Source: Salinivenus lutea
Lineage (GTDB): Bacteria > Bacteroidota > Rhodothermia > Rhodothermales > Salinibacteraceae
Direction: 5' to 3'
Assembly (NCBI GenBank): GCA_002894685.1
Contig: NCRC01000008.1
Location: 1 to 64,000 of the forward strand
Length of the DNA stretch: 64,000 nt
Shown piece after piece: positions 1 to 64,000 of the stretch. The position numbers were made by a program, and so were the translations under genes. The notes below the pieces were generated by a model that ran no database searches, was not told where the DNA came from, and saw only the letters and a list, made by a program, of their open reading frames with translations. Each line of letters starts with the position of its first letter. Position 1 is the first letter of the stretch.

Positions 1-22
1 GGGTGGTAAGCGTTCGGGGGGG

Positions 23-1153
23 TCAGTACCAGTGCGGGGCCAGGAGTTCCAGGACCTGCGTGCTCGTCTGTTTGTTCTGTTCGGCAATGGCGTCGCGACG
101 GGAGACGCTAAAGGTTTTCTCGGAGTCGTGGAGCGTGGGGGAAAGGGGGTCGTCGAGGTGGGGCTGCCACCGGTTGCGCCAGGTGTCGGGGAGCGAGGCG
201 GGCACGGCCCGATCCTGCACGCGAAGCGCGAGGAGCGTCCAGATCCGGGCGACGGCGTCCAGGCGGTACCCCCCGCCAAAGGTGCAGAGCAGTTGGCCGT
301 CGGTGTGCTCGTCGGCCAGGGTAAACAGCCGGTCAAAGAGGGTCTCGTAGGCCTGCGTGGTGAGGAGCAGGTCGGCCAGCGGGTCGCTGAAGTGGGCGTC
401 GGCCCCGCACTGGGCCACGAGCACGTCGGGCCCGAAGTGGTCGAGGGCGTACGGGACCACCCGCTCGAAGGCCTCGAGGTAGCTGTCGGGCTCCGTATGC
501 GGCATGAGGGGGACGTTCACCGCCGTGCCTGTGCCGGCGCCCTTCCCGATCTCGTCCACGTGCCCGGTGCCGGGATACAGGTACTCCCCCGATTCGTGCA
601 GGCTAATTGTGAGCACCCCGGGGTCCTCGTAGTGCAACCACTGCACCCCATCGCCGTGGTGCACGTCGATGTCGACGTACGCGACCCGAAGGTCCTGCTC
701 CCGCAGCCAGTCGATGGCGACGGAGAGGTCGTTGTAGACACAGAACCCGGCGGCTTCCTCGTGGCGGGCATGGTGCAGGCCCCCGCCCATCTGCAGCACA
801 CGGGGAGTCGCGCCGTCGACGATCCGGCGGGCGCCATGGAGCGTGCCGCCGACGAGGCCACGGGCAGCGGCGTCCATGTGCTCGAAGACGGGGACGTCGC
901 CGGTATCCAGCCCAAACGTATGGGCTTTGGGGGGCGGCGTGCCGTCGGAGGCCGCCTCCACGGCGGAGACGAACCGGTCCCCGTGCACCCGTCGCACGTC
1001 GGCCCGGGTCGCGACCGGCGGCGCCACGGGGTCGACGGGAGGGCCGAGGGCCCCCAGGAGATCGATCACCATTCTCTGCCGCGTCGGACTGAAAGGATGC
1101 TCCGGCCCAAAGTCGTAGTCGAGATACCGGTCGTGGTACAGGAGCGGCGACAC
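23..1153 (-). CDS. AcuC-like histone deacetylase family protein
   Basis: 376-residue protein of the zinc-dependent histone deacetylase/AcuC/acetylpolyamine amidohydrolase family, expected to remove acetyl groups from lysines or small amines in the cytoplasm. Visible motifs: the active-site His pair GGGLHHA (about 123-129), the zinc-binding DIDVHHGDG (161-169, ligands D163 and H165), QCGADAH (248-254, third ligand D252) and the late GGGY carrying the transition-state tyrosine. The ATG start gives an N-terminus (SPLLYHDRYLDYDFG) that matches the family. It lies 27 bp downstream of a thioesterase gene, which follows accA, so the three probably form an acetyl-CoA-related operon. In Bacillus AcuC deacetylates acetyl-CoA synthetase; that substrate is only an inference here. 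The family call is firm and the substrate unknown. Confidence 0.9.
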   Translation of the reverse strand: MSPLLYHDRYLDYDFGPEHPFSPTRQRMVIDLLGALGPPVDPVAPPVATRADVRRVHGDRFVSAVEAASDGTPPPKAHTFGLDTGDVPVFEHMDAAARGLVGGTLHGARRIVDGATPRVLQMGGGLHHARHEEAAGFCVYNDLSVAIDWLREQDLRVAYVDIDVHHGDGVQWLHYEDPGVLTISLHESGEYLYPGTGHVDEIGKGAGTGTAVNVPLMPHTEPDSYLEAFERVVPYALDHFGPDVLVAQCGADAHFSDPLADLLLTTQAYETLFDRLFTLADEHTDGQLLCTFGGGYRLDAVARIWTLLALRVQDRAVPASLPDTWRNRWQPHLDDPLSPTLHDSEKTFSVSRRDAIAEQNKQTSTQVLELLAPHWY

Positions 1154-1180
1154 GGCAGCGAGGCGCAGGTGACGGACGGA

Positions 1181-1597
1181 TTAGGACGAGAGGGCGTCGG
1201 CAAAGACCGTGCGCACCGCCTCCGGGGCCCTCGTCGGGCGGCGGCGGTCCGCATCCATGAAGCACAGCGTGGTGTGGCCGGAGGCGAGCAGGGGCGACTC
1301 GTCCCGGCGGCGGACCGCGTACTCGATCGGCACACGCACGGAGGGCATTTCTTCGAACCGCACGGTGATGTCGAGCAGATCGTCGTAGTGGGCCGGCCCC
1401 CGATATTGCACTTCTACATTCACGACGGGCATAATCAGGCCCTGCTCCTCGAGGCTGCGGTACGAGACGCCCAGGTTGCGGAGGGCCTCGGTGCGCCCGG
1501 CCTCGAAGTAGTCGAGATAGTGGGTGTGGTACACGACCCCCATCGGGTCGCATTCGCGATACCGCACACGGTGGGAATGAGAGTACTCGTAGGCCAC
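1181..1597 (-). CDS. YbgC/FadM-type acyl-CoA thioesterase
   Basis: 138-residue single hot-dog domain of the 4-hydroxybenzoyl-CoA thioesterase type, a usual length for YbgC-like enzymes that hydrolyse acyl-CoA. The N-terminal RVRYRECDPMGVVYHTHYL block holds the catalytic aspartate (D17) with the family pattern of D, P, G and a following Y/H cluster. A second conserved stretch, VQYRGPAHYDD, follows at about 62-72. The gene starts at ATG 31 bp after the accA stop and ends 27 bp before the deacetylase, so it is probably cotranscribed from accA. The link to acetyl-CoA carboxylase suggests a role in acyl-CoA or fatty-acid turnover. The substrate cannot be read from sequence. Confidence 0.88.
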   Translation of the reverse strand: MAYEYSHSHRVRYRECDPMGVVYHTHYLDYFEAGRTEALRNLGVSYRSLEEQGLIMPVVNVEVQYRGPAHYDDLLDITVRFEEMPSVRVPIEYAVRRRDESPLLASGHTTLCFMDADRRRPTRAPEAVRTVFADALSS

Positions 1598-1628
1598 GAC
1601 GAGACGGAGGGCGGGGAAAGCAGCCGGA

Positions 1629-2639
1629 CTAGCGGGACGAGGAGGACACGGGCGGGCCGGTTTCGTAGGCGCCCAGGGCGTCGTATTTTTCCAGTCGCTG
1701 GTCGAGGAGGGTCGACGACTCCACCGCCTCCAGTTCCTGAAGGGTGTTGGCGATGGCCCCTCCGACGGCCGTGTAGGTGGCCTCCGGGTCTCGATGCGCG
1801 CCCCCTACCGGTTCGTCCACAATCTCGTCGATGACATCGATCTCCACGAGGTCTTTCGCCGTGAGCTTGAGGGCGCGGGCGGCGTCTTCCTTGTGGTCCC
1901 ACGACCGCCAGAGGATTTGGGAGCAGCTCTCCGGGGCAATGACGGAATACCAGGCATTCTCGAGCATCAGGATGCGGTCGCCGAGCCCGATTCCGATGGC
2001 CCCCCCAGACGCCCCCTCGCCAATGACGACACTTATGATGGGGACGGGAAGGCGGGCCATCTCCTTCAGGTTGTGGGCAATGGCCTCGGCCTGGCCCCGC
2101 TCCTCGGCCCCCATGCCCGGGTAGGCGCCGGGGGTGTCGAGGAGCGTCACGACGGGCTTGTCGAACTTCGCCGCCATTTGCATCAGGCGCTCGGCCTTGC
2201 GGTAGCCTTCCGGGTTCGGCATGCCGAAGCGGCGGTACTTCCGCTCCTTGGTGTCGCGCCCCTTCTGGTGACCGATCACCATGACGGTGCGGTTGCGGTA
2301 GCCGTACCGTTCCCCCTGAAACTCCGCAAATCCGCCCACGACGGATCGGTCGTCCCCAAAGGTGCGGTCGCCGTGTAGCTCAATGAACCCGTCGGTCCAG
2401 GCATCAATGTGGTCGAGCGTGTAGGGCCGCCGCGGGTGGCGGGCAATCTGGACGCGCTGCCACCGGGTGAGGTTGTGGTAGATGGAGGTGCGCAGCTCCT
2501 CAACCCGCGACTCGAGCGCGTCGATCTCGTCGGAGAGATCTTCTTGGGTCTCTTCGTTGAGCTGCCGCATCTCTGCGAGCTTGTCCTCCAGCTCCACGAG
2601 CGGCTTTTCGAAGTCCAGTAGGTACTCGTCGTCGGCCAT
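1629..2639 (-). CDS. accA: acetyl-CoA carboxylase carboxyltransferase subunit alpha
   Basis: 336-residue AccA, which pairs with AccD to move the carboxyl group from biotin to acetyl-CoA in the first step of fatty-acid synthesis. An N-terminal helical section ([15 protein letters not shown]) precedes the crotonase-fold core. Typical AccA blocks are present: [44 protein letters not shown] and [18 protein letters not shown]. The length is slightly above E. coli AccA. It is the first gene of a minus-strand group with the thioesterase and deacetylase genes, and its start faces the divergent respiratory operon across about 370 bp. No accD was seen in this window. Confidence 0.96.
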
Positions 2640-2863
2640 GTCTGGAGATCGGTTCGTGAGAAACGCCCACTACGCCCGTATAGTATGACTGATGGAAGCC
2701 GAAATGACAACGTCGCGACCGCCAATTTCCCCAAACCCTCTCCGAGATGCGTCTGTTGGCTCCGCCCAGCGGACCGCTTAGCGAGTGGCTAACGTGTTCA
2801 TGGTGCGGATAGTTAAGGTTTAGCGGAAAACGGGTGGGATTTCCCCGAAGGAGGACAATGGTT

Positions 2864-2892
2864 TTGGGTTGGTCGCGGCTCTGCTATATATT
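2864..2892 (+). promoter_or_regulatory. candidate promoter of the alternative complex III operon
   Basis: TTGGGT at 2864-2869 is followed by a 17-base spacer and TATATT at 2887-2892, a good sigma-70-type match. It also roughly fits the Bacteroidota form (TTG, about 18 bases, TA-rich box). It lies about 120 bases upstream of the chosen actA ATG, in an AT-richer patch of an otherwise GC-rich gap between the divergent accA and actA genes. No start-site data are available. Confidence 0.45.
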
Positions 2893-3012
2893 CCGTTACG
2901 GTTTTGTCAGGAGAACGCTCGCCGGGCCTGCCGCCGGGGGACCTGTTTCACTATCCACGCGCGATCGGGGGCCGCAAGGGCCGATCGCTTCCCGTCGAAC
3001 GCCGAACACCGT

Positions 3013-3666
3013 ATGCCGCAGCTTTTCCCGAAAAAGGCCAACACTCTGCCGGTCCTATCCCTCGTGGGGGCACTCCTGGGCGGCGTGCTGTTGGTCGTCC
3101 TCGTGTGGTACTACTTCTCGCCTGAATTTACGACCGTCGGGTACCAGCCCGACCAGCCCGTGCCCTACAGCCACGAGCTGCACGTCGACAAGCTGGGGAT
3201 GGACTGTCAGTATTGCCACACGAACGTGGCAAACTCGAAGCACGCCAACATCCCCCCGACGCAGACGTGCATGAACTGCCACAACCAGATTCAGACCGAA
3301 TCGCCGAATCTGCTGAAGGTGCGCGAGAGCTGGGCCGAGGATGAGTCCATTCAGTGGACCAAGGTGAATCACCTCCCCGATTATGCACACTTCAGCCACG
3401 CGGCGCACGTAGACAAGGGCGTCGGCTGCGAGACGTGCCACGGGCGCATTGACAAGATGGGGGCGGAGGGCGTGTACCAGGCCGAGCCCCTGTCGATGGG
3501 CTGGTGCCTGGAGTGTCATCGTCAGCCCGAGTTGTATCTCCGGCCCGACGATCAGATCACGGCGATGGGCTACACCCAGCCGGCCAACTTCGTGGAGCGA
3601 AACCTGGAGCGCATCCGGGACGAGAACATTCAGCCGCCCACTAACTGTTCGGCCTGCCACTACTAA
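3013..3666 (+). CDS. actA: alternative complex III pentaheme cytochrome c subunit ActA
   Basis: 217-residue multiheme cytochrome c of the quinol:cytochrome c oxidoreductase called alternative complex III. One N-terminal membrane helix (about residues 12-35) anchors a periplasmic domain with five CXXCH heme sites: CQYCH, CMNCH, CETCH, CLECH and CSACH. Five hemes is the expected number for ActA, which collects electrons from the complex for a soluble carrier or oxidase. The open frame extends to 2869, but that stretch is arginine-rich without family character and overlaps the promoter, so ATG 3013 is preferred. It is the first gene of the act cluster, 75 bp before actB. Confidence 0.93.
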   Translation: MPQLFPKKANTLPVLSLVGALLGGVLLVVLVWYYFSPEFTTVGYQPDQPVPYSHELHVDKLGMDCQYCHTNVANSKHANIPPTQTCMNCHNQIQTESPNLLKVRESWAEDESIQWTKVNHLPDYAHFSHAAHVDKGVGCETCHGRIDKMGAEGVYQAEPLSMGWCLECHRQPELYLRPDDQITAMGYTQPANFVERNLERIRDENIQPPTNCSACHY

Positions 3667-3693
3667 GAGCAGCCGGCGACCGTCTTCCGTGGA

Positions 3694-3709
3694 GGCACTG
3701 CGTAGTGCC
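3694..3709 (+). other. small hairpin between actA and actB
   Basis: GGCACT (3694-3699) and AGTGCC (3704-3709) form a perfect 6-bp stem with a GCGT loop in the 75-base actA-actB spacer. No T-tract follows, so it is not a standard terminator. It might stabilise or mark processing of the actA message. This is inferred from sequence only. Confidence 0.3.
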
Positions 3710-3741
3710 CTTCCCTACCACCCGCAACGCCACAGCGTAGC

Positions 3742-6700
3742 ATGATTGAGCTTGACGTCATCGACTCGGACACGGCCGACCGCGACGACGAGTCGGGGCC
3801 CCAATTTTGGCGCCATCCCGCGGAGCGAGGCCAAAACGCCGCCGACTCGGGCGAGAATCCGGAGTTTGGGCCGGGAGCCAGCGAGCCGCCCGACGGGGCG
3901 TCGCGACGTCAGTTCTTACAGTTGATGGGGGCGGCCATGGCCATGCCCGGTCTCGCCGGTTGCCGCCGGCCGGAAGAGAAGATCCTCCCCTACGCCCGGG
4001 CCCCGGAAGGACAAATGCCGGGCATCCCCCAGCGGTACGCCACGGGCATGCCGTTTCGGGATGTGCTGCGTCCGGTGCTGGTGCAAAGCCATGAAGGGCG
4101 CCCGACAAAGGTGGAGGGCAACGGGGAGCATCCGGTGGGGCAGAGCGGGACCAGCTCGTTCGAGCAGGCGTCGGTGCTTAACGTCTACGACCCGGATCGC
4201 AGCCGCACGGTCCGCCGCGACGGCGCCCCGTCGTCCTGGGACGACTTCGTCTCGTTCTGCCGCGGGTTGGCCGACCAGGCCGACCAGCGCTCGGTGGCCG
4301 TGCTCGTGGAGGAAACGTCCTCGCCCACTGTGCAGGCCATGCGCCAGCGCCTGGAGGACCGGTTCTCGGACCTCCGGTGGGTGACGTACGCGGCGGGGGG
4401 CGACGATCCGGTGCGTCGCGGAACCGAGCAGGCGTTTGGTCGCCCGCTCCGCCCCCGGTACAATCTGGGGGAGGCCGAGGTCATGCTGAGTCTCGACTCG
4501 GATTTCCTGGACGGCAAGCACCGCGACTTCCTGCACAACACGCAGGCCTTCGCGGAGGGGCGACGGCTGCAGAGCACCGACGACGAGATGAGTCGTCTTT
4601 ACACGGTGGAGAGTACGTTTTCGACGACGGGCGGATCGGCGGACCACCGGCTCGCCCTGCCGGCGCGTCGCATCCGGGCGTTTGCGGCGGCCCTCGGAGC
4701 CGAGTTGGGCGTGGGCACGGCCCCGGACGTGTCGTGGAGCGACCGGGAACAGGCGTACGTGCGCGAGATTGCCCGTGATCTGCGACAGGCCGGGGAGCAG
4801 GGCGTCGTGCTGGCCGGCGAGTCGCAGCCGCCCGAGGTGCATGCCCTGGCGATGGCCATCAATCAGCGGCTCGGGGCGCTGGGGACCACGGTGACGCTGC
4901 TGGACGCCGCCGATACGGCGTCCGCGCAGGAGGAGAGCGTGGCCGACCTGACGGACGCGATGCGGCAGGGCGCGATCGATACGCTCTTTATGGTCGGCAC
5001 GAACCCGGTCTACGACGCGCCGGCCGAGCTGGGGGTTGAGGAGGCGCTACAGAATGTAGAGAACACGGTGCACCTGGGCCTCTTCCGAAACGAAACGGCC
5101 CGGGTCAGCGACTGGCACGTGCCGCGGGCACACTACCTGGAGCAGTGGGGGGACGGCCGCGCCTACGACGGCACACTGTCCATCATTCAGCCGCTCATCC
5201 GCCCGCTGTACGACGACGCCCACTCGGAGATTGAGGTGCTGAACCTTGCCGCCACCGGGGTCGACGCCGCCGGGTACGATCTGGTGCGCGAGCAGTGGCG
5301 CGATCAGCTTTCCGGGTCGTTTGAGGAGCAGTGGCGGCAGGCGCTGCACGACGGGTACCTTGAGGATACCCAGTTCGAGGAAGTCTCGGCGGGCACGGCG
5401 CAGGTGCCGGAGGTGTCCGGGCCGTCCGACCCGGACGACCTGGAAGTGGTCTTTCGGCTCGACCCGAAGCTGCTGGACGGCCGCTTCTCCAACAACCCGT
5501 GGATGCAGGAGCTGCCCCACCCGGTGACGAAGATCGTCTGGGACAATGTGGCGATGATGAGTCAGGCCACGGCCAACGAGCTGGGCGTGGAGGTGCAGTA
5601 CAGCGAAGGAAACTTCTACGCCGACCGCATCGAGCTTTCGGTGAACGGGGAGACGGTGGAGCTGCCCGTCTGGGTCCAGCCCGGCTATCCCGACGGCTCG
5701 ATTGGCGTGTCGATGGGCTATGGCCGCACCCTGGCCACGACGCGCGAGTCGTACAGCACGCCGTTTTGGGACGTGACGGACGAGGTCGATGTGTACAACG
5801 GCGGGCCGATTGCGGGCGGGCTGGATGACGACGACAATCCGACGGATGTGGTCGGCGAAAACGTTGCCCCGCTCCGACCGATGGGCCAGCGCGTCGCCAC
5901 CGGCGCGACGGCCGAGAAGGTGGACAGCGGATACCTCATCGCGACGACGCAGGAGGAAGGCTCGATGGAGGGCCGTCCCATTGTGCGGTGGGCAACCCTT
6001 GAGGAGTTTCGGGAGGACCCGTACTTCGTCGACGACGACCAGCCGTATGTTCCGCACCTGAACGATGACGAGGGCCACGACGGGGAGGGGCATGGCGACG
6101 GTGAGCACGGAGGAGACGAGAGCCACGGGCAGGGCGATTCCTCCGTGGGGGGAGACGGGGCCGTGCAGAGCGAAGAGGCCTACGGGCTGGTGGCCGGTCC
6201 GGGATCGGACGCTCATACGGTGAGCGACGTGCCGGAGGGCACGCAGGTGGAGCCGGAAGGGGAGAAGACGCGGGGGCAGCGCCAGCGGGAGTACCCGATG
6301 GCGTGGCAGGAAAATCACCCGCAGGATCAGGAGGCGATGAAGAACAATCCCTACTACGGGAACCAGTGGGGCATGTCCATCGACCTGAACACCTGCACGG
6401 GCTGTAATGCCTGCGTGGTGGCCTGCACCAGCGAGAACAACGTCCAGGTGGTGGGCAAGGAGGAGGTGAGCCGGGGGCGGCACATGTACTGGATTCGGAA
6501 TGACCGGTACTACGTGACGGAAGGGGCGGAGGACGACAACCCGGACATGATGACGCAGCCGGTGATGTGCCAGCACTGCGAGAACGCCCCCTGCGAGTCG
6601 GTCTGCCCGGTTGCGGCCACCGTGCACTCGCCGGATGGGACGAACCAGATGATCTACAACCGCTGCATCGGCACGCGGTACTGCGCGAACAACTGCCCGT

Positions 6701-7116
6701 ACAAAGTCCGGCGCTTCAACTTCTACGACTGGACGAACACGCTGCCGACCGAGGTGCAGATGGCCCAAAATCCGGAGGTGACGGTCCGCTCGCGGGGCGT
6801 GATGGAGAAGTGCTCCTGGTGCGTACACCGCATCCGCGGCAAGCAGCAGCAGGCCGACAATGAGGACCGGGACCTGCAGCCGAATGAGGTAGAGACGGCC
6901 TGTCAGCAGGCGTGTCCTACGGATGCCATCACATTTGGGGACCTCAACAATCCGGAGAGCGACGTGGTGAAGGAGAAGGAAAACCCGCGCCGATACGAGT
7001 TGCTTTCGTACCTCAACACGAAGCCCCGGTTGTCTTACCTCGGACGAGTTCGGAATACGAATCCCCGCCTCGAAGATGCACTGGCGTCCACCGACACCGC
7101 GACGACCAGCGCGTAA
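3742..7116 (+). CDS. actB: alternative complex III molybdopterin-type/iron-sulfur subunit ActB
   Basis: 1124-residue fusion typical of ActB. After an acidic leader comes a twin-arginine signal (SRRQFLQLM, RR at 55-56) ending in a lipobox-like LAGC (Cys 74), so it is probably Tat-exported and perhaps lipid-anchored. The middle, about 90-770, resembles a molybdopterin oxidoreductase, although ActB is known not to carry the cofactor. The C-terminal 250 residues form a ferredoxin-like domain with four cysteine groups: CTGCNACVVAC (from 885), CQHCENAPCESVC, CIGTRYCANNC, and CSWC with a later CQQAC. The GT in place of a cysteine in the third group is usual in ActB and fits a 3Fe-4S cluster. A linker rich in His, Asp, Glu and Gly (about 773-810) joins the two halves. 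Confidence 0.95.
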   Translation: MIELDVIDSDTADRDDESGPQFWRHPAERGQNAADSGENPEFGPGASEPPDGASRRQFLQLMGAAMAMPGLAGCRRPEEKILPYARAPEGQMPGIPQRYATGMPFRDVLRPVLVQSHEGRPTKVEGNGEHPVGQSGTSSFEQASVLNVYDPDRSRTVRRDGAPSSWDDFVSFCRGLADQADQRSVAVLVEETSSPTVQAMRQRLEDRFSDLRWVTYAAGGDDPVRRGTEQAFGRPLRPRYNLGEAEVMLSLDSDFLDGKHRDFLHNTQAFAEGRRLQSTDDEMSRLYTVESTFSTTGGSADHRLALPARRIRAFAAALGAELGVGTAPDVSWSDREQAYVREIARDLRQAGEQGVVLAGESQPPEVHALAMAINQRLGALGTTVTLLDAADTASAQEESVADLTDAMRQGAIDTLFMVGTNPVYDAPAELGVEEALQNVENTVHLGLFRNETARVSDWHVPRAHYLEQWGDGRAYDGTLSIIQPLIRPLYDDAHSEIEVLNLAATGVDAAGYDLVREQWRDQLSGSFEEQWRQALHDGYLEDTQFEEVSAGTAQVPEVSGPSDPDDLEVVFRLDPKLLDGRFSNNPWMQELPHPVTKIVWDNVAMMSQATANELGVEVQYSEGNFYADRIELSVNGETVELPVWVQPGYPDGSIGVSMGYGRTLATTRESYSTPFWDVTDEVDVYNGGPIAGGLDDDDNPTDVVGENVAPLRPMGQRVATGATAEKVDSGYLIATTQEEGSMEGRPIVRWATLEEFREDPYFVDDDQPYVPHLNDDEGHDGEGHGDGEHGGDESHGQGDSSVGGDGAVQSEEAYGLVAGPGSDAHTVSDVPEGTQVEPEGEKTRGQRQREYPMAWQENHPQDQEAMKNNPYYGNQWGMSIDLNTCTGCNACVVACTSENNVQVVGKEEVSRGRHMYWIRNDRYYVTEGAEDDNPDMMTQPVMCQHCENAPCESVCPVAATVHSPDGTNQMIYNRCIGTRYCANNCPYKVRRFNFYDWTNTLPTEVQMAQNPEVTVRSRGVMEKCSWCVHRIRGKQQQADNEDRDLQPNEVETACQQACPTDAITFGDLNNPESDVVKEKENPRRYELLSYLNTKPRLSYLGRVRNTNPRLEDALASTDTATTSA

Positions 7117-7157
7117 CCCCCCTGCACGCTCCCCTGTAGAATCAACCCGAGAAGCTC

Positions 7158-8660
7158 GTGGCGCACAAAGAGGAATCCAAATCGATTCCGACCGACCCGT
7201 CGGCGCAGGACCCGGCGCATGGGGATGGGGATCGCCTCATCAAGGGCAACCTCTCCTTCCATGACATCACCGAGATGGTGTCGCGGCACACGGAGAAAAA
7301 AGCCCCCCTGGCGTGGTACGTGGCGTTCGCCACGGCCCTGTCCGGCACCCTTCTGCTGCTGGCCATGCTGGCGTATCAGGTGTGGAACGGCGTCGGCGTG
7401 TGGGGCAACAACCAGCCCGTGGGGTGGGGCTGGCCGATCGTCAACTTCGTGTTTTGGGTGGGCATCGGCCACGCCGGTACCCTGATTTCGGCCATTCTGT
7501 TTCTCTTCCGACAGCACTGGCGCACCTCCATTAACCGGGCGGCGGAGGCGATGACGCTGTTCGCGGTGATGTGTGCCCTCATCTTTCCCACGTTCCACGT
7601 GGGGCGCGTCTGGGCCATTTACTGGACGCTCCCGATTCCGAACCAGATGGAGATGTGGCCGCAGTTCAAGAGTCCGCTGCTTTGGGACGTCTTTGCGGTG
7701 TCGAGCTACTTCCTCGTCTCGCTCGTCTTCTGGTACGTCGGCCTGGTGCCCGACCTCGCCACACTCCGCGATCGGGCCTCCAATTTCTGGCGGAAACGCA
7801 TCCTCGGCTTCTTCTCGCTTGGATGGACCGGCGCCAACCGCCACTGGCGCAACTACGAGAAGGCGTACCTCCTGCTCGCCGGCCTTGCCACGCCGCTGGT
7901 GCTCTCGGTCCACTCGGTCGTGTCGTTCGACTTCGCGGTATCGGTTCTGCCGGGCTGGCACACCACCATTTTCCCGCCCTACTTTGTCGCGGGGGCCATT
8001 TTCTCGGGGTTTGCCATGGTGGTGACGCTCATGGTGATTACGCGCGAGATCTATGGGCTGAAGAACCTCATCACGCTCGATCACCTGGAGAAGATGAACA
8101 TCATCATCCTGGTGACCGGAACGATCGTGGGCTTCGCCTACATCACGGAGTTCTTTATGGCCTGGTACTCGGGCGTCGAGTATGAGCAGTATGCCTTCCT
8201 GAACCGCGCCTTTGGGCCGTATGCCTGGGCGTACTGGATCATGATGACCTGCAACCTGGTCTCGCCGCAGCTCTTCTGGTTTAAGAAGCTGCGCCGCTCT
8301 ATTCCCGTGATGTTTGCGCTCTCGATCGTGGTCAACATCGGGATGTGGTTCGAGCGGTTTGTGATTACGATCACGTCGCTGCACCGCGACTTTCTGCCGA
8401 GCTCGTGGGGCTACTTTGAGCCGACCTGGGTCGATATTGGGACGTTTGTCGGTTCGTTCGGGCTCTTCTTTACGCTCTTCCTGCTCTTCCTCCGCTTTGT
8501 GCCGATGGTGGCCATGTCGGAGGTGAAGGGTGTGATGCCGCAGGCCGACCCGCACTACCACGAGGGGGGCGACGGACGCCCGGAGCGCGACGGCGATGCG
8601 CCCTATATTGAGCCGGCCCCGGCGGCCGCTGTTGAGGCCCGCCGACAGAGCAATTCCTAG
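7158..8660 (+). CDS. actC: alternative complex III NrfD-like quinone-binding subunit ActC
   Basis: 500-residue polytopic membrane protein of the NrfD/PsrC family with about ten hydrophobic helices. ActC is one of two homologous membrane subunits of alternative complex III (with ActF), and quinol oxidation is assigned to this subunit. The start is GTG at 7158, the only start that keeps the conserved cytoplasmic N-terminus before the [10 protein letters not shown] segment. The C-terminal tail (about 450-500) is hydrophilic and contains acidic and His residues. It lies 41 bp after actB and 47 bp before actD, within the continuous act cluster. Confidence 0.93.
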
Positions 8661-8707
8661 CCCGTCCGCTCTTCCTGCACGCCTTCTTTCATACGCATCC
8701 ACACGCC

Positions 8708-9313
8708 ATGCTGGACGAACTCCTCCGTGAGATCAAGGCCATGATGGGGATCTACGACAGCGATGCCGACCAGGTCTACGGCCTGCTGGCAGAGTTTCCG
8801 GATCCCGGGGCCCTGCTCCACGCCGCCGAGGCGGTGCGGGAGGAGGGCTACAGCCACTTCGACACGCACAGCCCCTTCCCCATCCACGGGATGGACGACG
8901 CAATGGGGCTGGGCAACTCGAAGGTGGGCTACTTCACGTTCCTCGGGGGCGTGACGGGGCTGGCCACGGCCACGCTCCTGCAGTGGTGGACGGCGGCCGT
9001 CGATTATCCCCTCAACATCAGCGGCAAGCCGTTTTTCGCGGTGGAGCCGTCCGTGCCGATCATGTTCGAGCTGACTGTGCTCTTTGCGGCGTTTGGCGCG
9101 GTGGGCGGCATGCTGGCCCTCAACGGGCTGCCCCGCCCGTACAACCCGCTCTTCTACTCCGAGCGGTTTAAGGGGGCGAGCGACGACCGGTTTTTCCTTC
9201 ACATTGCCGCTAGCGACGATCAGTTCGACGCCGAAGAGACGGCGCGCACGCTCCGCTCCATCGGCGCTCTCCACATTGAACTCGTGCAGGATGACGGGGT
9301 GGCCGACGCGTAA
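8708..9313 (+). CDS. actD: alternative complex III membrane subunit ActD (DUF3341)
   Basis: 201-residue protein of the DUF3341 family, the ActD subunit. It has a soluble N-terminal section with the conserved AEFPDPGALLHAAEAVREEGY and FDTHSPFPIHGMD blocks. Two membrane helices follow (about 75-98 and 115-140), then a C-terminal ferredoxin-like region that includes DDRFFLHIAASD. In the known complex ActD packs against ActC and ActF and has no cofactor. Position and order (act A-B-C-D-E-F) agree with Rhodothermus marinus. The ATG start is supported by alignment of the conserved N-terminal block. Confidence 0.92.
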   Translation: MLDELLREIKAMMGIYDSDADQVYGLLAEFPDPGALLHAAEAVREEGYSHFDTHSPFPIHGMDDAMGLGNSKVGYFTFLGGVTGLATATLLQWWTAAVDYPLNISGKPFFAVEPSVPIMFELTVLFAAFGAVGGMLALNGLPRPYNPLFYSERFKGASDDRFFLHIAASDDQFDAEETARTLRSIGALHIELVQDDGVADA

Positions 9314-9368
9314 CGCTACGGATCCGGCCCCCTGCCGCCTGTTTTTCGACTTGTTTCCTGACCCACCG

Positions 9369-10055
9369 ATGCAACGTCTTCTCACTCTCGGAGTGCTGCT
9401 CACCGTCCTGCTGGCCGGGTGCCGCGGCCACCAGTCGGAGCGGCCGCCGATTCACCCACACCTGGGCATGGACTTCCAGGAGAAGTTCCAGGCGCAGAGC
9501 TACAACCCGCTGTTCGAAGACAAGGCCACCATGCGGAAGCCGGTGACGGGGACGGTGGCTCGCGGCCAACTGCGGGGGAACTCGGAACTGCATGCCGGGC
9601 GGACGGAGGAGGGGGAGTACGTGGAGAGCGTGCCCATTGACGTCACGCGGAAGGTGCTGGAGCGAGGAAAGGACCGGTACGAAATCTATTGCACGCCGTG
9701 CCATGGGCAGACGGGGGCGGGGAACGGGATTATCATGCGGGGCGACTACGGCTATACGCCTGCCTCCAGTTACCACGTCGACCGCCTGCGCCAGGTGTCC
9801 GATGGCTACCTGTACGATGTGATTGCCAACGGCGTCCGCAACATGCCGGCGTACGGACAGCAGATCCCTGTGCGGGACCGGTGGGCGATCGTCACGTACA
9901 TCCGGGCGCTGCAGCGCAGTCAGAATGCCCGCCCCGAAGAGCTGCCCGAGGACCTCGCCTCGCGCCTGGAGAGAAGGGTAGGAACGGACGGCGACGCCCC
10001 GTCCGACACGGTCCGAGTGGCGGGGCGACAGCCCGACGCCTCGTCGTCGGAGTAG
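9369..10055 (+). CDS. actE: alternative complex III monoheme cytochrome c lipoprotein ActE
   Basis: 228-residue lipoprotein cytochrome. The start is ATG 9369; the frame stays open further upstream but overlaps actD. A short signal peptide ends in the lipobox LLAGC (Cys 18). One CTPCH heme site (108-112) is followed by a class I cytochrome c fold with NMPAYG supplying a likely axial Met. ActE passes electrons between the quinol module and outside acceptors. The last 35 residues are acidic and probably flexible. It begins 55 bp after actD. Confidence 0.92.
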   Translation: MQRLLTLGVLLTVLLAGCRGHQSERPPIHPHLGMDFQEKFQAQSYNPLFEDKATMRKPVTGTVARGQLRGNSELHAGRTEEGEYVESVPIDVTRKVLERGKDRYEIYCTPCHGQTGAGNGIIMRGDYGYTPASSYHVDRLRQVSDGYLYDVIANGVRNMPAYGQQIPVRDRWAIVTYIRALQRSQNARPEELPEDLASRLERRVGTDGDAPSDTVRVAGRQPDASSSE

Positions 10056-10144
10056 ACCACCTGCCGACCGCCGTACGCACAACCCTTGCCACAACCCGCT
10101 GATTGCCCGAACACGCAAAGGGCACCGGACATCCCATCGATGCC

Positions 10145-11407
10145 ATGAGCACTTCCCCTGAGCAGAACGCTTCCTTGTCCTGGCTCGCCGACCCGCTGGC
10201 CTCCACCCGGGAGGCTGCGGAGCGGACGTACCGGGCCGTGGGCGATCGCCGCGCCTGGCTGCTGCCCACCGCACTGGGCGTCGCCCTGCTGGCCATCAGT
10301 CTGCTGGGCCTATGGCAGAGTGCCGAGGACTTCTTCTTTGCCTACCTGACGGGCTGGTCGTTCCTGGTGACGACGGCACTCGGGGGGCTCTTCTTCCTGA
10401 TCTTTCACCACCTCACCCGGGCCTCGTGGAGCGTCACGATCAACCGGATCAATGAGAGCCTCATCTGGGCCTTTCCCCTCCTGTTCGTGTTGGGGATTCC
10501 GCTCCTATTTGGGATGCACGACCTCTACCACTGGACCCACGCGGAGCTCTACGACCCGAGCAGCCCGGAGTACGATGAGATCCTGGCGGGGAAACGGGCG
10601 TACCTGAACACGCCGTTCTGGATCGCCCGGATGGTGTTCTATTTTGCGGTCTGGACGCTCGTCTCGTACCGCCTGTATGCGTTTTCGATACGACAGGACG
10701 TCGACCCGGACCCGGACATCCCGGCCAAGCTGCGGAGCACGAGCGCGTGGGGCCTGCCCTTGACGGCCGTGACCGTGGCCTTTGCGAGTTATGACATCCT
10801 CATGTCCACCTCTCCCCACTGGTTCTCGACGATCTTCGGGGTGTACTTTTTTTCCGGTGGCATCCTGAGCGCCGTGGCGGTGATCACGCTGGTTGCCGCC
10901 CTGCTTCAGAGCACAGGGGGGCGTCTCCAGGGGGTGATCACGAAGGAGCATTACCAGGACCTCGGAAAGTACCTGTTCGGCTTCGTCGTCTTCTGGGCCT
11001 ACATCGCCTTTAGCCAGTACATGCTGTACTGGTACGGCGGCATTCCCGAAGAAACGGTCTGGTTCCAGCATCGCCTCCAAGACGGATGGGGCTGGCACAG
11101 TGCGTTCCTGCTGGGCTTCCACTTTGTCGTGCCGTTTCTCGTGCTCCTCCCGCGGGGGACAAAGCGCACGCTGCCCATTCTGTCGGTCATGGCCGTGTGG
11201 CTCATCGGAATGCACTGGTTTGATCTGCACTGGGTGGTGCTGCCGGTCCTGCGTGATAGCGCCGGTTTTCACTGGGTTGACTTTACGTGCTGGTTGGGAT
11301 TAACGGGGATCTTCGCAGGGGGGCTCATGTACCGCCTAAGCCGTCATCCCCTGGTTCCCCAAAACCACCCGTCGCTCAGTGCCTCGCTCCACTTTGAGAA
11401 CTCATAG
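10145..11407 (+). CDS. actF: alternative complex III NrfD-like subunit ActF
   Basis: 420-residue polytopic protein with about ten membrane helices, the ActF subunit paralogous to ActC. Recognisable blocks are ITINRINESLIWAFPLLF-like residues near the second helix and a final helix pair around GLTGIFAGGLMYRL. The frame opens at TTG 10103, but ATG 10145 (MSTSPEQN) gives the expected short cytoplasmic N-terminus and is preferred. It is the last recognised complex III gene. A 119-base gap with an unusual pair of inverted repeats separates it from the next gene. Confidence 0.92.
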   Translation: MSTSPEQNASLSWLADPLASTREAAERTYRAVGDRRAWLLPTALGVALLAISLLGLWQSAEDFFFAYLTGWSFLVTTALGGLFFLIFHHLTRASWSVTINRINESLIWAFPLLFVLGIPLLFGMHDLYHWTHAELYDPSSPEYDEILAGKRAYLNTPFWIARMVFYFAVWTLVSYRLYAFSIRQDVDPDPDIPAKLRSTSAWGLPLTAVTVAFASYDILMSTSPHWFSTIFGVYFFSGGILSAVAVITLVAALLQSTGGRLQGVITKEHYQDLGKYLFGFVVFWAYIAFSQYMLYWYGGIPEETVWFQHRLQDGWGWHSAFLLGFHFVVPFLVLLPRGTKRTLPILSVMAVWLIGMHWFDLHWVVLPVLRDSAGFHWVDFTCWLGLTGIFAGGLMYRLSRHPLVPQNHPSLSASLHFENS

Positions 11408-11461
11408 CCGGTGCGTGTGCCGCGGGGCATACCGGCTGCTTCCGTCGGATTTTCACCGGCT
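11406..11461 (+). promoter_or_regulatory. mutually exclusive hairpins after actF
   Basis: AGCCGGTG (11406-11413) overlaps the actF stop. It can pair with CACCGGCT (11454-11461, 8 of 8 bases), or through its first seven bases with ACCGGCT (11431-11437). The two pairings exclude each other. No T-run follows either stem. The arrangement could tune read-through from the act genes into the SCO and oxidase genes. This is inferred from base pairing alone. Confidence 0.3.
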
Positions 11462-11526
11462 GAAAACGACCCATTGCCCGGGTCGCCCGTACTGTTTAGA
11501 CCATAAGGTAGAAGCCTTACGTGCCG

Positions 11527-12306
11527 ATGAGTGACACCGCCGACTCCCATTCTGTGCCTCCGTCTCCCCTCCTCGTCGCCCCGCGGGACGCATCCGTCGT
11601 TTCCGGGGCCGAGGTGACGTTCGTGTGGGAGTCCGTGGAAGGGGCGGTCTCGTACCGCTTGCAGGTGGCGCCGACGGCGCGCTTCGACGAGCTTCTCGTC
11701 GATGAGGATGTGGGAACGGAGACCGCGGTGACGGTCGGAAACGTCTTTCCGGAGGACGGGGACACCCTGTTTTGGCGCGTGCGGTCGGTGAGTGAGGCGG
11801 GATGGAGCGAGGGCGGGACGGTTGAGAGCTTTGTGGCGGCCACGCGGGAGGAGGCGAAAAAGGCCCTCGCGCGAGAGGAGGAGGACCAACCCGTCACGGG
11901 ACTGGCCCGGGCCGAGCGTCGGGAACAGCCGCGACAGGTGTTTACGCTCGATGACCAGTTCGAAGAGGAAAAGGAGCGGGGCGTCGCCTACGAGGGGGTG
12001 GCGGCGAGCCAAATCATGGCCGTGGCCGCGGCCATCTTGGTGGTGATTGTCGTCGCTGTGGTGGTCATCTTCGGGTGGTACGAGCAGGTGTCCCAGGAGG
12101 CGGAGGCGAGCGCCTCGGGCGCCGACACGTACTCACGCGTCCAGAAGGTGGACCGGGAGGCGGCGCAGCAGCTTCGGGAATACGGAGTGGTCGACGAGGA
12201 GGCCGGGGTGTACCACATTCCGATTGACGACGCCATGGGCCTCGTGCTCTCCGAGCAGTACGGGGAAGGGGCGGAAGGAGGCGGTACGAGTTCTCAGAAT
12301 CAATAG
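11527..12306 (+). CDS. unrecognised Fn3-like membrane protein in the complex III/caa3 cluster
   Basis: About 259 residues, function not recognised. Residues about 15-105 look like a fibronectin type III/Ig beta-sandwich (SGAEVTFVWESVEGAVSYRL, then LFWRVRSVSEAGWSEG). A charged linker follows (about 110-155), then one strong membrane helix (about 160-185, valine/isoleucine-rich). The short tail contains REYGVVDEEAGVYHIPIDDAM. There is no N-terminal signal peptide, so the beta domain may stay in the cytoplasm with the tail outside. Small proteins with a tail of the pattern Y-G-x-V-D, then IPIDxAM are, from memory, seen near other complex III or oxidase loci. The gene sits between actF and a SCO gene on the same strand, which suggests an accessory or assembly role. 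GTG 11521 is an alternative start. Confidence 0.75.
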   Translation: MSDTADSHSVPPSPLLVAPRDASVVSGAEVTFVWESVEGAVSYRLQVAPTARFDELLVDEDVGTETAVTVGNVFPEDGDTLFWRVRSVSEAGWSEGGTVESFVAATREEAKKALAREEEDQPVTGLARAERREQPRQVFTLDDQFEEEKERGVAYEGVAASQIMAVAAAILVVIVVAVVVIFGWYEQVSQEAEASASGADTYSRVQKVDREAAQQLREYGVVDEEAGVYHIPIDDAMGLVLSEQYGEGAEGGGTSSQNQ

Positions 12307-12357
12307 TAACGTGGACGCTGCTCCCGGTCGCACGCCGGGGCATTGTCCGTGCACACC

Positions 12358-13218
12358 ATGATCTCCATTCGAGCCACCATTCTCGGGGTCTTGTGCCTCG
12401 CCCTTGTGGGCGTGAGCGCGTCCCCGGTATGGGCGCAACGGAGCAATCAGTCGCGGGACGAGCTGGAGGGGGTAAATATTGAGCGGCAGCTTGGCGACAA
12501 AATCCCGACGGACCTTACGTTCCAGAACGAGAACGGCGCCACGGTAACTCTGGGGGAGTACCTGGATGGAGAGACGCCCGTCGTGCTGAATCTGGTGTAC
12601 CACAGCTGCCCGATGCTCTGTGGGCTCATGCTCGACGGGTTTACGAGTTCGCTGGAATCGTTGTCCTGGACGCCCGGCGAAGAGTTTCGGGTGCTGACCG
12701 TGAGCTTTAATCCCCGTGAGGGGCCCGAGGTGGCTCAACAGAAGAAAGAGACCTACGTACAGAAACTGGGCCGGCCGTCCGCGGCGGACGGATGGCACTT
12801 CCTGACGGGCGACAGCACTGCCATCCGGCAGTTGACGTCGTCTGTCGGGTTTAACTTTCAGTGGGTGCCGGAGAAGCAGGAGTATGCCCACCCGACGGCG
12901 CAAGTGTTCTTGAGTGGGGAGGGGACGGTGACCCGCTACATCTACGGGATTGAGATTCCGTCGGATGACATGCGAAAGGCCCTCGTGGAGGCCTCAAACG
13001 GCTCTGTGGGCAACGCCATCGACCAGGCCGCCATGTATTGCTTTCAGTTTGACCCTGAGAAAAACACCTACACGGCCGACGCTTTCAACATCATGAAGAT
13101 TGGGAGCGTGCTCACCTTCCTTCTTCTTGCGGGGGCGCTGTTTTTCTTCTGGCGTCGCGAGTACGAGGATTTGGAGCGGCACGAAGCATGGGCCGACCGC
13201 ATCCCGTCGACCGGATAA
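12358..13218 (+). CDS. SCO1/SenC family copper chaperone
   Basis: 286-residue thioredoxin-fold protein of the SCO family, which delivers copper to the CuA site of oxidase subunit II. A signal peptide ends near SASPVWAQ (about 20-27). The copper ligands are CPMLC (C84 and C88) and H178 in the YAHPT segment, the standard SCO set. Unusually it carries a C-terminal membrane helix (about 246-268, TFLLLAGALFFFW), which would anchor the domain outside the inner membrane. ATG 12358 is chosen over an upstream TTG. It lies 42 bp before the subunit II gene, which fits CuA maturation. Confidence 0.92.
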   Translation: MISIRATILGVLCLALVGVSASPVWAQRSNQSRDELEGVNIERQLGDKIPTDLTFQNENGATVTLGEYLDGETPVVLNLVYHSCPMLCGLMLDGFTSSLESLSWTPGEEFRVLTVSFNPREGPEVAQQKKETYVQKLGRPSAADGWHFLTGDSTAIRQLTSSVGFNFQWVPEKQEYAHPTAQVFLSGEGTVTRYIYGIEIPSDDMRKALVEASNGSVGNAIDQAAMYCFQFDPEKNTYTADAFNIMKIGSVLTFLLLAGALFFFWRREYEDLERHEAWADRIPSTG

Positions 13219-13260
13219 CCGGGGGCGCCGATTCACCAACCGACATCATTCTGATCCGAT

Positions 13261-14238
13261 ATGGGTGATTTTTGGCTACCGGAGGCTGCTTCAACCATCG
13301 CTCCTGAGGTGGACAGTCTCTTCCTTTTCGTCACGGCGGTGAGTGCGATCCTGCTGGTGGGAGTGACCGGCGCCATGCTGTACTTCGTCTACCGGTATCG
13401 ACGCCAGAGCCCCGGGGAGCGACCCGCCCCCGTTGAGGAAAGCAAGCTCCTGGAGATTTCGTGGATCGTAATCCCCACCATTCTGGTGCTTCTCGTCTTT
13501 AACTGGGGGTTCAAGAGCTACGTGAAGATGCACGCCGTGCCCTCGGAGGCCTACGAGATTCGGGTGCAGGCCCAGCAGTGGAATTTTCTGTTTGAGTACC
13601 CGAACGGGGTGACAAGCGATACGCTGTACGTGCCGGAGGGGGAAAAGGTGAAGATGCGGATGAGCAGTGCCGATGTCCTGCACGGGTTCTTTATTCCCGC
13701 CTTCCGGGTGAAGTACGACATCCTTCCGAATCGGTACACATCCGTCTGGTTTGAGGCCACGAAGGAGGGGGACTACGACCTCTTCTGCACCGAGTATTGT
13801 GGGCGCAACCACTCTGAGATGGACAAGGTGGTGCGAGTCGTTTCTCAGGACGAATTCGACAACTGGCTGGAAGAAGCCGGCACGTCCGAGGACATTCCGC
13901 TTCCTGAGCTAGGAAAACAGCTCTACTCTCAGCGGGGGTGTCAGGGATGCCACAGCCTGGACGGGTCGGAGATGGTCGGTCCGTCATTCCAGGGCCTCTA
14001 CGGGCGTACCGATCACGAAATGAGCGACGGAACGACCCTTACGGTGGACGAAAACTACCTCCGGGAGTCCATCCTCAAGCCCGAGGCCCGGATCGTGGCG
14101 GGATACAATAACCTGATGCCCGGCTCGTATTCCAGCCTGTCGGAGCGGCAGCTCACGGGGCTCATTGAGTTTATCAAGGAGCAGAGCGACAAGGAGCCGC
14201 CGGCATCGGATCAGGGACAGACGACTGCGACAAATTAG
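13261..14238 (+). CDS. caa3-type cytochrome c oxidase subunit II with fused cytochrome c
   Basis: 325-residue subunit II. Two N-terminal membrane helices (about 20-45 and 65-85) hold the protein, followed by the cupredoxin CuA domain with ligands H141, C176, C180, H184 and M187 (CTEYCGRNHSEM). A C-terminal class I cytochrome c domain has heme site CQGCH (227-231) and a likely axial Met in NNLMPGS. The fused heme domain defines the caa3 type and lets the oxidase take electrons from ActA/ActE or a small carrier. It starts 42 bp after the SCO gene and is 63 bp before subunit I. Confidence 0.96.
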   Translation: MGDFWLPEAASTIAPEVDSLFLFVTAVSAILLVGVTGAMLYFVYRYRRQSPGERPAPVEESKLLEISWIVIPTILVLLVFNWGFKSYVKMHAVPSEAYEIRVQAQQWNFLFEYPNGVTSDTLYVPEGEKVKMRMSSADVLHGFFIPAFRVKYDILPNRYTSVWFEATKEGDYDLFCTEYCGRNHSEMDKVVRVVSQDEFDNWLEEAGTSEDIPLPELGKQLYSQRGCQGCHSLDGSEMVGPSFQGLYGRTDHEMSDGTTLTVDENYLRESILKPEARIVAGYNNLMPGSYSSLSERQLTGLIEFIKEQSDKEPPASDQGQTTATN

Positions 14239-14301
14239 ACTGCGGGGCGGTCGCCAAGGCCGCGGCCGATCCGTTCTCCTCACAGATCAGCACGAGGATC
14301 C

Positions 14302-16035
14302 ATGAGCACAGACACCCAGAACACAGCCGTCGCACAGCCGGACGAACATGAGGAGGGGGAAAACTACCTCAACCACGAGACCAGCGTATGGTCGTGGCTG
14401 TCGACGAAAGATCACAAACGGATCGGGGTTCTCTACTGCGTCACCCTGGCCCTCGTATTCCTGGCCGCCGGAGTGCTGGCCCTGGTGATGCGGGCTGAGC
14501 TCAGCGGGCCGGGCGAGACCATGATGGCCAATGACACCTATAATCAGGTGTTCTCGATGCACGGCATCATGATGGTCTTCCTGTTTCTGGTGCCGTCGAT
14601 CCCCGCAATCCTTGGTAACTTCGTGTTGCCCATGCAGATTGGGGCAAAGGATGTGGCCTTTCCTCGCCTCAACCTTGCCTCGTGGTACGTGTACCTGGCG
14701 GGGGCCACTCTCACCATTATGGCTCTGTTGTGGGGCGGGGTGGACACGGGGTGGACCTTCTACACGCCGTACTCGAAGACGACCGGGGGCGGCGTCCTGT
14801 GGATGACCTCGGCGATCTTTGTGGCCGGGTTTGCGAACATCTTTACGGGGCTCAACTTCATCGTCACGATCCATAAGATGCGGGCGCCGGGCATGACCTG
14901 GAATCGGCTCCCGCTGTTTGTGTGGGGCATGTACGCCACCAGCATTGTGCAGGTGTTGGCCACGCCGGTGATCGGCATCACGATGGTGCTCCTGATCCTG
15001 GAGCAGGTTCTGCAGATCGGCATCTTCGATCCGTCGCTCGGGGGCGACCCGGTGCTCTTTCAGCACTTCTTCTGGTTTTACAGTCACCCGGCGGTGTACA
15101 TCATGATTCTGCCGGCGTTCGGCATCATGTCGGAGTTGATCGCCACGTTTTCTCGCTCCCGCATTTTCGGGTACCGGGCGATTGCGCTCTCGTCGGTCGC
15201 GATCGCCATGCTCGGGTTCCTGGTGTGGGGCCATCACATGTTCGTGAGTGGACAGTCGGTCGTCTCCTCGATCGTCTTCTCGCTGATCACGTACCTCATC
15301 GGCATCCCGTCCGGCATCAAGGTCTTTAACTGGGTGGCGACGTTGTACAAGGGCTCCATCTGGCTCCAGACCCCGATGATCTACGCCCTCAGCTTCCTGT
15401 TTCTCTTTTCGATTGGGGGCTTTACGGGCATTATGGTCGGCGTCCTGTCCGTGGACGTGCATCTGCACGACACCTACTACATCGTGAGCCACTTTCATTA
15501 CGTGATGATGGGCGGTACGGTGGTGGCCCTCCTGGGCGGCATGCACTACTGGTGGCCAAAGATTACGGGGCGGATGTACAACGAGACCCTCGGAAAAATT
15601 GCCGCCTTCCTGATCTTCGTCGGGTTCAACCTCACCTTCTTCCCGCAGCTGGTACTGGGGGCGAAGGGCATGCCCCGCCGGTACGCGACGTACGCGGATC
15701 GCTTCACGGAGCTGCACCAGCTCTCCACGGCGGGGTCTGGTGTCCTGGGCGTGGGGCTCTTCCTCGTGCTCGGCTACGCCCTGTGGTCGTTGAAGTACGG
15801 AGAGAAGGCGCCCGCCAACCCGTGGGGCGCAGCCACCCTCGAGTGGACCAATGTAGCGGCGTTGCCCGACCCGCACAATTTCAAGCGAACCCCTCTCATC
15901 ACGCGCGGCCCGTACGACTTTCACCTCGCCGATGAGGTGTTTGGCGGCGGCGACGGAGAAGCCGACGGGGACCAGGGCCTCCGAGTCCCCGATGCGGCCC
16001 CGGCGGCTCCCCTCGAACCCAGCCGCGACGCGTAG
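14302..16035 (+). CDS. caa3-type cytochrome c oxidase subunit I
   Basis: 577-residue heme-copper oxidase core with twelve membrane helices. It carries the low-spin heme ligand HGIMMVF, the CuB ligands in YSHPAVY (Y260, S261, H262, Y266) and WGHHMFVSG, and the heme pair [14 protein letters not shown]. The YS-HPAVY form, lacking the glutamate of mitochondrial-type enzymes, marks an A2-type oxidase as in Thermus and Rhodothermus. It reduces oxygen to water and pumps protons. The C-terminal tail is acidic. A GAGG motif lies about ten bases before the ATG. It is flanked by subunits II and III. Confidence 0.97.
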
Positions 16036-16076
16036 TGGATTCCCCGTTGGTACGTTTTCTTTGATCCCGCACCCCC

Positions 16077-16775
16077 ATGGCTACGGACACTGACATTGCG
16101 CCTGCTCCGACCGAGACGGACCACCACGACCATCCGGCGCACCTACAGCATCACTTCGTCTCGTCGGAGCAGCAATTCGACTCGGCGAAGCTCGGGATGT
16201 GGCTCTTCCTCATCACCGAGATCCTGCTCTTCAGTGCAATGTTTGTCGCCTACGCCGTCTACCGGCAGTGGCACCCGGAGACCTTCGTGGCGGCGAGCGA
16301 AACCCTGAACGTTACCATGGGCACGATTAACACGATCGTGCTTCTGACGTCGTCCCTCACCGTTGCGCTGTCCATTCACTACATTCAGAAGGACGAGGTC
16401 AAAAAGTGCATCTACAACCTGGGGGCGACGCTTGTCCTGGCGGGAGGGTTTATGGTGATCAAGTATTTCGAGTACACCTCGAAGTTTGAGCACGGGGCGT
16501 ACCCGGGCGGGATGTTTGATCCGCACGGCGGCCACTATGCGCAGCTTGCTGACGTTCCGTTCGCCTCCCAGTTCTTTAGTATCTACTTCGTCATGACGGG
16601 CATTCACGGCCTTCACGTGATCATCGGAATGGCCGTGATCGGATGGGTGGCCGTTCGTGCCTGGATGGGAAGCTTCAGCAGCGAATACTACACGCCGGTG
16701 GAGTTGACGGGGCTCTACTGGCACCTGGTTGACATCGTCTGGATTTTCCTCTTCCCGATGCTGTACCTCATTTAA
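16077..16775 (+). CDS. cytochrome c oxidase subunit III
   Basis: 232-residue subunit III of the heme-copper oxidase, with about five membrane helices after a His-rich hydrophilic N-terminus. Family blocks include LGMWLFLITEILLFSAMF near the first helix, FVMTGIHGLHVIIGMAV, and the C-terminal YWHLVDIVWIFLFPMLYLI, the usual ending of this subunit. It stabilises subunit I and has no cofactor. It begins 41 bp after subunit I and ends 69 bp before the type IV subunit. Confidence 0.95.
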   Translation: MATDTDIAPAPTETDHHDHPAHLQHHFVSSEQQFDSAKLGMWLFLITEILLFSAMFVAYAVYRQWHPETFVAASETLNVTMGTINTIVLLTSSLTVALSIHYIQKDEVKKCIYNLGATLVLAGGFMVIKYFEYTSKFEHGAYPGGMFDPHGGHYAQLADVPFASQFFSIYFVMTGIHGLHVIIGMAVIGWVAVRAWMGSFSSEYYTPVELTGLYWHLVDIVWIFLFPMLYLI

Positions 16776-16844
16776 CCCCACACCAGGGCCGCTGCCCCGG
16801 CTCTATCGATTCTGAGTGCACCCTGAATCCGTACCAACTCCACC

Positions 16845-17300
16845 ATGTCAGACGACGGTCACCACATTCTCCCGAAAGCAACGCTCCTGAAGGTGTTCGG
16901 GGGATTGATTTTCCTTACGGTCCTGACGGTTGCGGTGGCCTACGTGCCCCTTGGGCCGCTGGCGGTGCCCGTCGCCATCGGCATTGCGGCGACCAAGGCC
17001 ACGCTCGTCGTGCTCTACTTTATGGCGCTTCGGTACGACAATCCGGTCAACGCCCTGACCTTCACGATTGGGATCATCATGGTGATGGTCTTTATCACGT
17101 TCACCATGATTGATACGGCGTTCCGTGGGGATATGGGGAATGTGGACCGCCAAACGATGGGAGAAATTGAACGCGAGCAGGAAGCGGCGCAGCAACAGCA
17201 AGAGCAAATTCCCTCGGAGCAGCTGCGCGTGGCCCCTGCGGACTACCCCGACGATCGGGGAGCAGACGCGGGGGCGGCCTCGGGCGATGGCGACTCCTAA
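16845..17300 (+). CDS. cytochrome c oxidase subunit IV (prokaryotic type)
   Basis: 151-residue small oxidase subunit with three predicted helices (about 15-35, 42-62 and 70-92), the normal pattern of the caa3/prokaryotic subunit IV family. The first helix has LKVFGGLIFLTVLTVAVAY. After the third helix there is a soluble tail rich in Gln, Glu and Asp (about 100-151), longer than usual and probably disordered. It follows subunit III directly. The small membrane protein gene at 17377 begins 76 bp further on. Confidence 0.88.
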   Translation: MSDDGHHILPKATLLKVFGGLIFLTVLTVAVAYVPLGPLAVPVAIGIAATKATLVVLYFMALRYDNPVNALTFTIGIIMVMVFITFTMIDTAFRGDMGNVDRQTMGEIEREQEAAQQQQEQIPSEQLRVAPADYPDDRGADAGAASGDGDS

Positions 17301-17376
17301 CGCAGAGCACGGAAATACGAACACATGAAGAAGGTGTGTAGTATTATGGGGTGAAAGCGCTTCTGTTTTTGCACGT

Positions 17377-17709
17377 ATGGTGGGTGTCAAATCGACGGAG
17401 GGCACCATGTCTTTTCTCTTCCTCATTCTGGTTGCTCCGGTGTTTTTCCTACTCCTCCTGTGGGGGGGAGTGACGGTGTACCGCATTTATCATCCCGAGC
17501 GCCCGCTCCCCTTCAACGAAGATCCGGTTGTGAAGCGGGAACGCGCGGCCGCCGAGGGAACGGCGGTGCCGGTGGGCGTCCGGGAGATCCGGGCCGATCA
17601 GCGGCGCACGTACCGACAGGCCGATATGGGGACCTACCACTATGCGTGGGGCGGGTCCGAAGGGATTCCCGAGGCCTGGCACGAGGAGTTGTGGAGGCGC
17701 CGAAACTGA
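17377..17709 (+). CDS. small single-helix membrane protein after the caa3 genes
   Basis: 110 residues, not recognised. One N-terminal helix (about 12-34, SFLFLILVAPVFFLLLLWGG) is followed by a YRIYHPERPLPFNEDP segment and a basic then aromatic soluble tail ending in HYAWGGSEGIPEAWHEELW. ATG 17407 would also serve as a start and would place the helix at the extreme N-terminus. The gene is in line with the oxidase cluster with a 76-bp gap, so it may be an assembly or accessory subunit. That role rests on position only. Confidence 0.65.
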   Translation: MVGVKSTEGTMSFLFLILVAPVFFLLLLWGGVTVYRIYHPERPLPFNEDPVVKRERAAAEGTAVPVGVREIRADQRRTYRQADMGTYHYAWGGSEGIPEAWHEELWRRRN

Positions 17710-17998
17710 CGCAGGGGCCGGGCACTTGCCAGCACGGGGAGGCCACGTGCTCCGACGAAATGCGCGAAGCGGAAACAACGAACGGGACTCGAAAGGGCAA
17801 CCTGTCCTCGTTCTACAGCATCGTTCTCGTGGGCGGACGAGACCGGACCCCCGAAGGAAAAGCCGGGGGACTGTGTCAGTCCGTGCACGCGAGCCCTACC
17901 AGATCTGCCGCCGAACACCCGTGGGAGTGAAAGGTATGATAGCCGGAAATTTCAGAGGGTTTGCTTGAGCATACGCTCCATCCACAACGACGCGTCGC
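17710..17998 (+). other. intergenic region upstream of metF with stacked hairpins
   Basis: 289 bases without a supported gene. CCCCCG and CGGGGG can pair across a 10-base loop at about 17849-17870, and GGACTG-TGT-CAGTCC forms a tight hairpin just after, sharing G residues with the first stem. AGCACG/CGTGCT is a further short stem near 17738. I looked for cobalamin and SAM riboswitch core motifs by eye and found none. The hairpins may end the respiratory transcript or act in the metF leader. Confidence 0.3.
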
Positions 17999-18955
17999 AT
18001 GAAGGTTGCTGAACACCTGGACCGTGCATCGAATCCGCTCATCTCGTACGAAATCATTCCCCCTCGTCGGGGCGGATCGGCCGACCAGATCTTGCAGGTC
18101 GTCGACGAACTGATGCAGTTCGATCCTCCCTTCGTTGATGTGACCAGCCATTCGGCGGAGGTCACATACGAACAGACGGCAGAGGGCACCTGGGAACGGC
18201 GAGTGAAACGAAAACGACCGGGCACGATCGGGCTCTGTGCGGCCATTGAGGCCCGGTTTGACATCGACACCGTCCCCCACCTTCTCTGCCGCGGGTTCAC
18301 CCGAGAGGAAACCGAGGACGCCCTCATTGAGCTCAACTACCTGGGCATCGACAACGTGCTCGCCATCCGGGGAGACGACAACGGGTACGAAAAGCCCCTG
18401 AAGGGCACCCGCTCCCGCAACGAGTATGCCGTCGACCTCGTGCGTCAGATTAACGACATGAATGAGGGACGGTATCTGGAAGAGCTGGCCAACGCGGAGC
18501 CCACCGACTTTTGTGTTGGGGTGGGGGGGTATCCGGAGACCCACTTCGGGGCGCCCAATTTGACGTGGGACATCATGCGATTAAAGCAGAAGGTGGAAGC
18601 CGGGGCGGACTACATCGTCACGCAGATGTTCTTCGACAACGAGTACTTCTTCAACTTTGTCGACGAGTGCCGAGATGTCGGCATTGAGGTGCCCATCATC
18701 CCGGGAATCAAGATTCTGAAGCGAAAGAGCCACCTCCGCCTGCTGCCCAAGCACTTTCACACGGAGATCCCGGAGGCCCTGGCCGCTGAGGTCGACGCGG
18801 CCGATCCTGAGGATGTGGAAGACATCGGGGTGGAGTGGGCCATTCAGCAGACCGAAGAGCTGATGAGTGCAGGAGTGCCCTGTATTCACTTCTACATTAT
18901 GTCCAGCGCCCAGACGGTGAAGAAGGTTGTATCGCCTCTCCGAAAGATGGCGTAG
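17999..18955 (+). CDS. metF: methylenetetrahydrofolate reductase
   Basis: 318-residue TIM-barrel flavoprotein that reduces 5,10-methylene-THF to 5-methyl-THF for methionine synthesis. Family features include the N-terminal ISYEIIPPRRGG with the catalytic glutamate, VDVTSHSAE, LNYLGIDNVLAIRGDD, the GADYIVTQMFFDN block that binds flavin and folate, and the C-terminal AGVPCIHFYIMSSA. The length is normal for bacterial MetF. It stands alone on the plus strand, convergent with the csp-ybeY-hpf group; a terminator acting on the opposite strand lies between them. Confidence 0.95.
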   Translation: MKVAEHLDRASNPLISYEIIPPRRGGSADQILQVVDELMQFDPPFVDVTSHSAEVTYEQTAEGTWERRVKRKRPGTIGLCAAIEARFDIDTVPHLLCRGFTREETEDALIELNYLGIDNVLAIRGDDNGYEKPLKGTRSRNEYAVDLVRQINDMNEGRYLEELANAEPTDFCVGVGGYPETHFGAPNLTWDIMRLKQKVEAGADYIVTQMFFDNEYFFNFVDECRDVGIEVPIIPGIKILKRKSHLRLLPKHFHTEIPEALAAEVDAADPEDVEDIGVEWAIQQTEELMSAGVPCIHFYIMSSAQTVKKVVSPLRKMA

Positions 18956-18961
18956 GGGAAG

Positions 18962-19012
18962 AGAAAAAGAGGACGAAAGAAAAAGGGGCCCAGTCCTCTG
19001 AAGACTGGGCCC
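18962..19012 (-). terminator. Rho-independent terminator of the csp-ybeY-hpf group
   Basis: A perfect 10-bp stem (18986-18995 with 19003-19012) encloses a 7-base loop. Read on the minus strand the stem is followed by a T-rich stretch (complement of 18962-18985). It lies about 30 bp past the hpf stop. On the plus strand no T-run follows, so it serves metF only weakly if at all. Confidence 0.8.
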
Positions 19013-19040
19013 GCTGGGAGTGGAAAAAGGGGGCGTTCCT

Positions 19041-19361
19041 CTACCGGTGAACATCCTTCTCCTTGCTTCGGAGCTTGGACTTGTACTTTTCCAGCTGACG
19101 ACGGAGGTGGTCGAAGCACAGGTTAATCGCCTCCTTGTGTGTGTCGGCACTGTCTTCGGCCGAGAGCTGTTGCTGGTACACTTCGATGTTGATCGCGGCG
19201 GTCTTCTTCGCGGCGGGAGAATTGTCCTCCCCCAGAATGACGTGGGCGTTTACGATCCCGTCGTAAAACTGCTCGAGCTTGCTTGTACGCTCCGCGGCGT
19301 ACTCGCGAATCCGATCACTAATGTCCACGTGTCGAGCGGTAATCTGCGTCTGAAAGGCCAT
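19041..19361 (-). CDS. hpf: ribosome hibernation promoting factor, short form
   Basis: 106-residue HPF/RaiA (YfiA) family protein that binds the 30S decoding region and stores idle ribosomes. It opens with MAFQTQITARHVDISDRIREYA, the standard first strand and helix. KLEQFYDGIVNAHVILGE and the INIEVYQQQLSAEDS strand follow, and the basic C-terminus (KYKSKLRSKEK) is typical. There is no long-form dimerisation domain. The frame stays open to 19421, but ATG 19361 matches the family N-terminus. It is the last gene of a csp-ybeY-hpf group and is followed by a good terminator. Confidence 0.92.
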   Translation of the reverse strand: MAFQTQITARHVDISDRIREYAAERTSKLEQFYDGIVNAHVILGEDNSPAAKKTAAINIEVYQQQLSAEDSADTHKEAINLCFDHLRRQLEKYKSKLRSKEKDVHR

Positions 19362-19454
19362 AGGGGCGGGCGGGAGTTGTGACAGATGAGCATGAGACGG
19401 TAGGGTCTCTCTCATTCCCACGTCGGCCCGATGTTTCCGGGACGGCGGGAGGAG

Positions 19455-19910
19455 TCAGGAGGCCGGTGGGGCCGCTTCAAGATACTGGTCTTCCAGGGCC
19501 CGCATGGTCTCTTGCCCGGCGGAGGTTTGGTCGTCGTATCCGAGGAGGTGAAGCAGGCCGTGAACGACGTACCGGTGGGCCTCTTCTGCAAACGAGGCGT
19601 CGAATTCCTCGTGGCGCTCGGCGGCCGTGTCGAGGTCGATGTAAATCTCTCCCTCCACGATTTGATCGTCGTTGTCTGGGGCGTCGCGGAGGGAAAAAGA
19701 AAGGACATCCGTGTCGTAGTCGTGGTCGAGGTACGACACGTTCAGGGAGCGGACGGTCTCGTGGTCTGTGAGCACGACGCTAAGGTGCACCAGGTCGCCG
19801 TGCTCGGCCTCTATGACGTGGCGAATAAGACGTTCGAGGGCCTCCTCGTCCAGTTGACGAGAGGGGTGCACCTGCTGAATGGATAGGGGGGTCGCGTAAG
19901 CGTCGTCCAC
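19455..19910 (-). CDS. ybeY: endoribonuclease YbeY (rRNA maturation factor)
   Basis: About 151 residues of the YbeY metalloprotein family, needed for 16S rRNA 3'-end maturation. Recognisable are LNVSYLDHDYDTDVLSFSL and the metal site HGLLHLLGYDD. In this start's numbering the ligands are H117 and H121, and D127 stands where most YbeYs have the third His. Acidic or other residues at that place also occur in Bacteroidota homologues, as far as I recall, so activity is likely kept. No ATG is available: GTG 19910 is chosen because it gives a normal length, while TTG 19955 would overlap the csp gene by 11 bases. Confidence 0.88.
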   Translation of the reverse strand: MDDAYATPLSIQQVHPSRQLDEEALERLIRHVIEAEHGDLVHLSVVLTDHETVRSLNVSYLDHDYDTDVLSFSLRDAPDNDDQIVEGEIYIDLDTAAERHEEFDASFAEEAHRYVVHGLLHLLGYDDQTSAGQETMRALEDQYLEAAPPAS

Positions 19911-19944
19911 GAAAACGGAGAGGAAAAAAGACAGGGACGCCGGG

Positions 19945-20262
19945 TTATGACGCAAGTGGATCGACCTGAGCCGTTGGGTCTAGGTCGGCGGGGTCAATCT
20001 CATAGGCTGTGGAGTCCTCCGGGGACTCGTCCGCGGACTGGTCGGCGTCGTCTTCCTCCGTCGCGACCACGTTGAGCGCGTGCAGTCCCTTGGGGCCGTC
20101 GTTCATTTCGAATTTGACGTCCTGACCGGCGCGAAGCGTCTTAAAGTCGTCGTCCGACTCGATGTTCGAGTAATGGACGAAGACGTCGTCTCCGTCGTCG
20201 GGGTGGTCAATGAAACCGTATCCCTTCTTGGCGTCGAACCACTTCACTGTACTGTATTGCAT
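19945..20262 (-). CDS. cold shock domain protein with acidic C-terminal tail
   Basis: 105 residues. The first 67 form a cold shock domain with both RNA-binding motifs (KGYGFI at about 13-18 and DVFVHY at 26-31) and the opening TVKWFDAKKGYGF. The remaining 38 residues (about 68-105) are a low-complexity tail rich in Asp, Glu, Ser and Ala that simple CspA proteins lack. It probably acts as an RNA chaperone. It heads a minus-strand group with ybeY and hpf, so a shared role in translation under stress is likely. The roughly 110-base leader before a weak TACAAT box (complement of 20376-20381) would suit a cold-shock message. Confidence 0.9.
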   Translation of the reverse strand: MQYSTVKWFDAKKGYGFIDHPDDGDDVFVHYSNIESDDDFKTLRAGQDVKFEMNDGPKGLHALNVVATEEDDADQSADESPEDSTAYEIDPADLDPTAQVDPLAS

Positions 20263-20498
20263 GGTGGGCCGGAAGTCTTCGTCGTCGGGCGCTCCCCGCC
20301 TCGGGGTGGAGCCGTACGGGGGGGGAGGCCGAAGCGTCGGAAAGTACGATGAGGAGGGGAGCGGGAGAGATCCCGATTGTAGCGCAACAGGCGGAACGCA
20401 AGTGCGATACGTCGTGATGTAAACATAGACCGGGCCAGGGGGGCTGTCAAGCGCCTATCGGGGGCTCCGGTCCAGGGCGGCCGCCCCGGCCGGGGCAC

Positions 20499-23486
20499 CT
20501 AGGGCCCCCCCGCAGGAGGCGATTCACCGCCAGGAGCGTTGCCCGGGGCGGGAGGCTGCAGACCGGGCGCGGCGGTGCTCGCCGAATCGCTGGTTAGTCC
20601 GTAGGCCTGTCGGACCCGTGGGGGGATCTGGTACGGCACCTGTGACAGGACATCGTTCAGCCGGTTGTCGAAGGCCTCGGTCGCGTCGCTCATCCCGGTG
20701 TCCGTGTAGCTGCGCCTCATCATTCCCGCGTACTGCAGGGCGCGGCTGAAGGAACGCCGTGAGTTGGCCGTGCGCAGCTCGTTGAACACCTCGGGCTGGG
20801 CCCGGTCCAGGATGTCGACCGCGTTCTCGGTATCGCCGATCGTCCGGAAGGCATCGGCCGTGAACATCATCGTCTGGATGTCGCCGGGAATCGTGGAGAA
20901 CGGGACCTGACTCGTGAAGTCCGTCAGGAAGCGGCCGGCCCGCTCCTGGTGGCCCTGGCGGGCCAGCTGCTGGGCCGCGTGCGAAAAGTGAAGCCGGTAG
21001 CCGTCCACCATCCGGCGCGCATTTTCGTTGTAGTAGACCGTGGAGTCGGACAGGTTGTTAAACCGGAAGTTTGACATCCGGTCGTCGGTCAGGCCGGGGA
21101 TGACGCGGCCCAGCGGCTGGTCGTGCTGGATGGGGAGGACGCGGTAGGCTTGCCCCTCAAGCTGAAAGTAGTTGTTCAGGTTGAGCTGACCGGACTGGGC
21201 GACCGTCACGGCAAAGTAGATGGGCCGCTCCCAGTCGTTTTCGGCGTTGGTGCGGAGCATATTGTAGGCCACCAGGTCGGCGACCTGGAGGATGCGGGAG
21301 TCCTGGCCGTAGGAGCGCCCCTGGAGCTTCCACTGCATGGGGCGCTGGAGGGCCGAGGTGTCCGTAGTGGGGAGGTAGTCTTTCCAGCCCGACGTCACCG
21401 CCGCGTCGCTGACGGGCAGCTGGACCTGGCGGGCCTCCCACTGCCGCGGCCGCAGGGACTGGATCTGCTCATTCGACATTGAGATCGGGAGGGGGGCGGA
21501 CTCGTAGGTGCCGTGCTCCTTCAGCTGGCGGATATACCAGGACGTGTTCAGCAGGGAGAGGTTTACGACCCGCACGTCCGTGCGCACGCCCTCGACCTCC
21601 TGGAGGTACCACAGCGGGTAGGTGTCGTTGTCGCCGTTGGTGAAGATGATGCCGTCCTCGGCCACGCTGGAAAGCATGTTGTGGGCATAGTCCCGCGGCA
21701 CGTGATTCCCCGAGCGGTCGTGGTCCCCGTAGTTTTCGACGGTCATCCAGCCGGGCACGGCCAAAAAGATCAGCAGGCCTGCGCCGAACAGGGTGGCCGC
21801 TCGTCCGGTCGACGCCAGCGAATCGCGCACCGACTCGTAGGCCATTTGGAGAAGCCCCCCGGCGCCGATCCCCACCCACAGGCTAAAGGCGAGGAAGCTT
21901 CCGACGTACGAATAGTCCCGCTCGCGCGGCTGCATCGGGGTCTGGTTCAGGTATAGAATGATCCCGATGCCCGTCATAAAGAACAGCACAAAGACGCTGA
22001 AGGCCCGTCGCCAGTCGCGGTTGAAGTGGTAGAAGGCCCCAAAAAGGCCCAGCAGGAGCGGCAGGGCGAAGTACACGTTGCGCGACTCTCGTTCGCTGGG
22101 GGTCTTGCGCACCTGGTCGGCCCCGGAGGCTCCGTTGGCGCTGGCCCCGGAGGCGGAGGCCGTGGAGGCGGATGTGGAGGGCGGATCGATAAAGGGGAGG
22201 CCGGTGATGGCGGGAGCGCCCTGCACGTCGCTTGCACGCCCCGAGAAGTTCCACAGGAAGTACCGCAGGTACATGTACCCGACCTGATAGTCGAGGAAAA
22301 ACTCCAGGTCCGAGTCGTAGCGCTCGTAGACGCGCCAGTGCTGAGGGTCGACCGAGTGGCGGCGGGGGAAGAGGGTGGTCTCCCCCTCGCGCGGATTCAC
22401 GCGCCCGGATTCAGAGTCGAAGGTGACGCCCTGCAGGAGGGGCGTGTCCCCGTACTGCTCCCGTTCGAGGTACGAGATGAAGCGCTCGATCGTATCCGGG
22501 TCGTTCATGTCGATCGACGGCTCGGACGCGCTGCGGACGAAGACGAGCGTGTAGGAGCCATAACCGATCAGGATCACCGCAAGGCACATGAGGGCCAGGT
22601 TCGCCACGGCCATCCGACGGGTGTGCGTGGCGTAAATGCCGTAGCCGACGAGGGCCGTGATTCCCACGGCGGCGACCAGGGGGGCACCGGTGGCCTCGAA
22701 TACCTTCGGGAGGCCCTTTACGAGGCCCGGATAGATGGCCAGGAAGAGGCCCGCCGACACGGCCCCCGCGAGCGTAAGGCGCCCCCAGCGTTGCTTGGAC
22801 GTCCAGGCCTCCTTGTCGAACTCGGTAAAGAAGACAATGAGGGCCACGAAGAAGAACGCCAGGAGACTCAGCAGATGAATCCCAATCGCGATGCCGAACA
22901 GAAACGCGATGAGGACGAGGTACCGGTTGGCGTTCAATTGAAAGAGGTGGGAGCCACTGCCGCGGAGCTGGGCCTCCTCCCAGCGGGCGGCGGCGCTCCA
23001 CTTGAGCACGAGCCACACCACCAGGGCCGTAAAGAAGGTCGAAAGGGCGTAGACCTCCGCGATCCCGGCGTTGAACCAGAACGAATCGGTGGCGGCGTAG
23101 GTGAGCGCCCCAATGGCGCCGCTGGCGAGGGCAATGCCCTGCTGGACGGAGGATCGCTCGCTGGGGGCGGGCTGCCAGCGGCGGACGAGGCGAACGATGA
23201 TCAGGTGGGTCAGCAGGACGGTGCCTGCACTCGCGAGCACCGAGATCAGGTTGACCATCCAGGCAACCGATTCGGCCGAGGGCGCCAGCATGGAAAAGAG
23301 CCGCCCCACGAGCAGGTAGAACGGCGCTCCGGGAGGGTGCATGACCTGTAGCTTGAAGGCGCTGGCGATGCGCTCCCCCGGGTCCCAAAACGAGACCGAC
23401 GGAGCCATGGTGGCCAGATACAATCCCAGGGCCCAGAGAAAGACCGCGCCAGCCGTGAGTCGGTCGATCCGCTTCCAGTTCGTCAT
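20499..23486 (-). CDS. DUF2723 (TMEM260-like) membrane protein with C-terminal repeat region
   Basis: 995-residue integral membrane protein. The N-terminal half has the DUF2723 signature (TMAPSVSFWDPGERIASAFKL, then MHPPGAPFYLLVGRL) and about ten or more helices. This fold is shared with GT-C glycosyltransferases and with human TMEM260, a protein O-mannosyltransferase, so sugar transfer from a lipid donor to outer proteins is a fair guess. Two NGDNDTYPLWYLQE-like and RVVNLSLLNTSWY blocks in the middle are typical of the Bacteroidota members. The last 150 residues look helical and TPR-like. ATG 23486 is chosen because the upstream 79 residues have no family character. It lies 217 bp after rsmI on the same strand. 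Confidence 0.9.
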   Translation of the reverse strand: MTNWKRIDRLTAGAVFLWALGLYLATMAPSVSFWDPGERIASAFKLQVMHPPGAPFYLLVGRLFSMLAPSAESVAWMVNLISVLASAGTVLLTHLIIVRLVRRWQPAPSERSSVQQGIALASGAIGALTYAATDSFWFNAGIAEVYALSTFFTALVVWLVLKWSAAARWEEAQLRGSGSHLFQLNANRYLVLIAFLFGIAIGIHLLSLLAFFFVALIVFFTEFDKEAWTSKQRWGRLTLAGAVSAGLFLAIYPGLVKGLPKVFEATGAPLVAAVGITALVGYGIYATHTRRMAVANLALMCLAVILIGYGSYTLVFVRSASEPSIDMNDPDTIERFISYLEREQYGDTPLLQGVTFDSESGRVNPREGETTLFPRRHSVDPQHWRVYERYDSDLEFFLDYQVGYMYLRYFLWNFSGRASDVQGAPAITGLPFIDPPSTSASTASASGASANGASGADQVRKTPSERESRNVYFALPLLLGLFGAFYHFNRDWRRAFSVFVLFFMTGIGIILYLNQTPMQPRERDYSYVGSFLAFSLWVGIGAGGLLQMAYESVRDSLASTGRAATLFGAGLLIFLAVPGWMTVENYGDHDRSGNHVPRDYAHNMLSSVAEDGIIFTNGDNDTYPLWYLQEVEGVRTDVRVVNLSLLNTSWYIRQLKEHGTYESAPLPISMSNEQIQSLRPRQWEARQVQLPVSDAAVTSGWKDYLPTTDTSALQRPMQWKLQGRSYGQDSRILQVADLVAYNMLRTNAENDWERPIYFAVTVAQSGQLNLNNYFQLEGQAYRVLPIQHDQPLGRVIPGLTDDRMSNFRFNNLSDSTVYYNENARRMVDGYRLHFSHAAQQLARQGHQERAGRFLTDFTSQVPFSTIPGDIQTMMFTADAFRTIGDTENAVDILDRAQPEVFNELRTANSRRSFSRALQYAGMMRRSYTDTGMSDATEAFDNRLNDVLSQVPYQIPPRVRQAYGLTSDSASTAAPGLQPPAPGNAPGGESPPAGGP

Positions 23487-23703
23487 GCGTCGCGTCGAAA
23501 ACTCGTGGAGAAGGTCACAGCGTAGTGGAGGACAAGGGCCTCCGCCCATTGATCGCGAAGAGGCGAATCGGACGAAGATACAGCGGCGAGCGAGTTGGTG
23601 CCCCGCTGCGTGTTTCTGTAAAGCGAAGATCCCCCTCCAATTATTGCAGGCCCTTCTGTTTGTGAAGGGGGCGCCCCGCCCTTGAACCCGTCGCGGCGCC
23701 GAG

Positions 23704-24372
23704 TCAATCGGCCCCGTGAACAACGATCACGCACTCGCCACGCACTTGATCATACGCGCCAAAATACGACCGGACTTCCTGGAGCGTTCCACGCTCCACC
23801 TCTTCGTAGGTCTTCGTGAGCTCGCGAGCCACGGCGGCGGGCCGGTCGGGGCCGAAGTGATCGATGAAGTCGTCGAGGGTGCGGAGGAGGCGGTAGGGCG
23901 CCTCATAGAAGACCATCGTCCGGGGTTCAGACGCGAGGGTCTGGAGCCGGGTCTGGCGCCCCTTTTTCTTGGGCAAGAACCCCTCAAAGACAAACCGGTC
24001 GCTGGGCAGGGCACTGGCGGTGAGGGCGGGCACGAGGGCGGTGGGGCCGGGCAGCGGCCGGACGTCAATGCCCTCGTCCCGACAGGCGCGAACGATGTAG
24101 AACCCCGGATCGGAGATGCCCGGCGATCCGGCATCGCTAATCAGGGCAATGTCGTGGCCCGCCCGCATCCGAGTGACGAGCTGCGGCGTTTTGTCGTGTT
24201 CGTTGTGCTCGTGGTAGGCGGTCGTGGGCGTGTCGATGTCGTAGTGGTCGAGCAGCACGCCGGAGGTGCGCGTATCCTCGCAGGCGATGAGGTCCACCTC
24301 GCGGAGGGTGCGCACGGCCCGGTAGGTGATGTCGTCGAGGTTGCCGATGGGGGTGGGGACGAGGTACAGCAC
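23704..24372 (-). CDS. rsmI: 16S rRNA 2'-O-ribose C1402 methyltransferase
   Basis: 222-residue SAM-dependent methyltransferase of the tetrapyrrole-methylase fold that 2'-O-methylates C1402 of 16S rRNA in the decoding centre. It begins MLYLVPTPIGNLDDITYRA and has LIACEDTRTSGVLLDHY, the SAM-binding ISDAGSPGISDPG and the LPGPTALVPALTASALP block. It is shorter than E. coli RsmI because the small C-terminal domain is absent, which is common. It starts 16 bp after the lptF/G stop and is probably cotranscribed with it. Confidence 0.95.
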   Translation of the reverse strand: MLYLVPTPIGNLDDITYRAVRTLREVDLIACEDTRTSGVLLDHYDIDTPTTAYHEHNEHDKTPQLVTRMRAGHDIALISDAGSPGISDPGFYIVRACRDEGIDVRPLPGPTALVPALTASALPSDRFVFEGFLPKKKGRQTRLQTLASEPRTMVFYEAPYRLLRTLDDFIDHFGPDRPAAVARELTKTYEEVERGTLQEVRSYFGAYDQVRGECVIVVHGAD

Positions 24373-24388
24373 GGGAGGCAGAGGCGGG

Positions 24389-25840
24389 TCAGTCGGGGTC
24401 GGAAGAAGAGGTCAGCCAGTTCCACAGGCGACGGCGCAGGGGCGGCGTGGCCCCCAGGTCGAGCACGACGTACACGATCAGCCACACGCCGACGCCGGAC
24501 ATGATGAGATTGGCGATCCACATGCCCAGCCACGGAGGGAAGAAGCCGCGTTCAGAGAGCTTCTCCCCTTGCACCAGCGTCACCCAGTAGAACATGAAGA
24601 TGCCCAGGGCCACGGCGCCGATCATCGCGAGGCCGCCGCGTCGCAGGGTCAGTCCCAGCGGGGCCCCGATGAACATGAAGACGATGCAGGCCAGGGCAAT
24701 GGAGAACTTCTTGTAGATCTCCACCCGGTAGCTCCGGACGCGTTGCTGCATCCAATCGGTTTCGCGCTGCCGGCTCTGGAGCGTGGACTGGAGCGACCGA
24801 GCGTCCTGGAGGGCGCTGGAGAGAGTGGAGAGGGAGTGGGTGCGGGAGAGGCCCGTCAGGGAAACCCAGCGGCTGAGGGTGTCGGGCGGAGACGTCAGTA
24901 CAGTGTCGGGCGGGGCGGCGGGGGGCGCAGGGGGCAGGTGAGTGACGGAAGGGAAGAGGCGGTCGTGGACCTGCCGATTCAAGTCGGCGTACTGGCTGCG
25001 CAGGGTGGTCTCGAAGGAGTCGGCCCGCTCGATCAGTTGAGGCGTTCGCATCGTGCGAGTGGAGCGCCCGCTGCCCTCCTGGTCCGACCGGTTGAAGATC
25101 ACATCCGACAGGTTAAACCGGATCTGGTGACGGTCGAACGAGAGGGTTTCGTAGCGTGCGCTGTCGTGGGCCGCGTCGGGGGGGAGCGGGCGGTGCATTT
25201 GCCCGTTTTGGAGCGTGAGGACCAGCCGCGAGCCGCCCGCCTTCGACTCAATCCGGCCCTCTTCGGCTTTGATCACGCCCTGTCGGCTGCGGCCCTGCGT
25301 GTAGTCGTAGATTGTGACGTCGACGAGGCGGTTCGTGCCCTCCGGGCGCTCGCGCACCAGCATGCTGTAATCCTCCACTCCATCGTAGAAGGCCCCGGGC
25401 TGTAGCTCAAACCCGGGGCGCTTGCTTCGGATGTCGCTCCAGAGCTGGCGGGCCCGGTGATTGGCCTCCGGCAGCATCACGTTGTTGAAGTAGAGCATGC
25501 CGCCGGCCACCACGGCCGAGACGATGATGGAGGGCCAGACGATCTGCTCAAACGAGATCCCCGTGCTCTTGATGACGGTGTAGTACTTGGACTCGGCGAG
25601 GTCACCGAACGCCATGAGCGAGGCCAGAAGGACCGACATGGGCACCGCCAGCACCACCATGTAGGCCAGGTTGTAGGCGATCAGCTCAATGATCACCAGA
25701 ATTGGAATGCCCTTCCCTGTAATCTCGGGCAGCCACCGGATGAGAAACTGCATCAGCAGCAAAAACATGAGCGTTCCCAGCCAGCCGAAGAACGGGCCGG
25801 GAAGCCGACGCAGAATGAGCCAGTGGAGCCGCCGAAGCAT
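24389..25840 (-). CDS. LptF/LptG (YjgP/YjgQ) family LPS export permease
   Basis: 483-residue permease of the LptF/LptG family that, with LptB, extracts lipopolysaccharide from the inner membrane. Three N-terminal helices include FFGWLGTLMFLLLMQFLIRW and VVLAVPMSVLLASLMAFG followed by the family segment ESKYYTVIKSTGIS. A large periplasmic beta domain follows. Three C-terminal helices end the protein, starting near KFSIALACIVFMFIGAPLG. A loop of about 120 residues rich in Pro, Ser and Thr within the periplasmic domain (around 290-370) makes it longer than E. coli LptF. Whether it is F or G cannot be decided. A metallo-hydrolase is divergent from it. Confidence 0.92.
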   Translation of the reverse strand: MLRRLHWLILRRLPGPFFGWLGTLMFLLLMQFLIRWLPEITGKGIPILVIIELIAYNLAYMVVLAVPMSVLLASLMAFGDLAESKYYTVIKSTGISFEQIVWPSIIVSAVVAGGMLYFNNVMLPEANHRARQLWSDIRSKRPGFELQPGAFYDGVEDYSMLVRERPEGTNRLVDVTIYDYTQGRSRQGVIKAEEGRIESKAGGSRLVLTLQNGQMHRPLPPDAAHDSARYETLSFDRHQIRFNLSDVIFNRSDQEGSGRSTRTMRTPQLIERADSFETTLRSQYADLNRQVHDRLFPSVTHLPPAPPAAPPDTVLTSPPDTLSRWVSLTGLSRTHSLSTLSSALQDARSLQSTLQSRQRETDWMQQRVRSYRVEIYKKFSIALACIVFMFIGAPLGLTLRRGGLAMIGAVALGIFMFYWVTLVQGEKLSERGFFPPWLGMWIANLIMSGVGVWLIVYVVLDLGATPPLRRRLWNWLTSSSDPD

Positions 25841-25939
25841 GCGGAGGGACTAGACGGATGTGAAAACATCTGCGCCCTCCAACGCCCAGCCGAATTGGCA
25901 TGTTCGTCGTGCGGGCGGCGGATCTTTCGGAGAGACGGT

Positions 25940-25984
25940 CAATTGAGAGGATTCGCACGCGCACTCTTTCATTGCCCTCAATTG
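25940..25984 (+). promoter_or_regulatory. inverted repeat just before the metallo-hydrolase start
   Basis: CAATTGAG (25940-25947) and CTCAATTG (25977-25984) are perfect 8-base inverted repeats 29 bases apart, the second ending three bases before the ATG at 25988. In RNA they could form a stem that covers the start site. In DNA they could be a dyad operator in the divergent lptF/hydrolase region. There is no further evidence. Confidence 0.35.
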
Positions 25985-25987
25985 CCG

Positions 25988-26638
25988 ATGCAGGTGGAGC
26001 CGTTCACGTTTAGCTCGTTCATGACGAACTGTTATCTGTGCCACGATGCGGGGGAGGCCGTGCTGGTGGATGCCAGCTGCGAAACGACGGAGGAGCAGCG
26101 GCAGGTGCAGGCGTTGATTGAGGAGCTGGACCTGGAGGTGGTGCACCTGCTTCTCACCCATGCGCACGTCGATCACATCTTTGGCTGCCACTTTTTTGAG
26201 GAGCAGTACGACATGCGATTTGCGGCGCACGAGGCGGCGCGCCCCTTCATTGAGCGAGCAGAGGAGCAGGCCACGGCGTTCGGGGTGCAGGTGACGCCCC
26301 CGTCGGTGCCCACCACCTGGCTGGGGGAGGGGGACACGGTGTCGTTCGGCAACACGACGCTGGAGGTGCTCCACACGCCGGGCCATTCGCCCGACTCCAT
26401 TTCCTTCGTCGACCGGGCAAGCCAGCAGGCGCTTACGGGAGACGTTCTGTTTCAGAACTCGATCGGGCGCACGCAGGGGCTTCCACAGACGTCGCGGGAC
26501 CAGCTGCTGCGATCAATCACGGACCAGCTGCTGCCCCTGGGGGACGAGTATACCATCTACCCAGGGCACGGGCCCCAAACCACGATCGGGCGCGAGCGCC
26601 AGCAAAATCCGTTCGTGCGGGAGGCCGTGAAGCAGTAG
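25988..26638 (+). CDS. metallo-beta-lactamase-fold hydrolase, glyoxalase II-like
   Basis: 216-residue metallo-beta-lactamase-fold protein with a complete dinuclear metal site: THAHVDH (H58, H60, D62, H63), H133 in TPGHSPDS, D152 in LTGDVLF and H194 in YPGHGP. The compact size and GRTQGLPQTSRDQLL segment are those of the glyoxalase II/hydroxyacyl-thiol hydrolase group rather than of lactamases. The open frame runs upstream into lptF/G antisense; ATG 25988 gives the family N-terminus. It faces bshA, stop to stop with one base between. A role on bacillithiol thioesters is therefore an attractive inference, unproven. Confidence 0.92.
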   Translation: MQVEPFTFSSFMTNCYLCHDAGEAVLVDASCETTEEQRQVQALIEELDLEVVHLLLTHAHVDHIFGCHFFEEQYDMRFAAHEAARPFIERAEEQATAFGVQVTPPSVPTTWLGEGDTVSFGNTTLEVLHTPGHSPDSISFVDRASQQALTGDVLFQNSIGRTQGLPQTSRDQLLRSITDQLLPLGDEYTIYPGHGPQTTIGRERQQNPFVREAVKQ

Positions 26639-26639
26639 G

Positions 26640-27788
26640 CTACGCCTCAACGAGCGACGTGCGCTCCTGCACCTGTTGGTAGTAGTCCTCGTAGAGGGGC
26701 ACGACGCGGTCGATGTCGAAGGTGTTGACGGCGCGGTCGCGGGCGGCCTGGGCCATGGATGCGTGCAGGTCGTCGTCGGTGAGCAGCCGGCGCGTGCGGT
26801 CGGTGAAGGCCTCCAGGTCGTCGAGCGGACAGAGAAACCCCGTCTCGCCGTCGTTGACCAGTTCGGGGAGGCCGCCGACGTCGCTCACCACGGTGGGCAC
26901 GCTGCACGCCATGGCCTCCAGGGCCGCGAGCCCAAACGTTTCGGAGCCGCTGGGCATGAGGAAGACATCGGCAATGGACAGGATCTCCTCGATCGGGTCC
27001 TGCTTGCCGAGGAAGCGCACGTCGTCGTAGACGCCCAACTCGCGCGCTTTTCGCTCGGCGGGCACGCGGTCGGGGCCGTCGCCCACCAGGAGGAGCTTCA
27101 CGGACGGCACGTCCTGCTGCACGCGGTGGAAGATCTCCACCACCTGCGGGGCATTTTTGACCGGCCGAAAATTCGACACGTGGACAATGACCTTTTCGCC
27201 GTTGGGACAAAGGGCCTGTTTGAAGTGTCCCTTGTCTTGTCGCTGAAACCGGTCGGTGTCGATGAAATTGGGGATGACCTCAATGTCGCCCTCCACGTCA
27301 AAGTGGTCGTAGGTTTCCTGGCGGAGGTAGTTGGAGACGGCGGTCACGCCGTCGGATTCCTCAATCGACCACTCGACCACCGGGGTAAAGGAGGGGTCCT
27401 GCCCGATGAGGGTGATGTCGGTGCCGTGGAGCGTGGTGATGACGGGAAGGTGGATGCCGTCGCTGGCCAGGATCTGGCGGGCCGTCACGGCGCTCGTGGC
27501 GTGGGGGATGGCGTAGTGCACGTGCAGGATGTCGAGCCCGGCGTGCTTGGCCAGGTCCACCATCTTGCTCGTGAGCGACAGCGTGTACGGCGGCGATTCG
27601 AAGAGGGGGTAGGACTGGACGTTGACCTCGTGGAAGAAAATATTGCCGGCGACGTGCGAGAGCCGGAAGGGGAGGGAGGAGGACACAAAGTGAATCTCGT
27701 GTCCGCGCTCCGCAAGGGATTTCCCGAGTTCGGTTGCAACGACACCGCTTCCGCCGTAGGTGGGGTAACAGGTGATGCCGATTTTCAT
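26640..27788 (-). CDS. bshA: N-acetyl-alpha-D-glucosaminyl L-malate synthase
   Basis: 382-residue GT4 glycosyltransferase that joins GlcNAc from UDP-GlcNAc to L-malate, the first step of bacillithiol synthesis. The N-terminus MKIGITCYPTYGGSGVVATELG is characteristic of BshA, as are GHEIHFVSSSLPFRL, YAIPHATSA and the LHGTDITLIGQDPSF block. The C-terminal nucleotide-sugar domain contains GSETFGLAALEAMACSVP with the catalytic glutamate. ATG 27788 is preferred, since the 105 upstream residues in frame are low-complexity. BshB and BshC were not seen in this window. Confidence 0.94.
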   Translation of the reverse strand: MKIGITCYPTYGGSGVVATELGKSLAERGHEIHFVSSSLPFRLSHVAGNIFFHEVNVQSYPLFESPPYTLSLTSKMVDLAKHAGLDILHVHYAIPHATSAVTARQILASDGIHLPVITTLHGTDITLIGQDPSFTPVVEWSIEESDGVTAVSNYLRQETYDHFDVEGDIEVIPNFIDTDRFQRQDKGHFKQALCPNGEKVIVHVSNFRPVKNAPQVVEIFHRVQQDVPSVKLLLVGDGPDRVPAERKARELGVYDDVRFLGKQDPIEEILSIADVFLMPSGSETFGLAALEAMACSVPTVVSDVGGLPELVNDGETGFLCPLDDLEAFTDRTRRLLTDDDLHASMAQAARDRAVNTFDIDRVVPLYEDYYQQVQERTSLVEA

Positions 27789-28157
27789 TCGGACGCCGGG
27801 GGTCGGTCCAGAAGGACAGGGAACGTGGGGCTTTTTTCGCCTGATGAGCCAACTCACCCGGCAACGCAAGGTTGCACAAACGAAGAGGGTTTGAATGGGC
27901 CTTTGCACGCCGCCGGAGTCTCCAAACGGAAGAGGGTGGGCGATTCCCAAGGTCGGTCCTGTGGGCGGTCCCCGCTTCTTCCCCGTAGGCGCCAATCGTT
28001 TCGCGGGCGGGGGAGGCGCCCGAACAGGCGTCGACGGAGAGAAGACATTGGGCGCGTGGGCTGTTACTTTCAGCCCGGACGGCGCGCCCACACAATCGTA
28101 CACCAGCGGCGTCCGCGTCGCACTCGCTATTCTGAATCATCGATCCTTTTCCGACTC
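27789..28157. other. divergent intergenic region between bshA and an outer-membrane gene
   Basis: 369 bases hold the 5' regions of bshA (minus) and the barrel gene (plus). Reading frames present on both strands have no family character. No convincing promoter, riboswitch or terminator was recognised; TATTCT near 28130 could be a weak minus-10 box for the plus-strand gene. Confidence 0.4.
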
Positions 28158-28802
28158 ATGACGTCTCTCCCCATTCGCTACGCACGCTCAGCGCTTCTCT
28201 CGGCCGTTCTCATGATTGGACTTGCTGCGCCGGCGCAGGCGCAGCTCGGAGTGGCCGGGGGGCTCAACTTCGAATCCGCCGGTGACATCGAAACGTCGAC
28301 CAACGACAACGCCACCCTTGATAACTCGACCGGCTATCACATCGGGGTGGTGTATGAGCTTGGGCTCGGGGCCGCCACGTTGCGGCCGGGATTCTTCTAT
28401 CGCCGCGTCGGGGAGTTTGAGTTTTCTCAGGGCGCTCTTCCGAACATCAACGACCCACGATTTGACGTCTCGGCGTGGCAGATTCCCGTCGACCTTCGCT
28501 TCACGGTCCTCCCCACCCCGCTCGTGAGTCCGTATGTGCTGGCGGGGCCGATGGTAACCCTGCCGCGGGGCGAGGATGAGTTCGATGATGTGACGGAAGA
28601 GGTGTCGTACTCTCTCAACGTCGGCATCGGGGCCAACATTTCGCTGCCCGTCACCTCGCTCAAGCTTCAGCCGGAGCTGCGGTACGAATTTGGCGCTACC
28701 AAATTCATTAAGGACGACTTTGAGATCGGGGGGACGTCGTTTTCTCCGCAGGACTCGCCGCGGTTCAGTGCGTTTGGGCTCCGCCTGAACGTCATCTTTT
28801 AG
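28158..28802 (+). CDS. outer-membrane beta-barrel protein
   Basis: 214 residues. A signal peptide (about 1-28, cut after AQAQ) precedes an eight-stranded-type barrel of alternating strands: LGVAGGLNFES, YHIGVVYELGLG, TLRPGFFYRRVGEFEF, WQIPVDLRFTVL and PYVLAGPMVTLPRG. A final strand, FGLRLNVIF, ends in the C-terminal Phe expected for BAM-inserted proteins. This resembles the Bacteroidota outer membrane protein beta-barrel (OMP_b-brl) group. The function is unknown. The ATG at 28158 is set by the signal peptide; the in-frame upstream sequence is antisense to bshA. Confidence 0.85.
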   Translation: MTSLPIRYARSALLSAVLMIGLAAPAQAQLGVAGGLNFESAGDIETSTNDNATLDNSTGYHIGVVYELGLGAATLRPGFFYRRVGEFEFSQGALPNINDPRFDVSAWQIPVDLRFTVLPTPLVSPYVLAGPMVTLPRGEDEFDDVTEEVSYSLNVGIGANISLPVTSLKLQPELRYEFGATKFIKDDFEIGGTSFSPQDSPRFSAFGLRLNVIF

Positions 28803-28823
28803 GAGCTGCGTGGGGCCCCGGGG

Positions 28824-28847
28824 GCTCCTGGCCGAGGGGGCAGGAGC
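28824..28847. terminator. GC-rich hairpin between convergent genes
   Basis: GCTCCTG (28824-28830) and CAGGAGC (28841-28847) form a perfect 7-bp stem in the 75-base gap between the barrel gene and the convergent hydrolase gene. There is no T-tract on either side, so bidirectional termination is likely but weakly supported. Confidence 0.4.
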
Positions 28848-28877
28848 GGGCGCTGGGGGCTTCCTGCGCGTTTCGGG

Positions 28878-29537
28878 CTAGGAAACTTCCTTGTAGAACC
28901 GGAAGCGGCGCTCGTCGACGCGATAGGTCCAGTTGGGCGACACGAACTGCTGCTGGTTCGCCCAGGCGGGCATTCGGCGTCCCTGCATGGACCGTTCGCT
29001 GTAGAAGTGGCGCGTTTCGACCGAGAAGGGACGGTAGGTCGGGTCGGCGTGGCGGACGTAGTGAGCAATCCAGAGCGCCTGTTGCCAGGAGGAGAACGGC
29101 GTCCCCGAGTGGAGCCGGGTGTAGAACGAGCGTTTCGGGGAGCCGGGGTTGAACGCGCTGAACTGATAGGGGTCGAGGACGACGTCCTTGTAGGTGTCGT
29201 TGCCCCGATACTCGGTTTCCACGCGGTTCCGAATGACCCAGGCCACCAGCTCCTGCTCGTGGGGAAGCTTGGTTTCGGAGTAGATGGCCCGCGCGAGCCA
29301 GAGCGTGGACTCGTCGATGTCGGATGGGGTGGTTGCGGGGTCCGAGGCTTGGAGATCGGAGGCCCCGTACGCGCCGCTCAGCAGCTCAAACTGCTCGTCC
29401 GTCAGCGTATCGGCCGCAGCCGGGGAGTGGAAGCGTGACAGTCGATCCTCCGAGAACGGGTTGAGGGCAATCCCGCCGCCAACAGTTAGGGTGAGCGTTC
29501 CGAGACACGTCCAGAGGACAAAATCACGCTTACTCAT
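28878..29537 (-). CDS. SleB-like cell wall hydrolase family protein
   Basis: 219 residues. An N-terminal hydrophobic segment (about 6-25) acts as a signal or anchor. A domain at about 80-200 matches the cell wall hydrolase (SleB/Hydrolase_2) pattern: LARAIYSETKLPHEQELVAWVIRNRVE, where the glutamate of YSE is the expected catalytic residue, then FSAFNPGSP and HFYSERSM. These enzymes cleave peptidoglycan glycan strands, so an envelope location is likely. ATG 29537 is chosen; GTG 29543 is six bases upstream. It is convergent with the barrel gene and divergent from pdxB. Confidence 0.78.
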   Translation of the reverse strand: MSKRDFVLWTCLGTLTLTVGGGIALNPFSEDRLSRFHSPAAADTLTDEQFELLSGAYGASDLQASDPATTPSDIDESTLWLARAIYSETKLPHEQELVAWVIRNRVETEYRGNDTYKDVVLDPYQFSAFNPGSPKRSFYTRLHSGTPFSSWQQALWIAHYVRHADPTYRPFSVETRHFYSERSMQGRRMPAWANQQQFVSPNWTYRVDERRFRFYKEVS

Positions 29538-29873
29538 GAACACACGCTGTTATTCGTAGGATCGCGAAAGGGGGCGGAGACGAAACGGAAGCCCCAAAGA
29601 GATGACGAGAAGAAGGAAGAACGCCCGAAGCACAGGCGCACATTTCGGGACGCTGTACTCTACCACCCACCCGAGGTTTCCGAAATGAGAGGGGGATGAG
29701 GCGGAAAATATCGGGTTTCAGCCGAAATTTGGCATCATTCACGCGACCTTAGCCGTGGATTGGTCCATCATGCATACTTGTAAAGACGGCCCGAACAGAG
29801 AGTACACGTTTGGTGAGGGGGAAATGTGATACAAAAAGCGCTTACGAGACCTACACAATCGGCAAATCCCAAG
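29538..29873. other. divergent intergenic region between the hydrolase and pdxB
   Basis: 336 bases, notably more AT-rich near 29690-29870 than the genes around it. A TTG at about 29778 and a TAcacgTTTG sequence at about 29803-29812 resemble the two Bacteroidota promoter boxes, but the spacing is a little long and the second box has two extra bases. Nothing else was recognised. Confidence 0.35.
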
Positions 29874-31052
29874 ATGGACCTTAAGATTGTTGCGGACCAA
29901 AATATTCCCTGCGTGGAGGAGGCGTTCGGCTCCCTGGGAACGGTGACGACCATGCACGGGCATCGAATCGACCGGGACGCAGTGGCGAATGCCGACGTGT
30001 TGCTCGTTCGGAGCGTGACGCCCATCACGCCCGAGCTCCTCGGCGGAGGCTCGGTCCGGTTTGTTGGGTCGGCCACGATTGGGACCGACCACGTGCGGCA
30101 GGCATTCTTGGACGCGGAGGACATTGCGTTCGCGCACGCACCGGGCTCCAATGCGGACTCGGTGGCCGACTATGTCGTCGCGGCGCTGCTCGTCCTCGCC
30201 CGACGCCGGCAGGTGCGCCTGTCCGAGCGGACGGTGGGCATTGTGGGGTGCGGCAACATCGGCGGGCGGCTGGCGCGGCGGCTCTCGGCGCTCGGCCTTG
30301 AGGTGCTGCGCAACGATCCGCCCCGGGCCGAGGCGGAAGGGCCTCCGCACGACTTTGTATCTCTCGACACTGTGCTCCGCCGGGCAGACGTTCTCACGCT
30401 CCACGTCCCGCTGACGGAGGAGGGCCGGCACCCGACCCGGCACCTGATTGGGGACGAGGAGTTGGGCCGGCTCTCGGAGGGCACGTGGCTCCTGAATACG
30501 TCCCGCGGGCCCGTGATTGACGGAGCGGCGCTGCGGGACGCGACGGAGGAGGGGCACCTCGGGGGGCTCGTGCTTGACGTGTGGCCGGACGAGCCGACGC
30601 CCGCCCCGGCACTCGTAGAGGCGGCGGACCTCGCCACGCCCCACATCGCCGGGTACGCCTACGACGGCAAGGTGCGCGGCACCCGGATGCTATACGAGGC
30701 GCTCTGCCAACACCTGAACGTCGAGCCCGCGTGGGACCCGGAGGCGGTCCTGGCGCCCGACGACCCGGACGACCTGCGGTGCGTGCCGCCGGACCCGCGA
30801 CTGCCCGCCCCCGATGCGCTTCACCGCCTCGCCCGGCAGGCGTACGACGTGGCTGCGGACGATGCCCGCTTTCGGGCGGCGTTCGAGGGCCCGGTGGACG
30901 AGCACGCCGCTGCCTTCCGTCATCTGCGGGCAACCTATCCCCGCCGCCGCGAATTCCAGACCCACACCGTTCCGCGGCATGCGATTGGGGCGCCGCTCCG
31001 TCCCGCCGTGGCCGACGGGCTCACGATGCAGCTGACGGATCGGCGGCGCTAG
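29874..31052 (+). CDS. pdxB: erythronate-4-phosphate dehydrogenase
   Basis: 392-residue D-isomer-specific 2-hydroxyacid dehydrogenase of the PdxB type, second step of the DXP-dependent vitamin B6 pathway. It begins MDLKIVADQNIPCVEEAFG and has the FVGSATIGTDHV block, the NAD-binding TVGIVGCGNIGGRLARRL and the WLLNTSRGPVIDGAAL block. A final PdxB dimerisation domain (about 290-380) separates it from SerA or lactate dehydrogenases. GTG 29826 is an in-frame alternative, but ATG 29874 matches the family start. It overlaps the convergent era gene by four bases. pdxJ lies just beyond era, so two B6 genes bracket era. Confidence 0.94.
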   Translation: MDLKIVADQNIPCVEEAFGSLGTVTTMHGHRIDRDAVANADVLLVRSVTPITPELLGGGSVRFVGSATIGTDHVRQAFLDAEDIAFAHAPGSNADSVADYVVAALLVLARRRQVRLSERTVGIVGCGNIGGRLARRLSALGLEVLRNDPPRAEAEGPPHDFVSLDTVLRRADVLTLHVPLTEEGRHPTRHLIGDEELGRLSEGTWLLNTSRGPVIDGAALRDATEEGHLGGLVLDVWPDEPTPAPALVEAADLATPHIAGYAYDGKVRGTRMLYEALCQHLNVEPAWDPEAVLAPDDPDDLRCVPPDPRLPAPDALHRLARQAYDVAADDARFRAAFEGPVDEHAAAFRHLRATYPRRREFQTHTVPRHAIGAPLRPAVADGLTMQLTDRRR

Positions 31053-31963
31053 GATCGGTAGCCGTACGACCGGAGCAGCTGCTCCCGGTCGCGCCAGTCC
31101 TTGCGCACCTTCACGTGGAGGTTCAGGTACACGGGGCTCTGCACGAACGCCTCAATGTCCTTCCGGGCGGCCGTGCCTACGCGCTTGAGGGCGGAGCCGC
31201 CCTCCCCGATGAGGATGCCCTTGTGGCTGTCCTCCATCACCACGATCTCGGCGTCGATGTAGTCCTTTTCGCCCTCGCCGCGCTCCTCGTAGGTGACGAT
31301 GTTGACCTGGACGGAGTAGGGAATTTCTTGGTGATAGTGCTGGTACACCTTCTCCCGGACAATCTCGGCCACGAAGAACCGCTCGGGGTGCTCGCTGATC
31401 ATCTCCTTCGGGTAGAAGGGCGGGCCCTCCGGCAGGGCGTCGACGACCAGGTCGACGAGCGTGTCCAGGTTCTGCCCCTTCTTGGCGGACGTGGGCACCA
31501 CCTCGTCGAACGCGCGCAGCTCGGTGTACGACTCCACGAGGGGGAGCGTCTGGTCGTTCGGGACCAGGTCCATCTTCGTGAGCACCAGAAAGGCCGGCGT
31601 GTCGCCGATTTGCTGCAGGCTTTCGGTGTCGGGCTTCTCCTGCGTGGCTTCGTGGAGAAAGAGGAGCAGGTCGGCGTCGCGGATGGCCCCCTTCACTTGT
31701 CCCATCATCGCCTCGTGCAGGCCGTAGCGCGGCTCGATGATGCCCGGCGTGTCGAGAAAAATCACCTGATGCTCCGGGCTGGAGTGAATGCCGATCACGC
31801 GGTGCCGCGTGGTCTGCGGCTTGCGCGTCACGATCGACAGCTTCTGGCCCAGGAGGGCGTTCATGAGGGTGCTCTTGCCCACATTGGGCTTGCCCACGAT
31901 GGCGACGTAGCCGCTGACGTGGTCCTCAGGAATGTCGTCGAAAAAGGGATCCGGCTCCTCCAT
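31049..31963 (-). CDS. era: GTPase Era
   Basis: 304-residue Era, a GTPase that binds the 3' end of 16S rRNA during 30S assembly. G motifs: GKPNVGKST (G1), DTPGI (G3) and TKMD (G4), with TRHRVIG marking the switch I side. The C-terminal KH domain has the GEGGSALKRVGTAARKDIE segment, followed by LNLHVKVRKDWRD typical of Era. It lies 48 bp after pdxJ on the same strand and probably shares its transcript. It meets pdxB tail to tail with a 4-base overlap. Confidence 0.96.
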   Translation of the reverse strand: MEEPDPFFDDIPEDHVSGYVAIVGKPNVGKSTLMNALLGQKLSIVTRKPQTTRHRVIGIHSSPEHQVIFLDTPGIIEPRYGLHEAMMGQVKGAIRDADLLLFLHEATQEKPDTESLQQIGDTPAFLVLTKMDLVPNDQTLPLVESYTELRAFDEVVPTSAKKGQNLDTLVDLVVDALPEGPPFYPKEMISEHPERFFVAEIVREKVYQHYHQEIPYSVQVNIVTYEERGEGEKDYIDAEIVVMEDSHKGILIGEGGSALKRVGTAARKDIEAFVQSPVYLNLHVKVRKDWRDREQLLRSYGYRS

Positions 31964-32011
31964 TTGAAAAACGAGGGTTGAAGAAAAAGGAAGTATGGGG
32001 CGCGGCGAGGC

Positions 32012-32737
32012 TTAGGGCTGATGCAGGGCGGTGTGAATGTCGCGTACGGCCTGATCGATGCCGACGAGCACCGCACGGGCGATGACCGCAAATCCAATGG
32101 ACACCTCCTGGACGTGCGGCACGCGTTCCTGGAAGCGGGACAGATTGCGGTAGTTGAGGCCGTGGCCGGCATGTACGCGCAGGCCGGCCTCGTGGGCCGC
32201 CTGGGCGCCGGTGGCCAGGCGCTCCGCTTCGGCCTGCTGGTCGGCCTCCGTCGGGGCGTCGGAGAAATCGCCCGTGTGGATCTCGATGGTGTTGGCTCCG
32301 ACCGCGGCGGCCGCCTCGATCTGTTCGGGCACAGGGTCCACGAACAGGCTTACCTGCTCCACGCCGGCGTCGTACAGCCGATCGATGACGGAGCGGAGGC
32401 GGTCCGCATTTGCGGTCACGTCGAGTCCCCCTTCCGTGGTAACCTCCTCTCGATGTTCCGGGACGAGGGTGGCGAGGTCGGGACTCACATCGCAACAGAT
32501 CGACACTACCTCCTCTTCGGTCGACAGCTCAAAGTCGAGTTTGCCCTGGACCGTGGCCGCAAGCTGGCGCACATCCCGTTCGGTGATGTGGCGCCGGTCC
32601 TCCCGCAAATGAAACACGATGCCGTCGGCCCCGGCGTGCTCGCACCGGGCCGCCGCGTGGACCGGATCGGGAAACGTCTCTTGGCGGGCGTTTCGCAGGG
32701 TCGCCACGTGGTCGACGTTGATCAGCAGGTTGGTCAT
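32012..32737 (-). CDS. pdxJ: pyridoxine 5'-phosphate synthase
   Basis: 241-residue TIM-barrel enzyme that condenses deoxyxylulose 5-phosphate with aminoacetone 3-phosphate to make pyridoxine phosphate. The opening LLINVDHVATLRNARQE, then GADGIVFHLREDRRHI, DFELSTEEEV, VSLFVDPVPEQIEAA and GLRVHAGHGLNYRN are all PdxJ blocks with the expected His and Glu catalytic positions. The chosen ATG (32737) matches the family start; the 83 upstream in-frame residues do not. It forms a likely two-gene operon with era. Confidence 0.95.
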   Translation of the reverse strand: MTNLLINVDHVATLRNARQETFPDPVHAAARCEHAGADGIVFHLREDRRHITERDVRQLAATVQGKLDFELSTEEEVVSICCDVSPDLATLVPEHREEVTTEGGLDVTANADRLRSVIDRLYDAGVEQVSLFVDPVPEQIEAAAAVGANTIEIHTGDFSDAPTEADQQAEAERLATGAQAAHEAGLRVHAGHGLNYRNLSRFQERVPHVQEVSIGFAVIARAVLVGIDQAVRDIHTALHQP

Positions 32738-33015
32738 GGAGAGCAGTGGGCCCAGACACAAACGGGAAGCGAAGAGGACACTCCTGCAACTCGGTGGGGG
32801 GCGGTTTGTTTGTGGACGACCCTCAACATTCACGGCGTTCGAACGAACCGACACGGCGCCGCCTGCGGGAGGAGGGTCCTGATTGCATTTCGACCGGGTG
32901 CCCTCTATTTTCGGCAGTCGACGCCGCACTCTCCGGTCTCGCCGGGTACGAACAGGGCGAATGAGGAGACGGTACTTCGAACCCAATTATTGTCATCACC
33001 CACCGGATCGATCAT

Positions 33016-33477
33016 ATGGCGACGCGTAGCGAACAGCTTCGAACGGGCGTGCAGGTCACGCTGGGCATTCTCATTGTCGGCCTGGCGTACTTCCTTTACT
33101 ACTCAATTACCGAGCCCTACGAGCAGATTGAGCGCCAACAGCAGCTCACGGAAGACACTCGGAATCGAATGTCCAACATTCGAACGGCACTGATCGACTT
33201 TGAGCGCGACAGTGGGTCGTTCCCGGATTCCCTTGATGGAATGCTTGTTCACCTCCGTAACGACTCCATTCTGGTGAATGAGCAGGACAGTGTGTTTGGT
33301 GGGCCGATTAATCTGGATTCGCTGTTTTACTCGCCCCGAACGGGCAACCGATTCCAGTACAGCGTCAGTGACACGGGGCGCGTCGAGACCTATCTGCTGA
33401 AGGACCCCGACTCGGACGACCAAATTGGCACGCTGACGGGAGATCCCACGCAGACCAACGCGGCCAGCTGGGAGTAG
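33016..33477 (+). CDS. pseudopilin-like single-helix protein
   Basis: 153 residues, not assigned to a named family. An N-terminal membrane helix (about 13-31) is followed by a charged amphipathic helix (QIERQQQLTEDTRNRMSNIRTALIDFERD) and then GSFPDSLDGML with a short beta-rich C-terminal half. A long N-terminal helix, a stretch on which small residues are filled in by 'FPDSLDGL'-like text, and a small globular head resemble a type II secretion/type IV pilus pseudopilin, though no prepilin peptidase site (G/E) is seen. A PilM-like gene follows 55 bp later, which supports the idea. Confidence 0.7.
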   Translation: MATRSEQLRTGVQVTLGILIVGLAYFLYYSITEPYEQIERQQQLTEDTRNRMSNIRTALIDFERDSGSFPDSLDGMLVHLRNDSILVNEQDSVFGGPINLDSLFYSPRTGNRFQYSVSDTGRVETYLLKDPDSDDQIGTLTGDPTQTNAASWE

Positions 33478-33532
33478 GGCTGACGGGAGGACGTTCGATC
33501 TCGCGCGTGAGGGATGAGTCTACCTTGGGGAC

Positions 33533-34432
33533 ATGACGAGCGCTAGTGCACTCCACATTCAGGGACGTCGGCTGCGGTACGTCGAGGTTGCCCGCGCCGC
33601 CGACGGGCCGTCGGTGGTCACTGTGGGCCAACACGTGCTCGAGGAGGAGGGGCTCCAGGGCCTTCTGGGGGCGGATGCGGAGCTGTCGCGAGAGGGGCGA
33701 GACACACTGGAAAAGGCACAAGATGCCCTTTCGGCCGAGAAGGGGCGGGTGGTCGTGCCGCCGTCCGCGGTCTACAGTTTTTTTGTCCCCCTCCCGGCCG
33801 AGGCGCCCGGGGAGCGGCGGCAGCACGTGCTCCAGCAGACCGCCCTCGTTACGGGCACCGAAACGGTGTCTCACCTGCACGTGGAGGCCGCCGAGGTGCG
33901 CCCTGCCCCCGACCAGGAGGGACGGCCCTACGAGTGGGTGCATGTGATGGCCGTCCCGAACGAGGCGCGCACGCAGATCGGGTCGGTCTTCGGCGGGGCG
34001 GAGGACGAGTGGGACTGGATGGTGAGCTCCGAGGCGGTGGCGTACGTCCCTCGTGCCGACGCAGCGGACGCGGGGGCTCCCTTCGCGCTGCTCGCTGGCG
34101 AGTACGAGACGCACACGGAATTTGCTCTCGTACACGAGGGCGACTGGCATCACGCCCAGTACACCGAGGCACCCGAGCACGCGGAGGACCTGGGGTACAG
34201 CGTTCGGTCGTTTCTGAACGGGGTGGGCGTATCGCCGGGCGCCGTGGGACAGGTGGCGACGTATGGGGCGCCGATGACGCCTGCGCACCGGTCGGTCCTT
34301 GAGGCGGAAGTCGGACCGGAGGCGGCGGCCCTCGACCCCTTTGCCAGGATTGCGGACGAGCCGGCGGGGGAGGGAGAGCCGTCCGCCTTTGCCCCCTGTG
34401 TGGGCGCCGCCCTGCACGCGCTCGACGACTGA
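33533..34432 (+). CDS. PilM-like protein, type IV pilus/secretion assembly type
   Basis: 299 residues, distant resemblance to PilM (actin-fold) proteins. The N-terminus ALHIQGRRLRYVEVARAADG corresponds to the first PilM strands. The segment GRVVVPPSAVYSFFVPLPAEAPGERRQHVLQQTALVTG follows the PilM pattern of a valine-rich strand, 'P-x-S-x-V', a short 'LP' turn and an ExxxxLQ-type helix. A middle section binds nothing recognisable and the phosphate-binding loops look degenerate. The C-terminus (GVSPGAVGQVATYGAP) could be the second actin lobe. It is 55 bp after the pseudopilin-like gene and 110 bp before rsmD. The function is inferred only. Confidence 0.68.
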   Translation: MTSASALHIQGRRLRYVEVARAADGPSVVTVGQHVLEEEGLQGLLGADAELSREGRDTLEKAQDALSAEKGRVVVPPSAVYSFFVPLPAEAPGERRQHVLQQTALVTGTETVSHLHVEAAEVRPAPDQEGRPYEWVHVMAVPNEARTQIGSVFGGAEDEWDWMVSSEAVAYVPRADAADAGAPFALLAGEYETHTEFALVHEGDWHHAQYTEAPEHAEDLGYSVRSFLNGVGVSPGAVGQVATYGAPMTPAHRSVLEAEVGPEAAALDPFARIADEPAGEGEPSAFAPCVGAALHALDD

Positions 34433-34437
34433 CGGCG

Positions 34438-34467
34438 CCGCGGGCGAATCGGATCTCTTGCCCGCGG
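34438..34467 (+). terminator. possible terminator between the PilM-like gene and rsmD
   Basis: CCGCGGGC (34438-34445) and GCCCGCGG (34460-34467) form a perfect 8-bp stem directly after the stop codon, followed by ACTCCTTT. The T content is low, so termination is possible but not certain. Confidence 0.4.
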
Positions 34468-34542
34468 ACTCCTTTACATGAAGGTGTGCATCGACGAACT
34501 GAGCGGGGGACCCGCTTGGCCTCATCAATCTTGCTCTGCGTT

Positions 34543-35139
34543 ATGAACATTATCGCCGGTGAATTTGGAGGGCACGGGCTGAAGTCGCCTCCGGGACACG
34601 AAACGCGTCCGTCGACCGCTCGCGTTCGGGAGTCGCTCTTTAGTCTCGTCGATGCCCGCATCTACCTCGACGGGGCGGAGGTGCTGGACCTTTTTGCCGG
34701 CACGGGTGCCCTCGGGCTGGAGGCCCTGAGCCGGGGGGCGGCGCTCGTCACCTTCGTCGAGTCGGATGGGCAGGTCCTCGAGTACGCCCGGGAAAACGCC
34801 GAAAAGCTGGGCGTTGAGGACCGGTGCATCTTCATTCAGGGAGACGCCGTCGACTTTCTGGAGCAGTACAGCGGGCCCGAGCTCGACCTCATCATGGCGG
34901 ACCCGCCGTACAAGCTCGACGCCCTGCGCGATCTGCCCGATCTCGCCGTTCCCCTGTTGCAGCGCGACGGCGTCTTTACGCTGGAGCACAGCTCGCACGA
35001 CTGGTTCGACGAGCACCCGCACCTCATGACCAGCCGGCCCTACGGGCGAACGATCGTGAGTCTTTTTCGCCCCCCGCTTCCACCGGCCGACGACGCGGAA
35101 GAAACGTCGTCGGAGGGGGCGGCCTCGCCGTCGCCGTAA
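34543..35139 (+). CDS. rsmD: 16S rRNA (guanine-966 N2) methyltransferase
   Basis: 198-residue RsmD-type Rossmann methyltransferase that modifies G966 of 16S rRNA. It starts MNIIAGEFGGHGLKSPPG. The SAM loop is VLDLFAGTGALGLEALSRGA. The catalytic motif is DLIMADPPYK (NPPY type), and TRPSTARVRESLFSLV is a characteristic family block. A proline- and acid-rich tail of about 20 residues ends the protein. The frame extends 19 codons upstream, but ATG 34543 fits the family. It is 47 bp before coaD, a pairing common in bacteria. Confidence 0.95.
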   Translation: MNIIAGEFGGHGLKSPPGHETRPSTARVRESLFSLVDARIYLDGAEVLDLFAGTGALGLEALSRGAALVTFVESDGQVLEYARENAEKLGVEDRCIFIQGDAVDFLEQYSGPELDLIMADPPYKLDALRDLPDLAVPLLQRDGVFTLEHSSHDWFDEHPHLMTSRPYGRTIVSLFRPPLPPADDAEETSSEGAASPSP

Positions 35140-35186
35140 GGCCCCGTTCGGGGGCGCGCTCCCATCGCAGAATTGTCGCCGACGCC

Positions 35187-35678
35187 ATGGATGGCTCTCT
35201 CGGGTTGTATCCCGGTACGTTCGACCCTTTCACGTACGGGCATCACGACGTCCTCAAGCGGGCGCTTCGGATCTTCGAGCACGTGGAGGTCACCGTCGGG
35301 GTGAACGTGGAGAAAGACACGCTCTTTACGACCGAGGAGCGGACGCGTCTTATTCGCAAGTGTACGGAGGACCTGGAGGGGGTGAGCGTGGCGGTACACG
35401 AGGGGCTTATCGTGGACCGGGCCCGCAACATCGGCGCGGGGGCCCTGGTTCGCGGACTCCGGCAGGTGAGTGACTTTGACTCGGAGTTTCGGATGGCATT
35501 TGCCAATCGCAAGCTGGCCCCGGAGCTGGAGACGGTGTTTTTCATGACCTCTGAGGAGTATGCCCTGATTAGCTCCTCCATGGTGCGGGACGCGCACCGG
35601 TGGGATGGGGACGTGTCGAAGTTCGTCCCGCCCCCGGTGGTTGAGGCGCTCCGGCGAAAAAAACAATCCACGGTGTAG
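35187..35678 (+). CDS. coaD: phosphopantetheine adenylyltransferase
   Basis: 163-residue CoaD, which transfers AMP to 4'-phosphopantetheine in coenzyme A synthesis. Nucleotidyltransferase motifs: YPGTFDPFTYGHHDVLKRA with the T/HxGH-type signature in GTFDPFTYGHHD, RGLRQVSDFDSEFRMAFANR, and the C-terminal EYALISSSMVRD. The length is standard. ATG 35187 is used, since the in-frame upstream part overlaps rsmD. The gene is probably cotranscribed with rsmD. Confidence 0.96.
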   Translation: MDGSLGLYPGTFDPFTYGHHDVLKRALRIFEHVEVTVGVNVEKDTLFTTEERTRLIRKCTEDLEGVSVAVHEGLIVDRARNIGAGALVRGLRQVSDFDSEFRMAFANRKLAPELETVFFMTSEEYALISSSMVRDAHRWDGDVSKFVPPPVVEALRRKKQSTV

Positions 35679-35744
35679 AGGCGCTCGCGGGCCGGTGTCT
35701 TCCCGAAGCGCCCACATTTTGAGTTCATCCACACGGTTTCATCT

Positions 35745-36959
35745 ATGGCTTCCTCTCCCCCTTCCGTCGAATTCAACACGCGCGTGGCGTCGATGCAGCC
35801 GTCCGCCACGCTGGCGATGAAGTCGCGCGCCACCGAAATGCAACGTCAGGGGCACCCCGTGGTGACCCTCAGTGCGGGCGAGCCCGACTTCGACACGCCC
35901 GCGCCCATCGCCGAGGCCGGGATGGAGGCCATTCGGAGTGGATTCACGCACTACACCGAAAATACGGGCACGTTGGAGCTCCGAGAGGCCATCTGCGACA
36001 AGTTTGAGCGGGACAACGGGCTCTCGTACACCCCCGATCAGATCGTTTGCTCGAACGGGGCGAAGCAGTCGCTCGCCCTGGCCATCCACGCGCTCTGCGA
36101 CGCCGGAGACGAGGTCCTCATTCCGGCGCCCTACTGGGTGAGCTATCCCGAGATGGCCCGGTTTGCGGGCGCGGAGCCGGTGGTGGCACCGACAGGGGTC
36201 GAGGAGCAGTATCGGCTGACGCCCGAGGCGCTCGACGACGCCCTGACGGACGACACGCGGGCGTTCATTCTCTGCACGCCCTCGAACCCGACCGGGGCCA
36301 TGTACTCGCCCGAGGAGCTGGAGGCCCTGGCCGCTGTGCTGCGGGACTACGAGGATGTGTTCGTGATCTCCGACGAGATCTACGAGCATGTGCGGTTTGA
36401 TGCGGAGCACCGCGCCTTTGCCTCCATCCCCGGCATGACGGAGCGCACCGTGACGATCAACGGGTTCTCGAAGGCCTACGCCATGACGGGCTGGCGCCTC
36501 GGGTACCTTGCGGCGCCCGCCCCGGTGGCCGACGCGACGGCCAAAATCCAGAGCCAGTTCACCTCGGCCCCGTCGAGCATTTCCCAGAAGGCCGGTGTGG
36601 CGGCATTGGAAATGGATCAGGAGCCGGTGGACGACATGGTGTCGGCCTTCCGTCGCCGGCGGGACGTGGTGGTCGAGCGCCTCGGGGCCATCGAGGGGGT
36701 GACCTGCCCGACGCCGGACGGGGCGTTCTACGTCTATCCGGAGGTCTCGTCCTTCTTTGGCACGGATGCCCCGGACGGGCGCACCATCGAGGATAGTGAC
36801 GACCTCTGCTTCTACCTTCTTGAGGAGCATCACGTCGCCCTGGTGCCAGGGGCGGCCTTTGGCGGCCCCAACGGCGTGCGGTTGTCGTACGCCTCCTCAA
36901 TGGAGGAGCTTACGACCGGACTCGACCGCATTGAGGAGGGATTGAACGCGCTCCGATAG
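35745..36959 (+). CDS. aspC: pyridoxal-phosphate aminotransferase, aspartate aminotransferase type
   Basis: 404-residue fold type I aminotransferase of the Ib aspartate aminotransferase group. The N-terminal TLSAGEPDFDTP, the NGAKQSLALAIHALCDAGDEV stretch, TPSNPTGAMYS and ISDEIYEHV precede the PLP lysine in NGFSKAYAMTGWRLGYL (Lys 243). The C-terminal GPNGVRLSYA supplies the substrate-carboxylate arginine. It should exchange amino groups between aspartate and 2-oxoglutarate, though prephenate or other activity is also known in this group. It is 66 bp after coaD and 51 bp before the protease gene. Confidence 0.92.
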   Translation: MASSPPSVEFNTRVASMQPSATLAMKSRATEMQRQGHPVVTLSAGEPDFDTPAPIAEAGMEAIRSGFTHYTENTGTLELREAICDKFERDNGLSYTPDQIVCSNGAKQSLALAIHALCDAGDEVLIPAPYWVSYPEMARFAGAEPVVAPTGVEEQYRLTPEALDDALTDDTRAFILCTPSNPTGAMYSPEELEALAAVLRDYEDVFVISDEIYEHVRFDAEHRAFASIPGMTERTVTINGFSKAYAMTGWRLGYLAAPAPVADATAKIQSQFTSAPSSISQKAGVAALEMDQEPVDDMVSAFRRRRDVVVERLGAIEGVTCPTPDGAFYVYPEVSSFFGTDAPDGRTIEDSDDLCFYLLEEHHVALVPGAAFGGPNGVRLSYASSMEELTTGLDRIEEGLNALR

Positions 36960-37010
36960 GTTGTTTTCTATCCCGCCCGGCTGATCCTTCGCGCTCGAAT
37001 ATCCGCCTCT

Positions 37011-38258
37011 GTGGAATCGTCTTCGCCCTCATCCCCCTCGGTGTCTAGCTCCTCGTCGGAACGCCCGCCGAAGGTCCCTCCGTCGACCCAGGAGGCAACC
37101 GATCGGCCCTGGCTGCACCTGCTGTTGTTTGTGCTGACCCTTGGCTCCACGGTGTACGCCGGGGCCCTGTGGGTGAACCGGACGCTCTATTACGAGGCGC
37201 AAGGGGACTCCCTGTCGCTGCTGTTCTTGACGGTGCCGGAGGGGTGGGTGATCGACGGGTTTCGGTACGCCATTCCCCTCCTGGGCTTCCTCACGGTTCA
37301 CGAGTTTGGCCACTACTTCGCCGCCCGCCACCATCGGGTCAAGACGTCGCTTCCGTACTACATTCCGTTCCCGTTCAACGGGATCGGCAATTTTGGGGCT
37401 GTGATTAGCATCCGCGAGGCCATCCCGAGCACCCGTACGCTCTTTGACATTGGGGTGGCGGGGCCGCTGGCGGGGTTCGTGGTGGCCCTGGGCGTGTTGC
37501 TCTATGGATTCAGTACGCTCCCGCCGCCAGAGTATCTTCTGGACCTGCCGGGACACGAGATGCTTAAGGAGCATATCCGGCAGCACGGCACCTTCCCCGA
37601 TTCGCCCCCCGAGCCCACGGACGGCACGTTCGTTTTGGTTGTGGGACAGACCCCGCTCTATTGGCTTCTGTCGCAGGGGTTTGCGAATGTGCCGCCGATG
37701 TATGAGATGTACCACTACCCGGTCCTCTTTGCCGGGTGGCTGGGGCTCTTTTTCACGGCCCTGAACCTGCTTCCGGTGGGGCAGTTAGACGGAGGGCATG
37801 TGCTGTACGCGCTCTTTGGGCAGACCTGGCACCGTCGGTTTGCACAGGCGTTTGTGTTTCTCCTGCTGTGGTCCGGCGGGATTGGGTTTATGGACGAGGT
37901 GCAGCCGGCGCTTGCCGACATGGGGGCCGGGTGGGGCGTGCTGAGCTGGCCGATCCTGGCGCTCCTATTCTACGCGTACCTGTACCGCCCCCTCGGGCGG
38001 CGACACAAGCACATTGCGGCCGGGGCGGCCGGCCTGTTGCTGGGAGTCATGGGGGCCGTGGCCATTGGGCCGGCGCTCACCCAGTTCGGGTACACCGGAT
38101 GGCTGGTGTGGACGCTCCTCATCATTTTTCTCATTCGGGTGGAGCACCCGCCGGTGCTGCATCGAAACCGGCTGACGCCCCTTCGTCGGGGGCTTGGCTA
38201 CCTCGCGATTGTGATCTTTCTGCTCTGCTTCAGCCTCCGGCCGTTGTCGGTGCTGTAG
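37011..38258 (+). CDS. site-2 protease family (M50) membrane metalloprotease
   Basis: 415-residue polytopic protein of the S2P/M50 zinc protease family. The zinc motif HEFGH (97-101) lies in a membrane helix, and LLPVGQLDGGHVLYA supplies the third ligand D260. About eight helices are predicted and the N-terminus has a 30-residue serine/proline-rich stretch. A segment of about 60 residues rich in Pro and Glu (around 180-220) lies between the two catalytic parts. Such proteases cleave membrane anchors of transcription factors or signal peptides. No PDZ domain is seen, so it is not RseP proper. The start is GTG 37011. Confidence 0.9.
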   Translation: MESSSPSSPSVSSSSSERPPKVPPSTQEATDRPWLHLLLFVLTLGSTVYAGALWVNRTLYYEAQGDSLSLLFLTVPEGWVIDGFRYAIPLLGFLTVHEFGHYFAARHHRVKTSLPYYIPFPFNGIGNFGAVISIREAIPSTRTLFDIGVAGPLAGFVVALGVLLYGFSTLPPPEYLLDLPGHEMLKEHIRQHGTFPDSPPEPTDGTFVLVVGQTPLYWLLSQGFANVPPMYEMYHYPVLFAGWLGLFFTALNLLPVGQLDGGHVLYALFGQTWHRRFAQAFVFLLLWSGGIGFMDEVQPALADMGAGWGVLSWPILALLFYAYLYRPLGRRHKHIAAGAAGLLLGVMGAVAIGPALTQFGYTGWLVWTLLIIFLIRVEHPPVLHRNRLTPLRRGLGYLAIVIFLLCFSLRPLSVL

Positions 38259-38291
38259 CCCGTTGCACTTCTGAATCAACCGATCGGATCG

Positions 38292-38753
38292 ATGGGCCTG
38301 CGATTGTGGAGGGGCATACAGGTGCTGGGCATGATGCTGCTCGGGGGACTCCTCCTGGGGTGCGATCAGGTGTCGGCCCCGTCCGCGACGGAGGCCCCGA
38401 TGGTGGCGGACCTGGAGGTGACCCCCGACAGCGTAAAGGCGGAGGAACTCCCGCCGGACCTCGTGACCGACTCCACGGTGCGGATGCCGCTGCGCGTCTC
38501 CGTTCGGGCCTGGGATCCGGACGGCGAGATCGAGCGCGTGTCCTTTACGGTGGAGCCGGTGGCCAATCCCCAGGGGGCGGCCTTCGGTCAGCTGCAGGCG
38601 ACGGAGGAGGGACGGTACGCCCGCGAATTTGCCGTGCCGGTGCCCGCTACGCGGGACGAGGTCTACGCCCTTCGCGTCTTTGCCGTAGACTCGGATAGCC
38701 TGGCCAGCAATCAGGCCATTGGGCGGGTTCGATTCGTGCCGGCCTCGGAGTAG
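38292..38753 (+). CDS. putative lipoprotein with an Ig-like domain
   Basis: 153 residues. The signal peptide ends in a lipobox LLGC (Cys 24), followed by a short Ser/Ala spacer and a beta-rich domain (MPLRVSVRAWDPDGEIERVSFTV) of Ig/cadherin character. No enzyme motif is seen. It starts 33 bp after the protease gene and is followed by a 43-bp gap and the sorting-domain protein, which suggests shared expression. It is probably surface or periplasmic and its role is unknown. Confidence 0.78.
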   Translation: MGLRLWRGIQVLGMMLLGGLLLGCDQVSAPSATEAPMVADLEVTPDSVKAEELPPDLVTDSTVRMPLRVSVRAWDPDGEIERVSFTVEPVANPQGAAFGQLQATEEGRYAREFAVPVPATRDEVYALRVFAVDSDSLASNQAIGRVRFVPASE

Positions 38754-38796
38754 TGCTGCGAACTGCGATTCTTTCCGACTCGACGATTCGTTTCTC

Positions 38797-40410
38797 ATGA
38801 CGCGTGTGTCGGCCGTGGCGGCCGTCCTGCTTCTTTTTTTCGTTCCCTTCTCGGCCGAGGCCCAGCGCCTGGCCCCCACCACAGGGGTGGCCAGCAATCA
38901 GGTGCAGGTGCTGGCCCCGGCGGGCGACTCGCTCTGGAGTGGGCCCCTCCTGACGCTCTACCTGGAGCCGGCGGACCGGCCCCGTCCCGCGGACAGCCTC
39001 CTCGCCGCGCAGGTCCCGGCCCTAACGGACGAAGACAACGTGGTCTTTGCCCTGGCGGCCCGCAATGAGGCGGGCCCCCGGTCGCTGGTGTGGGCGGGAC
39101 TGGCCTTCAGTGCCGGGCAGAACGTGGCGGCGGGGGGCTTCCTGGTGTCGACCGACGGTGGCGAGACGTTTGACCGCCGCGCCGATCAGCTGGATGCGTC
39201 GGAGGATACGACGGTGGCGTATGGCCCCGCCACGCTGCCCGCGACGCCGGTCGTGCAGGAGGCGAACAGTGCCCCGCAGGACCTGGCCCTGGGACGCGAG
39301 GGCGATACGGTGTGGGTGGCCGGCAACCAGAGTGGGCTTCGGCGCTCGGTCGATCAGGGCCAAACGTGGTCGCGCGTGGTCCTGCCGCCCGATACCCTGC
39401 GGTCGATCACCCCGGACTCCAGCTACAACTTCCGCGTCGGGCCTCCGCAGGACGAGGGCCCCGGGTGGCAAAACCACCTCGTGTTCAGCACGCTGATGGA
39501 CGACACGGGCACGCTGTGGGCCGGGACGGGCGCGGGACTCAACCGGTCGCGCCCCCAGGACGTGAGTCCGACGGGCGAGCGGGCGTGGCGGCGGTTCGAG
39601 GCGGACCCGCAGCCCGATCGCCTCACGGGGAATACGGTGGTGGCCCTGGCCGAGCAGCCGCGCCCGGGCGGCCGCAATCCCATCTGGATGGCAAGTTGGG
39701 CGAGTGGCGGAGGGGCCGAGGGCCAGCGCTTTGGCGTCACGATGACGCCGGACGGAGGGACCACCTTCCGGAAGGTGCTGGTCGGCGAGCGCATCTTTGA
39801 CCTGGCCGCCCGCGCGGAGCGGGTCTTTGCGGTTGGCGCACAGGGCCTGTTCGTGTCGGCGGACCAGGGACAAACCTGGCGGTCGATTGAGGACTTTCCC
39901 CTGAAGAGCGACGCAAAAACGCTGCCGCCCGAGGTAGAGGCCCGGTCCGTGGCCGTGACCCCATCGGCGCTCTGGGTGGGGACGACGGAGGGCCTTCTCC
40001 GTCTCGACCGGACCCAGGAGCCGCGGCTGCTCCCGTCGGCCGCGGACGCTCCGACGCCGCGCTGGACGCTCCTCCGGGCCCAGGTGCCCGTCAACCCCAG
40101 CCCGGAGCAGACCAGCGAGCAGGTGCCGGATGTGGAGAGCTACGCCTATCCGAATCCGTTCGTCCCCAGTCGCGACCAGCTTCTGCGCATCGCCTACGAA
40201 CTCGACGCTGCGGGTCCGGTGACGGTGACGATCTACGACTTCGGGATGAACAAGGTGTGGTCGACGACCGAGACCCAGCCGGCCGGGCAGCAGGAGACGA
40301 CCTGGGACGGCACCGACGATCGGGGCCTGCGCGTGCCGACGGGCACGTACTTTTACACCGTGGAGGGGAACGGGGAGACCGTGCGGGGCAAGATTCTGCT
40401 TAGCAATTGA
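38797..40410 (+). CDS. secreted beta-propeller protein with FlgD-like C-terminal sorting domain
   Basis: 537 residues. A signal peptide (about 1-24, cut after AEA) precedes a large part with BNR/Asp-box-like repeats (STDGGETF at about 128, SVDQGQTWSR, TPDGGTTFRK and SADQGQTWRS), as in secreted propeller proteins. The last 90 residues form a FlgD-like Ig domain: YAYPNPFVPSRDQLLRI, GPVTVTIYDFGMNKVW, GTDDRGLRVPTGTYFYTVE and GKILLSN. C-termini of this type are used for type IX secretion in Bacteroidota. It overlaps the start region of a PorV-like gene, the matching outer-membrane partner. Confidence 0.85.
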   Translation: MTRVSAVAAVLLLFFVPFSAEAQRLAPTTGVASNQVQVLAPAGDSLWSGPLLTLYLEPADRPRPADSLLAAQVPALTDEDNVVFALAARNEAGPRSLVWAGLAFSAGQNVAAGGFLVSTDGGETFDRRADQLDASEDTTVAYGPATLPATPVVQEANSAPQDLALGREGDTVWVAGNQSGLRRSVDQGQTWSRVVLPPDTLRSITPDSSYNFRVGPPQDEGPGWQNHLVFSTLMDDTGTLWAGTGAGLNRSRPQDVSPTGERAWRRFEADPQPDRLTGNTVVALAEQPRPGGRNPIWMASWASGGGAEGQRFGVTMTPDGGTTFRKVLVGERIFDLAARAERVFAVGAQGLFVSADQGQTWRSIEDFPLKSDAKTLPPEVEARSVAVTPSALWVGTTEGLLRLDRTQEPRLLPSAADAPTPRWTLLRAQVPVNPSPEQTSEQVPDVESYAYPNPFVPSRDQLLRIAYELDAAGPVTVTIYDFGMNKVWSTTETQPAGQQETTWDGTDDRGLRVPTGTYFYTVEGNGETVRGKILLSN

Positions 40411-40430
40411 TCGGAGCCGTGACGCTTGTG

Positions 40431-41507
40431 ATGTCGACGTATCCGCACCACGTACTGACAACGGCCCTGGCGGGGCTGCGAGGCCGAGTGGGGGTCGTCT
40501 GTCTGCTCATGCTGGCCGGATGGGGCATGGGGAGCCCGTCGGTCGGTCAGGAGGTGGGCGCCGGGGCCTTTGCGCGCATGGGGTTTGATGCACGCGGCGT
40601 GTCGCTGGGCAACGCGCAGGTGGCAGACCCGTCCGCCGACGTGGCGCCGTACTACAATCCCGCCCTGCTTTCCTCGGCTTCCGGGCAGCGCGTGTCCGCC
40701 TCCGCCGCGGTGCTCTCCTACGACCGCCAGTTGCAGTCGCTTGAGTTCACGACGCCCCTCGGGCCCAGCGCGGGGGCGGGCCTTAGCCTCATCCATGCGG
40801 GGGTGACCGGCATCGACGGCCGCAACACGGACGGCGTGCACACGGAAACGCTGTCGACCGATGAGTTTGCGCTGTCGCTTTCGTTCGGGAACGCGTTTGC
40901 GGAGTGGCTGTCGGTGGGGGCGGCCTTCACATTGTATCAGAGCGAGATTGCCCCGGACGTGGATCCGGCGCGTGGGATTGGGGTCGACCTTGCCGTGGCC
41001 TCGCAGGTGACGGACCGGCTGCACCTGGCGGCGGCGGTGTCCGACCTCCTCGCGAAGTACGAGTGGAATACCGCCTCGACGGGGGGGCGGGGCACGACCG
41101 ACCGATTTCCGGTGCGCGTGCGAGTGGGGGGCAGCTACACGCTGCAGGACGGCCGCTTTCGGCTGTTGGGCGAGGTGGAGTCGCGCCTCCTGGGGCGGGA
41201 TCGACGGCGGACGGATCGAGTGGTGCCGACCACGGCAGGGCCCCAGCAGCGCACCCGAACCGAGAGCGTTCTCCTGCACGGCCTGCGGGCCCGCGTGGGG
41301 GCCGAGTATCAGCCCCTCGAGGTGCTTACGCTGCGCGGGGGAGTGGACCGACTCGGCGTCGGGGGGGGCGACGGGCTGCGGCCGAGTGCCGGCTTTGGGC
41401 TTCGGCAGGAGGTGGGGACGCTGGACTTTCGGCTCAGCTATGGGGCGGCGCTGGAGCCGTACGTCCGATCCGTCATGCACCTGGGCACCCTGGAGCTTTT
41501 TCTCTGA
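40431..41507 (+). CDS. PorV/PorQ family outer-membrane barrel protein
   Basis: 358 residues. A signal peptide (to about residue 32) is followed by GAGAFARMGFDARGVSLGNAQVAD and APYYNPALLSSASG, the N-terminal pattern of PorV/PorQ proteins, FadL-like barrels that shuttle type IX secretion cargo. Strands continue to the C-terminal LGTLELFL. ATG 40431 is chosen because TTG 40407 overlaps the preceding stop. It is adjacent to a protein with a type IX-like C-terminal domain, so the two may work together. Confidence 0.83.
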   Translation: MSTYPHHVLTTALAGLRGRVGVVCLLMLAGWGMGSPSVGQEVGAGAFARMGFDARGVSLGNAQVADPSADVAPYYNPALLSSASGQRVSASAAVLSYDRQLQSLEFTTPLGPSAGAGLSLIHAGVTGIDGRNTDGVHTETLSTDEFALSLSFGNAFAEWLSVGAAFTLYQSEIAPDVDPARGIGVDLAVASQVTDRLHLAAAVSDLLAKYEWNTASTGGRGTTDRFPVRVRVGGSYTLQDGRFRLLGEVESRLLGRDRRRTDRVVPTTAGPQQRTRTESVLLHGLRARVGAEYQPLEVLTLRGGVDRLGVGGGDGLRPSAGFGLRQEVGTLDFRLSYGAALEPYVRSVMHLGTLELFL

Positions 41508-41523
41508 TTCTCCGGCGCGTTCG

Positions 41524-42309
41524 TCAGCCCAGCCCCCCGAGCGCCTGTCCGAGCGCCTCCAGCCCCCATCCCGACGCGCCCGTGCGGATGCGGAGCGCGG
41601 ACCAGAAGTCGAGCAGCATCATCTGGGCGGCGTGGATGGGCACGGCAATCCAGAACGACCGGCAGCGCCACACCAGGGCGCCCAGGGCGATGCCCCCGAC
41701 GATCGAGAGCAGGGCCTCGGGCCACGGCTTCGTCACGTGCAGCGCCGCGAACGGCAGCGCCTGTACGAAGATGGCGTAGAGGCCGAGCGTGGAGGCTGTC
41801 CCAAAGAGCACGAAGCCCCGCCACAGATACTCCCACCCCACCCAGTAGAAGAGAAAGAGGGCTTCGTAGAGGAGAAAAACGCCCCAGTGCTCGGCCGCCG
41901 GGCGATGGTGGGGGTACTGCTGCTGGAACGCCGCCCCGTCGGACAGCACCCAGGTGCCCACCGCGACGAGTGGAAGGTAGAGGGCCGCGATGAGGGAGGC
42001 GAGGCGCCACTCGCCCAGCCCGAGCCCCATCTGTTTGGGGGTGTTCGAGAACAAGAGGGAAAGGGCGACCGCCGGCAGCACGAACCCGAACAGGCCCTGC
42101 GTCCCGAACCACCAGCCCCAGGCGCCCAACCCCTCCCACGCGGCCGGCAGCATCCACGTGAGGTGCTCGCGAAAGAATGCGCGCCCGCCGAGCGTAAACT
42201 GTAGAACGACCATGACGGCCGCAAACGTAAGCACGAAGGCGGTTTGCGGATCAAGCGAGTGGAGGGCGGTGCGAAGCCGAGTCCACTCGTCGCGAAGGGT
42301 CGAGCGCAT
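41524..42309 (-). CDS. CPBP family membrane protein (CAAX protease-like)
   Basis: 261-residue polytopic membrane protein with about eight helices. WEYLWRGFVLFG at about 165-175 matches the first catalytic motif of CPBP/ABI proteins (EExxxR form, here E-Y-x-x-x-R), and the downstream FAALHV and PIHAAQM supply the usual His positions. CPBP proteins are glutamate proteases or bacteriocin self-immunity factors. The gene is the last of a minus-strand group with PagL-like and S9-like genes, 59 bp after the latter. Confidence 0.8.
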   Translation of the reverse strand: MRSTLRDEWTRLRTALHSLDPQTAFVLTFAAVMVVLQFTLGGRAFFREHLTWMLPAAWEGLGAWGWWFGTQGLFGFVLPAVALSLLFSNTPKQMGLGLGEWRLASLIAALYLPLVAVGTWVLSDGAAFQQQYPHHRPAAEHWGVFLLYEALFLFYWVGWEYLWRGFVLFGTASTLGLYAIFVQALPFAALHVTKPWPEALLSIVGGIALGALVWRCRSFWIAVPIHAAQMMLLDFWSALRIRTGASGWGLEALGQALGGLG

Positions 42310-42368
42310 GGGCAAGGGGGCGCTGTGGAAAGGCAGTCGACGGAGGGGGGCGTCTCCGGCTCGCGTCG

Positions 42369-44978
42369 TCAGGGCGATTCGGCTGGGGGGGAGGCAGAGG
42401 CGCCGGGCACGGGGGACACGAAGCGGGCCAGGAATTCGTAGAGCCGGACCAGCTGGTCGCGCCGGGGGGCGGGGCCCCGGTCGGTGTACCGCGCGTATTC
42501 GACGGGACGGTTCAGGGCGCGGAGTGGGCCGTACGCGGCGGGGGCGTCGGCGCCGGGGACCGGGGCGGACGCGGCGCCCTGCATGAGGAGCAGCGGGGTG
42601 CGGACGCGGTCCAGGTGCGAGACAGGGGCACTTTCGTGCAGCGCCGTGCGCGGAGAGAGCGTCGTGTCGGACGGGACGGCGACCGTGTCCGAGAGCACCG
42701 AATCGCGGGCGAGGGCGACGGGAGAGGGCCCCTCCCAGGGCCCGCCGCCAAACTGGTCGGGGAGCAAGGGAGCCGTGGCGCGGTGGGTCAGGAGCGAGGA
42801 CAGCGCATAGACCCCGTCTTGTGCGACGGCGGCGCGGTACTCCTCCGTGTGGGCGAGGCCCCACACCGTGAGGGACGCGCCGTACCCGTGTCCGGCCAGG
42901 GCCCGACGGTCTCCGTCGACCCAGGACCGTGACGCTGCGGAGTCCGCGACCGCCTGCACGTCGCCAAAGGGGCCGGCGCCCCAGTCCCGATAGTTGGCGC
43001 GGCGGTAGGCTGTGCCCTGTCCTGCGGATCCCCGCGGCCACGCCTCGACGACCGCCAGGCCCTGCGCCGCGAGGTAGTGCCGCTCGAACCAGGCCTGGGC
43101 GGGCGCGGGGCGCGACAGGGCGGACGGGCCGCCCCGTGGAAGGACGACGAGAGGGGCGCGCAGGGAGTCGGCAAACGGGGGGGGCTGCGTGAGGCGGCCC
43201 GGAACCGAGAGGCTGTCGTGGGACACCGTGAGGGCGGTAGACGATGCCAATCGGCGATCGTCCAGCCACGCGTTGTGGCGAGACAGGCGCTGTTCGTTGC
43301 CGAAGCTGACGGTGTTGCTATACAGCTCAGAGGGGGAGGAGGCATCCGCGGCGGCGTACACCACGAGGGCGTCGGTCACGTCCACGGCCCGGATGCGACG
43401 CGAGGCGGCCGTCGTCCGTTCGTGGGGCACCGACCGGACCATGGTGGAGTCGAGCGCAAATGTGTCGCGGGAGGCCGAGCGATCGGTGTCGAGGGTGGGG
43501 GCGTCGGCCCGCCCGTCAGAACCCGCCGTGGTGTCGGGGGAGGCAAAGGGAGAGAAGCGATAGAGCGGGCGTCCGGTGCCGCTGGGGGCCGTTGCGTACA
43601 GGTACCAGCCATCGGGAGACCACTGGAGCGTGCGCACGTCGCGGTCAAAATCGCCCGTGATCAGCTGCGGGTCCGAGCGCCCGTCCAGCGAAAAGAGCCC
43701 AATCTCGGTCTGGGCGTAGCTGGGAGCGTCGACGGACTGGGCCCGGAAGGCGAGGGTGTTGCCGTCGCTCGTCACGCGGGGCGTCCGGAGCGTATGCCCT
43801 CCAATGGAGAGGATGCGCTGGGTGCGGGGGCGGTCGAGGGCCGTCACGTACAGGTTGTGGGTTGCGGCCGAGTCGCGTTCGCCAATCGGGGCTGGGCCGC
43901 TGACGACGATCTGGTTGCCGCCGGGAAGCCACACGGCCTCGCCCATCGAGCGGTACCCCTGCGTCACGGGCTGGGGCGTCGGAGGGGACGGAGTGCCCCG
44001 GTCCGCGGCGCGCGGCACCTCCACGGCGAAGTAGTGGCGATAGGTGCGCGACGATTCATTCGGGAAGGCATCGCCCGCGGAGACGGCGGGGGCGCCGGCG
44101 TGAGACTGGTCGAGCCAGCGTCGTCGCTGGAGAAGATCCCCGTCCGGGGTCGCCGCCGTGTCGCTTCGAATGGGGGTCGTCGTCGTGTCGGGGCGGAGGC
44201 GGAGGGATTCGAAGACCGCGCGCAGGCTATCGGACGACAGGGCGCGGAGGCTGTCGGTGGGGAGGGCGCGCAAGCTGTCGGGGCCGCGGAGGGAGCGCAG
44301 CGAGTCGCCGGGCAGCGGCCGGTCCTGCGCGTCCAGTTCGAGCGTGTCGACGGGACCGAGGGTTTGCGTGTCCCGAAGCACTAGGAGGGTCCGTGTGGGC
44401 GGGGGACGGGTGGTGTCCTGCACGCTACGCCCTGGGCGGTGGGCGGGGCGGGGCCGGGCGCCCGCACGATGGACGGCAGCCTCCGGCAGCCGGCTGGCAA
44501 ACAGAATGTGATCGCCCTGAGGACTCCACTGCGGCTGGGTCGCGCCGTGGGGCGTGTGGGTGACCTGGTAGGGCTCTCCGCCTTCCAGCGACAACACGAA
44601 GATCTGGGGCGTGCCTTTCACAGGGCGGACAAACGCAATCCGGGCCCCGTCAGGGCCCCAGGTGGGATGGGTCGCCCCGCGGGGAGCGCGTGTGAGGAGC
44701 CGCGGGCCTCCCCGTCCGGTTAGGGGCGCGACGTGCAGCTGCGTACGCGTCGCCGCCCCGTCGGGGGCCGAGCGGCGGACGGTGTAGGCGGCCCGGCGGC
44801 CGGTCGGGGAAATCGTGACCTCGTGGATGGTGCGGACCTTGAACAGGTCGCTGGCCTGGAGGGAAGAGGGGGCGTCCGAGGGGCTCTGCTGAGCCGTGGC
44901 TGGAAGGGCCCCGAAGAGGAGCAGCGCCACTGCGAACAGAAGCTCCCGAGACGAAATGAGCGGAACGCACGAGGCCAT
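42369..44978 (-). CDS. S9 prolyl oligopeptidase-family protein lacking the catalytic triad
   Basis: 869 residues. A signal peptide (about 1-30) leads to a TolB/WD40-like propeller with repeated units such as RGATHPTWGPDGARIAFVR and GATQPQWSPQGDHILFAS, then a C-terminal alpha/beta hydrolase domain (about 610-860). Where S9 peptidases have GxSxGG, this protein has GHGYGAS: the nucleophile position (residue 698, codon 42885-42887) is Gly. The aspartate motif reads QGAASAPVP instead of HGTxDxxVP, and the His motif GEGH is replaced by RGPAPRRD. All three catalytic residues seem lost. A tandem DSLRAL repeat interrupts the propeller. It starts 19 bp after the PagL-like gene. Confidence 0.88.
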   Translation of the reverse strand: MASCVPLISSRELLFAVALLLFGALPATAQQSPSDAPSSLQASDLFKVRTIHEVTISPTGRRAAYTVRRSAPDGAATRTQLHVAPLTGRGGPRLLTRAPRGATHPTWGPDGARIAFVRPVKGTPQIFVLSLEGGEPYQVTHTPHGATQPQWSPQGDHILFASRLPEAAVHRAGARPRPAHRPGRSVQDTTRPPPTRTLLVLRDTQTLGPVDTLELDAQDRPLPGDSLRSLRGPDSLRALPTDSLRALSSDSLRAVFESLRLRPDTTTTPIRSDTAATPDGDLLQRRRWLDQSHAGAPAVSAGDAFPNESSRTYRHYFAVEVPRAADRGTPSPPTPQPVTQGYRSMGEAVWLPGGNQIVVSGPAPIGERDSAATHNLYVTALDRPRTQRILSIGGHTLRTPRVTSDGNTLAFRAQSVDAPSYAQTEIGLFSLDGRSDPQLITGDFDRDVRTLQWSPDGWYLYATAPSGTGRPLYRFSPFASPDTTAGSDGRADAPTLDTDRSASRDTFALDSTMVRSVPHERTTAASRRIRAVDVTDALVVYAAADASSPSELYSNTVSFGNEQRLSRHNAWLDDRRLASSTALTVSHDSLSVPGRLTQPPPFADSLRAPLVVLPRGGPSALSRPAPAQAWFERHYLAAQGLAVVEAWPRGSAGQGTAYRRANYRDWGAGPFGDVQAVADSAASRSWVDGDRRALAGHGYGASLTVWGLAHTEEYRAAVAQDGVYALSSLLTHRATAPLLPDQFGGGPWEGPSPVALARDSVLSDTVAVPSDTTLSPRTALHESAPVSHLDRVRTPLLLMQGAASAPVPGADAPAAYGPLRALNRPVEYARYTDRGPAPRRDQLVRLYEFLARFVSPVPGASASPPAESP
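44195..44310 (-). repeat. in-frame DSLRAL tandem repeat in the S9-like gene
   Basis: Four to five near-copies of an 8-9-residue unit, written in the protein as DSLRSL, DSLRAL, DSLRAL, DSLRAV and ESLRL, occur in succession in the propeller part. The DNA copies differ mostly by synonymous or single changes. Such an array is a likely site of length variation. Confidence 0.7.
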
Positions 44979-44997
44979 GGGGCGGAGGAGGTTACGG

Positions 44998-45720
44998 TTA
45001 AGGCACGAGGGTGATGCCGGCGTGGAAGAGGTGCGAATCAATCCCGGGGTTGACCTCTCCACGGAAGCCGTTGGACAAGTGATGGTATCGGTACCCCACC
45101 GACAGGATGGTTTGCGTCGTGAGGCTGATCTGCAGTCCGGCCCCGGCGTCCACCATGAAATTGATTCGTTCGCCCCGCCCGTTGGGCAGGGCGCGATGGA
45201 AGAACAGCGCCCCGGTGCTGCCGGCGATGTACGGCTCGACGGGCGCCTCGAGCCGGTAGTTGAGCCGAAGGCCGATCGGCGCGATCCCGGCCCCGTAGGT
45301 TGTAATCCCGTCCGTAAAGACGGTGCGGTCACTCAGCGAGGTCTGCGGCACAGTGCCCCCCGGAATGGAGACGGCCACCACGGGCAGGAGGTCGATCAGG
45401 TAGGTGTACGTCAGCCCACCGGTGCGTTCGCTGCCGGGGCTGGGGGCCAGGCGGCGGTGGTACCGAAGGCCCAGCATGCCGAGGGAGCTCCGGGGAATTT
45501 TCCCGATGAGCCGCCCGTTGAGGGCCGTGCCCCCAATCCACAGGCTGATCCGATTCCAGGAGGACGGGAGGCGGGACGGAGACGTCGACGCCGTCTGAAG
45601 GGAGTCATCCGCCGCGTAGGCCCTGGGCGACGGGTCCGCGGGGTGGGCCGCCCCCGGCGGGGCGGCCAGGAGCCCAAGGCCGCCCACGAGCAACAGAATG
45701 ATGAAGAGTCGGACCGTCAT
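44998..45720 (-). CDS. lipid A 3-O-deacylase (PagL-like) outer-membrane protein
   Basis: 240 residues. A signal peptide (about 1-25) precedes an eight-stranded barrel. The C-terminal block GYRYHHLSNGFRGEVNPG holds the PagL signature: H214 and S216 with N217, followed by N224, then ends with the strand HLFHAGITLVP. PagL removes the 3-O-linked acyl chain of lipid A. Sequence match beyond the active-site block is weak, so the related 'acyloxyacyl hydrolase' label is an alternative. ATG 45720 is defined by the signal peptide. It heads a minus-strand group with an S9-family and a CPBP gene. Confidence 0.86.
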   Translation of the reverse strand: MTVRLFIILLLVGGLGLLAAPPGAAHPADPSPRAYAADDSLQTASTSPSRLPSSWNRISLWIGGTALNGRLIGKIPRSSLGMLGLRYHRRLAPSPGSERTGGLTYTYLIDLLPVVAVSIPGGTVPQTSLSDRTVFTDGITTYGAGIAPIGLRLNYRLEAPVEPYIAGSTGALFFHRALPNGRGERINFMVDAGAGLQISLTTQTILSVGYRYHHLSNGFRGEVNPGIDSHLFHAGITLVP

Positions 45721-45920
45721 GCTGCACGTGCGACGACGTCTCAGGACAATCGGGGAACGCAGGATGGGCGGGTGCATCCCACGCCCATCCAGGTAGAGGC
45801 AAAGGACGGACAAGTTCGTCGGGTCTTTAGATCCTCCTCCGCCCTTAGGCGTGACACGAATGCAGGGGGTGGACAAAGCACCCGGGTCGGTCACCGCTTT
45901 TCTCAGGTACACACGCCCAC

Positions 45921-46694
45921 ATGAATCTGCATTACAAGAAATACGGGGCGGACGGTCCTCCCTTGCTCGTTCTTCACGGGCTTCTCGGGTCGCGCGGAAA
46001 CTGGCACACGCTGTGCCGCACGACGTTTCGAGACGTGGCCACCACGTACGCGATCGACCAGCGAAACCACGGGCGCTCCCCACACACCGACCGGATCGAC
46101 TATCCGACCATGGCGGCCGACGTGCGGTCGTTCCTGTCCCGGTACGACCTGGGGGGCGCCGCCCTTCTCGGGCACTCGATGGGAGGGAAGACGGCGATGC
46201 AGGCCGCGCTCAGCTACCCGGAGCGCGTCGACCGGCTGATTGTGGTCGACATGGCGCCGCGGGCCTACGCGCCCACCCATCAGGACCTGCTGAAGGCCCT
46301 CGCCCGCATCGACCCGACGGCGTACGACGACCGCGACGCCATCGACGAGGCGCTGGCCGACGACGTGCCGTCGTGGCCCATCCGGCAGTTTCTCCTCAAA
46401 AACCTCCACTACGACGGCGACCAGTATTCCTGGCAGATGAACCTGGAGGCCATCCGGGCGCACTACGACGACCTCATCGCCCCCGTCGCGGCGGACGGCC
46501 GGACGTACGACGGCCCGGCCCTGTTCGTCCGCGGCGGAGAGTCGGGCTACGTGGCCGACGCGGACCGGGACAAGATTCGGGCCCTCTTTCCCCAGGCCCG
46601 GATCGAAACCATCGAGGGGGCGGGGCACTGGGTGCACGCCGACGCGCCCGACGCGCTGGCGGACCTGGTGACCGGCTTTCTGGCCTCCGATTGA
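45921..46694 (+). CDS. alpha/beta hydrolase, YbfF-like
   Basis: 257-residue alpha/beta-fold hydrolase of the YbfF/ABHD11 esterase type. The oxyanion motif LHGLLGSRGNW, the DQRNHGRSPH block and the nucleophile elbow GHSMGGK (S86) are family hallmarks, and GAGHWVHADAP near the C-terminus holds the catalytic His. Substrates are unknown; acyl-CoA or ester hydrolysis is likely. The ATG lies in a 200-bp divergent gap after the PagL-like gene. The SDR gene follows 46 bp later on the same strand. Confidence 0.92.
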   Translation: MNLHYKKYGADGPPLLVLHGLLGSRGNWHTLCRTTFRDVATTYAIDQRNHGRSPHTDRIDYPTMAADVRSFLSRYDLGGAALLGHSMGGKTAMQAALSYPERVDRLIVVDMAPRAYAPTHQDLLKALARIDPTAYDDRDAIDEALADDVPSWPIRQFLLKNLHYDGDQYSWQMNLEAIRAHYDDLIAPVAADGRTYDGPALFVRGGESGYVADADRDKIRALFPQARIETIEGAGHWVHADAPDALADLVTGFLASD

Positions 46695-46740
46695 CGCGGC
46701 GGGGCGGCTCGTACTCTCTTTCAAACAGACGCTGTGTGCT

Positions 46741-47553
46741 ATGGACTTTGGACTGACGGATCGAGTGGCTTTCGTCGCGGGGGCCAGCAAGGGGCTGGGC
46801 CGGGCCGCCGCGCGGGAGCTGGCCCAGGAAGGGGCGACGGTGGCCCTCTGCTCCCGGGATCGGGAGCGCATCACGGCCGCTGCTCGCAGCCTGTCCGACG
46901 AGGACAACATCACGGAGGATCAGGTGCTGCCCCTCGTCTGCGACGTGACCGACGAGGCCGCCGTCGAGGCGGCGATCGAAGAGACGGTCGACACGTTCGG
47001 GGCGCTCCACGTGCTCGTCACGAATGCGGGCGGGCCCCCGTCGGGCCGGGCCACCGACGTCTCGCGAGACGAGTATCGAGAGGCCCTGGAGCTCAACCTC
47101 ATGAGCACCGTGACGCTGTGCGACGCCGCCCTGCCGCACCTGCGCACCGCGGCGGCGACGGACGACCACGCCCGCATCATCATGACGACGAGCGTGTCGG
47201 CCAAGCAGCCCATTCCGTCGCTCGCCCTTTCCAACACGGCGCGGGCCGGGGTGCAGGGGTACGCCAAAAGCCTGGCCGAGGACGTGGGCGCGAGCGGCAT
47301 TACCGTCAACACCGTCCTCCCCGGGTACACCCGCACCGATCGGCTGGAGGATCTGGCCGATGAGATTCAGGAGCGAACGGGGCAGTCGCGGGACGAGATT
47401 GAATCGGACTGGGCCGATCAGAACGCCCTCCCCCGCATCGGCGAGCCGGAAGAGTTTGCCGCCGCGGTGGCGTTTTTGGCGAGCGCGCGGGCCGGGTACG
47501 TGACGGGCACCGCATTTCCGGTGGACGGGGGACGAGGCAAGCACCTGCTGTAG
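46741..47553 (+). CDS. SDR-family protein with altered catalytic tetrad
   Basis: 270-residue short-chain dehydrogenase/reductase fold. The dinucleotide site GASKGLG (about 14-20) and NAG (95-97) are present. The serine of the tetrad can be placed in TTSVSA (S151), but the YxxxK motif is replaced by S164-N-T-A-R168 (LSNTARAGVQGYAK). A known subgroup of 'BKR-like' SDRs shares this change, so it is not a broken copy. It is probably an oxidoreductase or regulator of unknown substrate. It is followed, tail to tail, by the hydrolase at 47568. Confidence 0.9.
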   Translation: MDFGLTDRVAFVAGASKGLGRAAARELAQEGATVALCSRDRERITAAARSLSDEDNITEDQVLPLVCDVTDEAAVEAAIEETVDTFGALHVLVTNAGGPPSGRATDVSRDEYREALELNLMSTVTLCDAALPHLRTAAATDDHARIIMTTSVSAKQPIPSLALSNTARAGVQGYAKSLAEDVGASGITVNTVLPGYTRTDRLEDLADEIQERTGQSRDEIESDWADQNALPRIGEPEEFAAAVAFLASARAGYVTGTAFPVDGGRGKHLL

Positions 47554-47567
47554 CGGCCACGCCCGGC

Positions 47568-48566
47568 TCACGCCTCCAGAAAGGAGTCGAGTGCCTCGAG
47601 GCACGGGGCGGGCGCCTCCCAGTGCGGCATCAGGCCGCCCGGCAGCAGAGTGTGCCGGAGAGGACCCAGGTCGCGGTTGAGGAGGTCGGGCAGCAGGTCG
47701 AACTGCTGAACCGTGGGGCCTGGGCGCTTGGGGAGCAGGAGGAGGGTGGGGCGGTACAGCCGGGCGTACACGTCGCTCGCTACGTTGTCGAGAAACAGGG
47801 AGCCGTCGACGAACCGGCGCGGCGCCCGGTGCGCGCCCCGGGCCTGCGCGGCGGTGTGGGCGTAGTCGATCAGGTCCTGGGGGACGGCGTTCGCGTCCAA
47901 AAACACCTGGCGTTCATAGTAGTCCCGGAGCGAGGCGCGGCGCGTCAGCCGATAGAACAGCAGCTCGAAGGCGCCCGTCCGACCTGCCAGGGACAGGCCC
48001 AGCCGCCCCAGCGCCGAGGGGCCCCGGCTGCTCGAGAAGCCGGTGGGGGACAGCAGGGCCAGGCGGCGGACGTGCGGGGCGGCCTGGAGGCCCGCGTGCG
48101 CCGCGTATTCGGCCCCGAGCGACAGGCCCACGAGGTCGGCGGGGCCGTCCACGACCTCGGTGAGCACCTGGAACAGCTGGTGCTGGTACACCGCAGGACG
48201 ATACGACGCTGCAGTGCGGTCCGACCGGCCAAACCCGAGCCAATCGACCGCGTAGAGCGGCCGGTCCGTCGTCTTGGCGAGGTGTTCGGCAATCGGCTTC
48301 ATCTCGTAGCTTGAGGCGACCGCGTTGAAGCTGTGCAGAAGCACCACGGGGACACCCCGTCCGGGCCGCTCGTAGTAGCGAATCGCGCCCCACGGGCTTT
48401 CGAGAATGCCGGTGGACCACGCCAACGCCGGCGGAAGGGACAGGGGGGCGGGACGGCCCTGGCGCAGCCGCCACCGGAGGGCGGACAGGCCCGCGTAGGC
48501 GCCGCCCAGCAGGGCCCCGCTTCCGAGGGCGAGGCGGGACCACGAGGGGGAGGAGGACGAAGACAT
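47568..48566 (-). CDS. alpha/beta hydrolase with N-terminal membrane segment
   Basis: 332-residue alpha/beta hydrolase. A hydrophobic N-terminal part (about 10-32) may be a membrane anchor. Core motifs are VVLLHSFNAVASSYE (oxyanion region), YAVDWLGFGRSDR and the nucleophile elbow GLSLGAE (S149). The MPHWEAP block near 315 provides the catalytic His. It resembles haloalkane-dehalogenase-type or lipase-like hydrolases common near the envelope. It is convergent with the SDR gene and 127 bp upstream of a tRNA gene that lies on the other strand. Confidence 0.88.
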   Translation of the reverse strand: MSSSSSPSWSRLALGSGALLGGAYAGLSALRWRLRQGRPAPLSLPPALAWSTGILESPWGAIRYYERPGRGVPVVLLHSFNAVASSYEMKPIAEHLAKTTDRPLYAVDWLGFGRSDRTAASYRPAVYQHQLFQVLTEVVDGPADLVGLSLGAEYAAHAGLQAAPHVRRLALLSPTGFSSSRGPSALGRLGLSLAGRTGAFELLFYRLTRRASLRDYYERQVFLDANAVPQDLIDYAHTAAQARGAHRAPRRFVDGSLFLDNVASDVYARLYRPTLLLLPKRPGPTVQQFDLLPDLLNRDLGPLRHTLLPGGLMPHWEAPAPCLEALDSFLEA

Positions 48567-48692
48567 AGCCGCGTCGAAAATCGGAGACGTAGACAGAAGG
48601 TTCTCTACGCCTCATCCCGCCCGCCGTTCACACGCCGCGCGTCGGAACCCGTCTGCATCGGACGAGTGCAGCAGGCTCGCAGGATGCCCCAC

Positions 48693-48766
48693 GCCCCTGT
48701 AGTTCAACCCGGACAGAACGGTGGCCTCCTAAGCCGCAAATCCTGGTTCGAGTCCAGGCAGGGGTG
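48693..48766 (+). tRNA. tRNA-Arg(CCT)
   Basis: A full cloverleaf fits 74 bases. The acceptor stem GCCCCTG/CAGGGGT has a G-U first pair. A D-arm with GTTC/GAAC, an anticodon stem GTGGC/GCCGC with loop CTCCTAA (anticodon CCT), and a T-arm CCTGG/CCAGG with TTCGAGT complete it. CCA is not encoded. It reads AGG codons. Confidence 0.93.
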
Positions 48767-48809
48767 CAGTTTGCGAGAGGCCATCCAGGATCGGATGTGC
48801 CTCGTCTCC

Positions 48810-49358
48810 TCACCGCCGGGACAGCTTCGCGTCGAGCCACTCCACAAGGGCACTGTCCGCGTCGTTTTCCTGGAGGTCGAGCAGCGTGCGATGAAGGGCG
48901 TACTCGAGCACGAGGGAGGGAGAGACCGCGGAGGTATACCGGGTGCTCACGACGGTGGCGGCCTGCTCCAGGTGTCGCTTGAGGTCGGCCCGGATGGCTC
49001 CGGCCGAGACGGGCTGGAGGGCCGGACTCGGGGTGGGAAGCTGCTCCGTGTCGCCGAGGGTGAGGTGGAGCTTTTGGGAGAGAGACGAGGCGGAGGGGGC
49101 GGACGGCCGGGACGCCGAGGCGCCCGGCGCGGAGGGATCGGATGGGTCTGGGGCGCCCTCCATTTCCGAGGCCGACGAGGGCGAGGGCTTGGATGATCCG
49201 TTGGAGGGAGCGGCCGGCGGCCCGGCCGGGGAGGCGGCGTCCTCTTCCGGAGAAGCCGATGGGTCCGCGTTGTAAAACGCCTCCCGGTCTACGGACTGCA
49301 TCCAGCTCGGAATCTCCGAATCAGACTTCGGCGGGGCGGTTGTGCACGTCTCAGACAT
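48810..49358 (-). CDS. disordered partner protein of the adjacent ParA ATPase
   Basis: 182 residues, no named family. The N-terminus (about 1-30) contains PSWMQSVDREAFYN. Residues about 30-100 are a low-complexity stretch of Ser, Pro, Ala, Asp and Glu, probably unfolded. The C-terminal 80 residues are helical (AIRADLKRHLEQAATVV and SLVLEYALHRTLLDLQ). There is no ParB nuclease or helix-turn-helix signature. The gene starts 24 bp after the parA stop on the same strand and its end is 43 bp from the tRNA. Such a layout suits a ParA cargo adaptor, as in McdB-like positioning systems, but this is inference. Confidence 0.8.
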   Translation of the reverse strand: MSETCTTAPPKSDSEIPSWMQSVDREAFYNADPSASPEEDAASPAGPPAAPSNGSSKPSPSSASEMEGAPDPSDPSAPGASASRPSAPSASSLSQKLHLTLGDTEQLPTPSPALQPVSAGAIRADLKRHLEQAATVVSTRYTSAVSPSLVLEYALHRTLLDLQENDADSALVEWLDAKLSRR

Positions 49359-49382
49359 AGCGGCAGGGGGGACGATGGAACG

Positions 49383-50216
49383 TTACGCAGCGGTTGCGAT
49401 CTGGGCCCGCTCCGTCACCTCCTCGGCCAGGCTCCGGTAGAAGTCGGCCGCGTCGGTGTCGTACTCCATGATGTTTTTCCCATGGGTCGCAGCCTCGTTG
49501 ATTTTGGAGCGCCAGCGGATAAAGGTGTCGAAGAGAATGTCGTCGTACACCTCCTGGAACTTGTCCTTCATGTTGGCCACCATGCCGGAGCGCAGGTCCA
49601 AGTTGTTCGGCAGCAGGCCCAGGATGCGGAGGCCGTCGTTGTGGACCTGCCGGATCTGCTTGATGGTCTTCTGGAGCTGGCTCACACCGCGCATGCTGAA
49701 CCGGTCGGCGTGGATCGGGACGATAATGCCGTCGGACCCGGCCAGCGCCGTGGCGATGCTGCGCCCGAGCGAGGGCGGACAGTCGACCAGGCAGTAGTCG
49801 TAGTTTTTGGCCGAGACGGAGTTGGTGGACACCTGCGCGGTGCGGAGCTCCTGCACACGATGGCGAAACTGCTGTGGAAAGACGGCGCTCCGGCCCACCA
49901 CGGAGTCGAAGCTGGCAGCGGCCATGCGCCGATCCGACGGGACGAAATCGACGCCGACGGCGTCGGAGGTGCGGACGATGTGGGCGAGCGAAAAGGCGTC
50001 GGCGTCCTCCCCGTCGAGCGTGGCGAGGGCGTCGAAGATGGTATCGTCTTCGTCGGTCGCCTCCCGGCCCAGGAGCCAGTCGGTCGCGTTCATCTGCGGG
50101 TCGTAGTCGATCACGATGGGTTCGTGCCCCTGCTCTTTCAGTGCAGCGGCGAGGTTGACGGTCGTCACGGTTTTCCCGACCCCACCCTTTTGGTTGATAA
50201 CGGAAATCGTGTACAT
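49383..50216 (-). CDS. parA: ParA/Soj-type ATPase
   Basis: 277-residue deviant Walker-A ATPase. KGGVGKT (10-16) with the signature first lysine, DYDPQMNAT (Walker A') and YCLVDCPPSLG (Walker B) are all present, so dimerisation and DNA-dependent ATP hydrolysis are expected. It is a soluble protein that would bind the nucleoid. ATG 50216 begins MYTISVINQ, the usual start; upstream in-frame codons are low-complexity. A putative adaptor gene follows 24 bp later, and no parB or parS-like site was recognised, so a chromosomal partition role is not proven. Confidence 0.92.
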   Translation of the reverse strand: MYTISVINQKGGVGKTVTTVNLAAALKEQGHEPIVIDYDPQMNATDWLLGREATDEDDTIFDALATLDGEDADAFSLAHIVRTSDAVGVDFVPSDRRMAAASFDSVVGRSAVFPQQFRHRVQELRTAQVSTNSVSAKNYDYCLVDCPPSLGRSIATALAGSDGIIVPIHADRFSMRGVSQLQKTIKQIRQVHNDGLRILGLLPNNLDLRSGMVANMKDKFQEVYDDILFDTFIRWRSKINEAATHGKNIMEYDTDAADFYRSLAEEVTERAQIATAA

Positions 50217-50625
50217 CGGGCAAGAGGGGTGCGATGCGTGGGATGTTGACGCGAAGGGGTCTCGCAGTGGGACATGTGGGGCGCAAAGGATGTGCCGGAG
50301 AGACTTGGGGCGTGTCTCGCGTGCCGGAGGGCGACGGGCGGGGAGGAGAGGGACGGGGCCTCGGCGGATCGCTTCGGGGGAAGGGCCGAGGGGGAGGCGA
50401 AAAATGGGTGCTTTTTTCCATTCGGTCCGTGTGCATTCGTACAGTTTCGATGCCGGCCCGTCGGGAGGCGCGGCCCTGCACGGGGCGTCCGCGGGGGGGC
50501 GGAGGGCACAGGAAAACTGCGAGCAGATTGCGCGTTGGACCCCTCCCGACCTCCGTTGGGAATGGGACGAAACGGCGGAACGAGACGCACAATCGGTCGC
50601 GTGTCGCTCAAATACACCAAACCCC
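50217..50625. other. divergent intergenic region between parA and folK
   Basis: 409 bases without a supported gene. CCTCGGC (50359-50365) and GCCGAGG (50385-50391) form an inverted repeat, and ATGGGTGC-TTTTTT-CCAT lies at 50403-50420, a T-rich patch. No parS-like palindrome was seen by eye. Frames on both strands lack family features. Confidence 0.4.
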
Positions 50626-51177
50626 ATGACCACCGCATATTTGGCACTGGGCTCGAATCAGGGGGCGCGGGAAGAGCACCTCCAGGGCGGGGTCGACGCG
50701 CTGCATGCGGTGGACGGCGTGCGGGTGACGGCAGTGTCGCCGGTGTACGAGACGGAAGCGCACACGGTGCGACCCGAGGAGACACAGCCTGCGTTTCTGA
50801 ACGCCGTTGTGGCGGTGGAGACGACCGAATCCCCCGAGGCCTTGCTTCGAGCCGCCCAGGCGGTCGAGCGGGAAGAGGGACGAACGCGATCCGGCGAGCG
50901 ACGCTGGGCGCCCCGCCCGCTTGATGTGGACCTGTTGGCGGTGGGGGACGAAGAACGCGCCACCCCCACCCTCACGCTTCCGCATCCCCGCCTGGCCGAG
51001 CGCCGGTTTGTGCTCCGTCCCTGGGCCGACCTCGCCCCGAACTTCAAGGTGCCCCCGCCGTTCGACCGCCCGGTGTCCGCGCTGCTCGCGGCCTGCTCCG
51101 ACGCAGCCGCCCTCACCCCGGCCCCCGTGGCCCTGACCGTGCCGTCCCGGCCCGGCGCCGCCTCCGATGGTCGCTGA
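50626..51177 (+). CDS. folK: 2-amino-4-hydroxy-6-hydroxymethyldihydropteridine pyrophosphokinase
   Basis: 183-residue HPPK that adds pyrophosphate to hydroxymethyldihydropterin in folate synthesis. It opens TAYLALGSNQGAREEHL, has SPVYETEAH, FLNAVVAVET, RWAPRPLDVDLL (metal- and ATP-binding DxD-type motif) and LTLPHPRLAERRFVL. A C-terminal extension of about 30 residues is alanine/proline-rich. ATG 50626 matches the family. The deoxynucleoside kinase gene follows after 35 bp, an arrangement common in Bacteroidota. Confidence 0.95.
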   Translation: MTTAYLALGSNQGAREEHLQGGVDALHAVDGVRVTAVSPVYETEAHTVRPEETQPAFLNAVVAVETTESPEALLRAAQAVEREEGRTRSGERRWAPRPLDVDLLAVGDEERATPTLTLPHPRLAERRFVLRPWADLAPNFKVPPPFDRPVSALLAACSDAAALTPAPVALTVPSRPGAASDGR

Positions 51178-51212
51178 TTTCGCCCCCGGTTGTTTCGTCC
51201 CCGCCTGCCCTC

Positions 51213-51884
51213 ATGTCGCCTGCGTCCGATCCGTCGACCCCGCCCGAGAGCCTCAACTACCTCGCCATTGAAGGGGCCATTGGGGCGGGGACGACCACCC
51301 TGGCCCGGCTGTTGTCCGACCACTGGGCGTCCGGCCTGGTGCTGGAAGAGTTCGAGGAAAACCCGTTCCTGGAGCGCTTCTACGACGACCAGGACCGGTG
51401 GGCCTTCCAGACCCAGCTCGCGTTTCTGGCGAGCCGCTTCCGGCAGCAAAAGGCGCTGTCCGAGCGGGACCTGTTTCAGAACCTGACGGTCAGCGATTAC
51501 GTCTTCGACAAGGATCGCATCTTTGCTCGGCAGACGCTTGCGGGGGACGAGCTGCAGCTCTACGAGTCGCTGTTTCGGCTCATGGAGCCAACCGTGCCGA
51601 CCCCCGATCTGGTCGTCTACCTGCGCTCCTCGCCCGATCGGCTGATGGAAAACATCGCGAAGCGGGATCGGCCGTACGAGCGCGACATGGACCCGGACTA
51701 CATCGCCCGGCTCCACGCTGCCTACAACCAGTATTTCCGGCAGTACGACCGCACCCCCCTGCTCGTGGTGAACGCCGCGGAGATGGATTTTGTGGAACGC
51801 CCGGAAGACTTCCAGGCGCTCGCCCGTCACATTGCCGCGCCCCGCCCCGACGGGACCCGACACGTTCAACACCCTGCTTCATAA
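51213..51884 (+). CDS. deoxynucleoside kinase family protein with atypical P-loop
   Basis: 223-residue protein of the deoxyadenosine/deoxyguanosine kinase (dNK) family that salvages deoxynucleosides. Family blocks are present: LEEFEENPFLERFY with the catalytic glutamate, the SDYVFDKDRIFA segment, PTPDLVVYLRSSPDRLMENI and the lid motif KRDRPYERDM. The P-loop, however, reads GAIGAGTTTL (21-30), so position 27, usually the phosphate-binding lysine (GxxxxGK), is threonine; the codon at 51291-51293 is ACG. Activity may be reduced or lost, unless a nearby residue compensates. It is 35 bp after folK. Confidence 0.9.
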   Translation: MSPASDPSTPPESLNYLAIEGAIGAGTTTLARLLSDHWASGLVLEEFEENPFLERFYDDQDRWAFQTQLAFLASRFRQQKALSERDLFQNLTVSDYVFDKDRIFARQTLAGDELQLYESLFRLMEPTVPTPDLVVYLRSSPDRLMENIAKRDRPYERDMDPDYIARLHAAYNQYFRQYDRTPLLVVNAAEMDFVERPEDFQALARHIAAPRPDGTRHVQHPAS

Positions 51885-51922
51885 CAGAGCTCGTGCGTCC
51901 GCAGCCCGCCGACGTTGGTTTC

Positions 51923-52183
51923 ATGGAGTACCTCCTCATTGCCGTCCTTCTGTACTTCATCGTCCAGGTGACCGGGAATCTCGTCCATCTCCTACGAGGA
52001 GGAGGGGCGGAGGCCGCGGGCGAGACGGAGGCCACGGGGGACGCGTCGACACAGGGGCCTTCGCCCCGAGGGAACGAGTGGGCCGGGCCGTCGCCGCGGG
52101 CCCAGGCCTCGGACCGGGCGGCCGATCCTCGATTTTGGGGCGACGACATCGAAGAGGCGACGTGGCACGACCTCGATCGCTGA
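51923..52183 (+). CDS. small single-helix membrane protein, DUF4834-like
   Basis: 86 residues. An N-terminal helix (about 2-23, EYLLIAVLLYFIVQVTGNLVHLL) precedes a low-complexity tail with Gly, Glu and Pro that ends in DDIEEATWHDLDR. The short helix plus an aromatic acidic end resembles the DUF4834 proteins of Bacteroidota, often encoded next to the same kinase genes. No function is known. It starts 38 bp after the kinase gene. Confidence 0.72.
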   Translation: MEYLLIAVLLYFIVQVTGNLVHLLRGGGAEAAGETEATGDASTQGPSPRGNEWAGPSPRAQASDRAADPRFWGDDIEEATWHDLDR

Positions 52184-52233
52184 CGGGGCCGTCGCCTGGC
52201 GACCGCGCCTATGGGGCCCCCCGGCATTGCCTG

Positions 52234-52905
52234 TCAGTGGCCGAACGTGAACGTGAGGGTGGTGCGGCTGGCCACGGGCCGCCCGTCGTGCCGGGCCGGG
52301 CGGAACAGGAAGCGCCGGGCGGCGCTCAGGGCGGCGGCCTCCAACCCGTAGCCGAGCTGCCCGACGGCCCGCACCCGGCCGTCCTCGGTTACGCGCCAGC
52401 GGTCTACGATCGTGGCGTTCTGCACGCGTCCCTCCGCCGTAACGGTCACCTCCACGCGAACCCGGGCCCGAATGCCGTCGTCGCGGGCCGAAGCGGGGTA
52501 GCGCGGTTGTACGTTTCGGAGCAGGCGAGCGCCCGTGTCGGGGGGGCGAGTGGCACGAGGGGGCGTGTCGGCCCCGTCCCGTTGGGTCGGGTCGTCGGCG
52601 GGCATCTCCACCTGCAGGGGTGCGTCCTCGAAGGTGGCGTCGTACTCGACCACCTCGTCGTTGGGGACCACGAGGGGCGGGCGCGGGGCGGGCGGCGGCG
52701 GAGATTGCTCCTGGGGCTGCCGGGTCGGCTGAATCTCCGTGATTTGGATGCGATCGGGGGACCGGGGGCCGAACGGGCGATCCGGCGAGGCGGACGGGGC
52801 CGGCCAGCCGTGCACGAGCAGTAAGAGTCCCCCGAGCACGCCCGCCAGGGCGGCCAAGAGGCGCTGCCGGTAGCGGGCATCCGAATGGGCGGGGAACGAG
52901 GACAT
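52234..52905 (-). CDS. TonB C-terminal domain protein
   Basis: 223 residues. An N-terminal membrane helix (about 15-35) is followed by a proline-rich periplasmic region (PPPPAPRPPLVVP, about 60-75) and a C-terminal TonB-like domain: NVQPRYPASARDDGIRARVRVEVTV, then GRVQNATIV and a FRPARHDGRPVAS strand with a final TFTFGH. TonB proteins transmit proton-motive force to outer-membrane receptors. No ExbB/ExbD genes lie beside it, so it may use distant partners. ATG 52905 is preferred over upstream options. It is divergent from carA. Confidence 0.88.
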   Translation of the reverse strand: MSSFPAHSDARYRQRLLAALAGVLGGLLLLVHGWPAPSASPDRPFGPRSPDRIQITEIQPTRQPQEQSPPPPAPRPPLVVPNDEVVEYDATFEDAPLQVEMPADDPTQRDGADTPPRATRPPDTGARLLRNVQPRYPASARDDGIRARVRVEVTVTAEGRVQNATIVDRWRVTEDGRVRAVGQLGYGLEAAALSAARRFLFRPARHDGRPVASRTTLTFTFGH

Positions 52906-52971
52906 GTGCAGCGAACGAGCCCGTGAATCTACGATCGATCTCCCGGAAGACCCGAGTTCTCCGACGGGATG

Positions 52972-53002
52972 TTGAAACCCCGTCACGCCTTATACATTTT
53001 TG
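52972..53002 (+). promoter_or_regulatory. candidate carA promoter, Bacteroidota type
   Basis: TTG at 52972-52974, an 18-base gap and TACATTTTTG at 52993-53002 fit the TTG / TAnnTTTG promoter of Bacteroidota with one extra T. A start near 53008 would give a leader of about 200 bases before carA. No experiment supports it. Confidence 0.42.
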
Positions 53003-53006
53003 TGAG

Positions 53007-53019
53007 GTGGAATTTCCAC
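53007..53019 (+). promoter_or_regulatory. 13-bp palindrome near the proposed carA start site
   Basis: GTGGAA-T-TTCCAC is a perfect inverted repeat with a single central base, positioned at the likely transcription start. It could be an operator for a pyrimidine or arginine regulator, or a 5' hairpin in the leader. No known box is matched exactly. Confidence 0.35.
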
Positions 53020-53051
53020 ATAGTCCCACGGAGGCACCCTCCCACAGTGCC

Positions 53052-53115
53052 CCTTCCTACCCCCGTTCCCACACCGCCGCAACCAGACCCCGAAGAATTG
53101 AGTCTTCGGGCTGGT
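53052..53115 (+). promoter_or_regulatory. carA leader: alternative pairing arm and central hairpin
   Basis: CCTTCCT (53052-53058) repeats the left arm of the terminator below and can pair with AGGAAGG (53147-53153) in place of it. Between the two lies a strong hairpin (CCGAAGA 53090-53096 with TCTTCGG 53103-53109, extended by ACCAG/CTGGT at 53082-53086 and 53111-53115). This is the layout of an attenuator, inferred from base pairing. Confidence 0.45.
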
Positions 53116-53127
53116 CGCCGTTATTCG

Positions 53128-53160
53128 CCTTCCTCCCCGCTCCGGGAGGAAGGTTTTTTT
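53128..53160 (+). terminator. Rho-independent terminator in the carA leader
   Basis: A perfect 10-bp stem (53128-53137 with 53144-53153) has a 6-base loop and is followed by seven Ts (53154-53160). It lies 45 bases before the carA ATG. The gene upstream runs the other way, so this terminator can only act on RNA started in the carA leader, which suggests attenuation. Confidence 0.85.
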
Positions 53161-53204
53161 GTGTGACCCCCCTCGTGCCTACGAATTTTGGACCGCTCCC
53201 CGCC

Positions 53205-54365
53205 ATGTCCTCTCCGACCGCCGCCTCCGACGCCGCTCCCGCCACGCTCGCCCTGTCCGACGGCACCGTCGTTACGGGCACCGCCATCGGCCATCGTGGC
53301 CTCACGGGAGGTGAGCTCTGCTTCAACACGAGCATGACGGGCTACCAGGAGATCATGACGGACCCGTCCTACTACGGGCAGCTCATGATGATGACCCAGC
53401 CGCACATCGGCAACTACGGCGCGACGGACGAGGACATGGAGGCCGACGCCCCGATGGTGGCCGGCTTCATCGTACGCGACTTCACGCGGCGGCCCTCCAA
53501 CCCGCAGGCCGACGAGACGCTCGACACGTTCATGAAACGCCACGAGCTGGTGGGCATCGCCGGCGTCGACACGCGGGCGCTGGTGCGTCACATCCGGAGC
53601 GAGGGGGTCATGAACGCCGTGATTTCTTCCGCGGAGCAAGACCCGTCCCCCCTCGTCCAAAAAGCGCGGGACTGGCCCAGCATGGCGGGGCGCGAGCTGG
53701 CGTCCAAGGTGTGGCCCGAGGCGCCCTACACGTACTGCAAAGGCGACGGCCCGCGCATTGCCGTCTACGACTTCGGCGTCAAGCAAAACATCCTCCGCTC
53801 CTTCTGCGCCCGCGGCTGCACGGTCCGGGTGGTGCCCGGCCACACGCCCCTCGACGACGTGCTGGACTGGGACCCGGACGGGCTCTTTTTCTCGAACGGG
53901 CCGGGCGACCCCCGCGCCATGCCCGACGCCATTGCCCGCGTCGGACGGGCCCTGAAGACGGGTCGGCCGGCGTTTGGCATCTGCCTGGGCCACCAGCTGA
54001 TGTCCCTGGCCCAGGGCTTCGACGTCTACAAAATGTTCGTGGGGCACCGCGGGGCCAACCACCCCGTCAAGAATCTCGACACGGGACGCGTGGAGGTGAC
54101 GACGCAGAATCACGGCTTTGCCGTTGACGCCGAGTCGATCGCCCCGGACGCGGCCCGCGTGACGCACGTGAACCTGAACGACGACACGATCGAGGGACTC
54201 GAATTCAAGAGGGTTCCCGGGATGTCGCTGCAGTACCACCCGGAGGCCTCGCCCGGCCCGCACGACAGCCACTACCACTTCGACCGCTTTCTGGAGATGG
54301 TCGCGGAGGAGCGGGGGCTGTCCTTGCCGGAGGCCGCCGCTGAGCCCCTGACGGTGACGGCGTGA
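53205..54365 (+). CDS. carA: carbamoyl-phosphate synthase small subunit
   Basis: 386-residue glutamine amidotransferase subunit that feeds ammonia to CarB for arginine and pyrimidine synthesis. The N-terminal half has LSDGTVVTGTAIGHRG and FNTSMTGYQEIMTDPSYYGQ. The C-terminal class I amidotransferase domain has FFSNGPGDPRAMPDAI, the nucleophile in FGICLGHQLMSLA (C260) and the HPEASPGPHDS block for the His/Glu pair. ATG 53205 matches the family start. A terminator in the leader suggests regulation. A 197-bp repeat-rich gap separates it from carB. Confidence 0.96.
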   Translation: MSSPTAASDAAPATLALSDGTVVTGTAIGHRGLTGGELCFNTSMTGYQEIMTDPSYYGQLMMMTQPHIGNYGATDEDMEADAPMVAGFIVRDFTRRPSNPQADETLDTFMKRHELVGIAGVDTRALVRHIRSEGVMNAVISSAEQDPSPLVQKARDWPSMAGRELASKVWPEAPYTYCKGDGPRIAVYDFGVKQNILRSFCARGCTVRVVPGHTPLDDVLDWDPDGLFFSNGPGDPRAMPDAIARVGRALKTGRPAFGICLGHQLMSLAQGFDVYKMFVGHRGANHPVKNLDTGRVEVTTQNHGFAVDAESIAPDAARVTHVNLNDDTIEGLEFKRVPGMSLQYHPEASPGPHDSHYHFDRFLEMVAEERGLSLPEAAAEPLTVTA

Positions 54366-54368
54366 GTC

Positions 54369-54473
54369 GTTGAGCGTTGGAGGGTTGAGCGTTGGAAGGT
54401 TGAGCGTTGGAGGGGTGAGCGTTGGAGGGTTGAAGGTTGGAAGGTTGAACGTTGGAGGGTTGAAGGAGGAGAG
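54369..54473 (+). repeat. 15-bp tandem repeat between carA and carB
   Basis: Six full 15-base units, consensus GTTGAGCGTTGGAGG, run from 54369 to 54458 with one to three changes each (for example GGTGAGC in the fourth unit), followed by a degenerate seventh unit to 54473. The array starts three bases after the carA stop. It has no open reading frame of its own. Confidence 0.9.
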
Positions 54474-54533
54474 TTGAGGATAGAGACTTGAGAGTCGAAG
54501 AGTGAAGGAAACATCCCCAGACGGAACTCACGG

Positions 54534-54554
54534 ATTACGCACTACGCAACACGC
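54534..54554 (+). repeat. 7-bp tandem repeat just before carB
   Basis: ATTACGC, ACTACGC and AACACGC follow one another directly, and the array ends eight bases before the carB ATG. Short arrays of this type may be slippage sites. Any effect on carB translation is unknown. Confidence 0.65.
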
Positions 54555-54562
54555 AATCCCCG

Positions 54563-57391
54563 ATGCCCAAGCGCACCGACATCGAGACCATCCTGCTCAT
54601 CGGCTCCGGCCCCATCGTCATCGGCCAGGCCTGCGAGTTTGACTACTCCGGCAGCCAGGCGGCCCGCGCCCTCATGGACGAAGGCTACCGCGTGGTGTTG
54701 GTCAACTCGAATCCGGCCACGATCATGACCGACCCCCTGATGGCCGATAAGGTGTACCTGCGCGAGCTGACGCCCTCGTCGATTGCGCAGATTGCGCGGA
54801 AGGAGCAGCCGGACGCCGTGCTCCCCACAATGGGCGGGCAGACGGGGCTCAACGTGGCGCAGGACCTGAAGGAGAGCGGCTTTTGGGCGGAGGAAGGGAT
54901 CGAGGTGATCGGGGTCGACATCGACACGGTCCAGATCACGGAGGACCGGCAGCAGTTTCGCGACCTGATGGACGAGATTGGCCTCGACCAGTCGCGCAGC
55001 CGCACGGCCAAGAGCCTCCTGGAGGCCAAAGAAATCACCCAAGAGCTCGGCGGCCTGCCGGTCGTGATTCGCCCCTCCTACACGCTCGGCGGGGCGGGGG
55101 GCGGCATCGTGTGGGAGGCCGACACGTTTGAGTCGATGGTGACGCGTGGGCTGGAGCTATCGCCGGCTCACCAAGTGCTCATCGACGAGTGCCTCTTCGG
55201 GTGGAAGGAGTACGAGCTGGAGCTGCTTCGCGACCCCAACGACAACGTCATCATCATCGCGTCCATCGAGAACGTGACGCCGATGGGCGTGCACACGGGC
55301 GACTCGGTGACCGTCGCCCCGCAGCAGACGCTGACCGACAAGCAGTTCCAGAAGATGCGGGACGCGGCGATCAAGGCCATGAACTCGATTGGCACGTTCG
55401 CCGGTGGGTGCAACATCCAGTTCGCCTACGAGCCGGGCACCGACCGCATGATCGTGATCGAGATCAACCCGCGGGTGAGCCGCTCCTCGGCCCTTGCCTC
55501 CAAAGCCACTGGTTACCCGATCGCCAAGGTGGCCTCGAAGCTCGCGATCGGCTACACGCTCGACGAGCTGCCCAACGAGATCACCGGCGACACGAGCGCC
55601 TGCTTCGAGCCCTCGCTCGATTACGTGGTGACCAAGATCCCGCGCTTCAACTTCAGCAAGTTTGAGGGCGTCGACGAGGAGCTGACCACCCAGATGAAAG
55701 CCGTCGGCGAGGTGATGGCCATCGGCCGCACGTTCAACGAGAGCCTGCAGAAGGCGTGGCAGAGCCTGGAGATCGGCTATGCGGGGCTGGGGGCCGACCG
55801 CCCGGACGCCGACCGGTCGGTGGTGCGCGAGCGGTTGAAAAAGCCCTACTGGGACAACCTGCTCCACGTCCGCCACGCCTTCCGCTACGGGGCGAGCGTC
55901 GAGGAGGTGCACGACGTGACGCAGATCGACCCCTGGTTTCTCCACCAGATCCAGGCCCTCGTGGAGCAGGAGAACAAGATCCGCGAGACGCCGCTCCGCG
56001 AGATGGAGGATCGCTTCCTGTGGGAGGCGAAGCGCGCGGGCTTCTCGGACGAACAGATCGCCTACCTTGTGCCGGAGGACGTCTCCGACCGCGCGGTGCG
56101 GGCCCACCGCACCGAGCGGGACGTGACGCCCACCTACCAGGTGGTGGACACCTGCGCGGGGGAGTTCCCGGCCGAGACGCCCTACTACTACTCCAGCTAC
56201 GAGACGGTCAACGAGAGCGCGGTCACGGGCCGCGAGAAGGTGCTCATCCTGGGCTCCGGCCCGAACCGCATCGGGCAGGGCATCGAGTTCGACTACTCGT
56301 GCGTCCACGGCGTAAAGGCGGCGCAGGAGATGGGCTACGAGGCGCTTATGCTCAACTGCAACCCCGAGACCGTCTCCACCGACTTCGACGTGGCGGACAA
56401 GCTCTACTTCGAGCCGGTCTTCTGGGAGCGGGTGCAGGACGTGATCGATCTGGAGCAGCCGGAGGGCGTCATCCTGCAGCTCGGCGGGCAAACCGCCATC
56501 AAGCTCGGCGAGCGCTTCGAGGAGGACGGCGTCCACATCTTTGGCACCTCGTATTCAAAGATGGACCTGGTGGAGGACCGGGGCAAGTTCACCGACATCC
56601 TGAAGCGGCTGGAGATTCCGTCGCCGCCCTACGGCGTGGCCCACTCGGTGGAGGAGGCCGTCGCCACGTCCGACGAGCTTGGCTACCCGACGCTCATCCG
56701 GCCGAGCTACGTGCTGGGGGGCGAGGGGATGCGCATTGCCATCAACCGCGACGAGGTGGCCGAATACGTCGACAACATCCTGTCGATCTACCCCGACAAC
56801 GAAATCCTGCTCGACCGTTTTCTGGAAGATGCGATCGAGATCGACGTGGACGCGGTGTGCGACGGGGAGGAGGTGTGGATCACCGGCATCATGCAGCACA
56901 TCGAGCCGGCGGGCGTCCACTCCGGCGACTCGACCGCCGTCCTGCCGCCGTTCAGCCTGTCGGAAGACATCCAGGAGACGATCCGACAGTACACGCGCGA
57001 CCTGGCGTTCGAGCTGGGCGTCCTGGGCCTGCTGAACGTGCAGATGATCGTGAAGGACGGGACGGTGTACGTCATTGAGGCCAATCCCCGCGCCTCGCGC
57101 ACCGTGCCGTTCGTCGCCAAGGCCTCGGGCATTCCCATCCCGGCCATCGCTACGAAGGTGATGCTGGGCGAGACGCTGGCGACCTTCCGCGAGCGGGGCG
57201 ACCTGGAGTCCAGCCTCACGGGCTACGCCATCAAGGAGCCGGTCTTCTCGTGGGACAAATTCCCCGAGGTGCCGAAAGAGCTGGGGCCGGAGATGAAGTC
57301 GACCGGCGAGTCCATCGCGTTCGTCGACTCGCTCTCCGTCGAGGAGTTTGAGCAGCCCTACGAAATGAAAGACCTGTACCTCTCGCGGTAA
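54563..57391 (+). CDS. carB: carbamoyl-phosphate synthase large subunit, no MGS-like domain
   Basis: 942-residue CarB. Two tandem ATP-grasp halves each begin with the phosphate-binding motif (GSGPIVIGQACEFDYSG at about 14, and GSGPNRIGQGIEFDYS at about 570). Glycine-rich loops (TLGGAGGG), the INPRVSRSSALASKATG metal site and NPRASRTVPFVAKASG follow in order, with an oligomerisation section between. The protein stops shortly after GPEMKSTGES, ending MKDLYLSR; it lacks the C-terminal MGS-like allosteric domain that binds UMP/ornithine in E. coli, as is usual for Bacteroidota. ATG 54563 is in line with other CarBs. A second copy of its tail lies 100 bp downstream. Confidence 0.96.
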   Translation: MPKRTDIETILLIGSGPIVIGQACEFDYSGSQAARALMDEGYRVVLVNSNPATIMTDPLMADKVYLRELTPSSIAQIARKEQPDAVLPTMGGQTGLNVAQDLKESGFWAEEGIEVIGVDIDTVQITEDRQQFRDLMDEIGLDQSRSRTAKSLLEAKEITQELGGLPVVIRPSYTLGGAGGGIVWEADTFESMVTRGLELSPAHQVLIDECLFGWKEYELELLRDPNDNVIIIASIENVTPMGVHTGDSVTVAPQQTLTDKQFQKMRDAAIKAMNSIGTFAGGCNIQFAYEPGTDRMIVIEINPRVSRSSALASKATGYPIAKVASKLAIGYTLDELPNEITGDTSACFEPSLDYVVTKIPRFNFSKFEGVDEELTTQMKAVGEVMAIGRTFNESLQKAWQSLEIGYAGLGADRPDADRSVVRERLKKPYWDNLLHVRHAFRYGASVEEVHDVTQIDPWFLHQIQALVEQENKIRETPLREMEDRFLWEAKRAGFSDEQIAYLVPEDVSDRAVRAHRTERDVTPTYQVVDTCAGEFPAETPYYYSSYETVNESAVTGREKVLILGSGPNRIGQGIEFDYSCVHGVKAAQEMGYEALMLNCNPETVSTDFDVADKLYFEPVFWERVQDVIDLEQPEGVILQLGGQTAIKLGERFEEDGVHIFGTSYSKMDLVEDRGKFTDILKRLEIPSPPYGVAHSVEEAVATSDELGYPTLIRPSYVLGGEGMRIAINRDEVAEYVDNILSIYPDNEILLDRFLEDAIEIDVDAVCDGEEVWITGIMQHIEPAGVHSGDSTAVLPPFSLSEDIQETIRQYTRDLAFELGVLGLLNVQMIVKDGTVYVIEANPRASRTVPFVAKASGIPIPAIATKVMLGETLATFRERGDLESSLTGYAIKEPVFSWDKFPEVPKELGPEMKSTGESIAFVDSLSVEEFEQPYEMKDLYLSR

Positions 57392-57462
57392 GCTGAATCT
57401 CAGAATCGAGGAAGCCGGTGGCGGGAGGTCGCTCCTTTGACATTCACGGAGCGAAGCGGAGT

Positions 57463-57491
57463 AAATGAAGGACCTGTACCTTTCTCGGTAG
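57463..57491 (+). pseudogene. relic copy of the carB 3' end
   Basis: Positions 57463-57491 match the last 29 bases of carB (57363-57391) at 26 places. The copy also encodes M-K-D-L-Y-L-S-R and a stop, and the differences inside the codons are synonymous (AAA/AAG, CTC/CTT, TCG/TCT; TAA/TAG). The offset is exactly 100 bases. It is not translated in frame with carB. It probably comes from recombination or integration at the gene's end. Confidence 0.8.
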
Positions 57492-57637
57492 CGAGGCCCC
57501 TCGTGCATCGGCAGTGCGGATCTTCGTGCGGGTGACCTACGGGATACAGACGAACGGCGACGCTCCCGGACGACAGAACGTGGACGCACGGAATCCAAGC
57601 CCTATTCGGCAGCCCACTGAGATAAAGAGAGGCAGCC

Positions 57638-60600
57638 TCACGAGTCGAGTGCGGTTACCAGCGCTACGGTCGCGAGGGGGGCAATGAGCGTGGCCGCCAG
57701 CAGGCCGCCCACGACCGTTACGGCCATGCCGACCCAGAACTCGCCCTCCTGCGGGAAAACCAGGAGCGGCAGCATCGCCACGCAGGTGGAGAGGGTCGTT
57801 GTCCACATGGGGCGCAGCCGCTCGCGCAGGGCGAGGCGGGCGAGCGGACCGACGGCCCCGTGCGGACGACGAGCGCGAAGGTGCCGGTAGCGGTCGACCA
57901 ACAGAATCGAATCGTTGGCCGCCAGGCCGACCAACAGGACGGCCCCGATGAACGCGCCCTCGGCAAACGCCAGGTCGCCCGCCAGGAGGAAGGCCGCAGC
58001 CACGCCCACCAGCGCCGTCGGCACGCTCAGGAGCACCACGCCCGGCAGGCGCCACGACTCGAACACCGCCGCCGTGGCGAGAAAGACGAGCACGAGGGTG
58101 CCCAGGATCACCCAGCCGACGGCGCGCTCCGTCTCGTCGGAAAAGAAGGTCTGCTGCTCCCGCTCCAGTCGGTAGCCGGGCGGGGTTGAGAACGACGCCA
58201 GGGCCTCGTCCAAAAACTCGCTGCCCATGCGATGGGGCCCGCGGTAGTCGACCTCGATGTAGCGCTTGTACTGCTGATTTTCGCGGACGATGCGGCTGGG
58301 GACCGTTTCGACGTCGTACGTGGCGGCGCTTTTGAGCTTGACCTGGGTGCTGCCGGCCAGCACGAGGGGGCGATCGGTGAGCGTCTCGGCGTCGAGCTGC
58401 GACGCGCCGTCGACCACGACGCGGACGGGCAGCTGCGGGGCCCCCTGAAGGTCGGCCCAGAAGGCGGGGCGGCGCGTCGTGAGCACGGGCCGGAGGCGCG
58501 CGGCCAGGCGCTGGGGCGTAACGCCGGTGCGGGCCTGCGCGTCGGGGCCGAGGCGGAAGCGCAGGACCTCGCGCGGCTGCCGGAAGCCGTACTGCCCGGC
58601 GTCGGTGTTCACGGTGGCTACGCGGCGGCTCGCGTCTTTCAGGTTACGGGCAAACCGCTCGGTGAGGGCCGCCAGGTCCTCGTAGTTGGGCCCGTAGGCG
58701 ACGACGGTAAACCCTGAGATGTTGGTGCCGCTGCGGCTGAAGTACCCCTGCGGCAGCAGGCCGCTCACGCTCACGTCGATGCCGGCCAGGAGGACGGCCT
58801 CCTGAATGAGCCGCTCGCGGAGGCGGTAGGGCTCAACTGTTTCCAACGCAGGTTCGCGGAAGAGGACGCGGAGGGAGGCGTTGCGCTCCCGGACGCGCGC
58901 CACGGTCCGCCGTACGGACTCGGAGGCCAGGGCGGTCTGTTCGAAGCGTCGGAGCAGCGAGTCGGCCTGCCCGATGGGATTGCCGGGCGGAAAGCCGAGG
59001 CGGACGGCGACCGCCGGGTCGGCCTCGTAGTCCCACTGCTCGCCGAAGGGGGTTTGCTGCACAAAGGGCCGCACGATGCCGCCGAGCGCCGGATTGATCC
59101 ATTCGCGGGCTTCTTGGGCGACATCGTGTCCCACCGTCTGGTTATAGAGGCCCGCGAGCCGCTGGACCGCCACCGGCTGGTCGGGATCGTCCGCAACGTC
59201 GAGGGTGGAGGGCAGGGCCCACAGGGGCACTCCCACGAGGAGGATGAGCGCGAGGAGAGTGGTTTTGGGGGCCCACGTGCCCAGCCGGTACGGCAGTTGG
59301 ATGGCACGCCGCACTCCCCGCGGCAGGCGGTGTCCGCCGCTGGTGGTGGGCAGCCATCGACCGAGCACGGGTACCAGCACGACCGCACTGGCCAGGGAGG
59401 CCGCCAGCGTGAGCGCCGTGAGCACCCCGAAGGGAAGGAAGAGGGCGCGCAGTTCGCCGCTCAGGTAGACCAGAGGCAGCATCACGGCGATGGTCGTGAC
59501 GGTGCCCCCCACGAGGGGCAGTGCCACGCTCCGGACCGCCGCGTCGGCGGTTTCGGCAAGCGGGACCCCGGGAGACTGTTCGCGCTGGAGGACGAGCTGT
59601 TCGGTTACAATCACGCTGTTGTCCACCAGCAGGCCAAACACGAGCACAAGCCCGGCGAGTGTGACGAGGTTGAGCGTGAGGCCCAGCGGCTCCATGAGGG
59701 CGAGGGCGCCGGCCAGGGCCACCGCCACGCTGAACAGCACCACCCCCACGGCCCGCACGCTTCGCAGCATGAGCAACATCACGAGGATCACGAGCAGCAG
59801 CCCGATGCCCCCCTGCCACCGGAGTTCACGGAGCTGACCGCGCACGTCCTCACTCTTGTCGGTCGCCACCTCCAGGCGCGTCTCCGCCGGGAGCTCCTCT
59901 TCGAGGGTGGCCATCCGACTGCGTACCCGCTCGGCAACCTCCACCATGTGACTGCCGGGCGCCCGGTCGAGGGTGAGGGTGACGACGGGATTCCCGTCGA
60001 TGCGTGTGATGGAGCGGCGCGGGGCCGACTTCTGTTCGATCGTGGCCACGGTTCCCAGCCGCACCGGCGGGCCCTCACGGCCCGGCGCACTCACGATGAG
60101 GTCGCGCAGGGCGCTCGTTCGGTCCGAGGCCGGGGTGAGGAGGAGCGGCGCCCGCCCGGTGCCCCGCAGGCGGCCGTAGACCGCATTGGTCGTGGCTTCG
60201 CGGAGGGCCTGCCGGGCGGCCGACGCCTGGATGTTTTGCGTGGCCAGCCGGTCGGGGTCGAGTGTGACGAGCAGTTCGCGCGTGGTGCCGCCCCGGACCC
60301 GGACGTCGGCCACGCCGGGAAGGCTGCCGAGGCGAGCCGACACGCGATTATCTGCCAGGCGACGGAGCGACGACGGTGCCTGCGGACCCACGAGCTGGAG
60401 CGTCATAAAGCCCTGCTCGTCGCGCAATTCCTCGGGCACCCGCTTCGTGAGGCGGGGCGAAACGCGGTCCGGCAAGGATTCCTCCACGAGCCGCAGCCGC
60501 TCGCTCACGCGGGCCGTGTAGAGGCCCAGGTCGGTGTTCTCGTCCACCTGCGCGGTGATCGTGGCCTGTCCCTCCTCCGAGACGCTCTCGATGCCCGCCG

Positions 60601-60838
60601 TGCCCTCCACCTCCTGCACTGCCCGCTCAAGGGGCGCCGTGACGTACCGCTCCACGCTCTGGGGCGAACTGCCGGACCAGGTCGCCGTGATTCGCACCTC
60701 CGGCAGCTCCACCGTTGGGGCCCATTCCAGTGGCACCTGCGTTGCCATCCAGGCCCCGCCCAGCAGCAGGGCCACGGCCCACGCCAGAACCGGAACGGGC
60801 CGCTCAATCCAGCGCTGAAGCCAACTCGTTCGGGACAT
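57638..60838 (-). CDS. RND efflux permease (HAE1/AcrB-type)
   Basis: 1066-residue RND permease, full length, with an N-terminal helix (VPVLAWAVALLLGGAWMA) followed by a porter domain, five helices, a second porter domain and five more. The proton-relay helix TM4 contains GLLVDNSVIV, where the second of the usual two aspartates is Asn, as seen in several HAE1 members. TM10-12 hold GLAANDSILLVDRY. It exports small hydrophobic molecules with an adaptor and outer-membrane channel, neither of which lies between 57 and 64 kb. It is transcribed after two propeller lipoprotein genes. Confidence 0.93.
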   Translation of the reverse strand: MSRTSWLQRWIERPVPVLAWAVALLLGGAWMATQVPLEWAPTVELPEVRITATWSGSSPQSVERYVTAPLERAVQEVEGTAGIESVSEEGQATITAQVDENTDLGLYTARVSERLRLVEESLPDRVSPRLTKRVPEELRDEQGFMTLQLVGPQAPSSLRRLADNRVSARLGSLPGVADVRVRGGTTRELLVTLDPDRLATQNIQASAARQALREATTNAVYGRLRGTGRAPLLLTPASDRTSALRDLIVSAPGREGPPVRLGTVATIEQKSAPRRSITRIDGNPVVTLTLDRAPGSHMVEVAERVRSRMATLEEELPAETRLEVATDKSEDVRGQLRELRWQGGIGLLLVILVMLLMLRSVRAVGVVLFSVAVALAGALALMEPLGLTLNLVTLAGLVLVFGLLVDNSVIVTEQLVLQREQSPGVPLAETADAAVRSVALPLVGGTVTTIAVMLPLVYLSGELRALFLPFGVLTALTLAASLASAVVLVPVLGRWLPTTSGGHRLPRGVRRAIQLPYRLGTWAPKTTLLALILLVGVPLWALPSTLDVADDPDQPVAVQRLAGLYNQTVGHDVAQEAREWINPALGGIVRPFVQQTPFGEQWDYEADPAVAVRLGFPPGNPIGQADSLLRRFEQTALASESVRRTVARVRERNASLRVLFREPALETVEPYRLRERLIQEAVLLAGIDVSVSGLLPQGYFSRSGTNISGFTVVAYGPNYEDLAALTERFARNLKDASRRVATVNTDAGQYGFRQPREVLRFRLGPDAQARTGVTPQRLAARLRPVLTTRRPAFWADLQGAPQLPVRVVVDGASQLDAETLTDRPLVLAGSTQVKLKSAATYDVETVPSRIVRENQQYKRYIEVDYRGPHRMGSEFLDEALASFSTPPGYRLEREQQTFFSDETERAVGWVILGTLVLVFLATAAVFESWRLPGVVLLSVPTALVGVAAAFLLAGDLAFAEGAFIGAVLLVGLAANDSILLVDRYRHLRARRPHGAVGPLARLALRERLRPMWTTTLSTCVAMLPLLVFPQEGEFWVGMAVTVVGGLLAATLIAPLATVALVTALDS

Positions 60839-60953
60839 GTCTCGCGTCGATCAGACGGAGGGTCTCTGAATGCAGGCGACGTGCTTCTGGAACCGCGTCC
60901 TACCGGCCGTCTGGTGGGTCCCGTTTCCGTTCTCACGCTTCACGCCTCGTGCT

Positions 60954-62084
60954 TCACGAATCAATTCGGTACCGAACGACCGCCGGCGCCCCTACATCTG
61001 TGGTCGTCGTGCCGTACACGTGCCTATCCTGAATGACCTCCAGGTCCATGTCGGCGTCCAGCTGAACTTCGGAGATCGTTTTCTCCTCCGGCGAGAGGAC
61101 CCACCAGGATGTCGTCTCGGCGTCGGGCCCCTCCGGCGGACGACGCACCCACAGGTGCCCGGTGTCGGCCACAAGGAGGTCCGTGAACGCCGGCTTCGTG
61201 TCGGGAAAATCCGATTCAAGCGGACCGCGAATCGCGGACGGAATGTCCGCCAGGGCGGAGTCGCGCTCAGCTTCGGTGATGGGCACCGGATCCGCCGGGA
61301 TGCGCACGACCGACTCTGTCGTCCCGTCGAGCGACGTGGCTTGAATCTGGAGGCTGTCGGTGACGCCGTGGTAGAGGCGGCCGTTGGGCCCGGGCGCCAC
61401 CTTCGTTACGCGCCCAAACGGAAGATAGGCGATGGCGGCCCCCTCATCGCCGAAGGAGGTCGCGACTTTTCGTCGCTGCACACGCAGGAGCGAATCGTCC
61501 GACACGGTTGTCCCGTCGAGGGCGTGCCAGGTGTTTGGTGTGGGGCGGTAGAGGCCTTCTCTGCGAGTGAAGCCTGGAGTGAACTCCCCCACAAAACGGT
61601 CGCCCAGCACCCGGATGCCCGACAGGTGGCCGATGTCGCTGGTGATGACCACCGACCGGGCCCGCTCGGCGGACGGTGGCGGAGTGAACACCGTGAGCCG
61701 GTTCAGTTGGTTGTCAAACACGTACACCGAGTCGCCGCGTGCCACGTCGACGATGGACGGGTCCTGAAACTCCCCCGGGCCCTGTCCCGGCCGTCCAAGG
61801 GTGTCGAGGAGCGTGCCGTCCGGCCGAAGGACCTTGAGGTGGGTGGCCTCCCGGTCGGCCACGACCATGTGGCCGTCAGTCGTCACGCCGAGATCCTGAA
61901 CCGAGCCCAGGAAGTAGTTCTCCGTCTCGCTCACCTGAAGCTCCTGGGTCAGCGTGAGCCCGTCTTCCCGCAGCGTCCAGCCTCCGAGAGAGGGGGCATC
62001 GTCAGAGCCACCACAGCCGGCGAGAAGGAGTCCGAGAACACAGTAAAAAGCGAAAACAAGCGAGCGCGGACAAGGGCGCGTCAT
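60954..62084 (-). CDS. six-bladed beta-propeller lipoprotein (copy B)
   Basis: 376 residues. The signal peptide ends in a lipobox LLAGCGG (Cys at about 24). The rest is built of propeller blades: NYFLGSVQDLGVTTDGHMVVADREATHLKVL, GEFQDPSIVDVARGDSVYVFDNQLNRLTVF and so on, as in the 6-bladed beta-propeller (DUF5128-like) family of Bacteroidota. The C-terminus YGTTTTDVGAPAVVRYRI is nearly the same as that of the upstream neighbour, so the two are tandem paralogues. No enzyme motif. It lies 37 bp after copy A and 115 bp before the RND gene. Confidence 0.88.
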   Translation of the reverse strand: MTRPCPRSLVFAFYCVLGLLLAGCGGSDDAPSLGGWTLREDGLTLTQELQVSETENYFLGSVQDLGVTTDGHMVVADREATHLKVLRPDGTLLDTLGRPGQGPGEFQDPSIVDVARGDSVYVFDNQLNRLTVFTPPPSAERARSVVITSDIGHLSGIRVLGDRFVGEFTPGFTRREGLYRPTPNTWHALDGTTVSDDSLLRVQRRKVATSFGDEGAAIAYLPFGRVTKVAPGPNGRLYHGVTDSLQIQATSLDGTTESVVRIPADPVPITEAERDSALADIPSAIRGPLESDFPDTKPAFTDLLVADTGHLWVRRPPEGPDAETTSWWVLSPEEKTISEVQLDADMDLEVIQDRHVYGTTTTDVGAPAVVRYRIDS

Positions 62085-62121
62085 GGCTTAAAGATCTGTT
62101 CTGAAGTCGACAGCGAGTTCT

Positions 62122-63249
62122 TCAGTTGTCAAGGCGAATTCGATAGCGGACCAGGGCCGGGGCGCCCCCGTCCGTGGTCGTCGCGCCGTAGGCCCGGTCG
62201 TCCTGGATCGTGAAGATCCGAATTTCGGACGACAACGTGTCAGTCATGACCCGCTTCGTCTCCGTGGCCGCCACCCACCAGGCCGTGCTGTCGGGATTGG
62301 TCGTCGGCCGTCCAAACCAGTATCGGCCGTCGCCGTCGACGAGGAACTGATTGAATGCCGGCTTCGAGGCGGGGATTTCGTTTCGCACCTGTTCGCGACC
62401 GCGGGTCTGGTCCGCAAGTGCGGTTTCAATCTCGTCGTCGGTCACGGGGGGCGCCGACTCGAAGGGCACGCGGACCGTCCGCTCGGGCTGACCGGTCGAG
62501 CCGTAAGCGGTAACCGTCAGACTGTCGCTCCAGGCGTAGTGCACGCGTCCCTTTGGCCCAAGTGCAAAGTGTGGGGCCGGCGTGAACGGGACGTACAGGA
62601 ACAACTTACCGCCGTTGTCGAGGTCCTTTGAGGTCACCCGATAAGGCGGTGTGGTGAGGAGTGGGTCGCCGATCGTCCCGTCCAGGCTGACCGGCCGCAC
62701 GCCCATCTGGGCATCTTCCTGAACCACGGCCCGCGCTCCCGGTGAATACACGAAGAGAAACGATCTGTCGAGGCTCGCCCCTCTGCCGGGAATCATCATG
62801 TCGATGGGGGTACCCTGATCGCCGTGGGAACTGAACCCCCGCTCGAACGCGAGTTCAGGGGAGAAGACATGCACGCGGCCGTCGGTTCCGTCCATAACGT
62901 AAAGCGAGTCGCCCCGACCCACTGACAGTTTGAGTGGATACTGAAATTCACCGGGGCCCTCCCCTCTCGTGCCCACGGTATCCCGCAGCTCACCATCGGG
63001 CGAGAGCACCTTCACGTGAGCGGCCTGATTATCGGCGACGTAAATCTGCCCGTCGTCTGCAACGGCCACGTCCGCAATGCGTCCGAAGTAGAAGCTCTTC
63101 CCCTCGCTGACGTGCAGACGTTCTTGAAGCTCAAGAGTCCCTTCCGCGATGGTCCACTCGCCTGAGGCAGTCGTCTCGTTCGAGCCGCAGCCTACGAGCC
63201 ACGTGCAGAGGACGAGTGCGGAAGTGAGAAGAGCGCCGTAGCGGAGCAT
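62122..63249 (-). CDS. six-bladed beta-propeller lipoprotein (copy A)
   Basis: 375 residues. A signal peptide with lipobox WLVGCGS (Cys at about 21) is followed by propeller blades, among them SFYFGRIADVAVADDGQIYVADNQAAHVKVL, GEFQYPLKLSVGRGDSLYVMDGTDGRVHVF and KPAFNQFLVDGDGRYWFGRP, ending YGATTTDGGAPALVRYRI. It is a clear paralogue of copy B in the same order of blades. It follows an RND permease gene 42 bp away on the same strand. It is likely an outer- or inner-membrane-anchored periplasmic protein of unknown ligand. Confidence 0.88.
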   Translation of the reverse strand: MLRYGALLTSALVLCTWLVGCGSNETTASGEWTIAEGTLELQERLHVSEGKSFYFGRIADVAVADDGQIYVADNQAAHVKVLSPDGELRDTVGTRGEGPGEFQYPLKLSVGRGDSLYVMDGTDGRVHVFSPELAFERGFSSHGDQGTPIDMMIPGRGASLDRSFLFVYSPGARAVVQEDAQMGVRPVSLDGTIGDPLLTTPPYRVTSKDLDNGGKLFLYVPFTPAPHFALGPKGRVHYAWSDSLTVTAYGSTGQPERTVRVPFESAPPVTDDEIETALADQTRGREQVRNEIPASKPAFNQFLVDGDGRYWFGRPTTNPDSTAWWVAATETKRVMTDTLSSEIRIFTIQDDRAYGATTTDGGAPALVRYRIRLDN

Positions 63250-63291
63250 GAATGAAATGAGGTCTTTGCCGAAGGAGAAATGGAAAGAACA

Positions 63292-64000
63292 TCAGAGATC
63301 CTGCGCCACGGCCTGGTACAGCACCGGCACCACGATCAGCGTGAGCACCGTCGCACTGAGCAGGCCGCCGACGATGGCAATCGCCAGGGGCGCCCGGATC
63401 TCGGCGCCGGCTCCCAACCCCAGCGCGAGGGGAAGCAGGCCCAGCACCGTCGTGATCGTTGTCATGAGGATGGGCCGGAAGCGCGCCCGTCCGCCCGCCA
63501 GAATGGCCTCGCGCAGGGACATCCCCCGCTCCCGCCTTTGGTTGATAAAGTCCACCTTGATGATGGCGTCGTTGACGACGATGCCGACCAGCACCACGCA
63601 GCCGGTGAGGCTCATCAGATTGACCGTCTGCCCGGTGAGCCACAGCACCAGGGCTACGCCCGCGGCGGCGAGGGGCACGGCGGCCAGGATGACGAATGGT
63701 TGCCGCAGGCGCTCGAACTGGGCCGTGAGGATGAGGTAGACCAGCAGCAGGCTCAGGAGCAGGCTCCAGCCGACGGCCCGCAGGCTTTCGCGGAAGGCGC
63801 GGTTGGCGCCGCCCACCTCGCCGCGCACGCCGGTTGGGAGGGTGGCGTCGAGGGTCGTCTGTACGGCGTTCACCGCCTCAGACAGGCCGCGGGCCTCCGA
63901 CACGTCGGCCACGAGGCGCACCACCGGCGCCTGTCCGGACCGCAGGAGCGCGGCCGGGAGGGTCGTTCGCTCGGCCGTCACGAAGCGACGGAGGGGCAGG
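63292..64000 (-). CDS. RND efflux permease, C-terminal part (gene continues past window)
   Basis: The visible 236 codons correspond to the end of an RND permease: the last part of the second porter domain (to about LPTGVRGEVGG), then the helices SLLLSLLLVYLILTAQF, CVVLVGIVVNDAIIKVDF and PLALGLGAGAEIRAP, ending VVPVLYQAVAQDL. The start is beyond position 64000, since the frame stays open to the edge with coding character (LPLRRFVTAER). It is a separate protein from the full-length RND at 57638. It is first in a group with the two propeller lipoproteins. Confidence 0.9.
   Translation of the reverse strand, partial: LPLRRFVTAERTTLPAALLRSGQAPVVRLVADVSEARGLSEAVNAVQTTLDATLPTGVRGEVGGANRAFRESLRAVGWSLLLSLLLVYLILTAQFERLRQPFVILAAVPLAAAGVALVLWLTGQTVNLMSLTGCVVLVGIVVNDAIIKVDFINQRRERGMSLREAILAGGRARFRPILMTTITTVLGLLPLALGLGAGAEIRAPLAIAIVGGLLSATVLTLIVVPVLYQAVAQDL

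Follow-up and report, generated by a model that had tools for sequence, protein, structure and literature searches.

The 3′ end of carB is present twice in the window, by which we mean the whole 64,000-nt stretch of Salinivenus lutea DNA analysed here (its genome being G000 in the genome comparisons), and the second end is probably the former end of the gene, displaced when a small DNA with a carB 3′ end of its own inserted. This small feature belongs to a recurrent pattern of which no description was found in the literature searched, with a search that had most subscription journals outside its scope returning no account of carB tails or of gene-end copies around toxin-antitoxin pairs.

The window carB gene (54563–57391, + strand), a reading frame with Pfam CPSase_L domains, encodes a carbamoyl-phosphate synthase large subunit of 942 aa. 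Enterobacterial CarB is longer, and the window enzyme has no MGS-like domain match in Pfam; between carA and carB, at 54365–54480, lie short imperfect tandem repeats resembling gttgagcgttggaggg. The 3′ end of the gene reads ATGAAAGACCTGTACCTCTCGCGGTAA, with the stop at 57391. Repeat alignment defines the functional end (copy 1, 57363–57391) and the putatively displaced end (copy 2, 57463–57491, assigned also by a silent/non-silent codon test), both on the + strand, as 29-base copies with 25 identical positions and a start-to-start distance of 100, while a separate repeat alignment of the two tails spans 28 nt at 89%. Both encode MKDLYLSR-stop, and all four differences between them (AAA/AAG, CTC/CTT, TCG/TCT and TAA/TAG) are silent. 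A reading made from the window alone, hereafter the sequence-only reading, had described the recurrence, its 100-base offset, the encoded peptide and divergence confined to silent positions and the stop codon, all of which hold, whereas its count of 26 matches is corrected here to 25. The 29-nt copies are separated by 71 nt and the 27-nt coding copies by 73 nt, with the interval made up of a 50-nt spacer (57392–57441, + strand), for which a homologue search found nothing, and a 23-nt motif, ATTCACGGAGCGAAGCGGAGTAA (57442–57464, + strand), which abuts the second ATG and is found also in the units of G002, G010, G012 and G018. The insert is bordered by a carB end at each side (57363–57391 and 57463–57491), with carB itself intact, and no toxin or antitoxin genes were found in it. 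Downstream of copy 2, positions 57492–57545 (+ strand) correspond, by flank comparison, to the flank that adjoins the functional carB tail directly in G012.

The repeat is not a chance resemblance, because carB alone scores as high among 352 reading frames of G000 (464 kb) when each tail is compared with its own 300-nt downstream flank, its score of 22 being the only one of at least 16 and the runner-up reaching 14.5; comparing tails with the flanks of other frames gave 0/1760 at this threshold. The same tail-flank alignment in G079 gave a single score of 16.5 among 327 frames, for a gene other than carB. At the peptide level, a scan of 693 frames (864 kb of G000 and G079) found two that reach 25, the carB genes of the two genomes, with control comparisons for frame tails giving 0/3465 at 25 or more. 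Strong tail recurrence is carB-specific in the two surveyed genomes. Weaker resemblance of tails to their own flank is slightly commoner in general (9/352 against 5/1760 for other flanks in G000, at a score of 13), and this favours one rival, in which a minisatellite-like tandem duplication spanning the stop codon leaves the gene intact, lets the spare copy drift and is later trimmed by losses between repeats. Such duplications do occur: like minisatellites, the carB units place direct repeats of a gene end close together, and G096, with exact 61-nt tandem copies of the carB end and the sequence after the first copy repeated after the second, fits that description fully. However, a tandem duplication should copy the flank too, and the window sequences after tail 1 and tail 2 are unrelated. 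Unrelated spacers, silent-site divergence and, in G002, a functional copy with foreign codons set the carB units apart from minisatellites, and we regard tandem duplication as an unlikely origin for the pattern, and as the less likely one for the window taken alone.

The spare copy of a tandem duplication would also be expected to gain non-silent changes, and a silent excess is seen instead. Across 16 pairs of tail and copy, a set that excludes the identical copies of G096 and the copy of G013, which has lost its frame, silent codon differences number 75 and non-silent ones 9, with 68 differences at third, 26 at first and 8 at second codon positions. Simulated neutral copies have a mean silent share of 0.22 and simulated half-constrained copies, in which half of the differences are forced to be silent, one of 0.56, with 0/3000 and 0/600 simulations respectively reaching the data. 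Restricting the comparison to the ten pairs found without the profile described below, which avoids the bias of a profile toward conserved positions, gives 44 silent against 8 non-silent codons, again reached by 0/3000 neutral and 0/600 half-constrained simulations. For the four Salinibacter/Salinivenus pairs alone (14 silent, 5 non-silent) the corresponding figures are 0/3000 and 12/600, so that the half-constrained null is only disfavoured for these four. The copies of family f5 are near saturation, with the three tails of G113 differing at almost every codon while each reads NLYLSR-stop. The proposal in the sequence-only reading that silent-only divergence marks both copies as former coding ends is strengthened by its recurrence in other lineages.

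Once a copy is displaced, selection on it does not persist, since those of G002, G010, G012, G018, G068, G100 and G108 have each either lost the stop or changed one or two codons non-silently; strict present-day selection on the second copy is contradicted by the non-silent changes in those of G002, G010 and G012. These changes also bear on the idea of a functional element after carB, either a translated eight-codon mini-gene or a selected 3′ RNA structure. The window, G002 and G012 have GGAG ahead of the second ATG, the spacer length is constant at 50–53 nt, and in f5 the carB stop codon lies within an 11+4+11 palindrome in 6/23 genomes (at least 9/11 pairs; for example L234 in G100, L236 in G097 and L237 in G101), with its Leu/Tyr codons covarying with the stop and 3′ flank to a degree matched by 1/2000 permutations. 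However, the non-silent changes in the G010 and G012 copies, the lost stop of G018, a second kind of f5 copy that has no ATG, the absence of the palindrome from the window's family and an Rfam search that gave no match make a functional element very improbable. The palindrome was considered separately as a recombinase site and set aside, being present in part of f5 and absent from the window's family.

The relatives of the window genome, of which Salinivenus iranica CB7 (G012) is the nearest, offer a view of the same junction in other states. A ATTCACGGAGCGAAGCGGAGTAA-type motif followed by a tail copy lies 3′ of carB within the genus in G000, G012, G010 and G002, the last presumably Salinibacter ruber, and beyond it G018, of a different genus, has one motif-preceded tail copy after carB, with G013 retaining a degraded copy. 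The spacer is 50–53 nt long in these six genomes, its sequence not being conserved and common to G002 and G010 only. Pieces similar to the motif exist elsewhere in the genomes of the family, and the motif was accordingly examined as a dispersed repeat and rejected as such, its junction with a carB tail occurring only at carB. In the incomplete genome G019, a dispersed intergenic repeat, GGAGATTCACGGAGCGTAGCGTAGTAAAYG (for example at L104, L112, L117 and L118), is similar to the motif that precedes the carB tail copy, with 12 query matches. The sequence-only reading had asked for homologues of the 71-base insert, and none is recognisable except the 23-nt motif.

Two of these comparisons show flanks that change place relative to the tail. 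In G003 there is no tail copy, and the flank starting from its carB tail matches the G002 flank starting from the second tail (80% over 371 nt), a state that could have arisen by deletion between repeats. Similarly, G012 has after its functional tail a match to the sequence that follows copy 2 in the window (81% over 69 nt, tail included). A relative that has no insert and continues from the second copy is present for G002, in the form of G003, and not for the window itself. Both comparisons, G012 with G000 and G003 with G002, would also fit the losses between repeats that tandem duplication allows. The outcome that the sequence-only reading had held against an insertion, a duplication shared by all relatives with no trace of insertion, is not what the relatives display, given G003 and the position of its flank. 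Downstream of 57545, a stretch of the window considered as a possible third tail in decay was discarded, as its alignment with G012 was equalled by 8.4% of 500 shuffles and is not significant.

Which of two ends is the newcomer is best seen in G002. Its functional tail uses CTA TAT TTG TCT, codons that are rare or missing in the rest of the gene (CTA 0/80, TAT 2/29, TTG 0/80, TCT 0/49), and differs from that of G003 at 8/30 sites, compared with a gene mean of 2.0 and with 3 and 2 in the two preceding windows. The second copy, in contrast, has 1/27 differences from the tail of Salinibacter altiplanensis AN15 (G006) and 3/27 from that of G003. With foreign codons upstream and the codons of its neighbours downstream, the downstream copy of G002 looks resident and the functional end looks like the newcomer, as if an old end had been displaced by an insert that brought a new one. 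One copy with the codons of neighbours is what the sequence-only reading had proposed looking for, and the direction it suggested, an incoming allele or end-restoring insertion, is upheld by the G002 codons, whereas the mechanism is not, no integrase being found in 83 flanks. In the window the rarer codons (CTT and TCT) are in the downstream copy; this would fit an earlier newcomer that was displaced in turn, and the codons of the window do not prove the direction.

The foreign codons that G002 has in its functional tail again speak against tandem duplication, and both they and the unrelated spacers could be accounted for by known processes if homologous recombination took place with DNA of a diverged relative in which tail copies were already present, with crossovers in carB and between non-matching tails and no cassette machinery. 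Units and tails are re-ordered among L162, L163 and L164, the functional tail of L162 being similar to the second tail of the other two, as expected from recombination between tails. However, this explanation needs a crossover inside the tail each time, because the excess in G002 is confined to the last 30 nt with the preceding windows ordinary, and it leaves the first origin of the units unexplained; we consider it quite improbable, more so than tandem duplication.

Tail copies extend well beyond these genera. When 98 Rhodothermales carB flanks, each at most 600 nt long, were searched with a profile built from 99 carB tails (cut-off 9 bits), 16 copies were found in 13 of the flanks, spanning six genera and two families (f1, 4/23 genomes; f5, 9/23), with no hits on the reverse strand or in 20 shuffled sets; the more diverged copies in G010, G013 and G006 escape the profile and are absent from its count. 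Among 111 flanks, the same 98 and 13 from Chitinophagaceae, a peptide scan detected 15 copies, which belong to 11 genomes (f1, 3/23; f5, 8/23; none in the other 65), with 20 shuffles per flank giving 1 and the reverse strand 3. Finally, a degenerate pattern for the last six carB codons and stop was found, against 4 places for a control pattern, at 62 places in 114 genomes, all but two of which (G055 C115 and G109 C78) lie at carB by its coordinates.

In some genomes of other families the interval between the two carB ends holds genes. The flanks with gene pairs were picked by eye from the 98 and do not amount to a systematic count. In G033 (f8; C1:280144-281063; L311, L382) an exact 91-bp repeat of the carB end, with a spacing of 899 bp, encloses genes for an MNT-type nucleotidyltransferase and a HepT-like protein, and in G037 (f12; L314, L385) an MNT/HepT pair with a broken HepT frame follows carB and is itself followed by 42 exact nt of the genome's own carB end, at a spacing of 825. 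In G056 (f10; L324, L442) DUF4160 and DUF2442 lie between carB and an 85-nt copy at 80% identity (spacing 665), the tail of the copy differing at 7/27 nt, all silent. A DUF2281 and PIN pair follows carB in G045 (f7), with an apparent decayed tail, judged by eye, after PIN, while G103 has an Arc/FitA-like and PIN pair and G061 an MNT/HepT pair after carB, with a copy visible in neither. The larger insertion at the same place anticipated by the sequence-only reading is found in G033, G037 and G056 (899, 825 and 665 bp), but not in the window's own family, where no insert with genes was found at carB.

The association was also surveyed from the side of the gene pairs, at 30 HepT and 30 DUF4160 loci, counting only direct repeats of at least 40 nt at 80% or more, because repeats of lower stringency occur in background windows as well (25/300). 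Strong repeats were found at 9/60 loci (HepT, 6/30; DUF4160, 3/30), compared with 0/148 controls, comprising 0/68 other loci and 0/80 windows upstream of the carB end. Six of the nine are gene ends, with copies of 42–119 nt: three of carB, one of gcvP (G032, L398; 84 nt, 95%), and, both in G047 (L415, L439), one of a class II tRNA-synthetase gene (63 nt, 95%) and one of moaC (119 nt, 94%). The remaining three, all at HepT loci (L387 in G042, L388 in G028 and L408 in G016), are intergenic terminator-like palindromes, with those of G042 and G028 probably representing one orthologous site. Exact repeats of at least 18 nt were present at 6/30 HepT loci, compared with 1/2000 random windows of G000 and G079. 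Two HepT genes of G009 (C5:237-542 and C5:6527-6832; L406), equal in score and identity and 6.3 kb apart, are perhaps a recent duplication.

In the mechanism that we propose, a small incoming DNA equipped with a carB 3′ end would join carB within the last codons, the new tail with its last codons and stop would become the functional end, and the previous tail would be pushed ~100 nt downstream, there to decay. Entry may proceed by homologous recombination of a circle through the gene end, or through a recombinase acting from elsewhere, and recombination between the copied ends would suffice for the loss or swapping of units, which fits G012 compared with G000, G003 with G002, and L162 with both L163 and L164. 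We infer displacement in the window too, just as we infer a recombination step and an incoming form that may have been circular or linear. A tyrosine recombinase profile built from six sequences found no match among 83 carB flanks, each reaching about 10 kb at most; G033 and G056 are outside this set, and their inserts contain nothing but the gene pairs. Viral contigs were scanned three times with exact patterns, for the tail (in two codings) and for the motif, with 0 matches in each scan, and plasmid and phage BLAST searches for a source returned only carB homologues or weak chance matches. The suggestion that the 71 bases are the remnant of an integrated element, with the tails as attachment-site halves, is not supported, as no integrase was found and no homologue is recognisable beyond the 23-nt motif.

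Integrase-encoding islands and phages that insert at a gene 3′ end carry a replacement for that end. SGI1, for example, inserts at trmE (PMC8409611). The carB units resemble such end-restoring insertions in their position and in the double presence of the gene end, and in both an end supplied by the incoming DNA keeps the gene whole; they differ in that no integrase was found at carB and in that the inserts, of 70–900 bp, are empty or hold one gene pair. The type II toxin-antitoxin pairs MNT/HepT (HEPN) and PIN, as well as the DUF4160/DUF2442 pair, are described in PMC7157771 as passengers of mobile DNA, namely Tn3-family transposons. Compared with the pairs treated there, the cassettes of G033, G037 and G056 hold the same protein families, but the carB-type cassettes lie between copies of a host-gene end and have no transposase, and the window has no pair. 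The route by which small toxin-antitoxin pairs are acquired is unsettled, as PMC7157771 notes for those carried by Tn3-family transposons.

A wider scheme is possible and is put forward tentatively. Across the Rhodothermales, toxin-antitoxin-type pairs (MNT/HepT, DUF4160/DUF2442 and perhaps PIN pairs) may spread as integrase-less cassettes into the 3′ ends of housekeeping genes (carB, gcvP, moaC and a class II tRNA-synthetase gene), duplicating the last 40–120 nt so that the gene stays whole, with recombination between the ends removing or exchanging cassettes, each event swapping the codons of the functional end, and the short carB units of Salinibacter, Salinivenus and f5 being cargo-less versions. 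By analogy, the 71-nt insert of the window may be a cargo-less relic of a gene-end-duplicating toxin-antitoxin cassette, with which it shares its place and its logic but nothing else in sequence.

These observations indicate that an essential gene can have its final codons exchanged for ones of outside origin, and that a copy which seems non-coding can be recognised as a former gene end when it has diverged only at silent sites. Furthermore, a gene pair with the 3′ end of the gene before it repeated beyond the pair is a searchable signature, by which the acquisition of toxin-antitoxin pairs would become testable on a large scale.
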